Assembly: GCA_028871795.1 (NCBI GenBank)
Contig: JAGWMG010000001.1
Location: 1-64,000, forward strand
Direction of reading: 5' to 3'
Length of the DNA stretch: 64,000 bases
Origin: Alphaproteobacteria bacterium
GTDB lineage: Bacteria > Pseudomonadota > Alphaproteobacteria > Micropepsales > Micropepsaceae
Under the pieces are notes generated by a model. The model saw only the letters and a list, made by a program, of their open reading frames with translations. It did not search any database and had not been told where the DNA came from. This document shows positions 1 to 64,000 of this stretch, one piece after another (within the stretch, counting starts at the first letter, position 1; each line of letters starts with the position of its first letter). The position numbers and the translations under genes are program-made.

Positions 1-1182
1 GCCGCCCGCTATCTCGACCTCGATGACGAAACCCTCCTTGCCTCCTTGGCGCTCGATCCTTATGGCCAGCTCCACACTTTGTCAGTCGAGACCCGGCCGA
101 CCGAGCTGCCAATCGTCATCGACGAAGTCCAGCGCCTACCCCAAATTACGCTCGCCCTGAAGCGAATTGTGGACAGGGACCGGCGCGCCGGCCAATTTGT
201 CCTGACCGGCTCCTCGAACGTCTTCACGACGCCAAAGGCCCTCGACAGTTTGGCAGGACGCGTCTCGACCTTGACGCTGCACCCCTTGAGCGCTGCGGAA
301 ATCATGCGTAAGGGGCCATGCCGATTGCTTGATGTTGTCGGTGTCGAGCCGAGCGCGCTTGCACGGCGCCTGCCGTCGCCGGCATCATTTCAAAGATCGG
401 ATGCTATTGATCTTGTCGTGCGCGGCGGGTTCCCGGAAATTCGGCCGCTCCGTGATCGTGACCGTATGGGGCGCTATGCTTCCTACATCGACAGCATCGT
501 AGAGCGCGATGTCGCGCCGGTCGCCGAGGTACGCCGTCCCGACGCCCTGCGCCGGATGATCAATCAACTCGCCCATCGCACCGCCGAGGAACTCAATGTT
601 ACAAGCCTCTGTAGCGCGCTCGGGACACGAAAAGAGACCGTCAACACGTATCTCGACGTTCTTTCGCGTCTTGGAATCGTCCATCGCCTCGGCGCATGGA
701 CGGCCTCAGGGGCCCGCAAAGAGGTCAGGTCTCCGAAATTGCATTTTATGGACATGGGCTGCGCGACGGCGCTGCGCGGCGAAGACAGCAAGAGCTTCGG
801 TGTCGGCGCCGATCCTGTTGCGCTAGGCCACATCCTGGAGAGTTTTGTCTTTTGCGAACTCGAAAAGTCGCTTCCCTTCTTGGATCGCCACTGGGAGCTA
901 TACCATTGGCGTTTAGCCCCCCACGAAGTTGACATCGTCGCGCAAGCACCCGGACGCTTGCTGGCCTTATTCGAAGTGAAAGCATCGACGTCAGTTACGG
1001 CGGACGATTTCCGGCATCTCGACTGGTTTCTCACCGACGGGCCAGGTCGGTCGTACAAGGGAACGGCGTTTGTCGTCTATCTCGGCGATCAGATTCGTTC
1101 CTTCGGACCCGGCCGACTGGCGTTGCCTCTTTCTATTCTGTGGTCATTTCCAAGCGCAGAACGTACGCGTAGGCACAGATAA
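1..1182 (+). CDS. AAA ATPase with C-terminal DUF4143 domain (5' partial)
   Basis: The reading frame is open from base 1, so the gene starts outside the window; about 393 residues are visible. The Walker B motif VIDEVQ is near residues 39-44 and is followed by the LTGSSN sensor-like motif, typical of the AAA_14/DUF4143 family; the Walker A loop is off the edge. The C-terminal half has a winged-helix-like stretch and a PD-(D/E)XK-like pattern (HEVDIVA, then FEVKAS). These ATPases are common in mobile and accessory DNA and their substrate is unknown. It converges on the relaxase gene across a 352-bp gap. Confidence 0.85.
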   Translation, partial: AARYLDLDDETLLASLALDPYGQLHTLSVETRPTELPIVIDEVQRLPQITLALKRIVDRDRRAGQFVLTGSSNVFTTPKALDSLAGRVSTLTLHPLSAAEIMRKGPCRLLDVVGVEPSALARRLPSPASFQRSDAIDLVVRGGFPEIRPLRDRDRMGRYASYIDSIVERDVAPVAEVRRPDALRRMINQLAHRTAEELNVTSLCSALGTRKETVNTYLDVLSRLGIVHRLGAWTASGARKEVRSPKLHFMDMGCATALRGEDSKSFGVGADPVALGHILESFVFCELEKSLPFLDRHWELYHWRLAPHEVDIVAQAPGRLLALFEVKASTSVTADDFRHLDWFLTDGPGRSYKGTAFVVYLGDQIRSFGPGRLALPLSILWSFPSAERTRRHR

Positions 1183-1534
1183 GTCTTTCACACCCTATGC
1201 ACCTTCGGTGCTGACACATGGCATTAAACGGGACGCCATCTCATTGTCGTGCGGCCGAATTCCGGTGATTTCGCGCGGGCCGATACGCGCTGACAGCCGC
1301 AAGGCAGGAGCGAGATTATCGCCGACGGCATAACAGCTTACGGGCCGGAATCCTGAATTCACCCCTACCATCACATTCCGCCGTCGATCCGATCCTGGCG
1401 AATTCTCCGTTTTCCAGCCCGTGTGCAAGGCTGGCGCGCAGCGCCACCGCATCGCGGCTTGCGGCCTTGACACGGGCTGTAAAACGGACAGGGGCTTGGG
1501 ATCGGATCGACAGCCAAGGCTGGCTTTTTCCATA
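1183..1534. other. Gene-free gap between ATPase and relaxase
   Basis: I see no convincing gene in this 352-bp convergent gap. Its main content is the large inverted repeat at 1383-1511, described separately. A short GCCA/TGGC stem followed by five T residues near 1513-1527 could act as a weak terminator, but it is too small to rely on. Confidence 0.5.
1383..1511. repeat. Large register-symmetric inverted repeat
   Basis: The outer arms GTCGATCCGATCC (1383-1395) and GGATCGGATCGAC (1499-1511) are a perfect 13-bp inverted repeat. After an 11-nt spacer on each side come CCGTTTT (1407-1413) and AAAACGG (1481-1487). After 2 nt on each side come arms of 15 and 14 nt (1416-1430 and 1465-1478) that pair apart from one bulged base. 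The central 34 nt can form two small hairpins. The equal spacing shows a single long imperfect palindrome. It could be a MITE-like remnant, a cruciform with a transfer or termination role, or an element end. Confidence 0.7.
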
Positions 1535-2668
1535 TCACTCTTGTTCATGTTCCCGTCCGCGGAGTTTGACCCGGAGGCCGGATATCTTGGGCCGGTCGAG
1601 AGCCTGAACGGCGGCGCCGAGCTGGACAGCCGCTTGGAGCAAGCTTGTCACGGCGCTTGTAGCTGAGACGGTCTGAGCCGGCGACGGAATATGGGAGCGG
1701 TCGCCTGTTGCGGCGTGCCGGCCAACCATTGCGGCGACTGGGGAGCGAGCGGCCGTTGCCGCCGGTCGCACCAACTGTTGCTGTCGGTCGCGGCTGAGTT
1801 CGAAGCCGGCCGTGCGGGCTTCCGCCTGCCAGGATTTGAACAGCGCATCGAGCTTGGCGGCTCCCTTGGCGCGGCGGGTGCGCAGCGTGGCGAGTTCCAT
1901 TCCTTTGGCGCTGCGATAGCCATGCGTGCGGGCGGCTTCCTCGATAGCCTGTCGGCGCTTGGAGAACTGACGTTCGATATCCCGCGGGATGGTGGCGACG
2001 CGAAAGCCGTGTTTCTCGCGGTCGAGACGGTAACCGAGCCGTTGGAGTTCGGAGGCGAGTTCGCGGCGGTAAATGGCGCCCGCTTCCTTCTGGGCCTTGT
2101 AAAGTTCCCGGCTGACGATAGCACCCCAGGTGCCGTCCCGGCGCGGTGCAAGGTTGAAGATGAAGGTATGAGTATGAAGCTGGGGATCGGCTTCCCGGCT
2201 GGTGTGATGATCGAACTGCGCCATCAAGAGCCCGGCCGTCGGTTCGCGGATCGCACCCGCCCTGCCACGGCGCGCCCACGCCGCGTTCTGTTCGAGATGG
2301 CCGGCCGCGGTCATCACCGCCGACCTGTGTGCCTGCTCTATGGCCGGGCGGTCCTGTTCAGGGGATAGCGCCCAGAGCACGGACACCGATTTGGGCGCGC
2401 TGAAGGTCATATCCCAACCGGCGGAATGTTCGCGTCCCTGCCCGCCATGCTGGACGAGCCGCTTGCCGGTTTTGGGATCGACGCCGTTCAACGCCGCGGC
2501 AAATTCCGCTTGGGTAACCGGGCCGCGCAGGCTCAACCGCTCGGCGCCATCGCCGGTCCAGCGGCCGGGCGGCTCGCCGCCCCTCGTGTAGTAGTCGTCG
2601 GCCTGCAGGTGGGCGTAATAACCGAGCGCTGCACTCGCACTGCCGCGCGCGGAGATCGACGCCACCAT
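1535..2668 (-). CDS. MOBF-family (TrwC-type) relaxase, short form without helicase
   Basis: A conjugative relaxase nicks oriT and covalently carries the strand through a catalytic tyrosine. The N-terminus has the paired tyrosines of TrwC (Y17 Y18 and Y26 Y27), and the metal-binding triad is visible as H155, H165 and H167 in HHTSREADPQLHTH. The FSAPKSVS motif near residue 89 is also conserved. The protein is about 377 residues, so only the relaxase domain is present and the helicase half of TraI/TrwC is missing. I chose the ATG at 2668 because it lies one base after the coupling-protein stop and begins right at the domain; an in-frame upstream start would lie deep inside that gene. Confidence 0.88.
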   Translation of the reverse strand: MVASISARGSASAALGYYAHLQADDYYTRGGEPPGRWTGDGAERLSLRGPVTQAEFAAALNGVDPKTGKRLVQHGGQGREHSAGWDMTFSAPKSVSVLWALSPEQDRPAIEQAHRSAVMTAAGHLEQNAAWARRGRAGAIREPTAGLLMAQFDHHTSREADPQLHTHTFIFNLAPRRDGTWGAIVSRELYKAQKEAGAIYRRELASELQRLGYRLDREKHGFRVATIPRDIERQFSKRRQAIEEAARTHGYRSAKGMELATLRTRRAKGAAKLDALFKSWQAEARTAGFELSRDRQQQLVRPAATAARSPVAAMVGRHAATGDRSHIPSPAQTVSATSAVTSLLQAAVQLGAAVQALDRPKISGLRVKLRGREHEQE

Positions 2669-2669
2669 G

Positions 2670-4472
2670 TCACGGCCTGATTTGGCGGATGCGGTCCGCC
2701 AAATCCTTGCTGAGACCAACAGAGGGAATAGCCCGCGGATTGTCATTCGCGTTTGTCGCCGGCCGAGGCTCAGGTGACATGTGTGTCCAATCGGCGGAAA
2801 GAATCGGTTCACGGAGTGTTGGCAGCTTTATATAGGGAAGATCCAGTTCATAAGCGGCATCCCCGACACCCAGCAGCAGGACGCGGACGCCGCGCTTTGT
2901 GGGACCGAGGTGAGAGCCCAATTCGGAAGCGGTGATGACACGGCGCAATTCGCGCTGGACGGATTCTGTCGTGCTGACGCGCCCGCCGGAACGGGTATCG
3001 CTGCGGATTCGCCGCTCGACTTCCTGGTCTCCGATCATGCGGCTGATGTCTTCCGCCGCCTCGCTTGCGTTGATGCGGGTGATGATTTTGGTGCCGGTCA
3101 TGCCGAACCAGGCTTTGGTCTGGTCGGGACCGTAGACGGCGCGGATTTGGGAGGTATCTTGGGCGCCGATGACGACGGCAATGCCTTTTGACCGGCCGAG
3201 TTCCAGGAACGTCGGAAAGCGCTTGATGGCGGGGAGCTGGGGAAATTCATCGAGGAAAAGCCAGATTCGGCGTTCGCTGCTTTCGCTCAAAGTCGGGCTA
3301 CCCACGGCGGATGCGAGAAGGCCCAACATGCTGCCGATCCACACGCGGGATAGCTCTGGATAGCCGGGATCGTGCTGGAGGATCAGCGGACAGTGTGGCG
3401 TCAAATGGTGCAGCCAGCGGCGAATCGAGAATCGGCGCGCTCTATGATCCGGCCATGCCTCAGCGAGGACCGACACAATCCGCATATGGGTCTGGAAAGT
3501 CGTGAGGATGCTGTGGGTGGTCTTGCTGTCCGGCTGAAGCAGAAGACGCACCGCAGCGGGATTATGGTCTCGGGCGTACCGCGTCAGGGACTCGATATCG
3601 GCATTGACCGATACTTCGAGATCGGGCCAGCCCCATTGCTTTCCCTTCGTGACCTGCAGATGGACGATGCAGGCGACGAAGATTTCCTGGGCGGCCTGCG
3701 ACCACATGGGATCGGTACTTGGTGGAATGAACCGCGCCGCCAGCTCGCGCGCGTCCTGTTTCACGCAGCAATCGGCGGCCACATCCCACACCAGCGAGCG
3801 CTTGTCATGCGGCGCGATCAGAAGCGGTTCTGGCGACGCCGGCAGTCCCGCCGTCATGTCGCCCTTGGTATCGAGCACGAGCAGGCCATCGCCACGGGCA
3901 AGCGGTTCGTCCATCAAGTTCAGCATGGTCTGCGTCTTGCCGCCGCCGACGCTGCCCAGGATTAGAAAATGCCGCGTCTCGCGATCACGGCTCAAGGCGA
4001 CGTGCGGCAGGAGTTCCAAGCCACGCCCGTGTACTTTGCATTCGCGAGCACAGGCCCGTCGAAGGGAATTTAGCCCGGAAGCGCCGGTATGCAGGCGCAA
4101 CCCGCGGACGATCTTGAACGACGGCCTTTCGACACGAACGCAAAGCGCAAACCCCAGCAGCGCCAATAGACCAACCGCGCCGAAGGCAAGCACGGCCGAG
4201 AAGCGAAGATCGAAGGCGTCAAGCGCGTGGTAGCGGGCGAAATACGTCCGGCACGCCTGCCAGTTTAGCGCGCCGTCACGGTCCAGCAAGAACGTCAGCG
4301 CCCGTTGTTTGACGCAGAAATGCAAATTCGTCGTAGGAAACATCGCTGTTCGACCGTCGTGAAACCGACCTGTCGGCGGCCAAGCCTCAAAGCCCACTTT
4401 GTAGGCGCCGGCCGTCGCAGCGAACGCAGCCAGCATGGCGAGGAACGTAACCATCTTGAGTCGCCGGATCAT
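2670..4472 (-). CDS. Type IV secretion coupling ATPase, VirD4/TraD-like
   Basis: A coupling protein hands relaxosome DNA to a type IV channel at the inner membrane. The 600-residue product has two N-terminal membrane segments (about 7-28 and 90-113), a Walker A loop GSVGGGKT at 173-180 and a Walker B region IWLFLDEF at about 403-410. TraD-type DNA-binding sequence surrounds these. The start overlaps the upstream small gene as ATGA, and the relaxase begins just after its stop, so all are probably one transcript. No mating-pore genes are in the window, which suggests mobilization by a helper or by genes outside. Confidence 0.88.
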   Translation of the reverse strand: MIRRLKMVTFLAMLAAFAATAGAYKVGFEAWPPTGRFHDGRTAMFPTTNLHFCVKQRALTFLLDRDGALNWQACRTYFARYHALDAFDLRFSAVLAFGAVGLLALLGFALCVRVERPSFKIVRGLRLHTGASGLNSLRRACARECKVHGRGLELLPHVALSRDRETRHFLILGSVGGGKTQTMLNLMDEPLARGDGLLVLDTKGDMTAGLPASPEPLLIAPHDKRSLVWDVAADCCVKQDARELAARFIPPSTDPMWSQAAQEIFVACIVHLQVTKGKQWGWPDLEVSVNADIESLTRYARDHNPAAVRLLLQPDSKTTHSILTTFQTHMRIVSVLAEAWPDHRARRFSIRRWLHHLTPHCPLILQHDPGYPELSRVWIGSMLGLLASAVGSPTLSESSERRIWLFLDEFPQLPAIKRFPTFLELGRSKGIAVVIGAQDTSQIRAVYGPDQTKAWFGMTGTKIITRINASEAAEDISRMIGDQEVERRIRSDTRSGGRVSTTESVQRELRRVITASELGSHLGPTKRGVRVLLLGVGDAAYELDLPYIKLPTLREPILSADWTHMSPEPRPATNANDNPRAIPSVGLSKDLADRIRQIRP

Positions 4473-4777
4473 GCCGCCCGCTCCACCGTCAACGCCTGAA
4501 GAAGCGCCTCAAACATAGCGACGAGCTTCCGGGCGGACACGTCGATTGCCTCGGTCTTGGCGTTCGTGTCCCGGCTTTGCTGTTCCAGGCCGACGAGCTT
4601 TCGTTCGATCAGCATGAGCTGTTCGGCGAGCGCCTTGTTGTCGCCACCGGCAAGCCCGGCCCGGATCAGATCGCGGGCGACCGCCGCCACGTTGGCCGAC
4701 AGCGAATAGGCCCGCGCCTGAAGCTGTTCGATCTCGCCCGGCGCAAGCCGGATGGAGATGGATTTGGTCTCGCTCAC
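4469..4777 (-). CDS. Small relaxosome-type DNA-binding protein
   Basis: This 102-residue protein begins with SISIRLAPGEIEQLQARA, typical of ribbon-helix-helix accessory proteins such as MobC, which bind near oriT and help the relaxase. Its C-terminal half is predicted coiled coil (LIERKLVGLEQQ). It overlaps the coupling-protein start by 4 bp (ATGA) and the upstream helix-turn-helix gene by 4 bp. The role is inferred from the N-terminal fold and gene order; I see no motif that proves MobC membership. Confidence 0.65.
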   Translation of the reverse strand: MSETKSISIRLAPGEIEQLQARAYSLSANVAAVARDLIRAGLAGGDNKALAEQLMLIERKLVGLEQQSRDTNAKTEAIDVSARKLVAMFEALLQALTVERAA

Positions 4778-5040
4778 CGCTGTTGTCCGGGGTCGGACGT
4801 GTTGAGACGCTGGTGCTCACTCAGGAACCGGAACAACGACCGGCGCTGGTAGCGCACCGAATGATCGCCCACCTTGATGAAGGCCGGCCCGCCGCCGCGC
4901 GAGCGCCAGGTGTTCAGGGTGCAGGCCGGAAAGCCGATGATCCGCCCAGCCTCCGACGTATCGACGGCCTCATCGAGCCAGCCGGGGTTGTCCCTCAGAA
5001 TCTCGGTCAGCGAGGGGAGTTCGATGGTTGATTTACGCAT
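4774..5040 (-). CDS. Small helix-turn-helix protein (AlpA/MerR-like)
   Basis: The 88-residue product contains TSEAGRIIGFPACTLNTWRS, a winged-helix/excisionase-like DNA-binding pattern, followed by a KVGDHSVRYQRRSLFRFL tail typical of AlpA-type regulators. I start it at the ATG at 5040 because GGAAG lies seven bases upstream; an in-frame TTG at 5055 has no comparable site. It leads the four-gene mobilization cassette and could regulate it or act as a recombination directionality factor. Both roles are inference. Confidence 0.65.
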   Translation of the reverse strand: MRKSTIELPSLTEILRDNPGWLDEAVDTSEAGRIIGFPACTLNTWRSRGGGPAFIKVGDHSVRYQRRSLFRFLSEHQRLNTSDPGQQR

Positions 5041-5157
5041 GGCACGCTTCCGCAACTGTTATTTGCGGAGGAAAGCCAAGCAGCCCCCAAACAGGCAGAA
5101 AAGAGAAATGATTTCCTCAAATGCGGGCCAATTCCGGCACACACGGGCGTTTGCCCG

Positions 5158-6045
5158 CTAACCATCCGTACCGAGAATGTTTTTCATCTGCCGGATGATC
5201 GTCTTCACGGAAGGCAAATCCTTTTCGTCAAATTCCAGCTTCGCCCGTTCATGGGCATCGAAGGCCAGCAAACTGCGTTGTCTCGTAGGATCGGCGGCGT
5301 GCAGTCCCCGCACGAGTTCCCGTATGCGCTGCCACGCCGCTTTTTGCGGACGGCCCCGAACATCGTCGCCGCAAGACCCGAATTCCACCGTCGGCGCCGG
5401 TTTTGGCGGCGATGAATTTGTGGGCGCCTTCGGCTTGGACCGGACTTTGTTCAGAATCTCGGATGGCGTGACGGGAACGTCGCCTTCTTCGGATGCCGAT
5501 ACCGGCTCCACAAGAAACGCCGGCAGTGCATAGCCCTTATGTTCCATCCACGTTATCAGCTTGGCTTTTGCCAGCAGGATACTGCCAAGAAGCGCCTGAG
5601 CCTCGGCAGGAAACGCGACGTATGGGATATTCGCCAGGGCTTCTAGCGTAATGTCGGTTACGTTTTCGCAGGGCGGACCCCCAGTGAATTCCGCCCATTC
5701 GTCCGCCGGCCCTGGAAGCATATCTCGCTCGCCCAACACCTGCGCAACCGTGTGCGCCGTCACTGAAAGGTATTCATGCGGCTTTGCTGGCCGCGGCAAA
5801 CGGCGGGCGAAGCCGATCTTGGCCCGGGGCGCTTCGATGAGCAGCAGCGGATAATTCCGATCATCGTCTGGATCGACGCCGGGAGTTCGCAGGCTTCGGC
5901 CATCAAACTCGCGCGCGAATATCGCGTGCTTGAACATATCCATGAGATCGACGGCATCAATTCCGGGGGTCTCGCGCGCCATCAACAGCGCGGCACGCTT
6001 GAGCGAGACGTAGTCCCCGTCGAGGGGCGAGATAAATGCCAGCAT
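5158..6045 (-). CDS. Hypothetical island protein, 295 aa
   Basis: I do not recognise this family. The protein is soluble, with a proline- and lysine-rich linker (about residues 195-225) separating an N-terminal part from a basic C-terminal part. The C-terminal part contains GRPQKAAWQRIRELV and ends in DLPSVKTIIRQMKNIL, an arrangement seen in DNA-binding tails of plasmid and phage proteins, but the match is weak. An AGGGATG ribosome site precedes the ATG. It is read in the same direction as the mobilization cassette, 118 bp upstream of it. Confidence 0.6.
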   Translation of the reverse strand: MLAFISPLDGDYVSLKRAALLMARETPGIDAVDLMDMFKHAIFAREFDGRSLRTPGVDPDDDRNYPLLLIEAPRAKIGFARRLPRPAKPHEYLSVTAHTVAQVLGERDMLPGPADEWAEFTGGPPCENVTDITLEALANIPYVAFPAEAQALLGSILLAKAKLITWMEHKGYALPAFLVEPVSASEEGDVPVTPSEILNKVRSKPKAPTNSSPPKPAPTVEFGSCGDDVRGRPQKAAWQRIRELVRGLHAADPTRQRSLLAFDAHERAKLEFDEKDLPSVKTIIRQMKNILGTDG

Positions 6046-6904
6046 CGCTGCATCCCTTTACCCCCTCGTACCCCTGCTTGAGTTGATGGCCGCGTGATGG
6101 GGATAAATCGCCATGGCTGCCCGCACGCGCCAACATGAAAAATCTAATCTAGGTGATGCGAATTTTCAATTTGCTGGCGTTTGATGTTCACAATAATACG
6201 TACCTTTTTTCCACCACTGTCGATGATGCAAATGCCTTTGTAGTCTTGATCTGACGTCCCGACATGGCCTCGCTGCAACGCGATCACGCCGCACTGCGCA
6301 CTACACAGTAGCCGCACCAAGTCCAAATTCTGCTTTTGCCTGCCGGTATGTCTGAAATAGACGTTCCTACAATTCTGATTGCGCTTCGTCCTCGGTCGCG
6401 AACGTGGCAAAATTCCCGATGACCATATCCACTAGCGCTTGCATGGCCATTCCGCTTGGAGAGCCAGCCAAACTCCGACAAGTTTGAGTTACCCCCATCT
6501 GGCACGATTCGTCTCCGCCCATGTCGCGCGCGCCAAGCGCCACGGGACCAAAAGCGGACGCGCAATCGGCCCCCGAAACTCGACACCAAGCGCGAAGCCG
6601 CCGTGCGTCGTTCATTGCAGGCCGGAACCCGAATTCTCAAAACGGCAAAGACTACGGACGTCGGCACCGGCACGGTCGCACGGATTGCGCATGAAATGCG
6701 CGCCTGATGTTGTAGCCTTGAAATGCGTCGCGCTCGCGATGAATTTCGAGCATGTCGCGCATGGTGGCTCGCTAATCCTCGGCCATGGCGTTCCCTTTTG
6801 GCAATCAGACATCGCCCTTTCGAGCACACGCCCGCCGCGCGTGAATCGCGATTTGTGACCCGGTTAAACGACCGCTATAATTCCCAAGTAATGAGGGGCA
6901 ACCA
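6046..6904. other. 859-bp degenerate interval in the island
   Basis: No intact gene is convincing here. The plus strand carries a frameshifted serine-recombinase tail (separate entry). The minus strand carries protein-like fragments in different frames, for example one ending ATEDEAQSEL at an in-frame TAG and continuing as ERLFQTYRQAKAEF, and an 88-codon open frame at 6144-6410. This pattern fits decayed genes. The last 60 bp hold the ribosome site for the next gene. Confidence 0.5.
6499..6707 (+). pseudogene. Frameshifted C-terminal remnant of a serine recombinase
   Basis: One frame reads SAHVARAKRHGTKSGRAIG, the linker that follows the catalytic domain in resolvase/invertase proteins. At about 6565 the reading moves by one base into a frame reading PKLDTKREAAVRRSL and ending VGTGTVARIAHEM, the C-terminal helix-turn-helix of the same family. 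The two parts join in the expected order without a gap, so this is a remnant broken by a small indel. The catalytic serine domain is absent from the adjoining sequence. Confidence 0.7.
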
Positions 6905-7312
6905 ATGGGCGGGAAGTTTAGTCGAACAATATCGGCGTGCACATATCTGTTTTCGCTGACATTCTGTCTGACTGGCTGCGATCAGTCCAAATCGGAACGG
7001 TCGGCCGCGTCATCTGATACGGGCGATGATTCCTCGTATGTCTCGGTTCAGTCGGTGGCCGGGGGACCATATGAACAAGTCGTGCTTGGGGAAGCCACGG
7101 ACCCGAATGTTATAGAAGCATCAGGCGAACAGGTCACGGGCAACGGCTATCCATGTGCATCGGTCTCGCATCTGTGGAAGCTCAAATTCACCAGGGATGT
7201 TGGAATGAGTGTCTTGAAAGTACGCTGCACTGACGGCACCGACTACCAGATCACGATTTTCGATCACAGAGCATTTGTGAAGCCTTGGACCGGCACGCTA
7301 ATGGGGAGCTAA
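6905..7312 (+). CDS. Small putative lipoprotein, 135 aa
   Basis: A signal peptide with a hydrophobic core ends in LTGC (cysteine about residue 25), a typical lipobox, so the mature protein should be lipid-anchored in the envelope. The mature part has a flexible serine-rich stretch followed by a compact region with two cysteines that could form a disulfide. GAGGGG lies six bases before the ATG. Four bases separate its stop from the next gene, implying co-transcription. I do not recognise the family. Confidence 0.7.
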   Translation: MGGKFSRTISACTYLFSLTFCLTGCDQSKSERSAASSDTGDDSSYVSVQSVAGGPYEQVVLGEATDPNVIEASGEQVTGNGYPCASVSHLWKLKFTRDVGMSVLKVRCTDGTDYQITIFDHRAFVKPWTGTLMGS

Positions 7313-7316
7313 GGAA

Positions 7317-8321
7317 ATGGGGCGGGTGTGTTTTAGTGCAATTATAGCTGCGTTTGTGCTGGGGAACGAATGCGCCATCGCGCAGACCGACAGCGGGTCG
7401 CCGTTCTTGCGGCCTGAGGGTACGCAGTCGTCAGCGGCGTCCAATGCGCCCTGCGACTACACGTTTCCCTCAAAGGTGCCAGTGAAATGCTGGGCCGGGC
7501 AGAAATTCATGGTCTTGCCGATAGACCCGCAATTGCGGAGCTACGGCTATCAAGAGTTCACGAAAGGCGACAGCGTGATTGACCACGCAACTTACGACGA
7601 GCTTGCCGGAAAGGTCGTGACCGTCACTGATGTTCAATGGCGACTGATCGCTCCCGCTCTCCCAGACAGTGGAGGCTGGGTTGTGACCTTTCAGGACGAT
7701 GCTTCCGGCGTCACGTACCATACGAGGGCCGTGACCCTTCCTAACGACCCACCTGACGACGCGACCGTTGACCACTTGGCGTTGGTCCGCGACTTACAGG
7801 GTGCGCGGCAAATGTATCTGGGCAAGACATTTTGGATGAAGTCGGGTTGGTTGCCCGAATTCAATGGTAACGGCTCAATCTCATTTTCAAACACGGTGAC
7901 CTACAAAAAGTTCGTGCCGACCACGATCAGCGATGTACTCGCCAGTTATGACCCGCATGAGCCGGTACGCGTCGTCATCAAAAATGACGCCGGACAAGAG
8001 GGCTACTTCGATATGGCCGTCTCTCCCACAAATCGAAGTGCAAAATGGCCGGGCAAGGTCGGCGAGGCTGCGTTTGCGGAAGTCATGGCGTCAACCGACC
8101 CTAAGCTCGCACACAAATGGCCGGCGAAAGTGTGGGACGCAATAGAAAACCAGAAAGTCTTCATGGGGATGACGATGGAGCAAGCCCGGCTGAGTTGGGG
8201 TGAGCCGCGTGACGTGAATCGCACTGTTGTAGGCGACCATGTGCATGAACAGTGGGTCTATGGCGAAGCGCACAACTATCTCTATTTTGAGGATGGGAGG
8301 CTAACCGGCATCCAAAATTGA
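7317..8321 (+). CDS. Exported protein with C-terminal BamE/SmpA-like module
   Basis: The product has a signal peptide probably cut after AIAQ, a long middle part of unknown type, and a C-terminal segment of about 55 residues reading VFMGMTMEQARLSWGEP, then EQWVYG and YLYFEDGRLTGIQ. That order (GMT, G-P, WVYG, Y-FE-G-LT) is the signature of the BamE/SmpA/OmlA fold, used for protein or envelope contacts. The AAGGA site lies very close to the ATG, so a GTG at 7326 is an alternative start. It is linked to the upstream lipoprotein gene. Confidence 0.7.
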   Translation: MGRVCFSAIIAAFVLGNECAIAQTDSGSPFLRPEGTQSSAASNAPCDYTFPSKVPVKCWAGQKFMVLPIDPQLRSYGYQEFTKGDSVIDHATYDELAGKVVTVTDVQWRLIAPALPDSGGWVVTFQDDASGVTYHTRAVTLPNDPPDDATVDHLALVRDLQGARQMYLGKTFWMKSGWLPEFNGNGSISFSNTVTYKKFVPTTISDVLASYDPHEPVRVVIKNDAGQEGYFDMAVSPTNRSAKWPGKVGEAAFAEVMASTDPKLAHKWPAKVWDAIENQKVFMGMTMEQARLSWGEPRDVNRTVVGDHVHEQWVYGEAHNYLYFEDGRLTGIQN

Positions 8322-8413
8322 ACGGCTCTACGGCATCCGCCCACGTGATCGCAGAAGGGTAAGAGAATGGTGACTGGATAAGCCATTCATCATAGTTCGG
8401 CCCTTGCTCGCAC

Positions 8414-10153
8414 TTAACTCACGCCCATGGATCGCGCGGCTACCTTCAAAGCCGCGTTCAATTCGGTAGACCAGTCTTCCGGCGCCGTGACGACAAGATT
8501 TATGTTGTATGTGCCGGACGGATTCTCTTGTCCAAACACTCGCTCAAGCTCGGTAGAAATCCGCCCGATTTGCTCCAACAATGAGTCCGGGAATTTTAGC
8601 AGCGCAGCCTGCACGCCCGAAAACGCGGAAGGCAGGTTCGTGAAGCGCACCGTCTCTTTCCACGTTAGGACAGTTCTCGCGCAATCGGCCAAACCCTCAC
8701 ATACCTTCTCAATTGTAGTCACATCTCCCGGCTGACCCGCTGGCCCCCATGATGCTGGCAGGCGCTCATTGACTAGGGTGCCGAAGTCCTCGCATAGCTT
8801 CGGAACTTCGTCCATACGCGCCCTACACCAATCCAATGTGTCTTGTGGGGACGCAATTTGCCCGAGGACCTTCGTGTACGCACCCTGTTGCAGGCGCTTC
8901 GATTGCTCGATAACGGGGCCTACGTTGTCACGCAGAAGCGTGATTGTCAGCTTGTACTCCCAAAACTTTGGCTTCTCCGTTTTGATCCTCTTGGCTTCAT
9001 CGCCCACAACAAATGTTGTCGGCGCTGGCAGGGACGCCTTCGGAGACTCGGAGGTACATGGCGGAGCCAGCGCAAGCAGATTAAGTTTCTCTATTATGCC
9101 TCTTAGGCCATCAAGCGCCGCATCGAAGCCGGTGTGATCAACTACGCGTGAGAAGTGCAATATCTTCCTGAGCCCTTCCGCACTACTCATACCCATTTGC
9201 AGGTAGAGCGCCTTCGGCAGTTGCCGATTGTTGTTGAATCGGCGATCTGGCCCACCGTTCTTGTTCACGAACCTCCACGTATGTCCGACAATCTGGGTAT
9301 CGCCGGGGACACTGCCGTCTTCGATGAAGACCGTCGTTGACCACAGCACTTCAAGTTGGTCATAGGACAGCGCACCGGCGCGCGAGCCTTGGACAATCAG
9401 CGCAACGTCGGGGAAGAAGTACACATTTTGGCGTCCACCGATGATCGCAGGAACGGAAACGTTCGTCTTGACGACGCCCGGAACCGAGTAGGTCAAACTT
9501 GCAGCCTTGCGCGAAAGCAAGCGGCCAGCGCCCGCGTTACGCTTCCAATCTGCGGTGTACTCGGCAGTATCGACATTCCATATCTGATTGACGGATCGTA
9601 CCCGGTCGAATTCTTCGGTGAGCTTCTGAAACGGTGCGATAGCGTCGTCGTCCAAATCGTACATGATGACGACCGCCCGACGCTGTTGGTCGCGCAAAGC
9701 AAGCCATATGGATAGTGCCGCCGTTGCAACCAACGACACGATGCCTAGAGCTGGTCCGCTTGGTTGCGAGAACGCAATGAGGCTCAGCACGCCACCGCCG
9801 ACAAGCGCCCACGGCCATAGCGGACTGAGCGCCATCTTCTCATTGATCTGTTCCAAGATATGGGAGCCCGTGGTGGGCTTCATCTCAAGAACGTCGCCGG
9901 TTTCGATGACCGTACCGGTGCCGCTTTGTGGTGATGGTGATGGCGGGACCGGTGTTTGCTGTCTTCTGGGCCGGTGAGCGCCACCAAGTGAGGCACGATA
10001 GTAGAGCCCGCCGCGCCCCATGTGGACGTAGTTGCCTCTCGGTCCGGTCCCGACTCGAAAGCCCTTCACACCGACTGAAAGGCCAACGCCCGAGCCCGAG
10101 AGATTGAACCTAAATGGTCCTGCCGAAATGCTTTTCCGAAGATAGAATCCCAT
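8414..10153 (-). CDS. Membrane protein with N-terminal DUF4236 domain
   Basis: Residues 1-55 (GFYLRKSISAGPFRFNLSGS and following) form a clear DUF4236 domain, a glycine-rich beta module of unknown function found at the N-terminus of many bacterial proteins. Two membrane segments follow at about residues 113-153 (PWALVGGGVLSLIAF and IVSLVATAALSIWLAL). The remaining 400 residues are soluble and unrecognised. The gene points away from the lipoprotein gene at 10237 and is the only minus-strand gene in the cargo block. Confidence 0.75.
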   Translation of the reverse strand: MGFYLRKSISAGPFRFNLSGSGVGLSVGVKGFRVGTGPRGNYVHMGRGGLYYRASLGGAHRPRRQQTPVPPSPSPQSGTGTVIETGDVLEMKPTTGSHILEQINEKMALSPLWPWALVGGGVLSLIAFSQPSGPALGIVSLVATAALSIWLALRDQQRRAVVIMYDLDDDAIAPFQKLTEEFDRVRSVNQIWNVDTAEYTADWKRNAGAGRLLSRKAASLTYSVPGVVKTNVSVPAIIGGRQNVYFFPDVALIVQGSRAGALSYDQLEVLWSTTVFIEDGSVPGDTQIVGHTWRFVNKNGGPDRRFNNNRQLPKALYLQMGMSSAEGLRKILHFSRVVDHTGFDAALDGLRGIIEKLNLLALAPPCTSESPKASLPAPTTFVVGDEAKRIKTEKPKFWEYKLTITLLRDNVGPVIEQSKRLQQGAYTKVLGQIASPQDTLDWCRARMDEVPKLCEDFGTLVNERLPASWGPAGQPGDVTTIEKVCEGLADCARTVLTWKETVRFTNLPSAFSGVQAALLKFPDSLLEQIGRISTELERVFGQENPSGTYNINLVVTAPEDWSTELNAALKVAARSMGVS

Positions 10154-10236
10154 CGCTCAGTGCCGCCTCCCGAGAAGATTGGAAATCTGATCAGTATTCA
10201 CGTAGTTTGCAACTCATAGCTGAGGGGGAGGGGTGT

Positions 10237-11151
10237 ATGCGTACCAGTGCAGCGTCTCGACAGAACTGTCTTTCTCAAATCGCTGTATTGAGCCTTGTGT
10301 GCGTCAGCCTAGCGAGTTGCGGGAGGCAGGTCACCGGTGAGCGATATTGGAAAGACGTGTCTCAACTCACCGGCGGGACGATGGAGGTCCACTTCGTCGT
10401 AATCGATCCCAAGTTCGTGCGGGATCGAAAGGTCTATGAGGACGCAAGCGAAGCAGTTTGCACCGGGGACATTTGCCAGATTGGCTTTTTCAAAGACAGG
10501 AACGACGTGCCGATCGAAACCATGACCGCCGACTTCTTCGACCACGGCGGCTGGGACGGAAGGCACGAAGTCGCCTTGTTCTTTCGGAACACGAACTCCG
10601 GGCTCAAGACGTTGCAATTCGATTGCAGCTTTCTCCCCCAACAGGACCTCGATAGTTGCCTGACACCGGTCAAGCCGTCGCCCGAAGCACAGAGTGCAGC
10701 ACAGGCAAGAGGGCCATTAGTGGGATTCGGCAAAGCAAAATTCGGGATGACCACAAGTAAGCTAACTGCTGCGCTTGGCGGACCCGATAACGTGTATGTG
10801 CTAAATCCAACAGACAACAGAACGGTTCTTCGTACCAAAGCGGATTACCACGGACGAACGTACAACGCGTTCTACAACATCACCGCTACCGGTTTCAGTA
10901 CCGTGCTGATGCAATGGAGCGCGCTCATTGACAATGACGCTTGCGCCAAAGAAGCAAAGAAGATCGCCGCCGATGTGAGCGGCGACTTCGGCAAGGAAGA
11001 TGATTTTAGCTACTACGATGCTGGGGGTAAGACGTTCAGATATAGGTGGCTATTTTCTGACGGTCGAACTGTGGAATTGGACAATCTCGGCGTGAAGGAT
11101 GGCGATTGTACGCTCAGCCTAAATTTCAGCGCGAAGGGCGAATCCAACTAG
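10237..11151 (+). CDS. Putative lipoprotein with BamE-like segment, 304 aa
   Basis: The start is placed at the ATG at 10237 because a purine-rich GAGGGGGAGGGG lies just upstream and a good lipoprotein signal peptide follows, ending LASC; the open frame extends further upstream but overlaps the divergent gene. The middle of the mature protein holds FGKAKFGMTTSKLTAALGGP, resembling the first helix-loop of BamE/OmlA modules, as in the exported protein at 7317. The rest is unrecognised, with several cysteines suited to an oxidising compartment. Confidence 0.7.
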   Translation: MRTSAASRQNCLSQIAVLSLVCVSLASCGRQVTGERYWKDVSQLTGGTMEVHFVVIDPKFVRDRKVYEDASEAVCTGDICQIGFFKDRNDVPIETMTADFFDHGGWDGRHEVALFFRNTNSGLKTLQFDCSFLPQQDLDSCLTPVKPSPEAQSAAQARGPLVGFGKAKFGMTTSKLTAALGGPDNVYVLNPTDNRTVLRTKADYHGRTYNAFYNITATGFSTVLMQWSALIDNDACAKEAKKIAADVSGDFGKEDDFSYYDAGGKTFRYRWLFSDGRTVELDNLGVKDGDCTLSLNFSAKGESN

Positions 11152-11164
11152 CGAGAGGAAAAAC

Positions 11165-11725
11165 ATGCGGCTCGGGGCATGGGAGATTGCGGCGAACGAA
11201 ATGGGTAAGATCGTTCTTACCGGTTGTATCGGTGCGATAGTCGGCGGTGCCGTGGTGTATGCAGTTCTCACGATTAAGCCTTCGTCTCACTCGATGGAAT
11301 TTGCGCCCCTCACTGAATCTCTGACGCGCCTCAATGAGGCAACCGCTCAAGGGGTGAGCCTAAGCGCGTTCTCTGACTTGTTGCTCGACGCCAAGACCAA
11401 GTTTCAGGTCGTGCAAAAGGACCTCCCTGAGGACGCCAAGGCGATGGTATCACTTGCGGTCCAACACGAAGACGATGTTCGACAGATATGGTCGAACTCG
11501 ATTGAATTCTCGCGTATTTGCCCAAATAGCTGCGAGGACACCCTAGAACCGCCCATGCTCGATCTGGGTATTTTGAAAAAGAAGGCTGACTACAAGGCGC
11601 ACTTCAAAGATGTAATTGACAACTTTGGCTTTGACACAACCGCGCAGTCGACATTGGTTTCAGAAGCGCTGACGGCGGCGGGACCTTCTCTTTCGTCTGC
11701 CATCGCCAAAGTCCAAAGCCTTTAA
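11165..11725 (+). CDS. Single-pass membrane-anchored hypothetical protein, 186 aa
   Basis: One hydrophobic segment near the N-terminus (IVLTGCIGAIVGGAVVYAVL, about residues 15-35) is followed by a helical, acidic domain of about 145 residues. GAGAGG precedes the ATG at good spacing, and the gene starts 13 bp after the lipoprotein gene, so the two are probably co-transcribed. An internal ATG at 11201 is a possible alternative start. No family is recognised. Confidence 0.65.
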   Translation: MRLGAWEIAANEMGKIVLTGCIGAIVGGAVVYAVLTIKPSSHSMEFAPLTESLTRLNEATAQGVSLSAFSDLLLDAKTKFQVVQKDLPEDAKAMVSLAVQHEDDVRQIWSNSIEFSRICPNSCEDTLEPPMLDLGILKKKADYKAHFKDVIDNFGFDTTAQSTLVSEALTAAGPSLSSAIAKVQSL

Positions 11726-11748
11726 TCTGCGTTAGGAACGGCGAAGCT

Positions 11749-12525
11749 ATGGAGGCGATGGCGGTGACCGCCGATCAATCTGATGAAAGCCTTAGTTCAC
11801 CCGTCGCGGTGGGCACATACGTCGTCTGTCTGCTGGACGTACTCGGATTCGAGCACATTCTAGGTCAATTGGGCTTGGAGGTGCTGCATTCTAAGTATGA
11901 GTTGCTAGTTGCTCACGTTCGCAAACAGACGGGCGGTATTGATATTGTACCCCTCCCGGATGGAACGACGGCAGTCGGCTGGCCTGAGGTCGGAAACGCC
12001 TATTTCAGCGACAGCATGATCTTTTGGACGCGGTACGCCGGGACCATCGGGCTGTTCAGCTTCACTCAGATGATTTCGGACGTGATTTGCCACGGAATCG
12101 AAATCGGCCTTCCTTTGCGAGGTGGAATTGCAGCGGGAGACGCGATCTTAGATTCGAGTCGCGGCGTCTTCTTGGGAGAGCCTTTGGTAGAGGTCGCGCG
12201 ATTGGAACGCGCGCAGGCGTGGATTGGCGCATCTTTCGGCCCTTCGTTCCAAGCCGAACGATTCAAATGCAACTTCTATCTCAACACGGTGTTGCCATTC
12301 AGAAGCCACTACAAAGAGCCCGATAGACAGCTTGCAACCGGGATTGCCATCGATTGGCCTAGACGCTGGCGTGAAGCTCGAAAGAGCGAACCGGACGCCG
12401 CGATAAAGGCGTTGGATGTGTCTCCACCATTCTCTCCCTACTATCAAATGTCGTTGCGCTTTGCCGAGTTCTCTCGGCAAAACCATGACTGGTTCAATAG
12501 GCAAAGCCATCTGGACTACGGCTGA
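11749..12525 (+). CDS. Class III nucleotidyl cyclase-like protein, 258 aa
   Basis: The sequence order resembles a class III cyclase catalytic domain. CLLDVLGFEHI (D30) matches the first metal-binding strand, YFSDSMIFW (D88) the second metal position, RGGIAAGDAI the GI-x-x-G turn, and LGEPLVEVARLERAQA the segment that usually reads G-x-x-VN-A-R. It has no membrane segment or sensor domain. Proteins of this soluble type include the cyclases of Pycsar antiphage systems, but I see no nucleotide-gated effector next to it, so the role is open. It follows the anchored protein gene by 23 bp. Confidence 0.55.
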   Translation: MEAMAVTADQSDESLSSPVAVGTYVVCLLDVLGFEHILGQLGLEVLHSKYELLVAHVRKQTGGIDIVPLPDGTTAVGWPEVGNAYFSDSMIFWTRYAGTIGLFSFTQMISDVICHGIEIGLPLRGGIAAGDAILDSSRGVFLGEPLVEVARLERAQAWIGASFGPSFQAERFKCNFYLNTVLPFRSHYKEPDRQLATGIAIDWPRRWREARKSEPDAAIKALDVSPPFSPYYQMSLRFAEFSRQNHDWFNRQSHLDYG

Positions 12526-12574
12526 AAGCTGAGTGCGTGCCAAATTGACCCCGCCGGACACGAGTCGATCACTT

Positions 12575-12595
12575 TGGTAGCTATGTGGTAGCTAT
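12575..12595. repeat. Tandem direct repeat near tRNA-Arg 3' end
   Basis: TGGTAGCTAT occurs twice with an 11-bp period, 45 bp from the 3' end of the tRNA gene. Short direct repeats beside a tRNA attachment site are typical of tyrosine-recombinase arm sites or of the junction left by an integrated element. No matching integrase is present in the window, so the assignment is tentative. Confidence 0.4.
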
Positions 12596-12639
12596 TGAAA
12601 TTTCGCTGCTAACACACTTCCGTTAAGTCTTTGATTTTA

Positions 12640-12716
12640 TGGCGCACCCGACAGGATTCGAACCTGTGACCTCTGCCTTCGGAGGGCAGCACTCTATCCA
12701 GCTGAGCTACGGGTGC
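12640..12716 (-). tRNA. tRNA-Arg (anticodon CCG)
   Basis: On the minus strand a full cloverleaf folds: acceptor GCACCCG paired with CGGGTGC, D-arm GCTC/GAGT, anticodon stem CTGCC/GGCAG with loop CTCCGAA giving anticodon CCG, and T-arm ACAGG-TTCGAAT-CCTGT. CCA is encoded at the 3' end (12640-12642). The 3' end faces the accessory region, the usual orientation for a gene used as an integration site. Confidence 0.95.
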
Positions 12717-12768
12717 ACGCCCCTTCAGCTATAGACCAAGCGGCAGCCCGGCCGCAACGAACGGCCGT

Positions 12769-13854
12769 TCACCCAAGCGCGGCCAGGGCAGCCGTCACGG
12801 TTTCGTCCGCGGCGGCCCAGGCCTTGCGCTTCCAAGCGGCCGTGTTGGGGTAGAACGCGGTGCGGATTTCCCTGGTGATCGCCGCGGCCAAAGGATGGCG
12901 GGCGCCGGCAATCCGGTGCAGCCAATTGTCCCTTCGCAGCGCGAGAAAGACGTCGAGGGTGGAGCGCGTGCCCACTTCCAACGCCGCGAAGGTCAGCTCG
13001 CGGCCTTTCATCCAGGCCGCGAACGCCCGGTCGATGGTCCCGGTCAGCCGCACGGAGACGGATTCGCCCGCCGCGCTCGATTTGACGCGCGCGCCCCAGA
13101 TTGTCTTGGCGCGTTCATAGGGCGCGCTGTGCGGCGGATCTTCGCTGATCATTTCGCCTTCGCCGGGCGCGCCCAATCCGGTGTGCAAATCGATGACGAT
13201 CAATTTCTTCACCGTGGCGAGTTCCTGGCGCAGGACGGCCTCCAGCATTGCGACGGACCAGCTCTTGCGCTTTCCTCCGAAGTAGAGCCCGTCCTGGTGG
13301 GCGTACTGGCCCTTGGAGATCGCCTCCTGCAGGGCCGTCAGGCCGTGCGCCTGCGAGTAGGCGAGAAGCTTGGCATTGGCCGCGTTCAGCGTTTCGGGCG
13401 AAATATCCTTCGGCGCGATGGCATCGGCGAGGGCTTCATAGGCGGGGTTGCGCGGCGGGTTGGCGTGATCGACGAAATTGCGGTTGATGTCGGCGTTTTC
13501 CTCGTCGACGCGCCGGTCCCAGGAGAATCCGTGAGGGTTCAAGGCATGCAGCATGACGACCTTGGCGGCGTTGGAGACGCGGCGCACAAGCCCTTCGCGC
13601 AGCAGTCCGGTCTGCACGCCAGAACCGAAATAGCCTTCCACGCCGTGCGTTCCCGAGATCAGCAGCAGGGCTGAGGTGGCGTCGCGAGGGCCGATGGTCG
13701 CGGTGTCGAGGAACAAGGGCTTGCCGTCGCGCCCGCGAGCCTTGGGATGGACCCGCGCGATGGTGCCAAGGCCTGCGGCTGTGCAGGCTTGAAGGAACGC
13801 GGCGCGCGCGGAGCGGTAATCGGTGGGAAAATGACGTTCCGGGTTCCTGCTCAT
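12769..13854 (-). CDS. DUF2817 family M14-like metallopeptidase
   Basis: This 361-residue protein carries the M14-type zinc ligands: H and E in SGTHGVEGYFGS near residue 90 and the second histidine in VIDLHTGLG near residue 222. ALNPHGFSWDRRVDEENAD and NRNF between them are also characteristic. DUF2817 proteins are carboxypeptidase- or deacylase-like with unknown substrates. No signal peptide is visible, so it is probably cytosolic. A Zur-like motif lies about 60 bp upstream of the start (separate entry), which would suit a zinc enzyme. Confidence 0.85.
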   Translation of the reverse strand: MSRNPERHFPTDYRSARAAFLQACTAAGLGTIARVHPKARGRDGKPLFLDTATIGPRDATSALLLISGTHGVEGYFGSGVQTGLLREGLVRRVSNAAKVVMLHALNPHGFSWDRRVDEENADINRNFVDHANPPRNPAYEALADAIAPKDISPETLNAANAKLLAYSQAHGLTALQEAISKGQYAHQDGLYFGGKRKSWSVAMLEAVLRQELATVKKLIVIDLHTGLGAPGEGEMISEDPPHSAPYERAKTIWGARVKSSAAGESVSVRLTGTIDRAFAAWMKGRELTFAALEVGTRSTLDVFLALRRDNWLHRIAGARHPLAAAITREIRTAFYPNTAAWKRKAWAAADETVTAALAALG

Positions 13855-13910
13855 GTCCTTTGGATAAATCCTCCTTTCCGGCGTCGGTACCGCGCACGAA
13901 GAATAAAACG

Positions 13911-13923
13911 ATTATAACATAAC
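13911..13923 (-). promoter_or_regulatory. Zur-like operator candidate
   Basis: The minus strand reads GTTATGTTATAAT, close to the AT-rich GTTATA-type boxes bound by the zinc repressor Zur in alphaproteobacteria. It lies 57 bp upstream of the DUF2817 peptidase start, a normal operator position. It resembles the better palindrome upstream of znuC in this window. The match is by eye. Confidence 0.35.
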
Positions 13924-14010
13924 GCGCCCGCCCGGGAGCGCGATAAGTTCGCGGATAACAAATTATATTGCATTAACAATGAATTGCAGGAAAGAACAGG
14001 TCGCCGCCGG

Positions 14011-16245
14011 TTACTTCAAAATCGGCCGGAAGGCGCCGTCCCAATCCTCGCTCGGCGGATTATCCTCGAAATAGGCGACGCGCGTGAGGTGGAGGTCGTA
14101 GAGCTTCTGGCTGGCGCCGGACAACTTGCGGCACTGCTCGATCAACTCGCGCGCTTTCTGCCATTGCTGGGCGCGCAGCGACTGGAAGATGTGATCGTGG
14201 AAGGTGGCGAGCGCCCGGAATTTCGGGCTGGCGCGCATCACCGGATTGCCGAGCATGGCATAGAGCTTGACCGGCTCGTCGTGGCCGGCCAGCGCGATGT
14301 AATCGACTTCCAGGAAGGCGAAACCGCGCTCCGAGGATTTGCGCGTCTCCTCGCTGACGATCACGGCCGGTCCGTATTGGCCGGAAATCTGCTGGATGCG
14401 CGCGGCCAGCACGGTGCAATCCCCATGCACCGAATAGGCGGTGCGGCCATGCGCCTTGAAGCCGCCGGCGATGGCGGGCCCGGTCGAAACGCCGATGCCG
14501 ATCTCCACCGGCGACAATGCCACGCCGTCGATGCGCCGCTCGTGCGTGATGATTTCGTTGGTGCGCGCAATGGTTTCCATCATGGCGTTCGCCGCCTCGC
14601 AGGCATGGATGGCGTGTTCGAGATCGTCGAGAGGGGCGTTCCAGAAGGCGGTGAAGCCTTCGGTCGTCAGCTTGTCGATGGTGCCGCCATGGTCGAGCGC
14701 CACATTGATCAAAGGTTCGAGGACGCGCTGCATCAGGCGGGTGAAGGCGGCAGGATCGCCGCGGAAGGACGTGGCGAGCTCGGCGAACCCGCGCACGCCG
14801 CAAGCAAGATAGCTCACCGTGCGGCTTTCGCCCTCGAGCTTCATCAGTTGCGGATTGCGTGCGATCTGATCGATGGTGCGCGCCGGCAAGGCGTCTGCGA
14901 AGGCAAGCCTGAGCTTGTTGCGCGATCTGGCGATCTCGGACCAGCGTGCGCCGGCGCCCGTCAGCCACACGGCCGCCAGTCCGAGATTGAGGCCCAGCGC
15001 GTCGAACAGGACGTGCTCGCCCGCATAGAGCCGCCAGGAGACATAGCTCACGCCCGCGATGGTGCCGAGTACGAACAGCCCGGCCCAGCGCATGCCCAGC
15101 CGCGCGAAGACCAACACACAGCCCAAGCCGAACAGCGCCAGGCACAACAGTTCTGCCTGTGCCGCCGCGGCGGGCCGGCGCAACGCCACCCCCAGAAGAA
15201 GATTCTCGGCGGCTTCCGCATGCACTTCGGCCACCGCACGAAGCGCCGTGGGTGTGTCCACCAGATCGTCGGGCGCGCCGATATAGACGATGGCGCCGCG
15301 CAGGCTGTCAGGGGCGAGCGTCTTGTCGATGAGGGCGGAAGCGTCAACGTTGCGCTCGGGATGCACGCCGGAATAGGCGATCCAAAGCGAGCCGTCGGGC
15401 GCCGTCGCCAGTTCGCCGCGTCCGGTGTCGACGGCAGCGACCACCGGCGTTCCGCCGAACAGTCCGCCGTTGCCTTCGTCGCTCTTCAGCGTGATGGCAT
15501 CCTTGCCTTCGGCCAGCCGCAAGACCTCGGCGTCGAGCGAGGGCACGGCTTTGTCGCGCAAGCGGAAGACCAACGGCATGCGCCGGACCTTGCCGTCGGA
15601 ATCGACATCGAGATTGACCGCGCCGACGCCAGCGCTTGCCGCTTCGATCGCGGCGAGCGAGGCCGATGCCTGGTCGAAGGCGCGCACCCGCCCGAAAGGA
15701 TCGCGCGCGCCGGACCAGCCGACGGTGGCCTTCAGCATCAAAGTGCGCGCCGGTCTTGCGTCTCCCAGCGCAAAGCCCGTCACCGTCTTGACGCCCGTCA
15801 GGGCGGAAGCCAGCGCATCGTCGGGCGACGGCATGCGATCGAGCGCCGTACGGGCCGCGTCGTAGGTGGGTCCGGGCGGCACCAGCGCCAGCAGATTCTT
15901 CGGCGATGCCGGGTCGGTGTTGTCGAGCGGGTCGACGAAAACCACGATCGAGGCGCCCTGCGCCTTCAACGCTCCGACAAGCTGGGCAAGCGCCGCATGC
16001 GGCCACGGCCAGGCGCCGAAGCGCACGGTGCTGGCCGCATCGATGTCGAGAACGCGAACCGGATGGCCGCTGCGGGAGCCTGTGTCTTCATACGTGCGCG
16101 GAAGCGATGCCTGGTAGCCGTCGAACAGGATCCCGCGCAGACGGCTCGCGATGCCGCCCGCGTCCGCGCCAAGCACGAACAATGCGACAGCAAGCATGAC
16201 GAGCGGAAACGCCCAAATGGCAATCGGCCGGTTGCGAAGGCTCAT
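14011..16245 (-). CDS. CHASE2-type sensor with degenerate class III cyclase domain
   Basis: The 744-residue protein has an N-terminal membrane anchor, a periplasmic CHASE2 region (about 30-350), three closely spaced membrane segments (about 365-430) and a cytosolic class III cyclase domain (about 470-650). The catalytic positions are altered. The first metal aspartate (F-x-D-I-R-G-F in the family) is glycine in ACGVRGF. The second (GD) is glutamate in KLTTEGF. The ribose-contacting Asn is replaced by Val in GDCTVLAAR, while the following Arg is kept. A normal two-metal reaction is therefore unlikely; it may be a regulatory pseudo-cyclase. The ATG at 16245 was chosen for the GGGATG before it. 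Confidence 0.85.
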   Translation of the reverse strand: MSLRNRPIAIWAFPLVMLAVALFVLGADAGGIASRLRGILFDGYQASLPRTYEDTGSRSGHPVRVLDIDAASTVRFGAWPWPHAALAQLVGALKAQGASIVVFVDPLDNTDPASPKNLLALVPPGPTYDAARTALDRMPSPDDALASALTGVKTVTGFALGDARPARTLMLKATVGWSGARDPFGRVRAFDQASASLAAIEAASAGVGAVNLDVDSDGKVRRMPLVFRLRDKAVPSLDAEVLRLAEGKDAITLKSDEGNGGLFGGTPVVAAVDTGRGELATAPDGSLWIAYSGVHPERNVDASALIDKTLAPDSLRGAIVYIGAPDDLVDTPTALRAVAEVHAEAAENLLLGVALRRPAAAAQAELLCLALFGLGCVLVFARLGMRWAGLFVLGTIAGVSYVSWRLYAGEHVLFDALGLNLGLAAVWLTGAGARWSEIARSRNKLRLAFADALPARTIDQIARNPQLMKLEGESRTVSYLACGVRGFAELATSFRGDPAAFTRLMQRVLEPLINVALDHGGTIDKLTTEGFTAFWNAPLDDLEHAIHACEAANAMMETIARTNEIITHERRIDGVALSPVEIGIGVSTGPAIAGGFKAHGRTAYSVHGDCTVLAARIQQISGQYGPAVIVSEETRKSSERGFAFLEVDYIALAGHDEPVKLYAMLGNPVMRASPKFRALATFHDHIFQSLRAQQWQKARELIEQCRKLSGASQKLYDLHLTRVAYFEDNPPSEDWDGAFRPILK

Positions 16246-16324
16246 GTTCATCCCATTCGGGCGCATTCTTGCGCCCACGCGTTCAATTTATCACGCGGCG
16301 GCGGAAAAAGCGGAAGAAGCTTTG

Positions 16325-16359
16325 TGTCATTCTGAGGATGGTGGGTCATAAGAATGTCA
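16325..16359 (-). repeat. Inverted repeat downstream of znuB
   Basis: TGTCATTCT (16325-16333) and AGAATGTCA (16351-16359) pair at 8 of 9 positions and lie just after the znuB stop. A T-rich run follows on the minus strand about 15 bases later, so it may help terminate the znuCB transcript, but the spacing is not that of a classic intrinsic terminator. Confidence 0.3.
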
Positions 16360-16365
16360 GGCGTA

Positions 16366-17169
16366 TCACGCAAATGCCTGCCAAAGGCGGGAGGCCAAGG
16401 CCGAAGCCGCGAAAATCGCGCCGGCGGCCAATACGATGCAAGGCCCCGCCGGGGCGTCCGTCAGGTAGGCCAAGGCCAGGCCGATCGGCGCGGCCAGCGC
16501 GCCTGCCAGTGCGGCCATCGCCGCCATAGCTTCCGGCGTGCGGGCGAACGGCCGTGCGGCGGCCGGCGGAACGATCAGCAGCGCGACGATCAGGAGCGCG
16601 CCGACAACTTTCAGTCCGAACGCGACCAACAAGGCTACGAGCACAAGAAACGCCGTTTGCGGCAGACCACCACGTTCGCCTTCCGCAGCGGCAATGTTTC
16701 CACAAATTGCGTTTCGTAACAGCGGCCGCCAGAGCAAGGCCGTGACCGCCAGCACGCCGAAGCTCGCAGCCGCAATCGCCGCCACGTCGGCTGCCGACAA
16801 TGCCAGCACATCGCCGAACAGGTAGCCGAGCAGATCGGTGCGCACATTCTCCATGGTTGCCAGCAGGATAAAGCCGAGCGCCAAACCCATATGGCCGACA
16901 ATACCGACGAAGGTTCCTGCCGGGATGGTGCGGTCGCCGGCCCGCGCCATCACCAGGGCCGCAACGATGGCCAGCGCCGCTGTGCCGACCACCGCGTTGA
17001 TACCGATGAGCAGACCCAATCCAGCTCCGAGCAGGCCCATATGGGCGACCGACTCGCCCAGATAGGCCATGCGCCGCCACATCACGAAGCAGCCGATGGG
17101 GCCGCAAGCCGCGCCCAGGAGACCGGCGCCCAGAACGGCGCGCCAGAGAAAATCATCCATGAAGATCAT
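16366..17169 (-). CDS. znuB: Zinc ABC transporter permease ZnuB
   Basis: A polytopic ABC-3 family permease of about 267 residues with seven to eight membrane segments and conserved motifs WRRMAYLGESVAHMGLLGA and VGALLIVALLIVPPAAAR. It forms the membrane channel of the high-affinity zinc importer. The ATG at 17169 overlaps the znuC stop as ATGA, so the two are co-translated; a GTG at 17181 and an ATG at 17160 are alternatives. No periplasmic ZnuA gene accompanies the pair in this window. Confidence 0.9.
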   Translation of the reverse strand: MIFMDDFLWRAVLGAGLLGAACGPIGCFVMWRRMAYLGESVAHMGLLGAGLGLLIGINAVVGTAALAIVAALVMARAGDRTIPAGTFVGIVGHMGLALGFILLATMENVRTDLLGYLFGDVLALSAADVAAIAAASFGVLAVTALLWRPLLRNAICGNIAAAEGERGGLPQTAFLVLVALLVAFGLKVVGALLIVALLIVPPAAARPFARTPEAMAAMAALAGALAAPIGLALAYLTDAPAGPCIVLAAGAIFAASALASRLWQAFA

Positions 17170-17903
17170 CCATCGTGGCACACCGTTTTACCCGAGGGGG
17201 TGTGGGCATGGTCGTGGTGATGGGCGTAAAGCGCTAGCTCGCCGGCGGCGCGCGCGCCGAACAGCTCGAGGAAGGCGGGATCGCGCACCACGGCGTGCGC
17301 GTCGCCTTCGCAACAGACATGGCGGTTGAGGCAGACGACGCGATCAGCCTGCGCCATCACCACATGCAGATCGTGACTGACCAGCAGCACCCCGCAGCCG
17401 AATTCGTCGCGGATGTCGGCGATCAGATGATAGAGGGCGGCTTCGCCGGCGACGTCGACGCCGGCCATCGGTTCGTCGAGCACCAGCAAGTCCGGGCGTC
17501 CGGCGATGGCGCGCGCCAGGAGCACGCGAGCAAGCTCGCCACCGGAAAGCGCGCCCAATTGCCGGTTCCTCGCCTCGGCGACGCCCACGCGCGTCAGGGC
17601 GTCTTCCCTCGCCCGGACCGGCGCGAACAGGGCGAGGAATCCTCCGACCGTCATCGGCAGGCTGGGGTCGCGGCCGAATTCCTGCGGCACATAGCCGATT
17701 TTCAGTCCCGTTCGGCGCCTGATTGTCCCCTCGGACCGCACCAGTCCGAGGACGGCCTTCAGCAGCGTGGTTTTTCCGGAGCCGTTCGGCCCGATCAGAG
17801 TGACGATCTCGCGTGGTCGGACAGCCAGGGAGACGCGGTCGAGGATATGCACGCCGCCGGCATGGACGCTCAGCCGGTCCGCTGCGATCAGGGGTTCGCT
17901 CAT
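17166..17903 (-). CDS. znuC: Zinc ABC transporter ATPase ZnuC
   Basis: The ATP-binding subunit of the zinc importer, 245 residues, with Walker A GPNGSGKTT, signature LSGGELARVLLARA, Walker B LLVLDEP and the switch histidine in LLVSHDLH. The C-terminus has a histidine-rich stretch (HHHDHAH), common in zinc-handling ATPases of this family. It leads the znuCB unit and has a Zur-type palindrome only eight bases before its start codon. Confidence 0.92.
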   Translation of the reverse strand: MSEPLIAADRLSVHAGGVHILDRVSLAVRPREIVTLIGPNGSGKTTLLKAVLGLVRSEGTIRRRTGLKIGYVPQEFGRDPSLPMTVGGFLALFAPVRAREDALTRVGVAEARNRQLGALSGGELARVLLARAIAGRPDLLVLDEPMAGVDVAGEAALYHLIADIRDEFGCGVLLVSHDLHVVMAQADRVVCLNRHVCCEGDAHAVVRDPAFLELFGARAAGELALYAHHHDHAHTPSGKTVCHDG

Positions 17904-17910
17904 CGCGCGG

Positions 17911-17920
17911 TGTTATAACA
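17911..17920 (-). promoter_or_regulatory. Zur box candidate upstream of znuC
   Basis: TGTTATAACA is a perfect 10-bp palindrome immediately upstream of znuC. It matches the core of alphaproteobacterial Zur operators, and its position would block transcription or initiation when zinc is plentiful. The assignment rests on motif likeness and on the function of the downstream genes. Confidence 0.5.
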
Positions 17921-17946
17921 TCGCACTTTGCGGAAAAAACAGGCGG

Positions 17947-19326
17947 TCAGCGTCGCGTCCGCAAAGCCCATCCCGGCAGCAGACAGGCCAGGACCAGGCA
18001 AAGCCAGGCAAAAGCATCGCCGATGCGTGCGTACGGCGTGTTGCCCGGCCCGCGCCGCAGCTCGCCCACCAGCGTGACCATGCCGTCCGCGTCGCTGCGC
18101 TTCGTGGCTATCACGCGGCCATAAGCATCGGTCAGGGTGAGCAGGCCATCCTTCGCGGCGCGGGCGACCGCAAAGCCGTTTTCCACGCCCCGCATGGCGG
18201 CCATGCGCGCGTGCCACCAGCGATCCTGGTCAAAATCCCAGGCGGGTACGGCGAACGAGCTGGGATGGAGGACCGAGTCGCTGCGCAGCATCTGGGGAAA
18301 ATCCATGTCCTTGCAGATCGCCACCGCCGTATGGTTGGCCAGCATGAAAGAGGAATGGCCGGGCACAAAGGCGCTCTCCAACCCCGCCACCATGTGACGC
18401 TTGTCGTACTGCGCCGGCGGCGATCCGTTGGCGAAGAAGATGAGAGCATCGTTTCGCCGTTCCGCGCTGCGGTCGTCGAAGCCGATAACGATGGTCGTAT
18501 GGGTCACATGCGCCGCGGTTTCGAGTTCCGCCAAGGCCGCGCCGCGCCAGGCCGGTTTAAGAACCGCAAGCTTCTCGGGAAACACGATCAACTCAGCGCC
18601 TTGCGCGGCCAGATCGTGCGCCGTCGCGGCATAGGTGCGGACGATGTCGAGCGCGGATGTTTCATCGGCGCGGAACGTGGCGCTCGCCAGATGATCGTCC
18701 ACGCCAAGTCCGACACGGACCGAAGGCGTTTTCGGCGCCTCGGCGATCCGCCAGGCGCCGTAACCGGCGTTTATTGCGAACAAAGCAACGGCCACAAAGG
18801 CGGGCAACGCCCATTTCGTCGCCAGGTTTATCGCCAAGCCGGCCGAGACGAATCCAAGCAGGAAGGTCACGATCCAAAGGCCGAACACGGATGCGCCCTG
18901 GATCAGAAAAGGTGCGCCGACCTGGCTGTAGGCCGGCGACATCGCGGCTCCGTTCGGCCCCAGCGAGCCAAGATAATCCCATGCCGTCCATAGCGCCGCG
19001 AAGGCGAGCACACCGGCGAGCGGCGAAATCCGCTGCGCCACAAGCCGGGCTCCCATCACCGATACCGCAAAACAAAATCCCGGCAAGACGATCGCGATCA
19101 GCAGCACCGGAAGAGGCAAGCTGCCGAGATACGCAGGCAATAGATTCAGCCCGCCAAGCACACTTGCCGCCCAGGCTGCGAAGAACGACGTCCAGCCCTG
19201 CGTCTTGCCGAAAGCCAACCACAGGACAGGGACGGGCGCGATCCAGGCCAGTGGCCACAGCGCTCCCAGATCGGTCGAGAAATAGAAGCAAACGGCACTG
19301 GCAGCCGCACACAGCAAGGCAAGCAT
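17947..19326 (-). CDS. Lnt-like carbon-nitrogen hydrolase, membrane-bound
   Basis: The 459-residue protein has five to six N-terminal membrane segments, a nitrilase-fold domain (about 200-440) and a final membrane segment, the layout of apolipoprotein N-acyltransferase. The Glu-Lys-Cys triad is visible as E in FPEKLAV, K in QYDKRHMV and C in AICKDMDFP. However, the canonical H-L-V-P-F-G-E-Y motif after the lysine is replaced by HMVAGLESAFVPG, so it is probably a paralogous subfamily and not the standard Lnt. The ATG at 19326 is preceded by GGGGAGAA at good spacing; the open frame extends further upstream without one. Confidence 0.8.
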   Translation of the reverse strand: MLALLCAAASAVCFYFSTDLGALWPLAWIAPVPVLWLAFGKTQGWTSFFAAWAASVLGGLNLLPAYLGSLPLPVLLIAIVLPGFCFAVSVMGARLVAQRISPLAGVLAFAALWTAWDYLGSLGPNGAAMSPAYSQVGAPFLIQGASVFGLWIVTFLLGFVSAGLAINLATKWALPAFVAVALFAINAGYGAWRIAEAPKTPSVRVGLGVDDHLASATFRADETSALDIVRTYAATAHDLAAQGAELIVFPEKLAVLKPAWRGAALAELETAAHVTHTTIVIGFDDRSAERRNDALIFFANGSPPAQYDKRHMVAGLESAFVPGHSSFMLANHTAVAICKDMDFPQMLRSDSVLHPSSFAVPAWDFDQDRWWHARMAAMRGVENGFAVARAAKDGLLTLTDAYGRVIATKRSDADGMVTLVGELRRGPGNTPYARIGDAFAWLCLVLACLLPGWALRTRR

Positions 19327-19432
19327 TTCGCGTTCTCCCCGGCGTCTTCCATGATGAACGGGCGACTGCGGGAATTCCAGCCGGGAACGAAGGGGGCGGA
19401 AATCCCTGGCGCGCAACCGAAAGCGTTATCGG

Positions 19433-19855
19433 CTATTTCGTAAGCCGCATGGCCACCTGGGCAAGAAGGATGCGGGCGCCCTGGCGCCCCAGCGAACGGT
19501 CGGTGGCATGCTGAAGCCGGTCGGCGATTTCCGACACGTCGGGCTGCCGCCAAGGTCTCACCGAAGTCGCCGTGAATGCCATCAGGCTGCGGACGTAGAC
19601 GTCGCGCAGCACCGGCAGCGCCTGTTCGGTTTGGGCGCGCAGCTCGGCATCGGGCACGTCGAGGCCGATGCCGATCATCAGCAGACCCACGATCTTGTTG
19701 CCGTCCATGATGGTCGTGTAGATCGGATCGATCATCAGGTAGCTCGCCGATTGCGTGATCTTGTGGACGGGCGTCGCCTTGCTGCCGCTGCCGGCGCCGG
19801 CGGGCACGGCGAGCACAAAAGCGGCAAGGACGGCGAACAGGACGGACCGGCGCAT
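19433..19855 (-). CDS. Exported FliL-like protein, 140 aa
   Basis: A cleavable signal peptide (probable cut after PAGAG) is followed by about 115 residues. They read YLMIDPIYTTIMDG, GLLMIGIGLDVPDAEL, a helical stretch with LPVLRDVYVRSL and a C-terminal helix. This beta-beta-helix order resembles the periplasmic domain of FliL and its non-flagellar relatives in alphaproteobacteria. No flagellar genes are nearby, so a motility role is not supported. Confidence 0.6.
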   Translation of the reverse strand: MRRSVLFAVLAAFVLAVPAGAGSGSKATPVHKITQSASYLMIDPIYTTIMDGNKIVGLLMIGIGLDVPDAELRAQTEQALPVLRDVYVRSLMAFTATSVRPWRQPDVSEIADRLQHATDRSLGRQGARILLAQVAMRLTK

Positions 19856-20027
19856 GGATCGGACCTTTGCGGTTCCCTCCGGATTTAGTCCAGTATGGTA
19901 AAGCGATGGTTAGCGTGCGCCCGGTCAGTGTCGCGGTGCGATGTTTTAGGAGCAGGAAAGCCGGGCTTCGCCCTGTCGGGTAATGAAATTGGGAGGCCTG
20001 CCACCCGAAGCTGCGCAGCAGGGAGGG

Positions 20028-20103
20028 TGGTGGAGCTGAGCGGAATCGAACCGCTGGCCTCCTCATTGCGAACGAGGCGCTCTCCCAACTGAGCTACAGC
20101 CCC
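20028..20103 (-). tRNA. tRNA-Ala (anticodon CGC)
   Basis: The minus strand folds as a tRNA: acceptor GGGGCTG paired with CAGCTCC including the G3-U70 wobble that marks alanine tRNAs, D-arm GCTC/GAGC, anticodon loop TTCGCAA giving CGC, and T-arm AGCGG-TTCGATT-CCGCT. CCA is encoded at 20028-20030. It reads the codon GCG, frequent in this GC-rich genome. Confidence 0.95.
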
Positions 20104-20292
20104 AAGCCAGGCTTGGTGCCCGGCGGACCGGGGGGTTATCTACGAACCGGCGGCGTTTTCTGTCAACAGGCTGCCCGAATGCGAGTTCCATCCGCTGGGT
20201 GCCCTTCGCAAAGCCGCCATCTTCACCTAAGACTAGCCGGGGCGGCCCGACCGTTCCCAGCGGGGCGCGTTCACAACACACGGAAGCCAATC

Positions 20293-20589
20293 ATGTCGAT
20301 TTTCGGTCCCATTCTGTGGCTTGCCCAGCAGATCGTCTGGCTGTTCCTGATCGTGATGTTCGTCCGCGTCGTGCTGAGCTGGCTTTTTCTGTTCGATGTC
20401 GTCAATCGGCGCCATCCCGTGGCGTATCAGATCAACGATTTCACCGAGCGGCTGACCGAACCCGTGATCCGTCCCTTCCGCCGTTTCATCCCCGCCGTCG
20501 GCGGCTTCGACCTTGCGTTCATCCTAGTGTTCCTTCTCTGCTATGTCGTGCAAATGTACTTGGCGCAGTTGGGCCAAGTCCTGCCGTAG
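20293..20589 (+). CDS. yggT: YggT family integral membrane protein
   Basis: A 98-residue YggT protein with two membrane segments (about 5-28 and 70-95) separated by a loop containing EPVIRPFRRFIP, the family signature. YggT proteins have been linked to osmotic tolerance and membrane maintenance, but the molecular role is unsettled. The ATG at 20293 starts right at the conserved domain. It precedes a DUF167 gene, as in many proteobacteria. Confidence 0.88.
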   Translation: MSIFGPILWLAQQIVWLFLIVMFVRVVLSWLFLFDVVNRRHPVAYQINDFTERLTEPVIRPFRRFIPAVGGFDLAFILVFLLCYVVQMYLAQLGQVLP

Positions 20590-20603
20590 GGCACGGGTGC
20601 AAA

Positions 20604-20888
20604 TTGTTCGTTTCCATTCGTCTCACACCAAAAGGCGGGCGCGATGCCGTGGAAGGCTGGGCGGAGGGCGCCGGCGGCCAACGGTATCTGAAAGCCAGAG
20701 TTCGTGCCGTGCCGGAAGGCGGCAAAGCCAACGCCGCGCTGATTGTTTTGCTCGCAGAGACTCTCGATGTGCCAAAATCCGCGGTGCGTATTGCGTCGGG
20801 CGCTTCGGCACGCTTGAAAAGGATTGAAATCGCGGGCGACAGCGGCAAGCTTGCGGCCCGCCTCGAAGCATTGGGGAAGCTGCCATGA
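20604..20888 (+). CDS. yggU: DUF167/YggU family protein
   Basis: The 94-residue product reads IRLTPKGGRDAVEGW and VRAVPEGGKANAAL, the conserved core of DUF167 (YggU), a small alpha-beta protein of unknown function. No ATG precedes the domain; I use the TTG at 20604, 14 bp after the yggT stop, though the exact start is uncertain. Its stop overlaps the folD start as ATGA. Confidence 0.78.
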   Translation: MFVSIRLTPKGGRDAVEGWAEGAGGQRYLKARVRAVPEGGKANAALIVLLAETLDVPKSAVRIASGASARLKRIEIAGDSGKLAARLEALGKLP

Positions 20889-21790
20889 GCGCAACCATCA
20901 TCGACGGCAAAGCCCATGCGGCGGCGCTGCGCGCGCGCGTTGCCGGGGAAGCGGCGCGGCTCAAGTCCGAGCACGGTGTGATCCCGGGACTGGCGACCGT
21001 TCTGGTTGGCGACGATCCGGCGAGCGAAGTCTATGTCCGCAACAAGAACAAGACGGCACAGGCGCTCGGCTTCAACTCCGTGCACCGGCACCTGCCGGGC
21101 ACGGCGAGCGAGGCGGAGGTTCTTGGGGAAGTCCGCGCGCTGAACGGCGACAAGTCCGTACACGGAATACTCGTGCAGTTGCCGCTGCCCGGGCAGATTC
21201 GCGAGGAGGCGGTGCTCGATGCGCTCGATCCTGCCAAGGACGTCGATGCGCTGACGCCCACCAATGCCGGTCTGCTGCTCAGCGGCCGCGCCAGGCTGGT
21301 CTCCTGCACGCCGATGGGCGTGATGATTCTGCTGAGGGAAACGCTGGGCGCGATTACGGGCTTGGACGCGCTGGTCATCGGCCGCTCGCTGTTGTTCGGC
21401 AAGCCCGCGGCGCAGCTGCTGCTGGCGGCAAACGCCACGGTGACGATGGCGCATTCGAAAACGCGCGATCTGCCCGCACTGGCACGTCGTGCCGACATCC
21501 TGATCGCGGCCATCGGCCGTGCGCACTATGTCAAGGGCGACTGGGTCAAGCCGGGCGCCACGGTGATCGACGTCGGCATCAATCGGGTTCCTAGCGGCGG
21601 CGCAGGAACCGACACGGGCGAGGGCAGGACCAGGCTGGTGGGCGACGTGGATACCGATGAGGCTGCGAAGGTCGCACGCTTCATCACGCCGGTGCCGGGC
21701 GGCGTCGGCGCCATGACCATCGTCTGCCTGATGCGCAATACTTTGATCGCGGCCGCTGCGCAAGCGGGTCTGCCGGCGCCCGAGGTTTAG
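20885..21790 (+). CDS. folD: Bifunctional methylenetetrahydrofolate dehydrogenase/cyclohydrolase
   Basis: FolD interconverts 5,10-methylene-, methenyl- and 10-formyl-tetrahydrofolate in the cytosol. The active-site pattern ASEVYVRNKNK with catalytic lysine is at about residues 48-58, the substrate loop LPGQIREEAVLDALDPAKDV follows, and the NADP site includes VIGRSLLFGKP. The length of 301 residues is normal. The gene overlaps the DUF167 gene upstream, and its stop overlaps the stop of the convergent SCO gene by three bases. Confidence 0.95.
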   Translation: MSATIIDGKAHAAALRARVAGEAARLKSEHGVIPGLATVLVGDDPASEVYVRNKNKTAQALGFNSVHRHLPGTASEAEVLGEVRALNGDKSVHGILVQLPLPGQIREEAVLDALDPAKDVDALTPTNAGLLLSGRARLVSCTPMGVMILLRETLGAITGLDALVIGRSLLFGKPAAQLLLAANATVTMAHSKTRDLPALARRADILIAAIGRAHYVKGDWVKPGATVIDVGINRVPSGGAGTDTGEGRTRLVGDVDTDEAAKVARFITPVPGGVGAMTIVCLMRNTLIAAAAQAGLPAPEV

Positions 21791-22386
21791 AGCTGCCGCT
21801 TCAGCGCCTCCGCCAATCCGTCGGGGCCGAGCGTGGCGTCGTAATCGGCCACGAATTTTCCATCGGGGCCCATCAAGTAGATTTGACTGGTGTGGTCCAT
21901 GGCGTAGCCGCCGCCTTTGAGCGGCCTTTTCCGGTAGTAGACGCGGTAGGCGCGCGCCGCTGCCGCGGTGGATTTTGCGTCCCCGCTGAGGCCGACGAAG
22001 CGCGCCCCGAACGCCTTCAGGTAGGCCTTGAGCACGCCGGGGGTGTCGCGCTCGGGATCGACGCTGACAAAGACGGGCACGATGCGCCGGGCTCTCGGCC
22101 CGAGCTTTTCCACTGCGTCGGCCATCACCGCCAGGGTCGCCGGGCAGATGTCCGGGCAACCGGTGTATCCGAAATAAACCAGCATGAAACGGCCGCGAAA
22201 ATCCGCCGCGCGGCGCAGTTTTCCGTCCTGGTCGGTCAGCGTGAAGGGTCCGCCGACCGAGGCCTCGCCTTGGCTTATGACTCGGTTCGCCCCCGGCAAG
22301 GAATCGCCCGTATGCCATAAAAGGCCCGCCACGACGGCCACTGCCGCGATAAGATAGGGAATCAGGGTGAGCGGCGTACGGATCAT
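21787..22386 (-). CDS. senC: SCO1/SenC family copper chaperone
   Basis: A thioredoxin-fold SCO protein that helps deliver copper to cytochrome oxidase at the periplasmic face. It has one N-terminal membrane anchor (about 5-25), the copper-binding pair in FGYTGCPDICPAT, and the third ligand histidine in AMDHTSQIYL. I place the start at the ATG at 22386, just before the anchor. It is transcribed away from regB, the arrangement known from RegB/RegA loci in photosynthetic and respiratory alphaproteobacteria. Confidence 0.9.
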   Translation of the reverse strand: MIRTPLTLIPYLIAAVAVVAGLLWHTGDSLPGANRVISQGEASVGGPFTLTDQDGKLRRAADFRGRFMLVYFGYTGCPDICPATLAVMADAVEKLGPRARRIVPVFVSVDPERDTPGVLKAYLKAFGARFVGLSGDAKSTAAAARAYRVYYRKRPLKGGGYAMDHTSQIYLMGPDGKFVADYDATLGPDGLAEALKRQL

Positions 22387-22468
22387 TACGTATTGTGTTC
22401 CCCGCGCCCGGTTAGGTCGATAGAATTGATTGATAGTATTGCGCGCGGAAAAGGCAATCGGGCAGGAC

Positions 22469-23869
22469 ATGGCGTCGACGGATACCGAAGCACAACCCAT
22501 GCGGGCGCGGGTGATGCCTGTGGCGCGGGCGTCGGCCGTCAGAGGACGCGTGCGTCTTCGCACTCTGTCGAATTTGCGCTGGATGGCGACGGTCGGTCAG
22601 ACGACGGCGCTGCTCGTCGTCTATTTCGGCCTCGGCTATTCGCTGCCGCTCGTTCAATGCCTCGCTTGCGTGGCGTTCAGCGCAGGTCTCAACATCGCCC
22701 TGGCCTTGCGCTATCCGCCAAGCCACCGGCTCACCAACCGCGAGGCCACGGTCTATCTCGCTTACGATGTGCTGCAGCTGGCCGCGCTTCTCTATCTCAC
22801 CGGCGGCATCGTCAACCCTTTCGCCTGGATGTTCGTGGCTCCCGTCGTCATCGCCGCCTCGACGCTCAACCTCGGCAACACGCTGATCCTGGGCTGCATC
22901 GCGCTGGCGGTGACCTCGTTCATTTCCGTCATCCACCAGCCGCTGCCTTGGCCCGCCAGGGAGCATTTCGTTCTGCCGCCGCTTTATCTGGCCGGGGTGT
23001 GGACCTCGCTTGTGCTCGGCATCGGATTCACCTCGGTCTATGCTTGGCGCATCGCCAGCGAAGGGGCGCGGATGTCGGCGGGGCTTGCCGCCACCCAGTT
23101 GGCGCTGGCGCGCGAACAGCGTTTGTCGGCGCTGGGTGCGCTGGCCACGGCGGCGGCCCACGAATTGGGTTCGCCGCTGGGCACCATCGCCGTGGTGGCG
23201 CACGAGCTCGAACGCGTGTTGCCGGCCGCCTCCCAGGAAGCCGAGGACGTACGCCTGCTGCGCAGCCAAGCCGAGCGCTGCCGCATGATCCTCATGCGCC
23301 TGGCGCGGCCCGAGGAAGGGATGCTGGGCGCGACGGCGCGCCTGCCGCTGTGTGCGCTGCTCGACGACATCGCCGACACCTATCGCGGCGAAGACCTGGA
23401 CATCGTCATCGCCGCGGCGCCGTCCAATCGCGAAGAACCGCAGCCGCAGGTCTGGCGCGCACCAGAGCTGCTGCACGGATTCGGCAACATCATCGAGAAC
23501 GCGGCGGATTTCGCCAATTCCCGCGTCCGCGTCGAGGCCAGTTGGGGACCCTCGACGCTGTGCGTCACCGTCGAAGATGACGGCCCGGGCTTTTCCCCCG
23601 ACATCATCGAGCGGATCGGCGAGCCCTACATCACCTCGCGCCCCGGCCATCATGCTTTGGGTGCCACCGAAATGGGACCGCCGACGGCACCGATCGGCAG
23701 GCGCGAGGGCATGGGGCTCGGTTTCTTCATCGCCAAAACCCTGCTGGAACAAACGGGCGGTATGGTTAAGGCCGTCAACCTTCCCGAAGGCGGCGCGCGC
23801 GTCAGCGTGTCGTGGCCGCGAGGCCAAATAGACGGCGAAACGCCCCTGCCAAGAGCACAGGAGGATTGA
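22469..23869 (+). CDS. regB: Redox sensor histidine kinase RegB/PrrB/ActS
   Basis: The kinase senses the quinone pool and phosphorylates RegA. About six membrane segments occupy residues 40-195. GGIVNPF at about 112-118 matches the ubiquinone-binding motif of RegB. The phosphoacceptor H231 sits in AAAHELGSPLGT, and C271 in AERCRMIL corresponds to the redox-active cysteine of RegB. ATPase boxes follow (NIIENAADFA, DDGPGF, GMGLGFFIA). The ATG at 22469 is preferred over an upstream TTG at 22430. Confidence 0.93.
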   Translation: MASTDTEAQPMRARVMPVARASAVRGRVRLRTLSNLRWMATVGQTTALLVVYFGLGYSLPLVQCLACVAFSAGLNIALALRYPPSHRLTNREATVYLAYDVLQLAALLYLTGGIVNPFAWMFVAPVVIAASTLNLGNTLILGCIALAVTSFISVIHQPLPWPAREHFVLPPLYLAGVWTSLVLGIGFTSVYAWRIASEGARMSAGLAATQLALAREQRLSALGALATAAAHELGSPLGTIAVVAHELERVLPAASQEAEDVRLLRSQAERCRMILMRLARPEEGMLGATARLPLCALLDDIADTYRGEDLDIVIAAAPSNREEPQPQVWRAPELLHGFGNIIENAADFANSRVRVEASWGPSTLCVTVEDDGPGFSPDIIERIGEPYITSRPGHHALGATEMGPPTAPIGRREGMGLGFFIAKTLLEQTGGMVKAVNLPEGGARVSVSWPRGQIDGETPLPRAQED

Positions 23870-23917
23870 CGCCTTCGTTCTCCGGGAATATTTGCGCAAC
23901 GCCGAGGGATACAGACT

Positions 23918-24454
23918 ATGACCATGCCAGAAGAGAAAACGCTGCTGATTGTAGAGGATGATCGCCCGTTGCGCGAACGTCTGGCCCGCGCCATGGAAGC
24001 GCGCGGCTTCGTCGTGACGATCGCCGAAGGGGTCGCGGAAGGCAAAGCCCGCGCCAAGGAATCGCCCCCGGCTTATGCCGTCGTCGATCTCAAACTGGAA
24101 GACGGCAACGGGCTGGACGTCCTGGAAACGCTGCACGCGATTCGCGCCGACAGCCGCGTCGTGGTGCTGACCGGCTTCGGCAATATCGCCACCGCCGTCG
24201 CCGCGGTGAAATACGGCGCCATCGATTATCTGCCCAAGCCCGCCGATGCCGACGACATCATGGCGGCGCTGCTGGCGCCTCCCGGCTCCAAACCCAAGCC
24301 GCCGGAGAATCCGATGTCGGCGGACCGCGTGCGCTGGGAGCACATCCAGCGGGTGTACGAGTTGTGCGGCCACAATGTCTCCGAGACGGCGCGCCGTCTC
24401 AACATGCACCGGCGCACGCTGCAACGGATTCTGGCGAAGCGCAGCCCGCGCTAA
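23918..24454 (+). CDS. regA: Redox response regulator RegA/PrrA/ActR
   Basis: A 178-residue response regulator with the receiver aspartate D57 in VVDLKLEDG, the acidic pocket VEDD, and lysine in YLPKPAD. The C-terminal Fis-type helix-turn-helix SETARRLNMHRRTLQRIL is almost invariant in the family. It lies 48 bp after regB. RegA controls aerobic and anaerobic energy genes in related bacteria. Its stop overlaps the stop of the convergent gene by 4 bp. Confidence 0.95.
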   Translation: MTMPEEKTLLIVEDDRPLRERLARAMEARGFVVTIAEGVAEGKARAKESPPAYAVVDLKLEDGNGLDVLETLHAIRADSRVVVLTGFGNIATAVAAVKYGAIDYLPKPADADDIMAALLAPPGSKPKPPENPMSADRVRWEHIQRVYELCGHNVSETARRLNMHRRTLQRILAKRSPR

Positions 24455-24825
24455 CGCCGTTTGGAATGCGTCTTCGCGCCCGCGTTTCGCGCAGGCGCAT
24501 CCTTCGCCAGTTTCTTCGGTGCGATTTTGCGCCAGCGCCGTTCCAGCATTCCGCGCAGCGTTTTGGCGTCGAGCTTTGTCAGCCGCGCCAGCACGGTCGG
24601 ATAGTCCTTGTAATGTGTGGTGATGTGAAACAGCTCGGGATCGGCTTCGAGCAGCAGGTCGCGCTCGTCGATCGAATCCACAAACAGCACCAGCGAATCG
24701 TCCTCATCACGCAGGCGGGTGAAGAATTTTCCCGCCACCTTGTAGGAGGGATAACCATAGGACAGGCCTTCCTCGGCGCCAGGAAACGACAGAACGATCT
24801 TTTTCACCTGCGCCTTAGAGACCAT
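24451..24825 (-). CDS. MmcQ/YjbR family DNA-binding protein
   Basis: The product (124 residues) has the MmcQ/YjbR fold: FPGAEEGLSYGYPSYKVAGKFF at the N-terminus and LFHITTHYKDYPTVLARL in the middle, with a basic lysine-rich tail. The family has a CyaY-like fold and is often called DNA-binding without proven function. The ATG at 24825 lies inside the end of the mmcB gene (11-bp overlap), so the two are co-translated. Confidence 0.8.
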   Translation of the reverse strand: MVSKAQVKKIVLSFPGAEEGLSYGYPSYKVAGKFFTRLRDEDDSLVLFVDSIDERDLLLEADPELFHITTHYKDYPTVLARLTKLDAKTLRGMLERRWRKIAPKKLAKDAPARNAGAKTHSKRR

Positions 24826-25243
24826 CCGTCGCCTCCAGAATGTTCGACAGCCGCTCGGCCGCCACCTTGGCAAAACTCAGCGTCACGGCCTTGCGGCGGC
24901 TGGCATGCAAAGCGGTGCGCGGCGAGGGGCGAACGATGGCCCCGCCATAGCGGTCGGCGACGATCAGCCCGGTGCCGGCCGGCACATGCTCGTCGGGAAA
25001 ATCGGGCGGGATGGCGAAATAGAACAGCTCGCAGAATTCGAGATACTGCGGCCATTTCTGGTCGCCCTTCAAATCGTTCAGCGCGACTTTGATCTCGACG
25101 CCCAGCATGGTGCCGTCGGGGCCGAGCGCGGCCACGTCCAGCCGGCGGCCGTTGGCCAGCGTGAATTCCAGGATGGGCGAGAAGCCTTCCTGGATCAGAA
25201 GGCGGCTGGTGCCGCGCGCGACGTCGATGGCTGTTGCCGACAT
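24815..25243 (-). CDS. mmcB: MmcB family DNA repair protein
   Basis: A 142-residue PD-(D/E)XK-like protein with GFSPILEFTLANGRRLDVAAL, GVEIKVALNDLKGDQKWPQY and a C-terminal ASRRKAVTLSFAKVAAERL. MmcB was named in Caulobacter as a gene induced by DNA damage under SOS control. The aspartate and E-x-K pair (RRLDVAAL and VEIKVA) are consistent with a nuclease fold. The ATG at 25243 was chosen at the start of conserved sequence. Confidence 0.85.
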   Translation of the reverse strand: MSATAIDVARGTSRLLIQEGFSPILEFTLANGRRLDVAALGPDGTMLGVEIKVALNDLKGDQKWPQYLEFCELFYFAIPPDFPDEHVPAGTGLIVADRYGGAIVRPSPRTALHASRRKAVTLSFAKVAAERLSNILEATDGL

Positions 25244-25277
25244 GCGGCGAGCATAACGCAAAACGGGCGCGGGGGAA

Positions 25278-26393
25278 TTATTCCGCCGCCAGCAGCGCGC
25301 GGCCCTTGGCGGCGTCGCCGAAATTGATCGACTGCAGGTAGCGCATGCCTTCCTCGGCGATGTCGTCGCCGATCATGCGCCCGCCTTCGTTCTTCAGCTC
25401 GTTCATGTCGACATACATGGCGTAATAGGCGCGGGTGCGGTCGCTGATGATGCTGGCATTGAGCAGGGTTTTTATCAGGACGCGGAAGATGTTGGCGGAC
25501 TGTTTCATCTGCTCGCGGCGCTTGTCGTCGCTGAACGCATCGGTGATGGCGCTCTGCGCCGCTTCCCAATCGACCCCGATCGAGGCATAGACGGGCTTCA
25601 TCTGCTCGGGACTGATGAGATTGAACAGCAGCGTCTGGAAGCATTGCGCCGCCCAGTCCTCCACCAGATTCCGCTCGTCGCGGGTCAGCTTCGGGATGGT
25701 GCGGTCGGCCCAGATCTTTCCGAACTTGTGATGGAAGGCCTCGTCGGTCATCACCAGCTGGCAGAGTTTGACCATCAAGGGATCGGCCGACTTCTGGTAC
25801 AGCGTGGCGAAAGCGCCCATCGCCAGGCCTTCCACCAGCATCTGCATGCCGACGATCTTCTTGTAGACTTCCGGCGCCAGCACCATTTCGCTCAGCAGGT
25901 TCGCCAGCGTCGGGCCGACGGGCAGAGGCGAGCCCCAGCGCGACTTGATGTAGGCGGAGAACGCCGTGACGTGGCGGGCCTCTTCGCGCGTCTGGTTGGC
26001 AGCGTATTCCTGGGCGCCAGGATCCTTCAGCACATGGCAGAGCGAGGCGGACAGTGCCAGCGCCCCTTGTTCGCCGTGCAGGATTGACGACAGCGACCAG
26101 CGCGCGGATTCGTTGGCGTACACGACCTTCTGTTTCGCGCTCAGCGATTCGCCCAGCCTGGTCTGCAGGAAGGGGAACAACTCATCGGGAAGCATCTGGA
26201 CGTTGTCGACATCGAAATGGGCATCGAAGTCGATGTATTTCTTGTCCAGCGGGTCCCAGAAATGATCATGGGTGGCCGAGATGATCTTGTCGAAAGCCGT
26301 CGAACGGCGCCCGTAACGCTCGACCTCGAGCATGGCAGGAAAATCATCCGGCCTGACTGCATCATAGGCATCATCTTTGGTGATCTGGACCAT
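25278..26393 (-). CDS. Di-iron ferritin-like oxygenase/reductase-type protein, 371 aa
   Basis: The metal ligands of a class I di-iron four-helix protein are visible in the expected order: E108, E138 with H141 (EEARH), E189 and E218 with H221 (DEAFHH). This pattern is shared by ribonucleotide reductase R2, fatty-acid desaturases and AurF-type N-oxygenases. The protein lacks the flanking sequence of true R2, so the substrate is unknown. GGAAGG precedes the ATG at 26393, and a sigma-70-like promoter lies just upstream. Confidence 0.78.
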   Translation of the reverse strand: MVQITKDDAYDAVRPDDFPAMLEVERYGRRSTAFDKIISATHDHFWDPLDKKYIDFDAHFDVDNVQMLPDELFPFLQTRLGESLSAKQKVVYANESARWSLSSILHGEQGALALSASLCHVLKDPGAQEYAANQTREEARHVTAFSAYIKSRWGSPLPVGPTLANLLSEMVLAPEVYKKIVGMQMLVEGLAMGAFATLYQKSADPLMVKLCQLVMTDEAFHHKFGKIWADRTIPKLTRDERNLVEDWAAQCFQTLLFNLISPEQMKPVYASIGVDWEAAQSAITDAFSDDKRREQMKQSANIFRVLIKTLLNASIISDRTRAYYAMYVDMNELKNEGGRMIGDDIAEEGMRYLQSINFGDAAKGRALLAAE

Positions 26394-26421
26394 GGCGACC
26401 TTCCGGGTTTTTAGTGGAATA

Positions 26422-26449
26422 ATTATGAGACGCGTTTGCGAAGAGTCAA
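26422..26449 (-). promoter_or_regulatory. Sigma-70-type promoter for the di-iron protein gene
   Basis: On the minus strand TTGACT and CATAAT are separated by 16 bases. They lie about 30-55 bp upstream of the start codon. The -10 and -35 hexamers each differ from consensus at one position, in an otherwise GC-rich surrounding. Confidence 0.5.
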
Positions 26450-26509
26450 TAAAAATGACGCATGTGTCAAGATCGTGACGCAACGTCAGGACCGCGCCTT
26501 CTTGAGAGT

Positions 26510-27109
26510 CTAGGTCTTCTCGCCCAACACGCCCTTCGTGGATGCGACTTCGCCGTCCAGCCGCTCGTCGGGCGTGACGGCTAAACGCAGAGCCCGCGCC
26601 AACCCTTTGAAGCAGGTTTCCACGATGTGATGGCTGTTCTGGCCGTACAGGCTCTCGACGTGCAGGCAAATCCCGGCGTTCTGGGCGAAGGCCTGGAACC
26701 ATTCCTTGAACAGTTCGGTGTCCATTTCGCCCAGCTTTGGCTTGGGGATTTCCACCCGCCACACCAGATAAGGCCGGTTCGACACATCGACCAGAACGCG
26801 CGTCGCCGCCTCGTCCATCGGGATGACCGCCGCGCCGAACCGTGTGATCCCGGCAAGATCGCCAAGCGCCTTCTTCACGGCCTGGCCGATGACGATGGCG
26901 GTGTCTTCGGTGGTGTGGTGGAAGTCGACATGCAGATCGCCCTGGGCGCGGACCTTGAGGTCGATCATCGAATGCCGCCCGAAGCTCTCCAGCATGTGGT
27001 CCAGAAAACCGATGCCGGTATCGATGTCGCAATCGCCGGCCCCGTCCAGGTCCAGCGAAACGGCGATCTCGGTTTCCCGTGTTTTGCGTTCGACGGTGGC
27101 GGTGCGCAT
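26510..27109 (-). CDS. hisB: Imidazoleglycerol-phosphate dehydratase
   Basis: HisB catalyses the dehydration of imidazole glycerol phosphate in histidine synthesis. The 199-residue protein has the two manganese-binding histidine motifs [10 protein letters not shown] and [11 protein letters not shown] plus [14 protein letters not shown] before the ATG at 27109 fixes the start. Neighbouring his genes (hisH, hisA, hisF), which usually follow in alphaproteobacteria, are not present here. Confidence 0.95.
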
Positions 27110-27169
27110 GGGGCCTCCGAAGCAATGCCCGCCTGTTGATAGCAAGCGCGCGGAGCGGGCGAAAGCCGG

Positions 27170-28189
27170 TCAAGCGGCGGCGGGCAGCCGGAAAATCTCG
27201 GTGGTGGGCACGGCGCCCGCCGTGCCCATAACCATCAGCGTGCCTTTGGCCGCATTTGCCGTCAGGACGAGCCGGCTGTTGACGTTGGCGATGGGCGGCG
27301 CAAACCAGGAGAAATCCGTTGCCGCGCCGATCGTGCGCGCGCAGACGAAACGGCCGTGACTGTCGATAGGTCGTGCCCGCCAGCCTTTGCCGGTCCCGTT
27401 CAGAGGCGATTCGAAATGGTTGGTCGCGCACACATGCCCGTCCGCCATCTCGCGGATGGCGAACGCGTCTTCCGTGCGTTCGATGACGCAGCCTTCCTGG
27501 CTGCGCAAGCCGCAAAGGATGAAGATCGCGGGGACCGCGATGGGCGTCGTGCACAACATCGCCTTGGCGACCAAGTAATCCGGCGCCGTCTCGAACGTCC
27601 GGCGCAGGAGATGCGCCGGCGGCAAGGCGAGGGTGTCTGCGACCGCGACGCGGCCGAACGCCCAATCGCCGGCAATCCCTGCGCGGCGGCGGCGCATGGG
27701 CGCTTGGTTGACGGCCGCCGCGAACCGTCCCGGCGCCGTCGCTTGAAGAACGCCGCTAAAGCCCGGCCAGGTGACGTTGAAGAACTCGCCCGCCGGCCCC
27801 TTCTGGTGGGCAACGAGGGTGCGTTCGCCGAGAGAGGGAAACGGCCAATCGAGCACGCGCCGCAGCAGCGGATTGCCGTCGCTGCGCCAGGCGCCGCTGG
27901 TGCAGCCCCACTCGAGGCAGACATTGAGCGTGTAGACGCCGGGTATGCCGAGCGCTTCCGCCGCCGCCGCGATTTCGTGAAGATACGGATTGTTCGATTT
28001 CGCGAGCCAGCGGTGCGACGCGCGGTCGGCCCAGGGCATGGCCACGGCGCTGGCCAGCCGCGAGACGGCGCCGAATGTCCTTCTCGCATCCTCCACCAGG
28101 GCGCCGGCGCTGCGCCGGTAAAGGAACAACAGCTCGAGCGGCGTGTACCCGCGGATGTCGACATAGGGTATCTTGACCAGGGTGGGCAT
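27170..28189 (-). CDS. C45-family Ntn-hydrolase/acyltransferase (acid ceramidase-like)
   Basis: The 339-residue protein contains [10 protein letters not shown] with a cysteine at about residue 96 that follows a glycine, the processing site and nucleophile of C45/C59 and acid-ceramidase-like hydrolases. The C-terminal CATNHFESP fits the conserved N-H-F motif. Relatives cleave or form amide bonds (acyl-CoA:6-aminopenicillanate acyltransferase, N-acylethanolamine amidase). The substrate here is unknown. The gene is divergent from hslV with only 46 bp between start codons. Confidence 0.75.
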
Positions 28190-28197
28190 CGGATTTT

Positions 28198-28225
28198 CTG
28201 GCGGACGGCGCTTCGCTTCCTATAT
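28198..28225 (+). promoter_or_regulatory. RpoH-like promoter candidate for hslV
   Basis: CTGG-N17-CCTATAT resembles the alphaproteobacterial heat-shock promoter CTTG-N17/18-CYTATNT with one mismatch in the -35 box. The predicted start site would be only a few bases before the hslV ATG, giving a nearly leaderless transcript, which weakens the assignment. Confidence 0.3.
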
Positions 28226-28235
28226 TGAGACTACC

Positions 28236-28781
28236 ATGACAGAACCCAAGTGGCGTTCCACAACCATTCTTTCCATCCGCAAAGGCCCCGACGTGATCGT
28301 CGCCGGCGACGGCCAGGTGACGCTGGGCAACACGGTGATGAAGGCCAATGCCCGCAAGGTCCGCCGCCTGGGCAAAGGAGACGTCATCGCAGGCTTCGCC
28401 GGGGCCACCGCCGACGCTTTTGCCCTGTTCGAGCGGCTTGAAGCCAAGCTCGACCAGCATCCGGGCAATCTGGCGAGAGCCTGCGTGGAGCTGGCCAAGG
28501 ACTGGCGCACCGACCGCTATCTGCGCCGCCTCGAAGCCATGATGGCAGTGGCCGACACCAAGAGTTCGCTGATCCTGTCGGGCACCGGCGACGTGGTGGA
28601 GCCGGAAGACGGCCTCATCGGCATCGGCTCGGGCGGGCCTTACGCTCTGGCCGCCGCCCGCGCACTGATGGGTTTCGAGCTTTCGGCCGAGGCCATTGCG
28701 CGCCGGGCCATGAAGATCGCCGCCGACATCTGCATCTACACCAACGAAAACGTCGTCATCGAAAGCCTGACGGACGGTTGA
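28236..28781 (+). CDS. hslV: ATP-dependent protease subunit HslV (ClpQ)
   Basis: The peptidase of the HslVU complex; the proteolytic Thr is exposed by removing the N-terminal residues before TTILSIRKG. Other family marks are [17 protein letters not shown] and [13 protein letters not shown]. The 181-residue length is normal. The ATG at 28236 sits at the start of conserved sequence. Its partner hslU is normally adjacent, but here a toxin-antitoxin pair lies between them. Confidence 0.95.
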
Positions 28782-28796
28782 TATATTCTTCTTCTT

Positions 28797-28826
28797 GATG
28801 TACATTGAATGATGGCAATGTACATC
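28797..28826. promoter_or_regulatory. Toxin-antitoxin operator, 11-bp inverted repeat
   Basis: GATGTACATTG (28797-28807) and CAATGTACATC (28816-28826) are perfect inverted copies separated by 8 bp. Each contains the small palindrome ATGTACAT. The element lies directly upstream of the antitoxin start, where VapB/VapBC complexes bind to repress their own operon. A TATATT at 28782-28787 may be the matching -10 box. Confidence 0.65.
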
Positions 28827-28828
28827 CG

Positions 28829-29095
28829 ATGAAAATGGCGCTGCACATCAGCAATCAGAAGGCAAATCGTCTGGCCCGCAAACTCGCGCGCCAGACGGGG
28901 GAGACGTTGACGGACGCCGTCATCCGTGCGCTGGAGGAACGGCTCGCCAAGAACGACTTGCGCGGCCGTGAAAACCGGGAGGCCCGCAAAGCGGCTATTC
29001 TTGAGGTTGCGAGGGCATTCGGCGCGCTTTCTGTTCTCGATAACCGGCCTGCGGACGAGATTCTCGGTTATGATGAAAATGGGCTGCCAAGCTGA
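28829..29095 (+). CDS. vapB: VapB-type antitoxin
   Basis: The 88-residue product begins MKMALHISNQKANRLARKLA and continues GETLTDAVIRALEERL, typical of the PSK/Rv0623-type ribbon-helix-helix antitoxins paired with VapC. The C-terminal part should wrap the toxin. The start may be the ATG at 28829 or 28835; an upstream TTG at 28805 lies inside the operator and is unlikely. Its stop overlaps the toxin start as TGATG. Confidence 0.85.
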   Translation: MKMALHISNQKANRLARKLARQTGETLTDAVIRALEERLAKNDLRGRENREARKAAILEVARAFGALSVLDNRPADEILGYDENGLPS

Positions 29096-29484
29096 TGGTT
29101 GTCGATACCTCGGCCCTTGTAGCAATCCTTCTGATCGAATCGGATAGCGAACGCTTTCTCGACGCATTGGTGGATGCCAGCCACGTTCGGATTTCAGCGG
29201 CAACTGCCGTCGAATTCAGCATTGTGGCAATTGCCCGCGCCGGAGTGGAAGCCGAAACAAAGGTCGATTTGCTTTTTGCAAGGTGCGGCGCGGAGATTGT
29301 CCCCGTCAACGAGGCCCAGGCGCTTATGGCCAGGAACGCCTTCAGGACTTTCGGCAAAGGTCGGCATCCGGCGGCTCTGAACTTCGGCGATTGCTTTTCC
29401 TATGCTCTCGCAAAGGCCGCCAATGAACCCTTGCTCTACAAGGGCGAGGACTTCCGCAAGACAGATCTCCGTTCCGTCCTATGA
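29095..29484 (+). CDS. vapC: VapC-type PIN-domain ribonuclease toxin
   Basis: This 129-residue PIN protein keeps the acidic metal-binding residues D4 (VVDTSAL), E40 (AVEFS) and D99 (NFGDCFSYALAK). VapC toxins cleave tRNA or rRNA and are held inactive by VapB. It is translationally coupled to the antitoxin. The pair sits between hslV and hslU, 43 bp before the hslU start. Confidence 0.9.
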   Translation: MVVDTSALVAILLIESDSERFLDALVDASHVRISAATAVEFSIVAIARAGVEAETKVDLLFARCGAEIVPVNEAQALMARNAFRTFGKGRHPAALNFGDCFSYALAKAANEPLLYKGEDFRKTDLRSVL

Positions 29485-29527
29485 CGATGGGTGGACTTTC
29501 AGCCATGCCACTCCCATATAGGAATCG

Positions 29528-30832
29528 ATGAGTTCCGCCTTCACCCCCCGCGAAATCGTTTCCGAGCTCGATCGCCACATCGTCGGCCAGAACGAGGCCA
29601 AGCGCGCCGTCGCCATCGCGCTACGCAACCGCTGGCGCCGGCAGCAGCTTCCCCCCGACCTGCGCGAGGAGGTGCTGCCGAAGAACATCCTGATGATCGG
29701 GCCCACCGGCGTCGGCAAGACCGAGATTTCGCGCCGATTGGCCAAGCTGGCGCAAGCGCCGTTCCTGAAAGTCGAAGCGACCAAGTTCACCGAAGTGGGT
29801 TATGTTGGGCGCGACGTCGAGCAGATCGTGCGCGATCTGGTCGAAATCGCCATCGCCCGGGTGCGCGAGAAGAAGCGCCGCGACGTGGCAGCCCAGGCGG
29901 AAGCGCGCGCCGAGGAGCGCGTGCTGGATGCGCTGGTTGGAACCTCCGCAAGCGCCACCCGGGAATCCTTCCGCAAGGCTTTGCGGGCGGGAGAGCTCGA
30001 CGACAAGCAGGTCGAAATCGAGATGAAGGACATCGCCGGCATGCCGGCGTTCGAAATTCCCGGCATGCCGAACGCGCAGATTTCCATGGTCAATCTCGGC
30101 GACATCTTCGGCAAGGCGTTTGGGGGCCGCGCCAAGACGCGGCGCGTGAGCGTCGCCGAGGCGCAGGCGCCGCTGCTCGCCGAAGAAGCCGACAAGCTCC
30201 TCGACCAGGACGCGATCCTGCGCGAAGCCATCGCGGAGGCGGAGAACAACGGCATCGTCTTCCTGGACGAAATCGACAAGATTTGCGCGCGCTCCGAATT
30301 CCGCGGCGGCGACGTCAGCCGCGAGGGCGTGCAGCGCGATCTCTTGCCGCTCATCGAAGGAACGACGGTCGCCACCAAGCACGGCCAGGTGAAGACGGAC
30401 CATATCCTGTTCATCGCGTCGGGCGCCTTCCACACCGCCAAGCCGTCGGACCTTCTGCCGGAGCTGCAAGGGCGCCTGCCCATCCGCGTGGAGTTGAAGG
30501 CACTGACCCGCGACGATCTGCGACGCATCCTCACGGAGCCGCAGGCCAGCCTCATCAACCAGTCCGTCGCCCTTCTCGACACCGAAGGCGTTGGGCTTGA
30601 ATTCACCGAGGACGGCATCGGGGCCATCGCCGACATCGCCGCCCAGGTCAACGCCAGCGTGGAGAACATCGGCGCCCGCCGGCTGCAGACGGTGATGGAG
30701 CGCGTGCTCGACGAAATCAGTTTTTCGGCGGCGGAACGTCAGAGCGAAAAAGTTGTGGTCGATGGCGGCTATGTGCGCGCCCGCGTGGAAAACCTCGCCA
30801 AGGACCAGGATTTGTCGCGTTTCATTCTGTAG
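29528..30832 (+). CDS. hslU: HslU (ClpY) unfoldase ATPase
   Basis: The AAA+ partner of HslV, 434 residues. Walker [10 protein letters not shown] is near residue 58, Walker [11 protein letters not shown] near 250, and the C-terminal LSRFIL peptide that docks into HslV is intact. The intermediate domain lies between residues 110 and 220. The protein appears complete despite the insertion upstream, but its transcription may now depend on the vapBC promoter or on read-through from hslV. Confidence 0.96.
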
Positions 30833-30861
30833 AATTCGCCTGCGGCGCCGCGGCTCCCGAA

Positions 30862-30883
30862 CATATGTCAAAAACTGCATATG
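30862..30883. promoter_or_regulatory. Paired CATATG palindromes upstream of metK
   Basis: CATATG occurs twice with a 16-bp centre-to-centre distance, 65-86 bp upstream of metK, in a GC-rich gap. The spacing (about 1.5 helical turns) could suit a dimeric regulator. I recognise no known SAM-sensing riboswitch consensus here. Confidence 0.25.
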
Positions 30884-30947
30884 ATGGTTGACCCCGGGGC
30901 CATTCCCTGCAAGGAGTCACCTGTTTTCCTCAGCGAAGGGTCTCGGC

Positions 30948-32138
30948 ATGGCGCGGTCTAGCTATCTTTTCACCAGCGAAAGCGTGGCCGAAGGGCATCC
31001 TGACAAGGTCTGCGATCGCATTTCGGACGAAGTGGTCGATCTGTTTTTCCGTGAAGGTCCCAAATCCGGCTTTCCGGTGAAGGACTTGCGGGTCGCCTGC
31101 GAGACTCTCGCCACCACCAACCGCATCGTGATCGCTGGCGAGACCCGCGGACCCGACGCCATCACTTTCGAGATGATCGAAGACCTAGCCCGCCGGACGG
31201 TGAACGACATCGGCTACGAGCAGGACGGTTTTCATCACGAACGGGCGCGGGTGGAGATCCTGCTGCACGCCCAGTCACCGCACATCGCCCAGGGCGTCGA
31301 TGCTTCGGGCAACAAGGATGAAGGAGCCGGCGACCAGGGTATCATGTTCGGCTACGCCTGCCGCGAGACGCCGGTTCTGATGCCGGCGCCGATCCATTAC
31401 AGCCACAAGATCCTGCGGCTCCTCGCCGACGCGCGCAAAGCGGGCAAGGAGCCCAAGCTCGGTCCCGACGCCAAGAGCCAGGTGACGGTGCGCTACGAGA
31501 ACGGCAAGCCGGTGGAAGCCGTGCAGATCGTGCTCTCCACCCAGCACCTCGACGAGACCATGACCTCGAGCGACGTCCGCACCATCGTGGAGCCTTACAT
31601 CCGCAAGGCGCTGCCGGAAGGCTGGATCAACGGTGGCACCGTCTGGCACGTCAATCCGACGGGGGCCTTCGTGATCGGCGGACCGGACGGCGATTGCGGG
31701 CTGACCGGGCGCAAGATCATCGTCGACACCTATGGCGGGGCGGCGCCGCATGGCGGCGGCGCGTTCTCCGGCAAAGACCCGTCCAAGGTGGATCGCTCGG
31801 CCGCTTACGCGGCGCGCTACCTGGCGAAGAACGTGGTGGCGGCGGGACTGGCCGAGCGCTGCACCATCCAGATTTCCTACGCCATCGGCATCAGCGATCC
31901 GTTGTCCGTCTATGTCGATCTGCACGGTACGGGCAAGGTTGACGAAGCCAAGCTCGAAAAGCTCCTGCCCGAGATGGTGAGCCTCAAGCCGCGCGGCATC
32001 CGCGAGCATCTGGGACTGCTCAAGCCGATCTACGCGAGAACCTCCGCTTACGGACATTTCGGCCGCGAACCCGATGCCGACGGCGGCTTCTCATGGGAGA
32101 AGACCGACCTCATCGATGGGCTCAAACACGCCTTCTGA
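30948..32138 (+). CDS. metK: S-adenosylmethionine synthetase
   Basis: MetK makes S-adenosylmethionine from methionine and ATP. The N-terminal [19 protein letters not shown] holds the ATP- and metal-binding histidine and aspartate. [12 protein letters not shown] and [20 protein letters not shown] are the other family motifs. At 396 residues it is normal. The ATG at 30948 begins at the conserved N-terminus, with AAGGG upstream; the open frame runs 20 codons further upstream without family similarity. It begins the metK to pnp gene run. Confidence 0.96.
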
Positions 32139-32826
32139 TCCGATGCGCCGGCGCCGGCTGTTGTACGGCCGGCGCAAAGGACCGAAACTGTCTCCGCACA
32201 AGGAAGAACTGCGGCACACGCTGCTGCCGGAACTTGCGCTGAAGCTTGAGCCCGGCCGCGATCCGCGCGCCTACTTTGGCGAAGGCGTCCACGACGTCTG
32301 GCTCGAAGTGGGCTTCGGCGGCGGCGAGCACCTGCTCGAGCAGGCGCGCGCCAATCCGCGCGTCGGTCTGATCGGCGCCGAGCCTTACGAGGCGGGCGTG
32401 GCCAAGCTGTTGTCGAAGATGGTAGACCGCGACGCCTCCAACATCCGCATCCACGAAGGCGACGCGCGCGACATCGTGGATGCCTTGCCCGGCGCCTCGC
32501 TCGGGCGCGTGTTCATCCTCTTTCCCGATCCCTGGCCCAAAACCCGCCATCACAAGCGCCGCTTTGTGCAGATGGAGATGCTGGACGCGCTGGCCCGGGT
32601 GATGAAGCCGGGCGCCGAATTGCGCATCGCCAGCGACGATGCGGGCTATGTCGCCTGGACCTTGGAGCGGCTCATGGCGCATCCGGGTTTCGCCTGGACG
32701 GCGCATTCCGCCGCGGATTGGAAGTCGCGTCCGCCCGGCTGGCCGCAAACCCGCTACGAGGCCAAGGCGCTGCACGGCCCCCCGGCCTATCTCCTTTTTG
32801 TGCGAAGCGGTAAAATGACGGGATGA
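32116..32826 (+). CDS. trmB: tRNA (guanine46-N7)-methyltransferase
   Basis: TrmB methylates G46 of tRNA. The SAM-binding [15 protein letters not shown], the conserved [14 protein letters not shown] and a C-terminal T-x-Y-E motif (QTRYEAKAL) are all visible. The start is uncertain: the ATG at 32116, preceded by GGAGAAG and overlapping the metK end by 23 bp, yields [20 protein letters not shown]; an ATG at 32143 is the alternative. It overlaps the following small gene as ATGA. Confidence 0.93.
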
Positions 32827-33026
32827 ACGACGACCAGGACGACGAAAAATTCCGCCTGATGCCTTTGGGAGACATGGCCATTTTCGCCGTCGGCGCGGTG
32901 TGTCTGGCGGTCGTTCTCTGGCTGGCATTCGGGCCTTCGCCCTTCGCCGGGCTGTATGAAAAGCCCAAACAAGGCGCGGACCAGTCCCAGGAAATCACCG
33001 TGACCCTTCCCGCGAAGCCGAAATAG
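32823..33026 (+). CDS. Small single-pass membrane protein, 67 aa
   Basis: The product has a charged N-terminus, one membrane segment (about residues 17-38, IFAVGAVCLAVVLWLAF) and a lysine-rich C-terminal tail. The start overlaps the trmB stop by 4 bp, so it is translated with trmB. I do not recognise the family; it may be an alphaproteobacterial orphan. Confidence 0.6.
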   Translation: MNDDQDDEKFRLMPLGDMAIFAVGAVCLAVVLWLAFGPSPFAGLYEKPKQGADQSQEITVTLPAKPK

Positions 33027-33158
33027 GAGAATATGAGGCGTTCGCGCCTTGCCTTCCGCTCGCGGCCGTCGTACAAGCCCGGCCATCCCGGACAACAGAA
33101 TGCTGTTGTGTGGCGGTCTAAGAAGGCCGCCGCGGGAAGAAGGCTTGTGTTTTGATGG

Positions 33159-33200
33159 ATGGCCGGGTCGCGCTCAGCTTGCGCTTCGCTGCCCGGCCAT
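33159..33200. repeat. Extragenic palindromic repeat before rimP
   Basis: ATGGCCGGG (33159-33167) and CCCGGCCAT (33192-33200) pair perfectly around a 24-nt loop. A further CCCGGCCAT lies at about 33078-33086. Similar GGCCGGG palindromes are scattered between genes in many alphaproteobacteria. A separate short hairpin ACAACAG/CTGTTGT lies near 33093-33110. Confidence 0.5.
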
Positions 33201-33228
33201 GACGAGGAGATAAGGTATTCTCACGGCG

Positions 33229-33708
33229 ATGTCGCAGTTGGAGCCGATCATCTCCCCGGTTGTGGAGGCCGCGGGCTACCGGCTGGTGCGCCTCAGGCTG
33301 ATCGGCGGCAAACGCAAGACGCTGCAAGTGATGGCCGAACGCGACGACGGCACCATGAACATCGACGATTGCGCGCGGCTGAGCCGCTCCTTGTCGGAAT
33401 TCCTCGAAGGCGAGGACGCGATCGAGGGCGACTATATGCTGGAGGTTTCCTCCCCCGGCATCGACCGTCCGCTGACCCGGCTGACCGACTTTGCCCGCTG
33501 GTGTGGCCATGAAGCCAAGCTGGAGCTGGCCGCGCCGCAGGATGGGCGCAAGCGGTTGCGCGCCACACTTCTTGGCCTGGACGGCAACGACGTGCTGGTG
33601 GCGGCGGCGGGCGAGCGGCTCAGATTGCCTTTCCGCGCCATCGCGGAGGCCAAGCTGGTGCTGACCGACAAACTGATTCAGGAAGATCTGAAAGCGAGAA
33701 AGCAATGA
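33229..33708 (+). CDS. rimP: Ribosome maturation factor RimP
   Basis: RimP assists late 30S subunit assembly. The 159-residue protein carries YRLVRLRLIGGKRKTLQVM, DCARLSRSLSEFL and LEVSSPGIDRPLTR, the hallmark of the family. It stands immediately upstream of nusA (24-bp gap), as in most bacteria, and opens the nusA-infB operon. Confidence 0.95.
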   Translation: MSQLEPIISPVVEAAGYRLVRLRLIGGKRKTLQVMAERDDGTMNIDDCARLSRSLSEFLEGEDAIEGDYMLEVSSPGIDRPLTRLTDFARWCGHEAKLELAAPQDGRKRLRATLLGLDGNDVLVAAAGERLRLPFRAIAEAKLVLTDKLIQEDLKARKQ

Positions 33709-33732
33709 CCTCGATGTTTAGGAGCAGATGAC

Positions 33733-35358
33733 ATGGCCGCGATTGCCGCAAACAGAACCGAACTCTTGCAGATCGCCGACGCGGTCGCCCGCGACAAGTC
33801 GATCGACAAGTCCGTCGTGCTGGGCGCCATGGAAGAGGCGATGCAGCGCGCGGCCAAGGCGCGCTACGGCAGCGAGAACGAGATCCGCGTCGAGATCGAT
33901 TCCAAGACCGGCGAAACCCACGTCTCGCGTTATCTGCACGTCGTCGAGCTGGTGGACAACGACAAAATCGAGATTTCGCTGGAAGACGCGCGCGCGCGCA
34001 ATCCGGCCGCCCAGGTCGGCGACATCATCGCCGAGACCCTGCCGCCGGTCGATTTCTCGCGCATCGCCGCCCAGGCCGCCAAGCAGGTGATCGTGCAGAA
34101 AGTGCGCGACGCCGAGCGCGAGCGCCAGTACGAGGAATACAAGGACCGTATCGGCGAGATCGTCCACGGCATCGTCAAGCGCTCGGAATTCGGCTCGGTG
34201 GTGGTCGACCTCGGCCGCGCCGAGGGTGTGGTGCGCCGCGACGAGATGATCCCGCGCGAGAATTTCCGCACCGGCGACCGCATCCGCGCCTATATCTACG
34301 ACGTGCGCCGGGAAACCCGCGGACCGCAGATTTTCCTCTCCCGCAGCCATCCCCAGTTCATGGTGCGCCTGTTCGCCCAGGAAGTGCCGGAAATCTACGA
34401 CGGCATCATTGAGATTCGCGCCGTGGCGCGCGATCCAGGATCGCGGGCCAAGATCGGGGTGATCTCCAAGGATTCTTCGATCGATCCGGTGGGCGCTTGC
34501 GTCGGCATGCGCGGCGTGCGCGTGCAAGCCGTGGTGCAGGAGCTGCAAGGCGAACGCATCGACATCATTCCGTGGTCGCCGGAAGCGGCCACTTTCATCG
34601 TCAACGCCTTGGCGCCCGCCGAAGTGTCGAAGGTGGTGCTCGACGAAGACACCCACCGCGTCGAGGTCGTGGTGCCCGACGAACAGCTGTCGCTGGCCAT
34701 CGGCCGGCGCGGGCAGAACGTGCGTCTGGCCTCCCAGCTTACCGGCTGGCAGATCGACATCCTGACCGAGGCCGAGGAATCCGAGCGCCGGCAAAAGGAA
34801 TTCGCCGAACGCACCAAGCTGTTCATGGATACGCTCGACGTCGACGAGACCGTCGCCCAGTTGCTGGCCTCCGAAGGTTTCGCCGAAATCGAGGACGTGG
34901 CCTATGTGCCGCTGCCGGAACTGGCGTCGGTGGAAGGCTTCGACGAGGAGACCGCGCAGGAATTGCAGAACCGGGCGCTGGAATTCATCGAAGCCCGCAA
35001 CAAGGAGCTCGACGACAAGCGCCGGGCGCTGGACGTCGCCGACGAGGTGCTCGAGGTGGACGGCGTGAGCCCGGCCATCGCCGTGGCGCTGGGCGAGGCC
35101 GGCGTGAAGACTCTGGAAGATCTGGCCGGCTGCGCCACCGACGACCTCATCGGCTATTACGAGCAGACCAAGGATAAGGAACGCGTCCGCGTGGCGGGCG
35201 CGTTGGAGAATTTCGATCTCGGCGTCGACGACGCCAACGCCATCATTATGAAGGCGCGCGTCAAGGCGGGCTGGATCGAGGATTTGCCGGAAGAGCCCGC
35301 GGAAGAAGCGCCCGCGGGAACGGCGGAAGGCGGCACGGCGGAGGAAGACACGGCGTGA
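33733..35358 (+). CDS. nusA: Transcription termination/antitermination factor NusA
   Basis: NusA binds RNA polymerase and RNA during pausing, termination and antitermination. The 541-residue product has the N-terminal polymerase-binding domain, an S1 domain (about 135-200, [19 protein letters not shown]), two KH domains (including [16 protein letters not shown] and [12 protein letters not shown]), and two C-terminal acidic helix-hairpin-helix repeats, followed by a Glu-rich tail. The stop overlaps the next gene start as GTGA. Confidence 0.97.
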
Positions 35359-36047
35359 CGGCACAAGCGGCGAAAAAGGACGAGGGGCGCGAACGCCCCG
35401 ATGTTGGCGGCTCTCGCTTGCGCGAACGCCGCTGCATCGCCACGGGCGAAGTGCGCCTGGAGGAGAACCTCGTCCGTTTCGTCGTCGGTCCCGACGGCGA
35501 CGTCGTTCCCGATATCGAGTCGAAGCTTCCGGGGCGCGGACTGTGGGTCACGGCGAACGCCGCCACGCTTGCGCGCGCGGTCGCGAAGAACGATTTCGCC
35601 AAGGCCGCCAAGGCCTCCGTCAAGGTTACCTCCGATCTCATCGCCAAGGTGGAACGGCGGCTGGCGGGCCGCATGCAGTCCGATCTGGGCTTGGCGCGGC
35701 GGGCGGGCCAACTGGTACTCGGATTCGACAATGTCCTGCGCGCGCTGAACGACAAGACCCCGCCGCGGCTTCTGGTCGAGGCAGGGGACGGGGCCGCGGA
35801 CGGGCGCAAAAAGCTCGCGGGATCGGCCGCCGCGCGCAGCTTGCGGGTGGAGATCGTCGATTGTCTTTCCCGTGCCGAATTGAGCTTGGCGCTGGGACGC
35901 GAGAATGTGATACATGCCGCCGTCAAACCCGGGCCCTTGGCGCAGCGGCTGCTCTTCGATGCCGCAAGACTGAAAGGGTTCCGCGTGCGGCCGGCGGCGG
36001 ACGAAACGGCAGGTTCGAGCCCTGCCCGCAACGAAAGAAACGTATGA
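35355..36047 (+). CDS. YlxR/L7Ae-type RNA-binding protein (DUF448)
   Basis: The N-terminal part (about 20-95) is the YlxR/DUF448 domain, with [21 protein letters not shown] and LPGRGLWV. The C-terminal part (about 105-200, [18 protein letters not shown]) is an L7Ae/L30e-like RNA-binding domain. This two-domain form is usual between nusA and infB in alphaproteobacteria. It starts at GTG overlapping the nusA stop and ends overlapping the infB start (ATGA). Confidence 0.9.
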
Positions 36048-38596
36048 GCGATACAGACGAAACCTCCGCGCGCCGCACGGGCCACGCCCCGGCCAAGACG
36101 CTGTCGCTGAAGAAGACGGAGACCTCCACCGTCAAGCAGAGCTTCAGCCACGGCCGCACCAAGGCGGTTGTGGTCGAGAAGAAACGCACGCGCGTCGAGG
36201 TCGGCAAACCTGCCGACAAAGCCCATGGCAAAAGCGCGCCGGCGAAATCGCCCGCCGCCGCGCCGGCGGCGCCTGCCGCACCGTCCGCCGCCCAGCGTGC
36301 CGGCGTCGTTCTGCGCCAGTTGACGGACGAGGAAAAGGCGCGCCGCGGCGCCGCTCTCGCCGATGCGCGCGTGCACGAAGTCGAGGCGCGCAAGCATGCG
36401 GAAGAAGAAGCCCGCCGCCGCGCCGACGAAGATGATCGTCTCAAGCGCGAACGTGCCGCGGCCGAGAAGCGCAAGGCCGACGAAGACGCCCGCAAGGCGG
36501 CCGACGAACTGGCACGCAAGCGCGCGGAGGAAGAAGCCTCGCGTCGTCTGGAGAAGAGGGAAGAGTCTGCCGGTGCCGCCGCCAAAGCGACGCCGTCCGA
36601 AGCGCCGCGCCGCGGCCGCCTTGTCGCCGAAGAAGAAGAAGAGTCCGTCACCAAGAAAGGCGCAAAAGCCCCGGCCAAGGTTCCGGCCGTCAAGAAGGGC
36701 GAGGACAATCGTCGCCGCGGAAAGCTCACCGTCGCCAAGGCTCTGTCGGGCGACGACGAACGCATGCGGTCCGTCGCGTCGTACAAACGCCATCTGCAAC
36801 GGATTAACAAAGGCGCGAAAGAGGCCGCTGGCCCGGTCGGTCCGCGCGAAGTGACGATTCCCGAAACCATCACCGTGGCGGAACTCGCCAACCGCATGGC
36901 GCGCCGCTCGGTCGACGTCATCAAGGTTCTGATGAAGAACGGCATGATGGCGACGGTCAACGACGTGATCGACGCCGACACGGCCGAACTGGTTGCGGCG
37001 GAGTACGGCCATACGGTCAAGCGCGTCGCCGAATCCGACGTGCTGGAAGGCTTGAAAGGCGGGGCCGACGAGTCGGCCAGCCTGAAGCCGCGTCCGCCCG
37101 TCGTCACCATCATGGGCCATGTCGACCACGGCAAGACCTCGCTGCTCGACGCGCTGCGCCAGACCGACGTCGTGGCCGGCGAAGCGGGCGGCATCACCCA
37201 GCATATCGGCGCCTATCAGGTTCAGTTGAAGACCGGCCAGAAGATCACCTTTCTCGATACGCCGGGTCACGCCGCCTTTACCGCTATGCGCGCGCGCGGC
37301 GCCAAGGTGACGGACTTGGTGGTGCTGGTGGTGGCCGCCGACGACGGCGTCATGCCGCAGACGGTGGAAGCCATCGCCCACGCCAAGGCGGCGCACGCGC
37401 CTCTCATCGTCGCGATCAACAAGATAGACAAGGGCGACGCCGATGCGATGCGGGTGAAGACCGAACTCCTGCAGCACGAAATCCAGGTGGAGGATCTGGG
37501 CGGCGAGACCATCGCCGTGGAAATCTCCGCCAAGAAACACACCAACCTCGAGAAGCTGGAGGAGATGATCCTGCTTCAGGCCGAGTTGCTCGATCTCAAG
37601 GCCAATCCCGATCGTTCCGCCGAGGGGGCGATCGTCGAAGCCAAGCTCGACCGCGGCCGCGGGCCGGTGGCGACGGCGCTGGTGCAGCGCGGTACGCTGA
37701 AAGTCGGCGACATCGTGGTGGCGGGTTCCGAATGGGGCCGCGTGCGCCTGTTGCAGAACGAACGCGGCGAAACCGTCGAGAACGCAGGGCCGGCGATGCC
37801 GGTGGAAGTGCTCGGCCTGTCGGGGGCGCCGGAAGCGGGCGACGAATTCGCGGTCGTGGAGTCCGAAGCGCGCGCCCGCGAGATCACCGAATACCGCGCG
37901 CGCAAGCGCCGCGAAGCCCGCCAGGCGGCAGTGTCGCGCCAGACGCTCGACCAGTTGCTGAAGACGCGCGAAGCGGGCGAGAAGCGCCTGCTGCCGCTGG
38001 TCATCAAGGCGGACGTGCAAGGCTCCGCGGAAGCCATCCAGGGCGCGTTGACGAAGCTGGGCACCGACGAAGTGGGAGCGCAGGTGCTGCAATCGGGCGT
38101 GGGCGGCATCACCGAGAGCGACGTCATCCTGGCCCATGCCAGCGGGGCGGCGATCATCGGCTTCAATGTGCGCGCCGACAAGCAGGCGCGCGAGCGCGCC
38201 AAGCGCGACGGCGTGGAAATCCGCTATTACGCCATCATCTACAACGTCGTGGACGACGTCAAAGCGGCGCTGTCGGGCATGCTCGCTCCGGAGACGCGCG
38301 AGAAGTTCCTGGGCAACGCCGAGATCCTGGAAGTGTTCGCCATCTCCAAGGTCGGCAAGGTCGCCGGCTGCCGCGTCAGCGAAGGCGTGGTGCGCCGCGG
38401 CGCCAAGGTGCGCCTCATCCGCGACCATGTGGTGATCCACGAAGGCGAGCTGTCGACGCTCAAGCGTTTCAAGGACGAGGTGCGCGAGGTGCAGACCGGC
38501 CAGGAATGCGGCATGGCCTTCGCCAACTATCAGGACATCGCCAAAGGCGACACGATCGAAGCCTTCGAGGTCGAAACCATCCAGCGGGCGCTTTAA
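36044..38596 (+). CDS. infB: Translation initiation factor IF-2
   Basis: IF-2 is the GTPase that brings initiator tRNA to the ribosome. The 850-residue product has a long, charged Ala/Lys/Glu-rich N-terminal region (about 1-330). It also has G1 [10 protein letters not shown]2 [13 protein letters not shown]3 DTPGH, G4 NKID and G5 SAK, then the beta-barrel domains and the C-terminal tRNA-binding domain. The true start is the ATG at 36044; the open frame extends upstream through the ylxR gene in another frame. Confidence 0.97.
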
Positions 38597-38609
38597 GCGC
38601 AGCGCAGCC

Positions 38610-38636
38610 CTCACCCTGAGCCTGTCGAAGGGTGAG
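38610..38636. repeat. Short palindromic repeat between infB and rbfA
   Basis: CTCACCCT (38610-38617) and AGGGTGAG (38629-38636) form an 8-bp stem around GAGCCTGTCGA. This CACCCTGAGCCTGTCGAAGG-type sequence is a common dispersed intergenic repeat in alphaproteobacteria. It may affect mRNA stability between infB and rbfA. Confidence 0.6.
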
Positions 38637-38651
38637 TGATGGAACAATCCA

Positions 38652-39062
38652 ATGTCCCGCAACCGCCCCCAAAATGTCGGTCCTTCCCAGCGCCAGCTGC
38701 GCGTCGGCGAAATGCTGCGCCATGCGCTGTCCGAGATTCTCCTGCGCGGCGACATTCGCGATCCCGATCTGGCCGGTGTGTCGGTGACCATCACCCAGGT
38801 GATACCGTCGGGCGACATGCGTTACGCCACCGTGTTCTGCGAGCCGCTCGGCGGCAAGAATGCCGACAAGATCATTGCCGCGCTCAACCGCAACAAGGCT
38901 TATCTGCGCGGCGAGATGGGGCACGCCATCGCGCTCAAATTCACGCCCGAATTGCGCTTCGTTGAGGACAAATCGTTCGCCGAGGCCGAGAAGATCGAGA
39001 CCATTCTCAAGTCGGAGCGTGTGCAGCGCGATCTGAAGAAGACCGGCGGCGATGGGCCGTAG
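38652..39062 (+). CDS. rbfA: Ribosome-binding factor A
   Basis: A 136-residue KH-like protein that helps 16S rRNA processing and cold-shock growth. Sequence marks are SQRQLRVGEMLRHALSEIL, VSVTITQVIPSGDMRYATVF and LKFTPELRFVEDKSF. It is placed between infB and truB as in most bacteria, and its end overlaps the truB start by 11 bp. Confidence 0.95.
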   Translation: MSRNRPQNVGPSQRQLRVGEMLRHALSEILLRGDIRDPDLAGVSVTITQVIPSGDMRYATVFCEPLGGKNADKIIAALNRNKAYLRGEMGHAIALKFTPELRFVEDKSFAEAEKIETILKSERVQRDLKKTGGDGP

Positions 39063-40005
39063 GAAGAAGGGCACACCGGTGCACGGCTGGGTGGTGCTCG
39101 ACAAACCGCAGGGCATTACCTCGACCCAGGCTGTCGCCATCGTCAAGCGCGTGTTCGACGCCCAGAAGGCGGGTCATGCCGGAACGCTGGACCCGATGGC
39201 GACGGGCGTGCTGGCGATCGCGCTGGGCGAGGCGACCAAGACCGTGCCCTACGCCATGGACGCCGAGAAGACCTACCGTTTCACCGCCCAGTGGGGCGAG
39301 GCGCGCGATTCCGACGATGCCGAAGGCGCCGTCACGGCCACCTCCAGCCACCGGCCCACGCCGCAGGAGATTGAAAAGGCGCTTCCCGGCTTCATGGGGG
39401 CACTCCGCCAGACCCCGCCCGCCTATTCGGCGATCAAGGTCGAGGGCGCCCGCGCCTACGATCTGGCGCGCGAGGGCGAGGCCGTCACCTTGGAACCCCG
39501 CACCGTGTTCATCCATTCCGCCGAGCTTCTGGCGGTCGTTGACCCGGACCATGCCGAGTTCGAAATCCGTTGTGGCAAAGGGACTTACGTCCGGGCCTGG
39601 GTGCGGGACCTGGGGCTCGCCCTGGGCACGTTCGGCCATGTTTCGGCCTTGCGCCGCACCCGCGTCGGGGGCTTTTGCGCCGCAGACGCGATTGGGCTGG
39701 AAACGCTGAAGGGTTTTATGCATAGTCCCGCCGCTTTTGAGCACTTGAGGCCCATTGCGACCGCGCTGGACGGCATCCCGGCGTTGGCCGTCACGGGCCC
39801 GGATGCGGTTCGCCTGAGAAGCGGCAATCCGATCCTGATCCGAGCGAACCAGTTCGCCCGGATCACGGAGGCCGTTCCCGAAGGCGGCGATCTTCAGGGG
39901 CTCACGGTCTTCTGCTCGACGGGCGAAGGCGAACCGGTGGCACTGGTCGCGCTTCAGGCCGGAGAGTTGAGACCTTTCCGCGTTTTCAACTTTGGAACTG
40001 GATGA
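39052..40005 (+). CDS. truB: tRNA pseudouridine55 synthase
   Basis: TruB makes pseudouridine 55 in the T-loop of tRNAs. The catalytic aspartate is in [15 protein letters not shown] (near residue 46), and [17 protein letters not shown] begins the domain. The [13 protein letters not shown] motif is also conserved. Length 317 is normal, with a C-terminal PUA-like part. It overlaps rbfA and is 4 bp upstream of rpsO. Confidence 0.96.
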
Positions 40006-40009
40006 CCGC

Positions 40010-40279
40010 ATGTCGATCACGACCGAACGCAAACTGGAAGTCATTACCCAATACGCAACCAAAACGGGCGACACCGGTTCGCCCGAGGTTCAGGTGGCCG
40101 TGCTTTCCGAACGCATCACCAACCTGACCGAGCACTTCAAGACGCACGCCAAGGACAATCACTCGCGCCGCGGGCTGATCAAGATGGTGTCCCAGCGCCG
40201 GCGTCTGCTCGATTACATCAAGGCGTCCGATGAAAAGCGCTATGAAACGCTCATCGGCCGGCTGGGACTGAGGCGCTGA
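40010..40279 (+). CDS. rpsO: 30S ribosomal protein S15
   Basis: An 89-residue S15 with [33 protein letters not shown] and [10 protein letters not shown], all standard 16S rRNA-contact segments. The ATG at 40010 matches the usual N-terminus (SITTERK). It is followed by pnp after a 129-bp leader, the conserved order. Confidence 0.97.
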
Positions 40280-40345
40280 AAGCGCATCCCGCCGATCGCC
40301 GCTGCAAACGCGTCCGCGGATGGTCCGCGCGCGCGCATATCACTT

Positions 40346-40388
40346 CTTGAGACGACTCAAGGAAACCCCGCCGGCAATCCGGCCTGCG
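40346..40388 (+). promoter_or_regulatory. Stem-loops in the pnp leader
   Basis: Two hairpins lie between rpsO and pnp: CTTGAG-ACGA-CTCAAG (40346-40361) and a nested GCCGG-CAAT-CCGGC (40370-40383) within an outer CCCG/CGGG pairing. In enterobacteria the pnp leader folds into a processed stem-loop through which polynucleotide phosphorylase represses itself. The same use here is an inference from position. Confidence 0.4.
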
Positions 40389-40408
40389 GGAACGAAGGAA
40401 AGTAGAAA

Positions 40409-42562
40409 ATGTTCAAGACCATTCGCGAAGAAATCGACTGGGGCGGGCGCAAACTCGTTCTCGAAACCGGCCGCGTGGCGCGTCAGGCCGACGGCGCCGT
40501 TCTTGCCACCTATGGCGAGACCGTCGTGCTGGCCACGGCCGTAGGCGCACGCTCGCCCAAACCCGGTATTGATTTCTTCCCCCTGACTGTCAACTACCAG
40601 GAAAAATTCTTTGCCGCCGGCAAGATTCCGGGCGGCTATTTCAAGCGTGAAGGCCGTCCCACCGAGCGCGAGACGCTGACCTCGCGGCTGATCGACCGTC
40701 CCATCCGGCCGCTTTTCGCCGACGGCTACAGGAACGAGACCCAGGTGATCGTCACGGTGCTCAGCCACGACCTGGAGAACGATCCCGACATCGTGGGCCT
40801 GGTCGCCGCCTCCGCGGCGCTCACCATCTCCGGCATTCCCTTCATGGGTCCGATCGGGGCTGCGCGCGTCGGCTTTATCGACGGCGAATACAGACTCAAT
40901 CCCGAACTCGACACCATGCCAAATTCCAAGCTCGACCTCGTGGTCGCGGGCACTGCCGACGCCGTGCTGATGGTGGAATCCGAGGCCCAGGAGCTTTCCG
41001 AAACCGAAATGCTCGGCGCGGTGATGTTCGGCCATCGCGAGATGCAGGCGGTCATCAACGGCATCATCAAGCTGGCGGAAAAAGCGGCCAAGGAACCGCG
41101 CGACATTCCCGTCGACGAGACGAAGGAAATATTCGAGCGCATCAAATCGTTCGCCGGCGCCGACCTCGCATCCGCGTTCCAGATTCCGGAAAAACATGCG
41201 CGCGGCGACCGCATCAAGGAAATCCGGGCCAAAGCGGCGGCGGAATTCACCGGCGAAGGCAAACTCGAAGAGAGCAAGTTCTCCTCCCTGATGCACGACG
41301 TGGAGGCCCATGTCATGCGCAACGCGGTGCTCGACACCAAGAGGCGCATCGACGGGCGCGACCTCGTCACCGTGCGTCCCATCGTGGCGGAAGTCGGCGT
41401 GCTGCCGCGCACCCACGGTTCGGCCCTGTTCACCCGCGGCGAGACGCAGGCGTTTGTCGTCGCCACGCTGGGCACCGGCGAGGACGAGCAGTTCGTCGAC
41501 AGCCTGGAAGGCACCTACAAGCAGCACTTCATGCTGCACTACAATTTTCCTCCCTACTCGGTGGGCGAAACCGGCCGCATGAATGCGCCGGGCCGCCGCG
41601 AAATCGGCCACGGCAAGCTTGCCTGGCGTGCGGTGCATCCGATGCTGCCGAAGAAAGAAGAGTTCCCCTACACCCTGCGCATCGTGTCCGAGATCACCGA
41701 GTCCAACGGTTCCTCCTCCATGGCCACGGTCTGCGGCACCTCTTTGGCGCTGATGGACGCGGGCGTGCCGATCACCCGCCCGATCGCCGGCATCGCCATG
41801 GGCCTGATCCTGGAAGGCCGCCGCTATGCGGTGCTCTCCGACATCCTGGGCGACGAGGATCATCTGGGCGACATGGACTTCAAGGTGGCGGGCACCGAGA
41901 TGGGCGTCACCTCCCTGCAGATGGACATCAAGATCGCCGGCATCACCGAAGAGATCATGCGCGTGGCGCTGGACCAGGCGAAAGCCGGACGTCTGCACAT
42001 CCTGGGCGAAATGAACAAGGCGATCAGCCACAGCCGCGACCAGCTCGGCGAGCACGCGCCGCGCATCGAGACCATCAAGATTCCCACCGACAAGATCCGC
42101 GAAGTGATCGGCTCGGGCGGCAAGGTGATCCGCGAGATCGTCGAGAAGACCGGCGCCAAGATCAACATCGAGGACGACGGCACCGTGATGGTGGCCTCCG
42201 CCGACGGCGATTCGATCAAGGCGGCGCTCAAATGGATCAAATCCATCGTCGCCGAGCCCGAGGTCGGCGAGATCTATGACGGCAAGGTCGTCAAAGTCAT
42301 GGATTTCGGCGCCTTCGTGAACTTCTTCGGCCCCAAGGACGGGCTGGTGCACATCTCCGAACTTGCCGCCAAGCGGGTGGGCAAGACCTCCGACATCGTC
42401 CAGGAAGGCCAGGCCGTGAAGGTGAAACTCCTGGGCTTCGACGACCGCGGCAAGGTGCGCCTGTCGATGAAGGTCGTCGACCAGACCACCGGCGAAGACT
42501 TGTCCAAGAAGCAGCAGGCTGAAATCCCGCCGGCAGGCAGCGAAAGCCGGCCGAACCAATAG
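40409..42562 (+). CDS. pnp: Polyribonucleotide nucleotidyltransferase
   Basis: PNPase degrades RNA 3' to 5' by phosphorolysis and is part of the degradosome. The 717-residue protein has two RNase PH-like cores (including [20 protein letters not shown] and TRGETQAFV), then a KH domain ([16 protein letters not shown], near residue 565) and an S1 domain ([19 protein letters not shown], near residue 620). An intrinsic terminator follows 24 bp after the stop. Confidence 0.97.
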
Positions 42563-42586
42563 ACGGACACATTTCGTCTAAAGCAG

Positions 42587-42614
42587 CCGCCCGCGGGACG
42601 CCGCGGGCGGTTTT
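42587..42614 (+). terminator. Intrinsic terminator after pnp
   Basis: CCGCCCGCGG and CCGCGGGCGG form a perfect 10-bp GC stem with a GACG loop, followed directly by TTTT and a further T-rich stretch. It closes the rimP-to-pnp run and marks the boundary of the accessory patch beyond. Confidence 0.9.
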
Positions 42615-42787
42615 GCTTCAAATGGCTGATATGCCACCGCAAATCGGTCATTCGCGCAATGGCGAACTTGCGCCAGAAGCGGTCGTACATCGCCAGTCAA
42701 CCTGCGGCCGCGTTGAACACAGTGAGCGCGTGATTACTCCTACGAGCGGCCGTTCTTCGCAAATAGCTCGGAGCACTACCGACTAAT

Positions 42788-43465
42788 TCATATTAGCTCT
42801 GGCAAAAAGTAGAGGACAATCGAAATGCATATCGCCGCGAAAACCGAGATCAAATACCAAATCAGAAAAAGGCGATCACCTTCCTCAACTTTATCGCCTC
42901 GCCCACTTGAGGCATCTGCGCTAGCAATAGCTTCAAATGGTATCAAAAGGCCCAAGAACAACATACCACGAATGACAATCCAGAGCGTGTCATAAGTCGC
43001 CCGAGCTAATACGATCTTTCCAGAGAGTTTTAGGACAACCCAGCCAATAGCGAATGCAAATTTATCCACCGGCCAAGAGCAGTAATAACCAATATATCCA
43101 GCCAACCCGACTGGATCGATATTGGCTGTCGAGATGGCTTCTGCCTCCTCAGGTTTAATAGCATACATCGCTTCGTAGGTTCGCTTGGAAATTGCAGAGC
43201 TCGCGATCGAGAGAACTGTGAGGTCTTTGTACCAATCCGGTAACACAAAATGAAAATGGAGGAATTTCAACGGATAGAAATAGAGTGCTGACACTATTTG
43301 GTGCGTTATTGACCTATAGAAGAGCCAAAAATTTTGACCAATGGAAGGAAACGGAAGGTGAAAGCTCCCATTTCCGAGATTGATAATCGTGGCTGCAAGC
43401 GTCAAAACGGTCAGAAGCCACCGGAAGAATGCAAACTGACTCTTGAAGAATTGCCAGAACGTCAT
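42788..43465 (-). CDS. Hypothetical membrane protein, 225 aa
   Basis: No family is recognised. About four to five hydrophobic stretches are visible: FFRWLLTVLTLAATII (14-29), IVSALYFYPLKFLHFHFV (57-74), KFAFAIGWVVLKLSGKIVL (about 135-153), TLWIVIRGMLFLGLLI (about 160-175) and a C-terminal LIWYLISVFAAICISIVLYF. Codons are visibly more AT-rich than those of pnp. It is read in the same direction as the Clp-fold proteinase gene, 85 bp upstream of it, which suggests a pair acquired together. Confidence 0.65.
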   Translation of the reverse strand: MTFWQFFKSQFAFFRWLLTVLTLAATIINLGNGSFHLPFPSIGQNFWLFYRSITHQIVSALYFYPLKFLHFHFVLPDWYKDLTVLSIASSAISKRTYEAMYAIKPEEAEAISTANIDPVGLAGYIGYYCSWPVDKFAFAIGWVVLKLSGKIVLARATYDTLWIVIRGMLFLGLLIPFEAIASADASSGRGDKVEEGDRLFLIWYLISVFAAICISIVLYFLPELI

Positions 43466-43550
43466 GAGCGCTCGCCAATCCTACTAACAGCGCCACAGAT
43501 TACACATGGGCCGAGGTTGATGTCACAAGAGACATGTCTGTGCCACGTCG

Positions 43551-44366
43551 TTACTCAGCCGCTGCGGCTGGCAGCTGAACCAAAACGCCCTGAGCTTCTA
43601 GTTCTCTGAGACGGCGCAGTTGCTCAAGCCTCAGGCTGATCAGGCCATAGACAGACTTCGGGACATTCTGCTTCACTCGGATATGAAGTCTTTTGGCGTC
43701 CTTTAAACTGATAGTTTCGCCGTGGTGCATGTCACCGCTAGTAAGCGCTTTCGCGAGGAAAGACCCACGCCATCCGAGGAAACCCTTGTGACGGCGGTTG
43801 ATCAAGCGGTTGATCTTCTTGGTTTCATCTTTCAGAGCTTTCTCTGCATCCCTCGCGATCAGCTTGAGCTCGGGCGCAGCCTCGTCCCCGAGTTCTTTCA
43901 CGAGCTTTACGATTTCGCGCGCAGACCACCCGCCGATCTGCAGGTCCACTGGTCCCAAGGCTGCGACCTTACCCATGTGGACCTTCTGGGTTGCGAGGGC
44001 GATAAGAGTGCCGCCGGATTTTGCTAGGAACGGAACAAACGCAGCCGTGTTAGGACGCGATACGGGCGCGCCTGCGATCATATGCGTCGGCGAGACATAG
44101 CCACCATGGGTGTGAAGAATGATGTCGATAGGTGTTCGCGCTTCGAGAGCCTCAATCTTTCCGACGAGGTCGGCGACATCGTTGTCACTAATACTGCCAT
44201 AATCGTCGTGAATCAGAAAAAGGAGGACATGTCCCTCCTTCCCCCAGTGTGCTTCGAAATCCTTTTGTACGGCCAGCCATCCGCGCTCGAGTTCGGGAAT
44301 CGTTTGGGCTTGTGCCAACCGCCGTCCTGCCAAGCAGAAATCAAAGCGCCTGCTAACATTCGGCAT
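43551..44366 (-). CDS. SDH-type Clp-fold serine proteinase
   Basis: The 271-residue protein has the Clp/SppA crotonase fold of the serine dehydrogenase proteinase family (PF01972). DIILHTHGGYVSPTHMIAG is followed by FVPFLAKSGGTLIALA, with the likely nucleophile S117, and by ALGPVDLQIGGW. A later DMHHGETISL contributes a histidine. No signal peptide is seen, so it acts in the cytosol or at the membrane with its neighbour. I start at the ATG at 44366 because GGGGGG precedes it; further in-frame starts at 44378 and 44426 are possible. Confidence 0.78.
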   Translation of the reverse strand: MPNVSRRFDFCLAGRRLAQAQTIPELERGWLAVQKDFEAHWGKEGHVLLFLIHDDYGSISDNDVADLVGKIEALEARTPIDIILHTHGGYVSPTHMIAGAPVSRPNTAAFVPFLAKSGGTLIALATQKVHMGKVAALGPVDLQIGGWSAREIVKLVKELGDEAAPELKLIARDAEKALKDETKKINRLINRRHKGFLGWRGSFLAKALTSGDMHHGETISLKDAKRLHIRVKQNVPKSVYGLISLRLEQLRRLRELEAQGVLVQLPAAAAE

Positions 44367-45158
44367 GATCCCCCCCATGTCCGAATTGAATATTGGAAAG
44401 TTAATCCTGTAAATTGGGGAAGTCAACTTTAGTGCGGTTCTAGGGATTGATGAGAGTAGCTCAAGTATTTGAATCGGCGCTGGGATTTGAGCCTATCGAC
44501 GTACTAGCGCGTAGAGGCAAATAGCGTATCAGAGGTGGCGTCTCACGCTAATTTACAGGCGGCTTCTTCGTCAATCACATTGCCCACCTATTTGCCTGTC
44601 CGGTTTTGGATGTCCGCTCCTGGCGCATTTAGAAAGTACGGCACGCGCTGCGACTGTCCGATGCTGACGTAAAAGCGGACATCGCTTTTGAAGTTCTGCG
44701 TCGCATTCTTGCGGGCCAAGTACACCGACATAACGATACGCACGTAATGCGTCGCGCTTGCGAAAATAAATCTGTCCGCGCCCCTTGAAACGGCGATTTT
44801 CATACCCATATCGCCGTCGTGGTTTTTGTGGAGTGGTGCAGGCAGGGCCTTTCCGGCGGCCCGAATGGATGACCGAACAACAGCGCAGACCAAGTCATAC
44901 AGGGTTGGGTGTCCGTCGCGCGCATCCGACACGAAGCCAGGCCAAGGGACTCCCGCGAAAGCGGTCGATGCGGCGGCCGGCGGCGTAAAGCCCGTGAGAT
45001 AAAGCAAAGGTGCATGTCGATTTCCGCCTGACGCGCGGGTTCCGCTTGCTGCCGTAGCCTCAAGTCAGGGGCGGATTCGAGAAAGGCGCTCTGCAAAAAG
45101 CGCCGGTTTCGAGTCCGCCTTTTCGTATATGCTGGGCCGATCCGGAGGAGAAGCTCCA
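44367..45158. other. 792-bp stretch without a secure gene
   Basis: The first 150 bp are AT-rich and probably hold the promoter of the proteinase gene. On the minus strand 44588-45007 is open for 139 codons, with a protein-like second half (VRFYVSIGQSQRVPYFLN), but there is no clear ribosome site or family, so I treat it as doubtful. Sequences such as TGTCCGCT (44610) and AGCGGACA (44673) form inverted copies. The cupin ribosome site CCGGAGGAG lies at the right end. Confidence 0.4.
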
Positions 45159-45620
45159 ATGCCCAAGATCGATCTTGAATCTGTTCCCGAGCGTAAAGGT
45201 TCCGGCTATCCCGCGCCGTTCCACGAAAAGTGCGCAGGGCGTATCCGCCAGGCGCTCGGAGACGCGGGCGGCCTCACCCAGTTCGGCGTCAACCTCCTGC
45301 ATCTGCCGCCGGGCTGTTGGTCGAGCCAACGCCATTGGCATTCCGCCGAGGATGAATTCGTCTATGTGCTGTCCGGCGAGGTCGCGCTGGTAACCGACGC
45401 GGGCGAGGAAATCCTGCGCGCCGGAGACTGTGCGGCCTTTCCCAAGAGCGCCGCGAACGGCCACCATCTGGCCAACAAGGGCAGCCAGACCGTCGTCTGC
45501 CTCGAAATCGGCACGCGATCGGCGGACGATGTCTGTCTTTATCCCGACATCGACATGAAAATCGACAACAAGGTGGGCCGGTTCGCGCACAAGGACGGCA
45601 CGCCCTACCCGCAAAAGTGA
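45159..45620 (+). CDS. Cupin-domain protein, 153 aa
   Basis: A single cupin barrel: RHWHSAEDEFVYVLSGEVAL supplies the metal-binding HxH and E of motif 1, and GDCAAFPKSAANGHHLANKG supplies motif 2 with histidine. Related proteins are described as cupin-type sugar or amino-acid modifying enzymes, but the substrate cannot be told. GGAGGAG precedes the ATG at 45159. Confidence 0.85.
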   Translation: MPKIDLESVPERKGSGYPAPFHEKCAGRIRQALGDAGGLTQFGVNLLHLPPGCWSSQRHWHSAEDEFVYVLSGEVALVTDAGEEILRAGDCAAFPKSAANGHHLANKGSQTVVCLEIGTRSADDVCLYPDIDMKIDNKVGRFAHKDGTPYPQK

Positions 45621-45716
45621 ACGCCGCATTGTTGGTTAACGGACCTTCACATTCTTGTCAGCCGAGGGTGCGATGGTAAGCTTCCCATCGGGCAGGCGGG
45701 AATAATCGGGGGCGAT

Positions 45717-46031
45717 ATGCTTGGGTTCATGCGGTTTCTCAGTCTCTTGGTGGTCGTCGTTGCGCTGATGTTGCTCGGCGCCGATCTGGTGACGTCATTG
45801 GAGAATCTGGAAAAGGGCGGGCATATCACCGTCCGCTCTCTGGCGGCGATTTGGAACCTGCTGGACCAGGGTGGGCCGGATATGTTCCATCACTGGGCGT
45901 CGAGCCGATTTCCGAGCTTTCTGGTGACCGTGGCCGATTGGCTGCTTGGCATCTATGGCTGGTTTGCCGTCGGCGTCATCGGCATGGCGATGGCCTTTTT
46001 CTTCGGCCGCGGCAAACACGAGAACGCTTAA
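45717..46031 (+). CDS. Small membrane protein, 104 aa
   Basis: Two hydrophobic segments (about 5-25, FLSLLVVVVALMLLGADLV, and 75-97, LLGIYGWFAVGVIGMAMAFFF) flank a soluble loop. The product ends with a short charged tail. Family not recognised, although similar small proteins are widespread in alphaproteobacteria. It is convergent with the cobalamin adenosyltransferase gene. Confidence 0.65.
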   Translation: MLGFMRFLSLLVVVVALMLLGADLVTSLENLEKGGHITVRSLAAIWNLLDQGGPDMFHHWASSRFPSFLVTVADWLLGIYGWFAVGVIGMAMAFFFGRGKHENA

Positions 46032-46053
46032 GAACGCGAATAGCGAGTATATT

Positions 46054-46635
46054 CTATCCGCTGCTCGCCTCTTTGCGATTGGCACCTGGAACCCAAAGCA
46101 CGTCTTTGGCGCCTTTGGCGTTGGCAAAGCGGCTGGCTACGAACAGATGGTCCGACAGCCGGTTGATGTAGCGTAGCGCCGCCTCGCCGACCTTTTCGCC
46201 TTGCGCCAGCGCGACCATCAGCCGCTCCGCCCGTCTAACGATCGCGCGCGCCAGATGCAGATGCGCCGCCGCCGCGCTGCCCCCCGGCAGGACGAAGGAA
46301 TCGAGCGGCTTCAATTCGGCGTTCATTTGGTCGATCTCGCCCTCCAGCCGGACGACCTGCGCTTCGGCGATGCGCAGCCGCGATCTCTTGCTCTTGGTTG
46401 TTTCGGGCACGCACAGATCGGCGCCGAGGTCGAACAGGTCGTTCTGGATGCGGGCCAGCATGGCGTCCAAGTCGCCTTTGGCGTGGAGCCGGGCCAACCC
46501 GACGGCGGCATTCGCCTCGTCCACGGCGCCGAAGGCTTCTACCCGCAAGGCGTTCTTGGCGACACGGCTGCCGTCCCCCAGCGAGGTCTCGCCTTTGTCG
46601 CCGGTCTTGGTGTAGATGCGGGTCAGTCGAACCAT
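46054..46635 (-). CDS. PduO-type cob(I)alamin adenosyltransferase
   Basis: The enzyme transfers the adenosyl group of ATP to cob(I)alamin. The 193-residue protein has the N-terminal TKTGDKGETSLGDGSRVAK, AFGAVDEANAAVGLA, and RAIVRRAERLMVAL, all PduO-type marks. It is not of the CobA or EutT type. It suggests use of adenosylcobalamin by this organism. Confidence 0.93.
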   Translation of the reverse strand: MVRLTRIYTKTGDKGETSLGDGSRVAKNALRVEAFGAVDEANAAVGLARLHAKGDLDAMLARIQNDLFDLGADLCVPETTKSKRSRLRIAEAQVVRLEGEIDQMNAELKPLDSFVLPGGSAAAAHLHLARAIVRRAERLMVALAQGEKVGEAALRYINRLSDHLFVASRFANAKGAKDVLWVPGANRKEASSG

Positions 46636-46729
46636 TCCGCCAACTTATCCCATGGCCGGTCCGCGGCAAAGGTTGCAGCGGCGCGCGGCGTGACTATCAT
46701 CCGCGCTTCCTTCCTTCGAGAGTGAGCCC

Positions 46730-46912
46730 ATGGCCGTAGACGCACCGGAAATCATCGAAGTGGAAACCGCCAGGGTCGCCTGCGATGGGGATGCCAAGGG
46801 CTTTGGGGCAGCGCTTGGCCACCCCAAGGTCTATCTGGAAATGGGCGACGAGGATTTTGTGGAATGTCCCTATTGCGACCGCCGCTTCGTGTTGAAGGCC
46901 GAGGCCCATTGA
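46730..46912 (+). CDS. zf-CHCC zinc-finger protein (NDUFS6-like)
   Basis: The 60-residue protein has the C-(x)-GHP-C-x2-C pattern: cysteine in VACDGD, GHPKVYLEM, then ECPYCDRRF. This CHCC finger is related to mitochondrial complex I subunit NDUFS6 and is common in alphaproteobacteria. The stop TGA overlaps the TTG start of polA by three bases. Confidence 0.85.
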   Translation: MAVDAPEIIEVETARVACDGDAKGFGAALGHPKVYLEMGDEDFVECPYCDRRFVLKAEAH

Positions 46913-49797
46913 CCGGCGCTCCGCTCAAGAAGGGCGACCACCTCTATCTGATCGACGGATCCGGGTACCTCTTCCGCGCCTATCACGCACTGCCGCCCCT
47001 CTCGCGCAAGTCCGACGGGCTGCCGACCGGCGCGGTCTCCGGCTACTGCAACATGTTGTGGAAGCTCTTGGAGGACATGAAGGGCGGCGACCGGCCGACG
47101 CATTTGGCGGTGATCTTCGACGCCGGCAAGAAGACGTTCCGCAATGACATCTATCCCCAATACAAGGCCAACCGGCCGGAGCCGCCCGAGGATCTGATCC
47201 CGCAATTTCCCCTGGTGCGCGACGCCACGCGCGCCTTCGGCGTCGCCTGCGTCGAGGAAAAAGGCTTCGAAGCCGACGATCTGATCGCCACTTACGCGCG
47301 GCTGGCGCGCGAGGCCGGTGCGCGCGTCACTATCGTTTCCTCCGACAAGGACCTGATGCAGCTTGTGGAGGACGGCAAGGTACAGCTCTTCGACACCATG
47401 AAGAACAAGCGCATCGGTTCGGCGGAAGTGATCGAGCGTTTCGGCGTGCCGCCGTCGAAGGTGGTGGAGGTGCAGGCGCTGGCCGGCGATTCCACCGACA
47501 ATGTGCCGGGCGTGCCGGGCATCGGGGTAAAGACGGCGGCGGAACTCATCAACACCTATGGCGATCTCGAAACCCTGCTCAAGCGGGCGGGCGAGATCAA
47601 GCAGCCCAAGCGCCGCGAAACCCTTCTGGCCAACGTCGAAAAAGCGCGCCTGTCGCAGAAGCTGGTGCTGCTCGACGATCACGCGAAGCTGACGCAAACG
47701 CCTGATACGTTCAGCGTGCGCGAACCCGATCCCGCCGAATTGCTCGCGTTCCTGAAGACGATGGAGTTCGCGAGTTTGACCAAACGCGCCGCCGCGCATT
47801 ACGGCGTCGAAGACACGGGCGCGATTGCCGCGGTTGCCGTAGCCGTCACAAGACCGGAGGGGGTCGGCAAGCTCGCCACCGGTACGGCTTCGCCGTCGAA
47901 CGGAGGGGCTGTCGGCGCCGTCGCCAACCGCCAAGCCATCCTCAAACCCATTGATCACGCCGCCTACGAGACGGTCACGGCGCTGGCGCGCCTCGAACAA
48001 TGGATTGCGCGCGCCCACGAACTCGGAACCGTCTGCGTCGATACCGAAACCACATCGCTCGACGCCATGCAGGCGGGCCTTTGCGGCGTATCGCTGGCGC
48101 TGGCGCCGAACGAGGCCTGCTACATCCCGTGCGGGCATGTCGCGGGCGAAGGGCTTTCGTTCGATGGCGGCCGGAAGATCGCGCAATTGGCGGAAACCGA
48201 TGTCCTCGGGCGCCTCAAGCCGCTTCTGGAAGACGAATCCGTTCTCAAGATCGGCCAGAATCTGAAATACGATTATCTCATCTTCCGCCAGCACGGCATC
48301 ACGGTCGCCCCCTTCGACGACACCATGCTGATGTCCTATGTGCTCGACGCCGGCCTGCAAGGCCACGGCATGGACGAGCTGTCCGAGAAGTATCTCGGCC
48401 ACAAGCCGATTTCCTTCGCCGATGTCGCCGGCAAAGGCAAGGAGAAGGTCACTTTCGATCAAGTGCCCGTCGCCGAAGCCACGCGCTATTCCGCCGAAGA
48501 CGCCGACGTGACGCTGCGGCTGTGGATGCTGCTGAAGCCGCGGTTGGCTGCCGAGCGCAAGCGCACGGTCTACGAAACGCTGGAACGGCCGCTTGCTCCC
48601 GTCCTGGCGGAAATGGAGCGCGCTGGCATCGCCATCGATCCCGATCTGCTGCGCAAATTGTCCAACGATTTCGCGCAGGCGATGGCGGCGCTGGAAAGCG
48701 AAATCCACAAGCTCGCCGGCGAGACGTTCAACGTCGCTTCGCCCAAGCAACTTGGCGATATTCTGTTCGGAAAGTTCTCGCTGCCCGGCGGCCGGAAGAC
48801 CAAGACCGGCGCCTGGTCGACCGACGCCGACGTCCTGGAAGAGCTCGCGACGCAGGGCCACGACCTGCCGAAGAAAGTCCTCGATTGGCGCCAGCTCGCC
48901 AAATTGCGCGGCACCTATACCGACGCGCTGCCGACCTACATCAATCCGCGGACCGGACGCGTGCACACCTCCTTCGCGATGGCGGCCGCCGCCACCGGCC
49001 GTCTGGCGTCGACCGATCCCAATCTGCAGAACATCCCCATCCGCACGCCGGAAGGCCGCCGCATCCGCCAGGCCTTCATCGCGCCTAAGGGTTCCAAGCT
49101 CATCAGCGCCGACTACAGCCAGATCGAGTTGCGCATCCTGGCGTACATGGCCGACATCGCGGCGCTGAAAAAAGCCTTCAGCGAAGGTCTCGACATCCAC
49201 GCTATGACCGCGTCGGAAATCTTCGGCGTGCCGGTGAAGGGTATGCCCGCCGAGGTCCGCCGCCGCGCCAAGGCGATCAATTTCGGCATCGTCTACGGTA
49301 TTTCCGGCTTCGGGCTGGCCAACCAGCTCGGCATCGCGCGCAGCGAAGCCGACGATTACATCAAGAAATATTTTCAGCGCTTTCCCGGCATCCGCGATTA
49401 CATGGAATCAACCAAGGAATTCGCCCGCGAGCACGGCTATGTCGAAACCCTGTTCGGGCGACGTATCCACATCCGCGAGATCCGGTCGAACATCCAGGGT
49501 CTGCGCGGCGGAGCGGAGCGCGCCGCGATCAACGCCCCGATCCAGGGAACGGCGGCCGACATCATCCGCCGCGCCATGATCCGCATGCCCGATGCGCTGG
49601 CCGCGGCGAAGCTCAAGGCCAGGATGCTGCTGCAGGTGCATGACGAACTGGTGTTCGAAGCCGTCGATGCCGAGGTCGAGAAGACGAGCGCCGTGGCGGT
49701 CTCGGTCATGGAGCAGGCTTCGCTGCCCGCGGTTCCTCTCAGCGTCAAGCTGACGGTAGAGGCGCGCGCCGCCCAGAATTGGGACGCGGCGCACTGA
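46909..49797 (+). CDS. polA: DNA polymerase I
   Basis: Pol I fills gaps and removes RNA primers. The 962-residue product has the 5' nuclease domain (LIDGSGYLFRAYHALPP onward), a 3'-5' proofreading domain with an intact DTE motif (CVDTETTSLD), and the polymerase domain with SADYSQIELRILAY and VHDELVFE. I start it at the TTG at 46909, which overlaps the stop of the zf-CHCC gene; an ATG at 46864 would overlap that gene by 49 bp and add unrelated sequence. Confidence 0.95.
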   Translation: MTGAPLKKGDHLYLIDGSGYLFRAYHALPPLSRKSDGLPTGAVSGYCNMLWKLLEDMKGGDRPTHLAVIFDAGKKTFRNDIYPQYKANRPEPPEDLIPQFPLVRDATRAFGVACVEEKGFEADDLIATYARLAREAGARVTIVSSDKDLMQLVEDGKVQLFDTMKNKRIGSAEVIERFGVPPSKVVEVQALAGDSTDNVPGVPGIGVKTAAELINTYGDLETLLKRAGEIKQPKRRETLLANVEKARLSQKLVLLDDHAKLTQTPDTFSVREPDPAELLAFLKTMEFASLTKRAAAHYGVEDTGAIAAVAVAVTRPEGVGKLATGTASPSNGGAVGAVANRQAILKPIDHAAYETVTALARLEQWIARAHELGTVCVDTETTSLDAMQAGLCGVSLALAPNEACYIPCGHVAGEGLSFDGGRKIAQLAETDVLGRLKPLLEDESVLKIGQNLKYDYLIFRQHGITVAPFDDTMLMSYVLDAGLQGHGMDELSEKYLGHKPISFADVAGKGKEKVTFDQVPVAEATRYSAEDADVTLRLWMLLKPRLAAERKRTVYETLERPLAPVLAEMERAGIAIDPDLLRKLSNDFAQAMAALESEIHKLAGETFNVASPKQLGDILFGKFSLPGGRKTKTGAWSTDADVLEELATQGHDLPKKVLDWRQLAKLRGTYTDALPTYINPRTGRVHTSFAMAAAATGRLASTDPNLQNIPIRTPEGRRIRQAFIAPKGSKLISADYSQIELRILAYMADIAALKKAFSEGLDIHAMTASEIFGVPVKGMPAEVRRRAKAINFGIVYGISGFGLANQLGIARSEADDYIKKYFQRFPGIRDYMESTKEFAREHGYVETLFGRRIHIREIRSNIQGLRGGAERAAINAPIQGTAADIIRRAMIRMPDALAAAKLKARMLLQVHDELVFEAVDAEVEKTSAVAVSVMEQASLPAVPLSVKLTVEARAAQNWDAAH

Positions 49798-49803
49798 CTC
49801 TCG

Positions 49804-51537
49804 TCACGCCGCGATGGATTTCAGGCCGGTTTCCTGGCTGATCCCGATTTTTTCGAGCGTTTGCATCAACTCGGCTATGACGGCGTTGGCATCGGGCGCG
49901 TCGGCACCCGGCTTGGCTGTCAGCGTCATGTAACCGGTCAGGAAACCGGGTCTCGACAGATAGCCGATGATCAGCTCGCGCGCCTTGGCCGACAGCCGCG
50001 GCTCGCTGAAGGTCCCCGCCGTGAACAGCCGCAGGACGATGGCCGCCTTCTCGACATGGCTCGCGGTCTTGGCGTCGATGGATTCGAACAATTTGGAGCG
50101 CGCTTCCACATCGCAGGCGATACGGTCGAGCAGATCGGCAATTTCCGTTTTCTGCGCCTCCTGAAAGTTGCAGCCGCGGACGCGGGCGTTCAGCGCCGCC
50201 AGCCGCTGCAGCCGCGCCAGGACCGGAGTCTTCGGCGAATGGAAATGGTTGTCGAACGCCGCCGCCGTGACGATCGGGATGACGAAGGTGGCCAGCTCGC
50301 GTTTGTTCTCCACGCCGATGATGTTTTCCTCGACGAACAGCAGACGCTCGAGTTTCTCGTCGGGCGTGGCCGCGTCGGCGAGATGCTCGCCCAGGGTCTC
50401 ATGGGTGACGAGCCGCTTGGAGCGCAGCGTGAAAGCGGCGACCAGATCTTCGTGGCTGAGATATTTTCCCACGCCGAGCACGACGCTGTTGGCGATCTGG
50501 CGCAGCATCTTGAACTCGTCGATCAGGGATTCGGGACAGAGCCGCTTGACGCTCTTGAATTCCGCGATGATGCGTTCCGCGATGGCGGTGCGCGCCTCCG
50601 GCAGATCGTCTTTTGCGAAACGCCGGGTCAGCAAGGCCAGGCCCTTCCGCTCTCCGCCTTCCGGCACTTTGCCGAGAAAAAGCTGGACCAGGCCCATCAA
50701 GGCAGCGCCCAGATTGTCCGAGTCGCCGATCAGTTCGCGCAAGGCCGCCGAACCGCTCAGGATTTCGGCGATGATCGTGTCGATGGCCGTCAGCAGAAGA
50801 GGGCCGCCCGGCCCTTCCCCGGGGGCTTCCTCCATCAAGGCAATCAGGCGCGAGACCTTCTCGTCCCAACCTACGGCATCGCCAAGGTGGCGCGCGATCG
50901 CGCCGTTGAGGACATAAAGACCATCCGACTGTGTGGCGAGATCCGAAGCCAAGAGACCGAACTTGCCCGGCTCGACGTCGGGAAAATGACCTTTGCGGTT
51001 GTCGCGGTAGACGCGGTGGAAGGCCTTGGTGGTCAGCTCGTTGAGGTTTTTCATAATCTGGTGGACGGGCGTCGCCGTGGAGGCGGCCTGCGCCACGGCG
51101 ATCTTCTGGATGGCGTGCTGCAGCAGCGTGCCCGTGGCCTCCAGCTTTTCCAGCAGGTCGGCGCGATGGCTCAGTTCGGTGACGGTGATCTTGTTGCGCG
51201 CCAGGTATTCGGGGATGAGGCGGGCGATGGTCTTGCGGGCGTAATAGGAATAGAGATCGTCGGGTTTGAAACAGGGCAGGGCGTGGGGCATGTCCTCCTG
51301 TGCGGGCTTGGTTTTCACCTTGTTGTGCCCGTCTTCGAAGATCTTGAGCGAGAGATAGTCGCCGGTATCGTCGTCGTAGGTTTCCTTGACGACCTTGACC
51401 CCGGTGGCGCCATCGTCGGTCATCATGGCGCGCGCCAGCCCGATGGCCTCGTCGCGGTCGACCTTGACCTCGACGAGATTCCAGCCGCCCTTCGAGCCGC
51501 GCCGTGAGAAGATTTCGAAATGGATTTGCTTCGCCAT
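49804..51537 (-). CDS. Uncharacterised alphaproteobacterial protein, 577 aa
   Basis: No known domain is recognised. The N-terminal 80 residues (AKQIHFEIFSRRGSKGGWNL and following) look like a separate beta-rich module. The rest is strongly helical and acidic. The protein is cytosolic, without signal peptide. GAGGGG precedes the ATG at 51537, and a CtrA-like site lies 54-68 bp upstream. It is convergent with polA (6 bp between stops). Confidence 0.75.
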   Translation of the reverse strand: MAKQIHFEIFSRRGSKGGWNLVEVKVDRDEAIGLARAMMTDDGATGVKVVKETYDDDTGDYLSLKIFEDGHNKVKTKPAQEDMPHALPCFKPDDLYSYYARKTIARLIPEYLARNKITVTELSHRADLLEKLEATGTLLQHAIQKIAVAQAASTATPVHQIMKNLNELTTKAFHRVYRDNRKGHFPDVEPGKFGLLASDLATQSDGLYVLNGAIARHLGDAVGWDEKVSRLIALMEEAPGEGPGGPLLLTAIDTIIAEILSGSAALRELIGDSDNLGAALMGLVQLFLGKVPEGGERKGLALLTRRFAKDDLPEARTAIAERIIAEFKSVKRLCPESLIDEFKMLRQIANSVVLGVGKYLSHEDLVAAFTLRSKRLVTHETLGEHLADAATPDEKLERLLFVEENIIGVENKRELATFVIPIVTAAAFDNHFHSPKTPVLARLQRLAALNARVRGCNFQEAQKTEIADLLDRIACDVEARSKLFESIDAKTASHVEKAAIVLRLFTAGTFSEPRLSAKARELIIGYLSRPGFLTGYMTLTAKPGADAPDANAVIAELMQTLEKIGISQETGLKSIAA

Positions 51538-51590
51538 GCGCCCCTCTGGGATCGCAGTGCGACCCGGGCGCAACTATGCAGACGCGGGCT

Positions 51591-51605
51591 TTAATCCGCG
51601 GTTAA
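51591..51605 (-). promoter_or_regulatory. CtrA-type binding site (TTAA-N7-TTAA)
   Basis: TTAA at 51591-51594 and 51602-51605 are separated by exactly 7 bp, matching the full CtrA site; on the minus strand it reads TTAACCGCGGATTAA, including the extra C of the longer consensus. It lies 54 bp upstream of the 577-aa gene, where CtrA usually contacts the -35 region. Confidence 0.5.
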
Positions 51606-52378
51606 TCTTGCCGGATCGACGGATTCGCTCCGCACAATCGGCAGGCGGGATCGGGGCGCACCGCGACGCTGCGGAAGCGAGTCTCTAACGCTTCGTAAAT
51701 GAGCAGCCGTCCCGCCATGCTCTCGCCCGTGCCGGCGATTTCCTTGAGGACTTCGAGGGCCTGCAGCGTGCCTATGACGCCGGCCGCCGCGCCCAGTACG
51801 CCGGCCTCGGTGCAGGAGCGCATGCTGTCGGCCGGAGGAGGTTCGGGGAACAGGCAGCGATAGCAGGGCCGACCTTTCTCGTGCGGCTTGAAGGTTGCCA
51901 GCTGACCGGAGAACTCACTGACGGCGGCGCTGACCAAGGTCTTCCCGGCGAAGAAACAGGTGTCGGCGACCAGGAAGCGCGTGGCGAAATTGTCCGAACC
52001 GTCCGCCACGATGTCGTAACCGCCGACGAGCGCGCGCGCGTTGTCCGCCGTCAGCCGCGCGCGGTGCTTCTCGATCTTCACCTGGGGGTTGATGGCGAGC
52101 GCGGCTTCGGCGGCGGAGTCGGTCTTGAAGCGGCCGATGTCGGCGGTGCGGTGCGCCACTTGGCGCTGCAGGTTCGACAGGCTCACCACATCGAAGTCGA
52201 CGATGCCGAGCGTACCGACGCCCGCGGCCGCCAGGTAGAGGATCACCGGGCTTCCCAGCCCGCCCGCGCCCACCACCAGCACCCGCGCCGCCTTGAAGCG
52301 GGATTGACCGGCGCCTCCCACCTCCCTGAGCACGATGTGCCGGGCGTAACGCTCAAGCTCGGGTTCGGTGAAATCCAC
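51602..52378 (-). CDS. moeB: MoeB/ThiF-type E1-like adenylyltransferase
   Basis: The enzyme adenylates the C-terminus of a sulfur-carrier protein such as MoaD or ThiS. The nucleotide-binding VLVVGAGGLGSPVILYLAAAG is at about 33-53. The R-Q pair follows in SLSNLQRQV, and the zinc CxxC pairs are in CYRCLF and CRLCG. Length 258 is normal for MoeB. No molybdopterin genes adjoin, so thiamine or another carrier is possible. Confidence 0.88.
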   Translation of the reverse strand: MDFTEPELERYARHIVLREVGGAGQSRFKAARVLVVGAGGLGSPVILYLAAAGVGTLGIVDFDVVSLSNLQRQVAHRTADIGRFKTDSAAEAALAINPQVKIEKHRARLTADNARALVGGYDIVADGSDNFATRFLVADTCFFAGKTLVSAAVSEFSGQLATFKPHEKGRPCYRCLFPEPPPADSMRSCTEAGVLGAAAGVIGTLQALEVLKEIAGTGESMAGRLLIYEALETRFRSVAVRPDPACRLCGANPSIRQD

Positions 52379-52549
52379 GCCATCGCTCCGTTGCGAAAAC
52401 CGCTTTCATGGCAAGAATCTGCGACTTTTGGCCGCTTGCCGGTAGGCTCTTTGCGGGTGCCGGATTATCGTGGATAGGACTTTGAATTGAAATCATATTC
52501 CGCGGCCGCCAGAGGGTCCGCAAGGACGGCCGCGAAGGCGGCGGAAGAG

Positions 52550-53110
52550 TCAGCAGCGATAGACCCATACGCGTGCCGGCGGCAGGTTGAGCCAGATGCG
52601 CGCGGCGAGCGTGACGCACACGCCCTCGGCCGGCGCGACCGGCGGCGCAAGGCCATAGGAAAATTGGATATACGGCGCGCCGGGCATCAGCCGCGACAGG
52701 GCGTTCGCGATCAAGGCTTGGCGGCACGCCAAAGGAAAATTCAACAGCGGCAGGCTGGAGACGACGGCAGCAAAGCGTTCGTCCGCGTCGAACAATTCCG
52801 CCAGTCGGAAAGCGTCGCCCCGAATGACCATCACGCCAGGGCAGCAGGCGCGAAGCGCGGAAGCGAAGTGCGCGTCGTATTCGACGGCGACGATCCGTTC
52901 GGGCTTAAAGCCGCGCGCGATCAGCGCCTGGGTGACGACACCGGTGCCCGGCCCCAGTTCGAGCACGCGGCCTTCGACGGCAGGATTGGTTGGCACCGCC
53001 ATGGCCCGCGCCAAGCGTCCGCTCGACGGCGCCACCGCGCCGATGCGGTTGGGGTTTGCGGCAAAGCGGCCGAGAAAGCGCAGCCGGTCGCGAAGCGGAA
53101 GTGGCCTCAC
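52550..53110 (-). CDS. PmtA-like SAM-dependent methyltransferase
   Basis: The 186-residue protein begins with LRFLGRFAANPNRIGAVAPS and has the SAM loop VLELGPGTGVVTQALI, then VAVEYD and VIRGDAF. This combination is the pattern of the phospholipid N-methyltransferase family (PmtA and relatives). Substrate specificity cannot be told. It overlaps the dnaJ stop by 4 bp, so it may be translated with dnaJ. Confidence 0.75.
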   Translation of the reverse strand: MRPLPLRDRLRFLGRFAANPNRIGAVAPSSGRLARAMAVPTNPAVEGRVLELGPGTGVVTQALIARGFKPERIVAVEYDAHFASALRACCPGVMVIRGDAFRLAELFDADERFAAVVSSLPLLNFPLACRQALIANALSRLMPGAPYIQFSYGLAPPVAPAEGVCVTLAARIWLNLPPARVWVYRC

Positions 53111-54231
53111 GCCTTCGCGTTCCAGAATTCCTTCACCTTGGCGAAGAAGCTGTCACATTCCGGCTGGCAGCCGGCTTCGGCGGCGGCTTGGAACTCGCGC
53201 AGCAGTTCCTTCTGTTTTTTGCAGAGCTTGACGGGGGTTTCCACCGCCATCTCGACGAAGAGATCGCCGCACAGCCCACCACCGCGCAGCACGGGCATGC
53301 CTTTGCCGCGCAAGCGGAACTGGCGGCCCGACTGGGCTCCGTCCGGCACGGTGATCTTGGCGCGCCCGCCGTCGAGGGTGGGCACTTCCGCGGTGCCGCC
53401 GAGCGCGGCGGTGACGAACGACACCGGTACGCGGCAATACAGGTCGTGGCCGTCGCGCTGGAATATCGGGTGCGGCTCCACCGACACGAAGACATAGAGA
53501 TCACCCGGCGGACCGCCGTTGAACCCTCCCTGGCCTTCGCCGGACAAGCGCACGCGGGTGCCTTCTTCGACGCCTGGGGGAATGTCGACGGCGAGCGTGC
53601 GCTCCTTCTGCACATGGCCGCCGCCATTGCAGGTCTTGCACGGGTTTTTGACGATACGGCCGTTGCCGTGGCATTGCGGACAGGTGCGCTCGATGGTGAA
53701 AACCCCCTGCGTGGCGCGCACTTTGCCGTGTCCGGCGCAGGTCGGACAGGCTTCCACGTGGGTGCCTTGCGCGGCGCCGGTGCCGCCGCAGGCGTCGCAG
53801 GCGACGGCGGAGGGAACTTTGATTTCGACGCGGTGGCCGCGAAACGCCTGTTCCAGCGTGACCTGGAGATTGTACCTGAGATCGCCGCCCCGATTCTGCC
53901 GGCGCCGCTGGTGGCCGCCGCCCATGAACTCGCCGAACAGATCGTCAAAGACGTTGGTGAACGAGCCGGCAAAATCGAACGGACTGCCGTGCGTGCGCCC
54001 GTTGCCCTGTTCGAAGGCCGCATGGCCGAAGCGGTCGTAGGCCGCGCGCTTCTGTTCGTCCTTCAGGACGTCATAGGCTTCGGCGACTTCCTTGAACTTC
54101 ACTTCGCAGGTGTGATCGCCCGGATTGCGGTCGGGATGACATTCCATGGCCAGCTTGCGGTAGGCCGCTTTGATCTCGGAGGGCGGCGCCCCCTTGCTCA
54201 AGCCGAGAATGTCGTAATAGCACCGTTTCAT
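53107..54231 (-). CDS. dnaJ: Chaperone protein DnaJ
   Basis: The DnaK co-chaperone, 374 residues. J domain with HPD in MECHPDRNPGD (about 30-40), a Gly/Phe-rich stretch (about 70-105) and four zinc motifs: CDACGGTGA, CPTCAGHGK, CPQCHGNGR and CKTCNGGGH. The C-terminal substrate-binding part is complete. It lies 112 bp downstream of dnaK on the same strand. Confidence 0.96.
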   Translation of the reverse strand: MKRCYYDILGLSKGAPPSEIKAAYRKLAMECHPDRNPGDHTCEVKFKEVAEAYDVLKDEQKRAAYDRFGHAAFEQGNGRTHGSPFDFAGSFTNVFDDLFGEFMGGGHQRRRQNRGGDLRYNLQVTLEQAFRGHRVEIKVPSAVACDACGGTGAAQGTHVEACPTCAGHGKVRATQGVFTIERTCPQCHGNGRIVKNPCKTCNGGGHVQKERTLAVDIPPGVEEGTRVRLSGEGQGGFNGGPPGDLYVFVSVEPHPIFQRDGHDLYCRVPVSFVTAALGGTAEVPTLDGGRAKITVPDGAQSGRQFRLRGKGMPVLRGGGLCGDLFVEMAVETPVKLCKKQKELLREFQAAAEAGCQPECDSFFAKVKEFWNAKA

Positions 54232-54268
54232 GGCGTTCGTGCCGAACGCCGGAACGCGGAAACCAGAG

Positions 54269-54323
54269 ATCGGAAGTCAGAAACACGAGCTTCCATGTCA
54301 GATTCTCACTTCTGCCTTCCGAT
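54269..54323 (-). repeat. Inverted repeat between dnaK and dnaJ
   Basis: Arms ATCGGAAGTCAGAA (54269-54282) and TTCTGCCTTCCGAT (54310-54323) pair at 13 of 14 positions around a 27-nt loop. There is no T-tract right after it on the minus strand, so it may be an mRNA-stabilising or attenuating structure that lets dnaJ be expressed below dnaK, or a dispersed repeat. Confidence 0.6.
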
Positions 54324-54343
54324 TTCCGTATTCTGATTTTCGG

Positions 54344-56269
<1,926 letters not shown>

Positions 56270-56386
56270 TGTATTTCCTTCCTTTTCAGGCAGCAGGTCT
56301 CAGGCCTTTCGAGAAAGCGCCGTTCGCCCGCCCCACATAATAAATGGCGGCAAAGAGCCAAAAAACCCTTACCGCAGCTAAGGGGT

Positions 56387-56415
56387 ATATAGGGTGGGGG
56401 GTCCGACCTCGCAAG
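56387..56415 (-). promoter_or_regulatory. RpoH (heat-shock sigma factor) promoter of dnaK
   Basis: On the minus strand CTTG (56415-56412) is followed after 18 bases by CCTATAT (56393-56387), an exact match to the alphaproteobacterial RpoH consensus CTTG-N17/18-CYTATNT. The expected transcript would have a leader of about 110 nt before the dnaK ATG. Confidence 0.75.
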
Positions 56416-56508
56416 GTCGTGAACACCCTATGGGATGCAGAAAATCACCTTAACGACCAGGAACAAAAGAAGATTTTTGTCCGTTTGGGCCGCTCGCTTG
56501 CCGCGTTC

Positions 56509-57921
<1,413 letters not shown>

Positions 57922-57928
57922 GGTTCCG

Positions 57929-60184
<2,256 letters not shown>

Positions 60185-60294
60185 GTGTGCGATTCCCGTG
60201 ATATGTGCTTTTCCACAGAATATCAGGTTGGTTTCGCTTTGCACCCGCAGAAGTCGCAACCCTGGGCTTACACTACATCTGCTAGGCTTACGCC

Positions 60295-62940
60295 ATGAAC
60301 GAGAACCTCCCTCCCGCTGCCGACGGGGCGACGCCTGTCATGGCGCAATATCTCGAGATCAAGGCCGCCCACGCCGAATTTCTGCTGTTCTACCGCATGG
60401 GCGATTTCTACGAACTGTTCTTCGAGGATGCCGCGCGCGCCGCGGACGCGCTCGATATTGCCCTGACCAAGCGCGGCAAGCATCTGGGCGACGACATCCC
60501 GATGTGCGGCGTGCCGGTGCATGCGGCGGAGCAGTACCTGGAGAGATTGATTCGCAAAGGCTTTCGCGTCGCCATTTGTGAGCAGGTGGAGGATCCCGCC
60601 GCGGCCCGCAAGCGCGGGTCTAAGTCCGTGGTGCGCCGCGAAGTCGTGCGGCTGGTGACGCCGGGAACCCTGACCGAGGATTCGCTCCTGGAGCCGTCGC
60701 GCGCCAACACACTGGCGAGCCTGGGGCGTGCCGGGGGCGGCTTCGCGCTGGCTTCCGCCGACATGTCGGCGGGGACGTTTCACGTGGCTGCGGCGGCACA
60801 AGGCGATTTGGCTGTGGAAATCGCCAGGCTCGCCCCCAACGAGCTTTTGGCGCCGGATACGCTTCTGGCCGATGCCGCGCTGGCGCCCGTGCTGAACGCG
60901 CTGGGCGGTGCACTGACGGCGCTTCCTGCCGTGAAATTCGATTCCGCGGCCGGCGAGCGGGCGCTGAAGAACCACTACGGCGTCTCGGAGCTTGCTGGCT
61001 TCGGCACCTTCTCGCGTGCGGAATTGTCGGCGGCGGGCGCGCTCGTCGCCTATCTCGAATTGACGCAGAAGGGCAAGCTTCCCGCACTGCAGCCTTTGGT
61101 GCGCGAGACTTCGCACGCCTTCATGGCCATCGACGCCGCCACCCGGCGCAATCTCGAATTGACCGCAACGCTGGCGGGCGAACGGCACGGCAGTCTTCTG
61201 CACACCATCGACCGCACGATGACGGCGGCGGGTGCGCGCCTTTTGGGCGCCAGGCTGGCGGCGCCGCTGACCGATGTGAAGAAGATCGCCCGGCGCCAGG
61301 ACGCGGTTGCGCTCTTCCTGCAAGACGGCGACAGGCGCGCGGCCCTGCGCGAAATGCTGCGCAGCACGCCCGACATCGCCCGAGCGCTCGCCCGCCTTTC
61401 GGTGGCGCGCGCCGGTCCGCGCGATCTGGCCGCCTTGCGCGACGGGATTTCCAGCGCCCGCGCCGTGCGCGACCTTCTCAAGGCCGCAACGGACACGGGC
61501 GAAGCCGGCGAGGCCGTGGGCGATCTGGTGGACGCCATCGCCGCCGTCTCGGTCCTGAGCGACAGGCTCGCTCATCTGCTGACGCAGGAACCGCCCTTTT
61601 ATGCCCGCGACGGCGGCTTCGTACGGGCGGGCGCGCACGCACCTTTGGACGAAGTGCGCGCGCTGCGCGACGAATCGCGCCGGGTGATCGCGACATTGGA
61701 AACCCGTTTGCGCGAAGAAAGCGACACACCGCTCAAGATCAAGCATAACGGTGTTCTCGGCTTCTTCATCGAGGTCGCCTCACAGCACGCCGACAAGCTG
61801 ATGACCAGCGGTTATCGCCATCGCCAGACTATGGGCGGCGCGGTGCGGTTCTCGACCGACGAACTTTCCACGCTCGCCAACCGGATCTCGCAGGCCGCCG
61901 AGCAGGCACTCGCCATCGAGAAGGAACTTTTCGACGAGATGGCGGGCGCGGCGCTGGCCGCGGCCCGGGATTTGGCGCGCATCGCCGATGCGCTGGCGGT
62001 GCTCGACGTGGCCTCTTCGCTCGCCGAGCTTGCCGCTGCGCAGCGTCATGTCTGTCCCAAGGTCGACGACAGCCGGGCTTTCGCGATTTCGCGCGGCCGC
62101 CATGCGGTGGTCGAAGCCGCGCTGGCGGCGGCGCATGCCGGCTTCGTGCCCAACGATTGCGATCTCGTCTCCGACAAACGGCTGTGGCTGGTGACCGGAC
62201 CGAACATGGCGGGCAAATCGACTTTCCTGCGCCAGAACGCGCTGATCGCCATCCTGGCGCAGATGGGCGCCTACGTTCCGGCCGAGCGGGCGCATATCGG
62301 CATTGTCGACCGCCTATTCAGCCGCGTCGGCGCCGGCGACGATCTGGCGGCGGGCCGTTCGACTTTCATGGTGGAGATGGTGGAGACCGCCGCCATCCTC
62401 AACCAGGCGACGGACAAAAGCCTGGTGATCCTGGACGAGATCGGCCGCGGCACGGCCACCTTCGACGGGCTGGCCATCGCCTGGGCCACCGCCGAGCATC
62501 TGGCGGCGAAGAACAAGTCGCGCGCGCTGTTCGCCACCCACTATCACGAAATGACGGCGCTCGCCGAACGCCTGCCGTCGCTCGCCTGCGTCACCATGCG
62601 CGTCAAGGAATGGAACGACACCATCGTCTTCCTGCACGAAGTGGTGCCCGGCGTCGCCGACCGTTCCTACGGCATCCACGTCGCCAAGCTGGCGGGGCTG
62701 CCCGCACCGGTGGTGGCGCGCGCGCAAGAGGTTCTGCGCGCGCTGGAGGAAGGCCGCGAAGGCCATCAACCGCTCGCCCGCATCGACGATCTGCCGCTAT
62801 TCAACGCCACCGCACCGCCGCAAAAACTGGCCAAACAAAGTAAAGTGGAAGATATGTTGCGAATCATTGATCCTGATGCACTCACGCCCAAGGAAGCGTT
62901 GGAGACGATTTATGCCCTCAGGAAGACGCTTGATTCATAA
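60295..62940 (+). CDS. mutS: DNA mismatch repair protein MutS
   Basis: The mismatch sensor, 881 residues. The mismatch-contacting F-x-E motif is in [10 protein letters not shown] (near residue 36), Walker A is [13 protein letters not shown] and Walker B is [16 protein letters not shown]. The C-terminal helix-turn-helix and oligomer region ([19 protein letters not shown]) is complete. Its 3' end overlaps the next gene by 29 bp. It is divergent from maeB. Confidence 0.96.
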
Positions 62941-63499
62941 CGCTAAAGAAGCGGTCAATGTAGCTAAGGAACTTGCGCCATCCCCGCCCATGCATGAACG
63001 CACCGCGAGCGGATTGGCAGGACTACCCCGCGGTCTTATCCACCGTATGCGTGAGCTCGCTTACTCTTGCCTCTATGTGCTTGGGCCTGAGGCGGCGAGG
63101 CCAGTGAAAATTGGTTACGCAACGAATATCTTTGACCGTTACTCCTCTTTGCAGGGCGGAAATCCGCAGCAGCTTCGTGTTCATTTTATCGAGTGGACGC
63201 CTGGTCGGCGAGTCGCGGCCAGGATCGAAATCGAAGTCCATCGCTTGCTTGATATTGCAGGTAGAAGGATACGCGGAGAATGGTTTGACGTCAGCGCCAC
63301 ACAGGGCCGAGATGCAATTCGTATTGCAGCAACGAATTTGAATCTGCGCCTATTTTCTCATCAAGAGATGATTCGGCGTTGCGGCTTCCAGCACGAAAAA
63401 GAGCTTGTCGAAGAATTCTCATCAGCATCCTATAGGTATTCTGTGCATGGTGATGTATCCCACAACGAAGAACCGAAACGAAAGCCGCGAGAAAAATGA
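62912..63499 (+). CDS. GIY-YIG nuclease-like protein, T5orf172/MUG113 type
   Basis: The 195-residue protein contains [40 protein letters not shown] and GEWFDVS, the order of motifs in the T5orf172/MUG113 branch of the GIY-YIG family, which is common in phage and mobile DNA. I start it at the ATG at 62912, which has GGAG seven bases upstream but lies inside the end of mutS; later starts at 62990 and 63047 are possible. Base composition is more AT-rich than mutS, suggesting acquisition. Confidence 0.65.
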
Positions 63500-63567
63500 A
63501 TCGGCAATATGACAAGGTGACGTCCACATAGTTGTTTCAAAGGATCAGGTAAGGCATTGTCAGATTG

Positions 63568-64000
63568 ATGAGCGCCTCCACAATACCTCGTCCGCGCAAA
63601 TTCCTGGTCGTCGTCGACAAGACGCCCGAATGCCGGGTGGCGTTGCGCTTCGCCGCGCGCCGCGCCCAGCATACCGGCGGGCGGGTGTCGCTGCTGTGCG
63701 TCGCGGAGCCCGCCGATTTCCAGCAATGGAAAGGCGTGGAAGAGATTATGAAGGACGAGGCCCACCAGGAAGCGGAAAGCCTCGTCTATGACGCGGCCAA
63801 GACCGTCAACGAGCTGACCGGTCTCATGCCCGAACTCCTGATCGAGCACGGCGTGCCGTCGGAATGCCTGCTCGACTTGGTCTGCCGGGACAAGGATATC
63901 TCCATTCTCGTGCTGGCGTCGGGAACCTCCAAAGAGGGACCCGGCCCGCTGGTCAGCCTGTTTGCCTCCACCGTCCAGGCCATTCCGGTCACCATCGTCC
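63568..64000 (+). CDS. Universal stress protein family protein (3' partial)
   Basis: The frame from the ATG at 63568 encodes at least 144 residues and runs off the window. It opens RKFLVVVDKTPECRVALRFA and later reads GVPSECLLDLVCRDKDISILVLAS, then GPLVSLFASTVQAIPVTIV, the alpha-beta order of the UspA family, with the G-x9-G nucleotide-binding loop region only partly matched. The stop codon is outside the window. Confidence 0.8.
   Translation, partial: MSASTIPRPRKFLVVVDKTPECRVALRFAARRAQHTGGRVSLLCVAEPADFQQWKGVEEIMKDEAHQEAESLVYDAAKTVNELTGLMPELLIEHGVPSECLLDLVCRDKDISILVLASGTSKEGPGPLVSLFASTVQAIPVTIV

Follow-up and report, generated by a model that had tools for sequence, protein, structure and literature searches.

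The 744-residue CHASE2 protein described here is probably a non-catalytic relay that signals by protein contact rather than by messenger synthesis, a reading to which we assign a probability of roughly 60%. Its catalytic residues have been lost while the gene has been kept under selection in most of its genus, and this combination is what points to contact signalling. The initial annotation had proposed a pseudo-enzyme. Sequence comparisons support that view well, since the first metal-binding aspartate (Asp-1) is missing across the clade, the cyclase fold is predicted to be retained and the gene is under purifying selection. The gene lies in a 64,000-nucleotide stretch of a contig from an alphaproteobacterial soil bacterium, and this stretch we call the window; the features discussed below are listed in Table 1.

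Table 1. Coordinates in the window of the CHASE2 pseudo-cyclase gene, its parts and two nearby genes.
Feature	Position	Strand	Details
CHASE2 pseudo-cyclase gene	14011..16245	minus	ATG at 16245, stop 14011-14013, 744 aa
CHASE2 sensor domain, residues 21-373	15127..16185	minus	Pfam PF05226, E 6e-32
Three predicted long helices after CHASE2, residues ~361-440	14926..15165	minus	taken as membrane helices (predicted)
Class III cyclase-fold domain, residues 470-665 (G483, E529, V612)	14251..14838	minus	alignments, model
C-terminal three-helix tail, residues 666-744 (79 residues)	14014..14250	minus	most conserved part in the genus
DUF2817 gene, downstream neighbour	12769..13854	minus	Pfam PF10994, E 1e-106
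258-aa ORF	11749-12525	plus	no family match in Pfam, NCBIfam or PADLOC

Domain layout and active site

The gene is full length, as first annotated, with correct coordinates and frame. Pfam places CHASE2 well above its cut-off (PF05226, 111.6 bits against 26.3) and the Guanylate_cyc family more modestly so over residues 477-663 (PF00211, E 9e-7, 29 bits against 21.9). In an AlphaFold2 model of the whole protein (22 aligned sequences, mean pLDDT 81), a helix at residues 9-27 precedes CHASE2, three helices at 361-383, 385-410 and 416-449 follow it, and the three-helix tail occupies residues 674-728 with low-confidence joints. A fold search, which covers mainly residues 433-714 and says little about CHASE2, superposed the cyclase part on Cya2 (Z 25.5, rmsd 1.9, 193 residues) and on CyaB (Z 25.1). 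The cyclase fold is therefore predicted to be intact, in line with the initial annotation. The protein falls within the class III nucleotide cyclase fold superfamily, and with CHASE2 N-terminal to predicted membrane helices and an output domain it has the predicted architecture of a CHASE2 receptor.

Alignment with two class III cyclases of solved structure, CyaB (3r5g) and Cya2 (2w01), shows what has happened to the active site. Asp-1 is replaced by G483 (ACGVRGF against FSDIRGF), the second metal aspartate (Asp-2) by E529 (LTTEGF against FVGDCV) and the catalytic asparagine by V612 (CTVLAAR against REVNLASR). A profile alignment to 21 canonical cyclases (193 columns, E 5.9e-50) agrees at all three positions. 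The substitutions of D, D and N by G, E and V that had been read by eye are thus borne out, and no aspartate stands at either metal position. All six active-site positions (the three above plus a lysine, an aspartate and an arginine) are invariant in the 21 canonical relatives. Both metal aspartates and the asparagine of an active class III cyclase are accordingly missing, and its arginine is present as R616. Asp-1 binds both metals in class III enzymes. The change at Asp-2 is mild and conservative. K525 and D609 are kept in the window protein together with R616, so the description of the remaining motifs as intact holds in part; the canonical glycine at 528, just before Asp-2, reads threonine, and K525, R616 and D609 all vary across the clade.

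According to Pfam, the direct neighbours of the gene encode DUF2817 and an ABC-3 permease. Immediately upstream, and likewise on the minus strand, lie ZnuB- and ZnuC-like genes for zinc transport (16366-17903), which also occur in several relatives and not in the rest of the genus. An open frame of 783 codons (13984-16335, plus) runs antisense to the whole cyclase gene, and similar frames occur in relatives; it is most likely a by-product of GC-rich codons.

Distribution of the catalytic losses

Homologues were found at E 1e-40 in 81 of the 96 genomes of the order, among them 62 of the 69 genomes of the same genus; the remaining seven gave no match at this threshold. The homologue of Rhizomicrobium electricum DSM 21034 (L019) is 67% identical. 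We aligned 61 rows, 59 from the genus (window included) and two from sister genus g26, where two of seven genomes had a match. Three further genus matches stand outside the alignment (G003, G011 and G086, the last in split pieces), and Asp-1 is glycine in the first two (L057 of G003, L018 of G011).

Asp-1 is kept in none of the 60 readable rows. The letters at this position are G 50, R 4, S 2, E 1, N 1, V 1, K 1 and one gap, its alignment being uncertain in five strongly diverged rows (L125, L127, L128, L130, L131) and some letters of the frameshifted L129 (G024) being out of frame. Asp-2 reads D in 34 rows, E in 15 and something else in 10, with two gaps. The catalytic asparagine survives in 3/60 readable rows, the arginine in 40/60 and the lysine in 12/60. 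Orthologs thus share the loss of Asp-1, and only this loss is general in the clade. Loss of both aspartates, as originally described, is correct for the window protein; it is not a general trait, given that 34 of the 59 readable clade rows retain D at Asp-2. Elsewhere in the family, 17 genomes in five genera had a match; D, D and N are all kept in the 12 of them that were read, and likewise in seven of eight rows from other families, the exception being G044, a member of the tail-marked group introduced below.

Outside the window genome, 41 genomes of the genus have a long open frame, 703-922 codons between stops. In some genomes the protein has been altered or lost: besides the seven genomes lacking a match, it is partly deleted in G015 and G101, and in G024 (L129) a frameshift splits it over two frames.

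A loss confined to this genus was first suggested by the DUF2817 neighbour that the gene has in common with catalytically complete cyclases of sister genera. We rejected this as the whole story because a search with a profile of the C-terminal tail (A3) found degenerate relatives in other families. The profile matched 152 of 385 genomes of the class at E 1e-5. Only the best A3 matches were read as loci, 25 of them from outside the family (L165-L189, with L172 a fragment). Among the 13 best readable outside loci (L165-L178 without L172; L165 was read as L150), one or both metal aspartates are missing from 11, and the other two (L176, L177) keep both and lack the asparagine. The next 11 outside loci comprise three degenerate (L180, L182, L188) and eight canonical ones. 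Patterns differ among families: f121 keeps Asp-1 and has lost Asp-2, f9 shows the reverse, f4, f116 and f137 have lost both, and f91 is mixed.

For a tree of 63 rows we used the cyclase domain, leaving out the tail and the six catalytic columns. In this tree a branch (97/83) separates 39 tail-marked from 24 canonical rows. Asp-1 is kept in 4/39 and Asp-2 in 20/39 of the tail-marked rows, and both are kept in 24/24 of the canonical ones. The fewest changes needed on this tree are 4 for Asp-1 and 10 for Asp-2, which, together with the differing patterns of loss, indicates that catalytic losses were repeated. The tail-marked rows evolve quickly and three terminal branches carry a long-branch flag, so that the grouping of these rows may in part be artefactual.

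Selection, the C-terminal tail and shortened forms

Purifying selection acts on the pseudo-cyclase and is strongest in the C-terminal tail. Whole-gene dS to the closest relatives is about 0.7-1.0; against G026 it is 1.04, with dN of 0.172 in CHASE2, 0.068 in the cyclase domain and 0.022 in the tail. Averaged over 705 pseudo-cyclase pairs (dS below 1.3), dN over whole-gene dS was 0.61 in CHASE2, 0.67 in the membrane helices, 0.27 in the cyclase domain and 0.16 in the tail; the corresponding values for 54 canonical pairs, taken with a different limit (dS below 1.8), were 0.39, 0.47, 0.21 and 0.54, and because these Nei-Gojobori values are near saturation only the ranking of the parts is safe.

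What sets the pseudo-cyclases apart is the constraint on the tail only. We had considered that the dead cyclase domain might be unusually conserved, and dropped this: its conservation is about that of active relatives or slightly less (0.27 against 0.21), and canonical cyclases likewise hold the cyclase domain tighter than CHASE2. CHASE2 is looser in the pseudo-cyclases than in their canonical relatives. Among pairs matched for CHASE2 divergence, identity in the tail is 0.77 for 424 pseudo-cyclase pairs against 0.33 for 49 canonical ones, whereas in the cyclase domain it is 0.62 against 0.61.

The same picture emerges when tail and cyclase-domain identity are set against each other within groups. 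The tail is ahead in full-length forms of the genus (0.77 against 0.64, n = 42), in short forms (0.66 against 0.59, n = 9) and in pseudo-cyclases of other families (0.47 against 0.41, n = 15), the last being partly a selection effect since those rows were picked by tail similarity. It is behind in canonical cyclases of the same family (0.41 against 0.66, n = 12) and in other canonical cyclases (0.42 against 0.62, n = 10). A claim that the tail gained constraint was softened because tails of recognisable similarity occur in canonical cyclases outside the family; the tail thus looks ancestral and more strictly held in the pseudo-cyclase groups. A search of the tail profile against solved structures found no relative (best E 0.42).

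CHASE2 itself is mostly missing in 16 of the 61 rows (L114-L121, L123-L128, L130, L131), which retain 46-71 of 353 CHASE2 positions and are in no case cut by a contig end. Four of these short rows were scanned with Pfam; CHASE2 was found in none, and Guanylate_cyc was over the cut-off in L114 and L126, weak in L124 and absent in L130. The role of receptor that had been proposed for the window protein is therefore plausible from its CHASE2 domain, but some species have dropped that domain and kept the rest.

In nine of the 16 short rows (L114-L121, L123) a FliL-like frame ends within about 280 bases of the pseudo-cyclase, overlaps it or is fused to it. In G015 (L120:9044-10150) the FliL-like gene is fused in frame to pseudo-cyclase and tail, with parts deleted; in G101 (L132:8706-9479) the cyclase domain is deleted and the fusion is to the tail alone. 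These are either independent deletions or assembly errors. Two in-frame deletions into the tail fit a tail that matters, and two cases can be chance. A FliL-like export signal, if present, would place a fused tail in the wrong compartment for a relay. More generally, in other branches of the genus a FliL-like gene lies immediately upstream of the pseudo-cyclase, mostly within 150 bases, and the window holds a short protein (19433-19855, minus) with a weak FliL-like match (E 0.007).

Gene context, alternative readings and related systems

The neighbourhoods of relatives give a clue to where the gene came from. A STAS-MlaE permease set stands beside 11 of 12 canonical homologues in the same family and beside 14 of 17 pseudo-cyclase loci in other families (L190-L206), where two of the three loci without it are cut at a contig end (L202, L206) and the third has 1.6 kb left there (L195). 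The set is mostly divergent to the cyclase and usually comes with an ATPase, an MlaD/MCE protein and a PqiC-like lipoprotein; at several loci MlaC, a dipeptide-epimerase-like gene and DUF2817 lie downstream as well. The permease was beside none of 10 other canonical homologues, four of which lie on short stretches (L052, L146, L147, L209). Permease, ATPase, MCE protein and PqiC-like lipoprotein are the same four parts that the accessible portion of PMC12436622 describes for the Mpc (Mla-Pqi chimeric) lipid-transport system of Brucella.

No Mpc operon was found near the gene in any of the 61 rows from the genus and g26. DUF2817 was near the gene in 41 of these 61, in some by weak or partial matches, and also adjoins several catalytically complete relatives; the epimerase was near it in one g26 locus (L124). 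The window genome does carry an Mpc-like set, on another contig (C2, about 219-223 kb). Mpc is a neighbour of the relatives and is not homologous to the pseudo-cyclase. If the Mpc neighbourhood of its relatives is taken as a guide, the gene most likely began as a cyclase encoded at an envelope-lipid locus and later became separated from that locus. In sister genera, catalytically complete CHASE2 cyclases lie near an Mpc-type gene set (L134, L136, L144), a context in which a cAMP link to lipid transport is possible.

For the relay we envisage the following steps. A homodimer would form through the cyclase-fold domain, as in relatives; CHASE2 would read a periplasmic signal and so change the dimer; and output would pass by direct contact through the pseudo-cyclase surface and the helical tail, replacing cAMP or cGMP synthesis. 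The Mpc, MlaC, dipeptide epimerase and DUF2817 genes of relatives suggest that this output concerns envelope or lipid homeostasis, which is the weakest step because the Mpc linkage is absent in the genus itself. A broader version sees an alphaproteobacteria-wide family of CHASE2 pseudo-cyclases, marked by the tail ASPKFRAL...CRKLSGA...LYDLY...DWDG, that was born beside the Mpc operon, lost catalysis repeatedly and now acts as a non-catalytic envelope sensor steering lipid transport or cell-wall turnover via the tail; we offer it tentatively and think it more doubtful than not.

Glutamate at Asp-2, together with the retained K525, D609 and R616, makes nucleotide binding or unusual chemistry possible. 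The pocket might bind a nucleoside triphosphate or a second messenger without turnover, with binding itself as the signal. K525 and D609 are substrate-specificity residues, and in another class III cyclase a non-catalytic second nucleotide site appears to be regulatory, according to the available part of PMC12264004. We nevertheless consider such a ligand receptor unlikely. Across residues 441-744, 23 positions lost constraint and 16 gained it in the clade, where Asp-1 switched to glycine. The positions released from constraint include F481, K525, G528, D529, N587 and N612 of the pocket, whereas a conserved ligand site should show the reverse.

Alternatively, the protein could act as a regulatory subunit, functional only when paired in a heterodimer with a class III cyclase that is itself active, in the manner of NeoR with RGC1. 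Subunits inactive alone are on record, as the consulted part of PMC12264004 describes for NeoR, and the surviving K525, D609 and R616 could complete one site with the metal aspartates of a partner. Neither the lysine nor the arginine is conserved in the clade, however, at the counts given above. A partner is also lacking in the window genome (2.98 Mb, 22 contigs, 95.6% complete): the canonical profile A1 matched only the pseudo-cyclase itself, and PF00211 gave no match. Since PF00211 missed even the pseudo-cyclase in this genome search, we rely mainly on A1; both profiles cover class III cyclases, and other classes or very divergent cyclases are invisible to them. Exactly one A1 match and none to PF00211 were likewise found in 28 of the 69 genus genomes. 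In 23 of the 28 the single match sits at the pseudo-cyclase's own place among the matches listed, and the other five (G005, G020, G023, G024, G090) have no location there. In favour of a partner, the canonical profile has additional matches in some genomes of the genus. The window genome has seven matches to the cNMP-binding domain.

The initial annotation had named a second cyclase-like gene 1.5 kb away as a possible partner. This 258-aa ORF contains LLDVLGF and YFSDSM stretches that resemble class III motifs by eye. We could not confirm it as a cyclase by the library searches in Table 1, and against the canonical cyclase profile it aligned over a meaningless 15 columns (probability 0.3%); distant cyclase kinship is possible. 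Its single-sequence model was uninformative (pLDDT 33), no viral relative was found, and it is present in one of the 96 genomes of the order, so it was probably newly acquired. On these grounds, and with no other class III cyclase detected by the two profiles, we rejected it as the partner and regard a partner-cyclase role as unlikely. The ORF lies in a stretch of lower GC (8000-12525; 0.551 in the 8001-12000 block) in which one of four genes scanned had a Pfam match (DUF4236), and which may be an island ending just before the DUF2817 gene. All told, the heterodimer seems to us quite improbable.

We give equally little credence to residual enzyme activity, whether a cyclase that uses E529 and a substitute ligand or some other nucleotide reaction. 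In its favour, 49 of 59 readable rows have D or E at Asp-2, the window protein retains D609 and R616, and purifying selection still acts on the cyclase domain; but Asp-1 is lost from all 60 readable rows, mostly to glycine, the asparagine from 57 of 60, lysine and arginine vary, and the f4, f116 and f137 relatives have lost both aspartates. That the gene is decaying with no function left is very improbable, for although the active site and CHASE2 are eroded and a few genomes lack the gene or carry it split or partly deleted, the long frames in 41 other genomes and the low dN/dS of tail and cyclase domain disfavour it.

A non-catalytic relay therefore remains our preferred reading, and related systems help to place it. 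The CHASE2 class III cyclases CyaD1, CyaD2 and CyaK of Sinorhizobium meliloti, compared here by description only, have a like architecture of CHASE2 and class III domain; by the accessible part of that account (PMC13001267) they make cAMP, whereas the window protein is without the catalytic residues. NeoR, the neorhodopsin subunit of heterodimeric rhodopsin guanylyl cyclases of chytrid fungi, is likewise a membrane receptor with a class III domain inactive alone and is the nearest precedent we saw for such a subunit. In the portion of PMC12264004 available, however, NeoR retains the two metal aspartates and contributes them to the active site, while the window protein has lost both and its genome shows no partner. 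Two DUF2652 proteins, Rv2561 and MUL_2491, are bacterial class III relatives that keep only one metal aspartate; as far as the available text of PMC4886424 goes, they are small, soluble, single-domain proteins without CHASE2, unlike ours. The accessible part of a survey of actinobacterial cyclases (PMC2447327) added nothing here. When five window proteins were scanned with PADLOC, the cyclase domain matched the Pycsar cyclase PycC (PDLC00734, E 9.8e-15). This is likely a general class III match, and the catalytic aspartates of PycC are absent from the window protein. Our searches of the open-licence literature turned up neither a described family of CHASE2 pseudo-cyclases nor a link of such a family to Mpc, and no paper connecting CHASE2 with MlaE.

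The phenomenon is real, genus-wide and more general than could be seen from the window at first. If a pseudo-cyclase is indeed maintained across a genus in which many genomes show no other class III cyclase, the cyclase fold would serve there as a relay without a messenger. The catalytically complete homologues of sister genera, beside a lipid-transport operon, provide a natural before-and-after comparison in which this change of function is directly testable.
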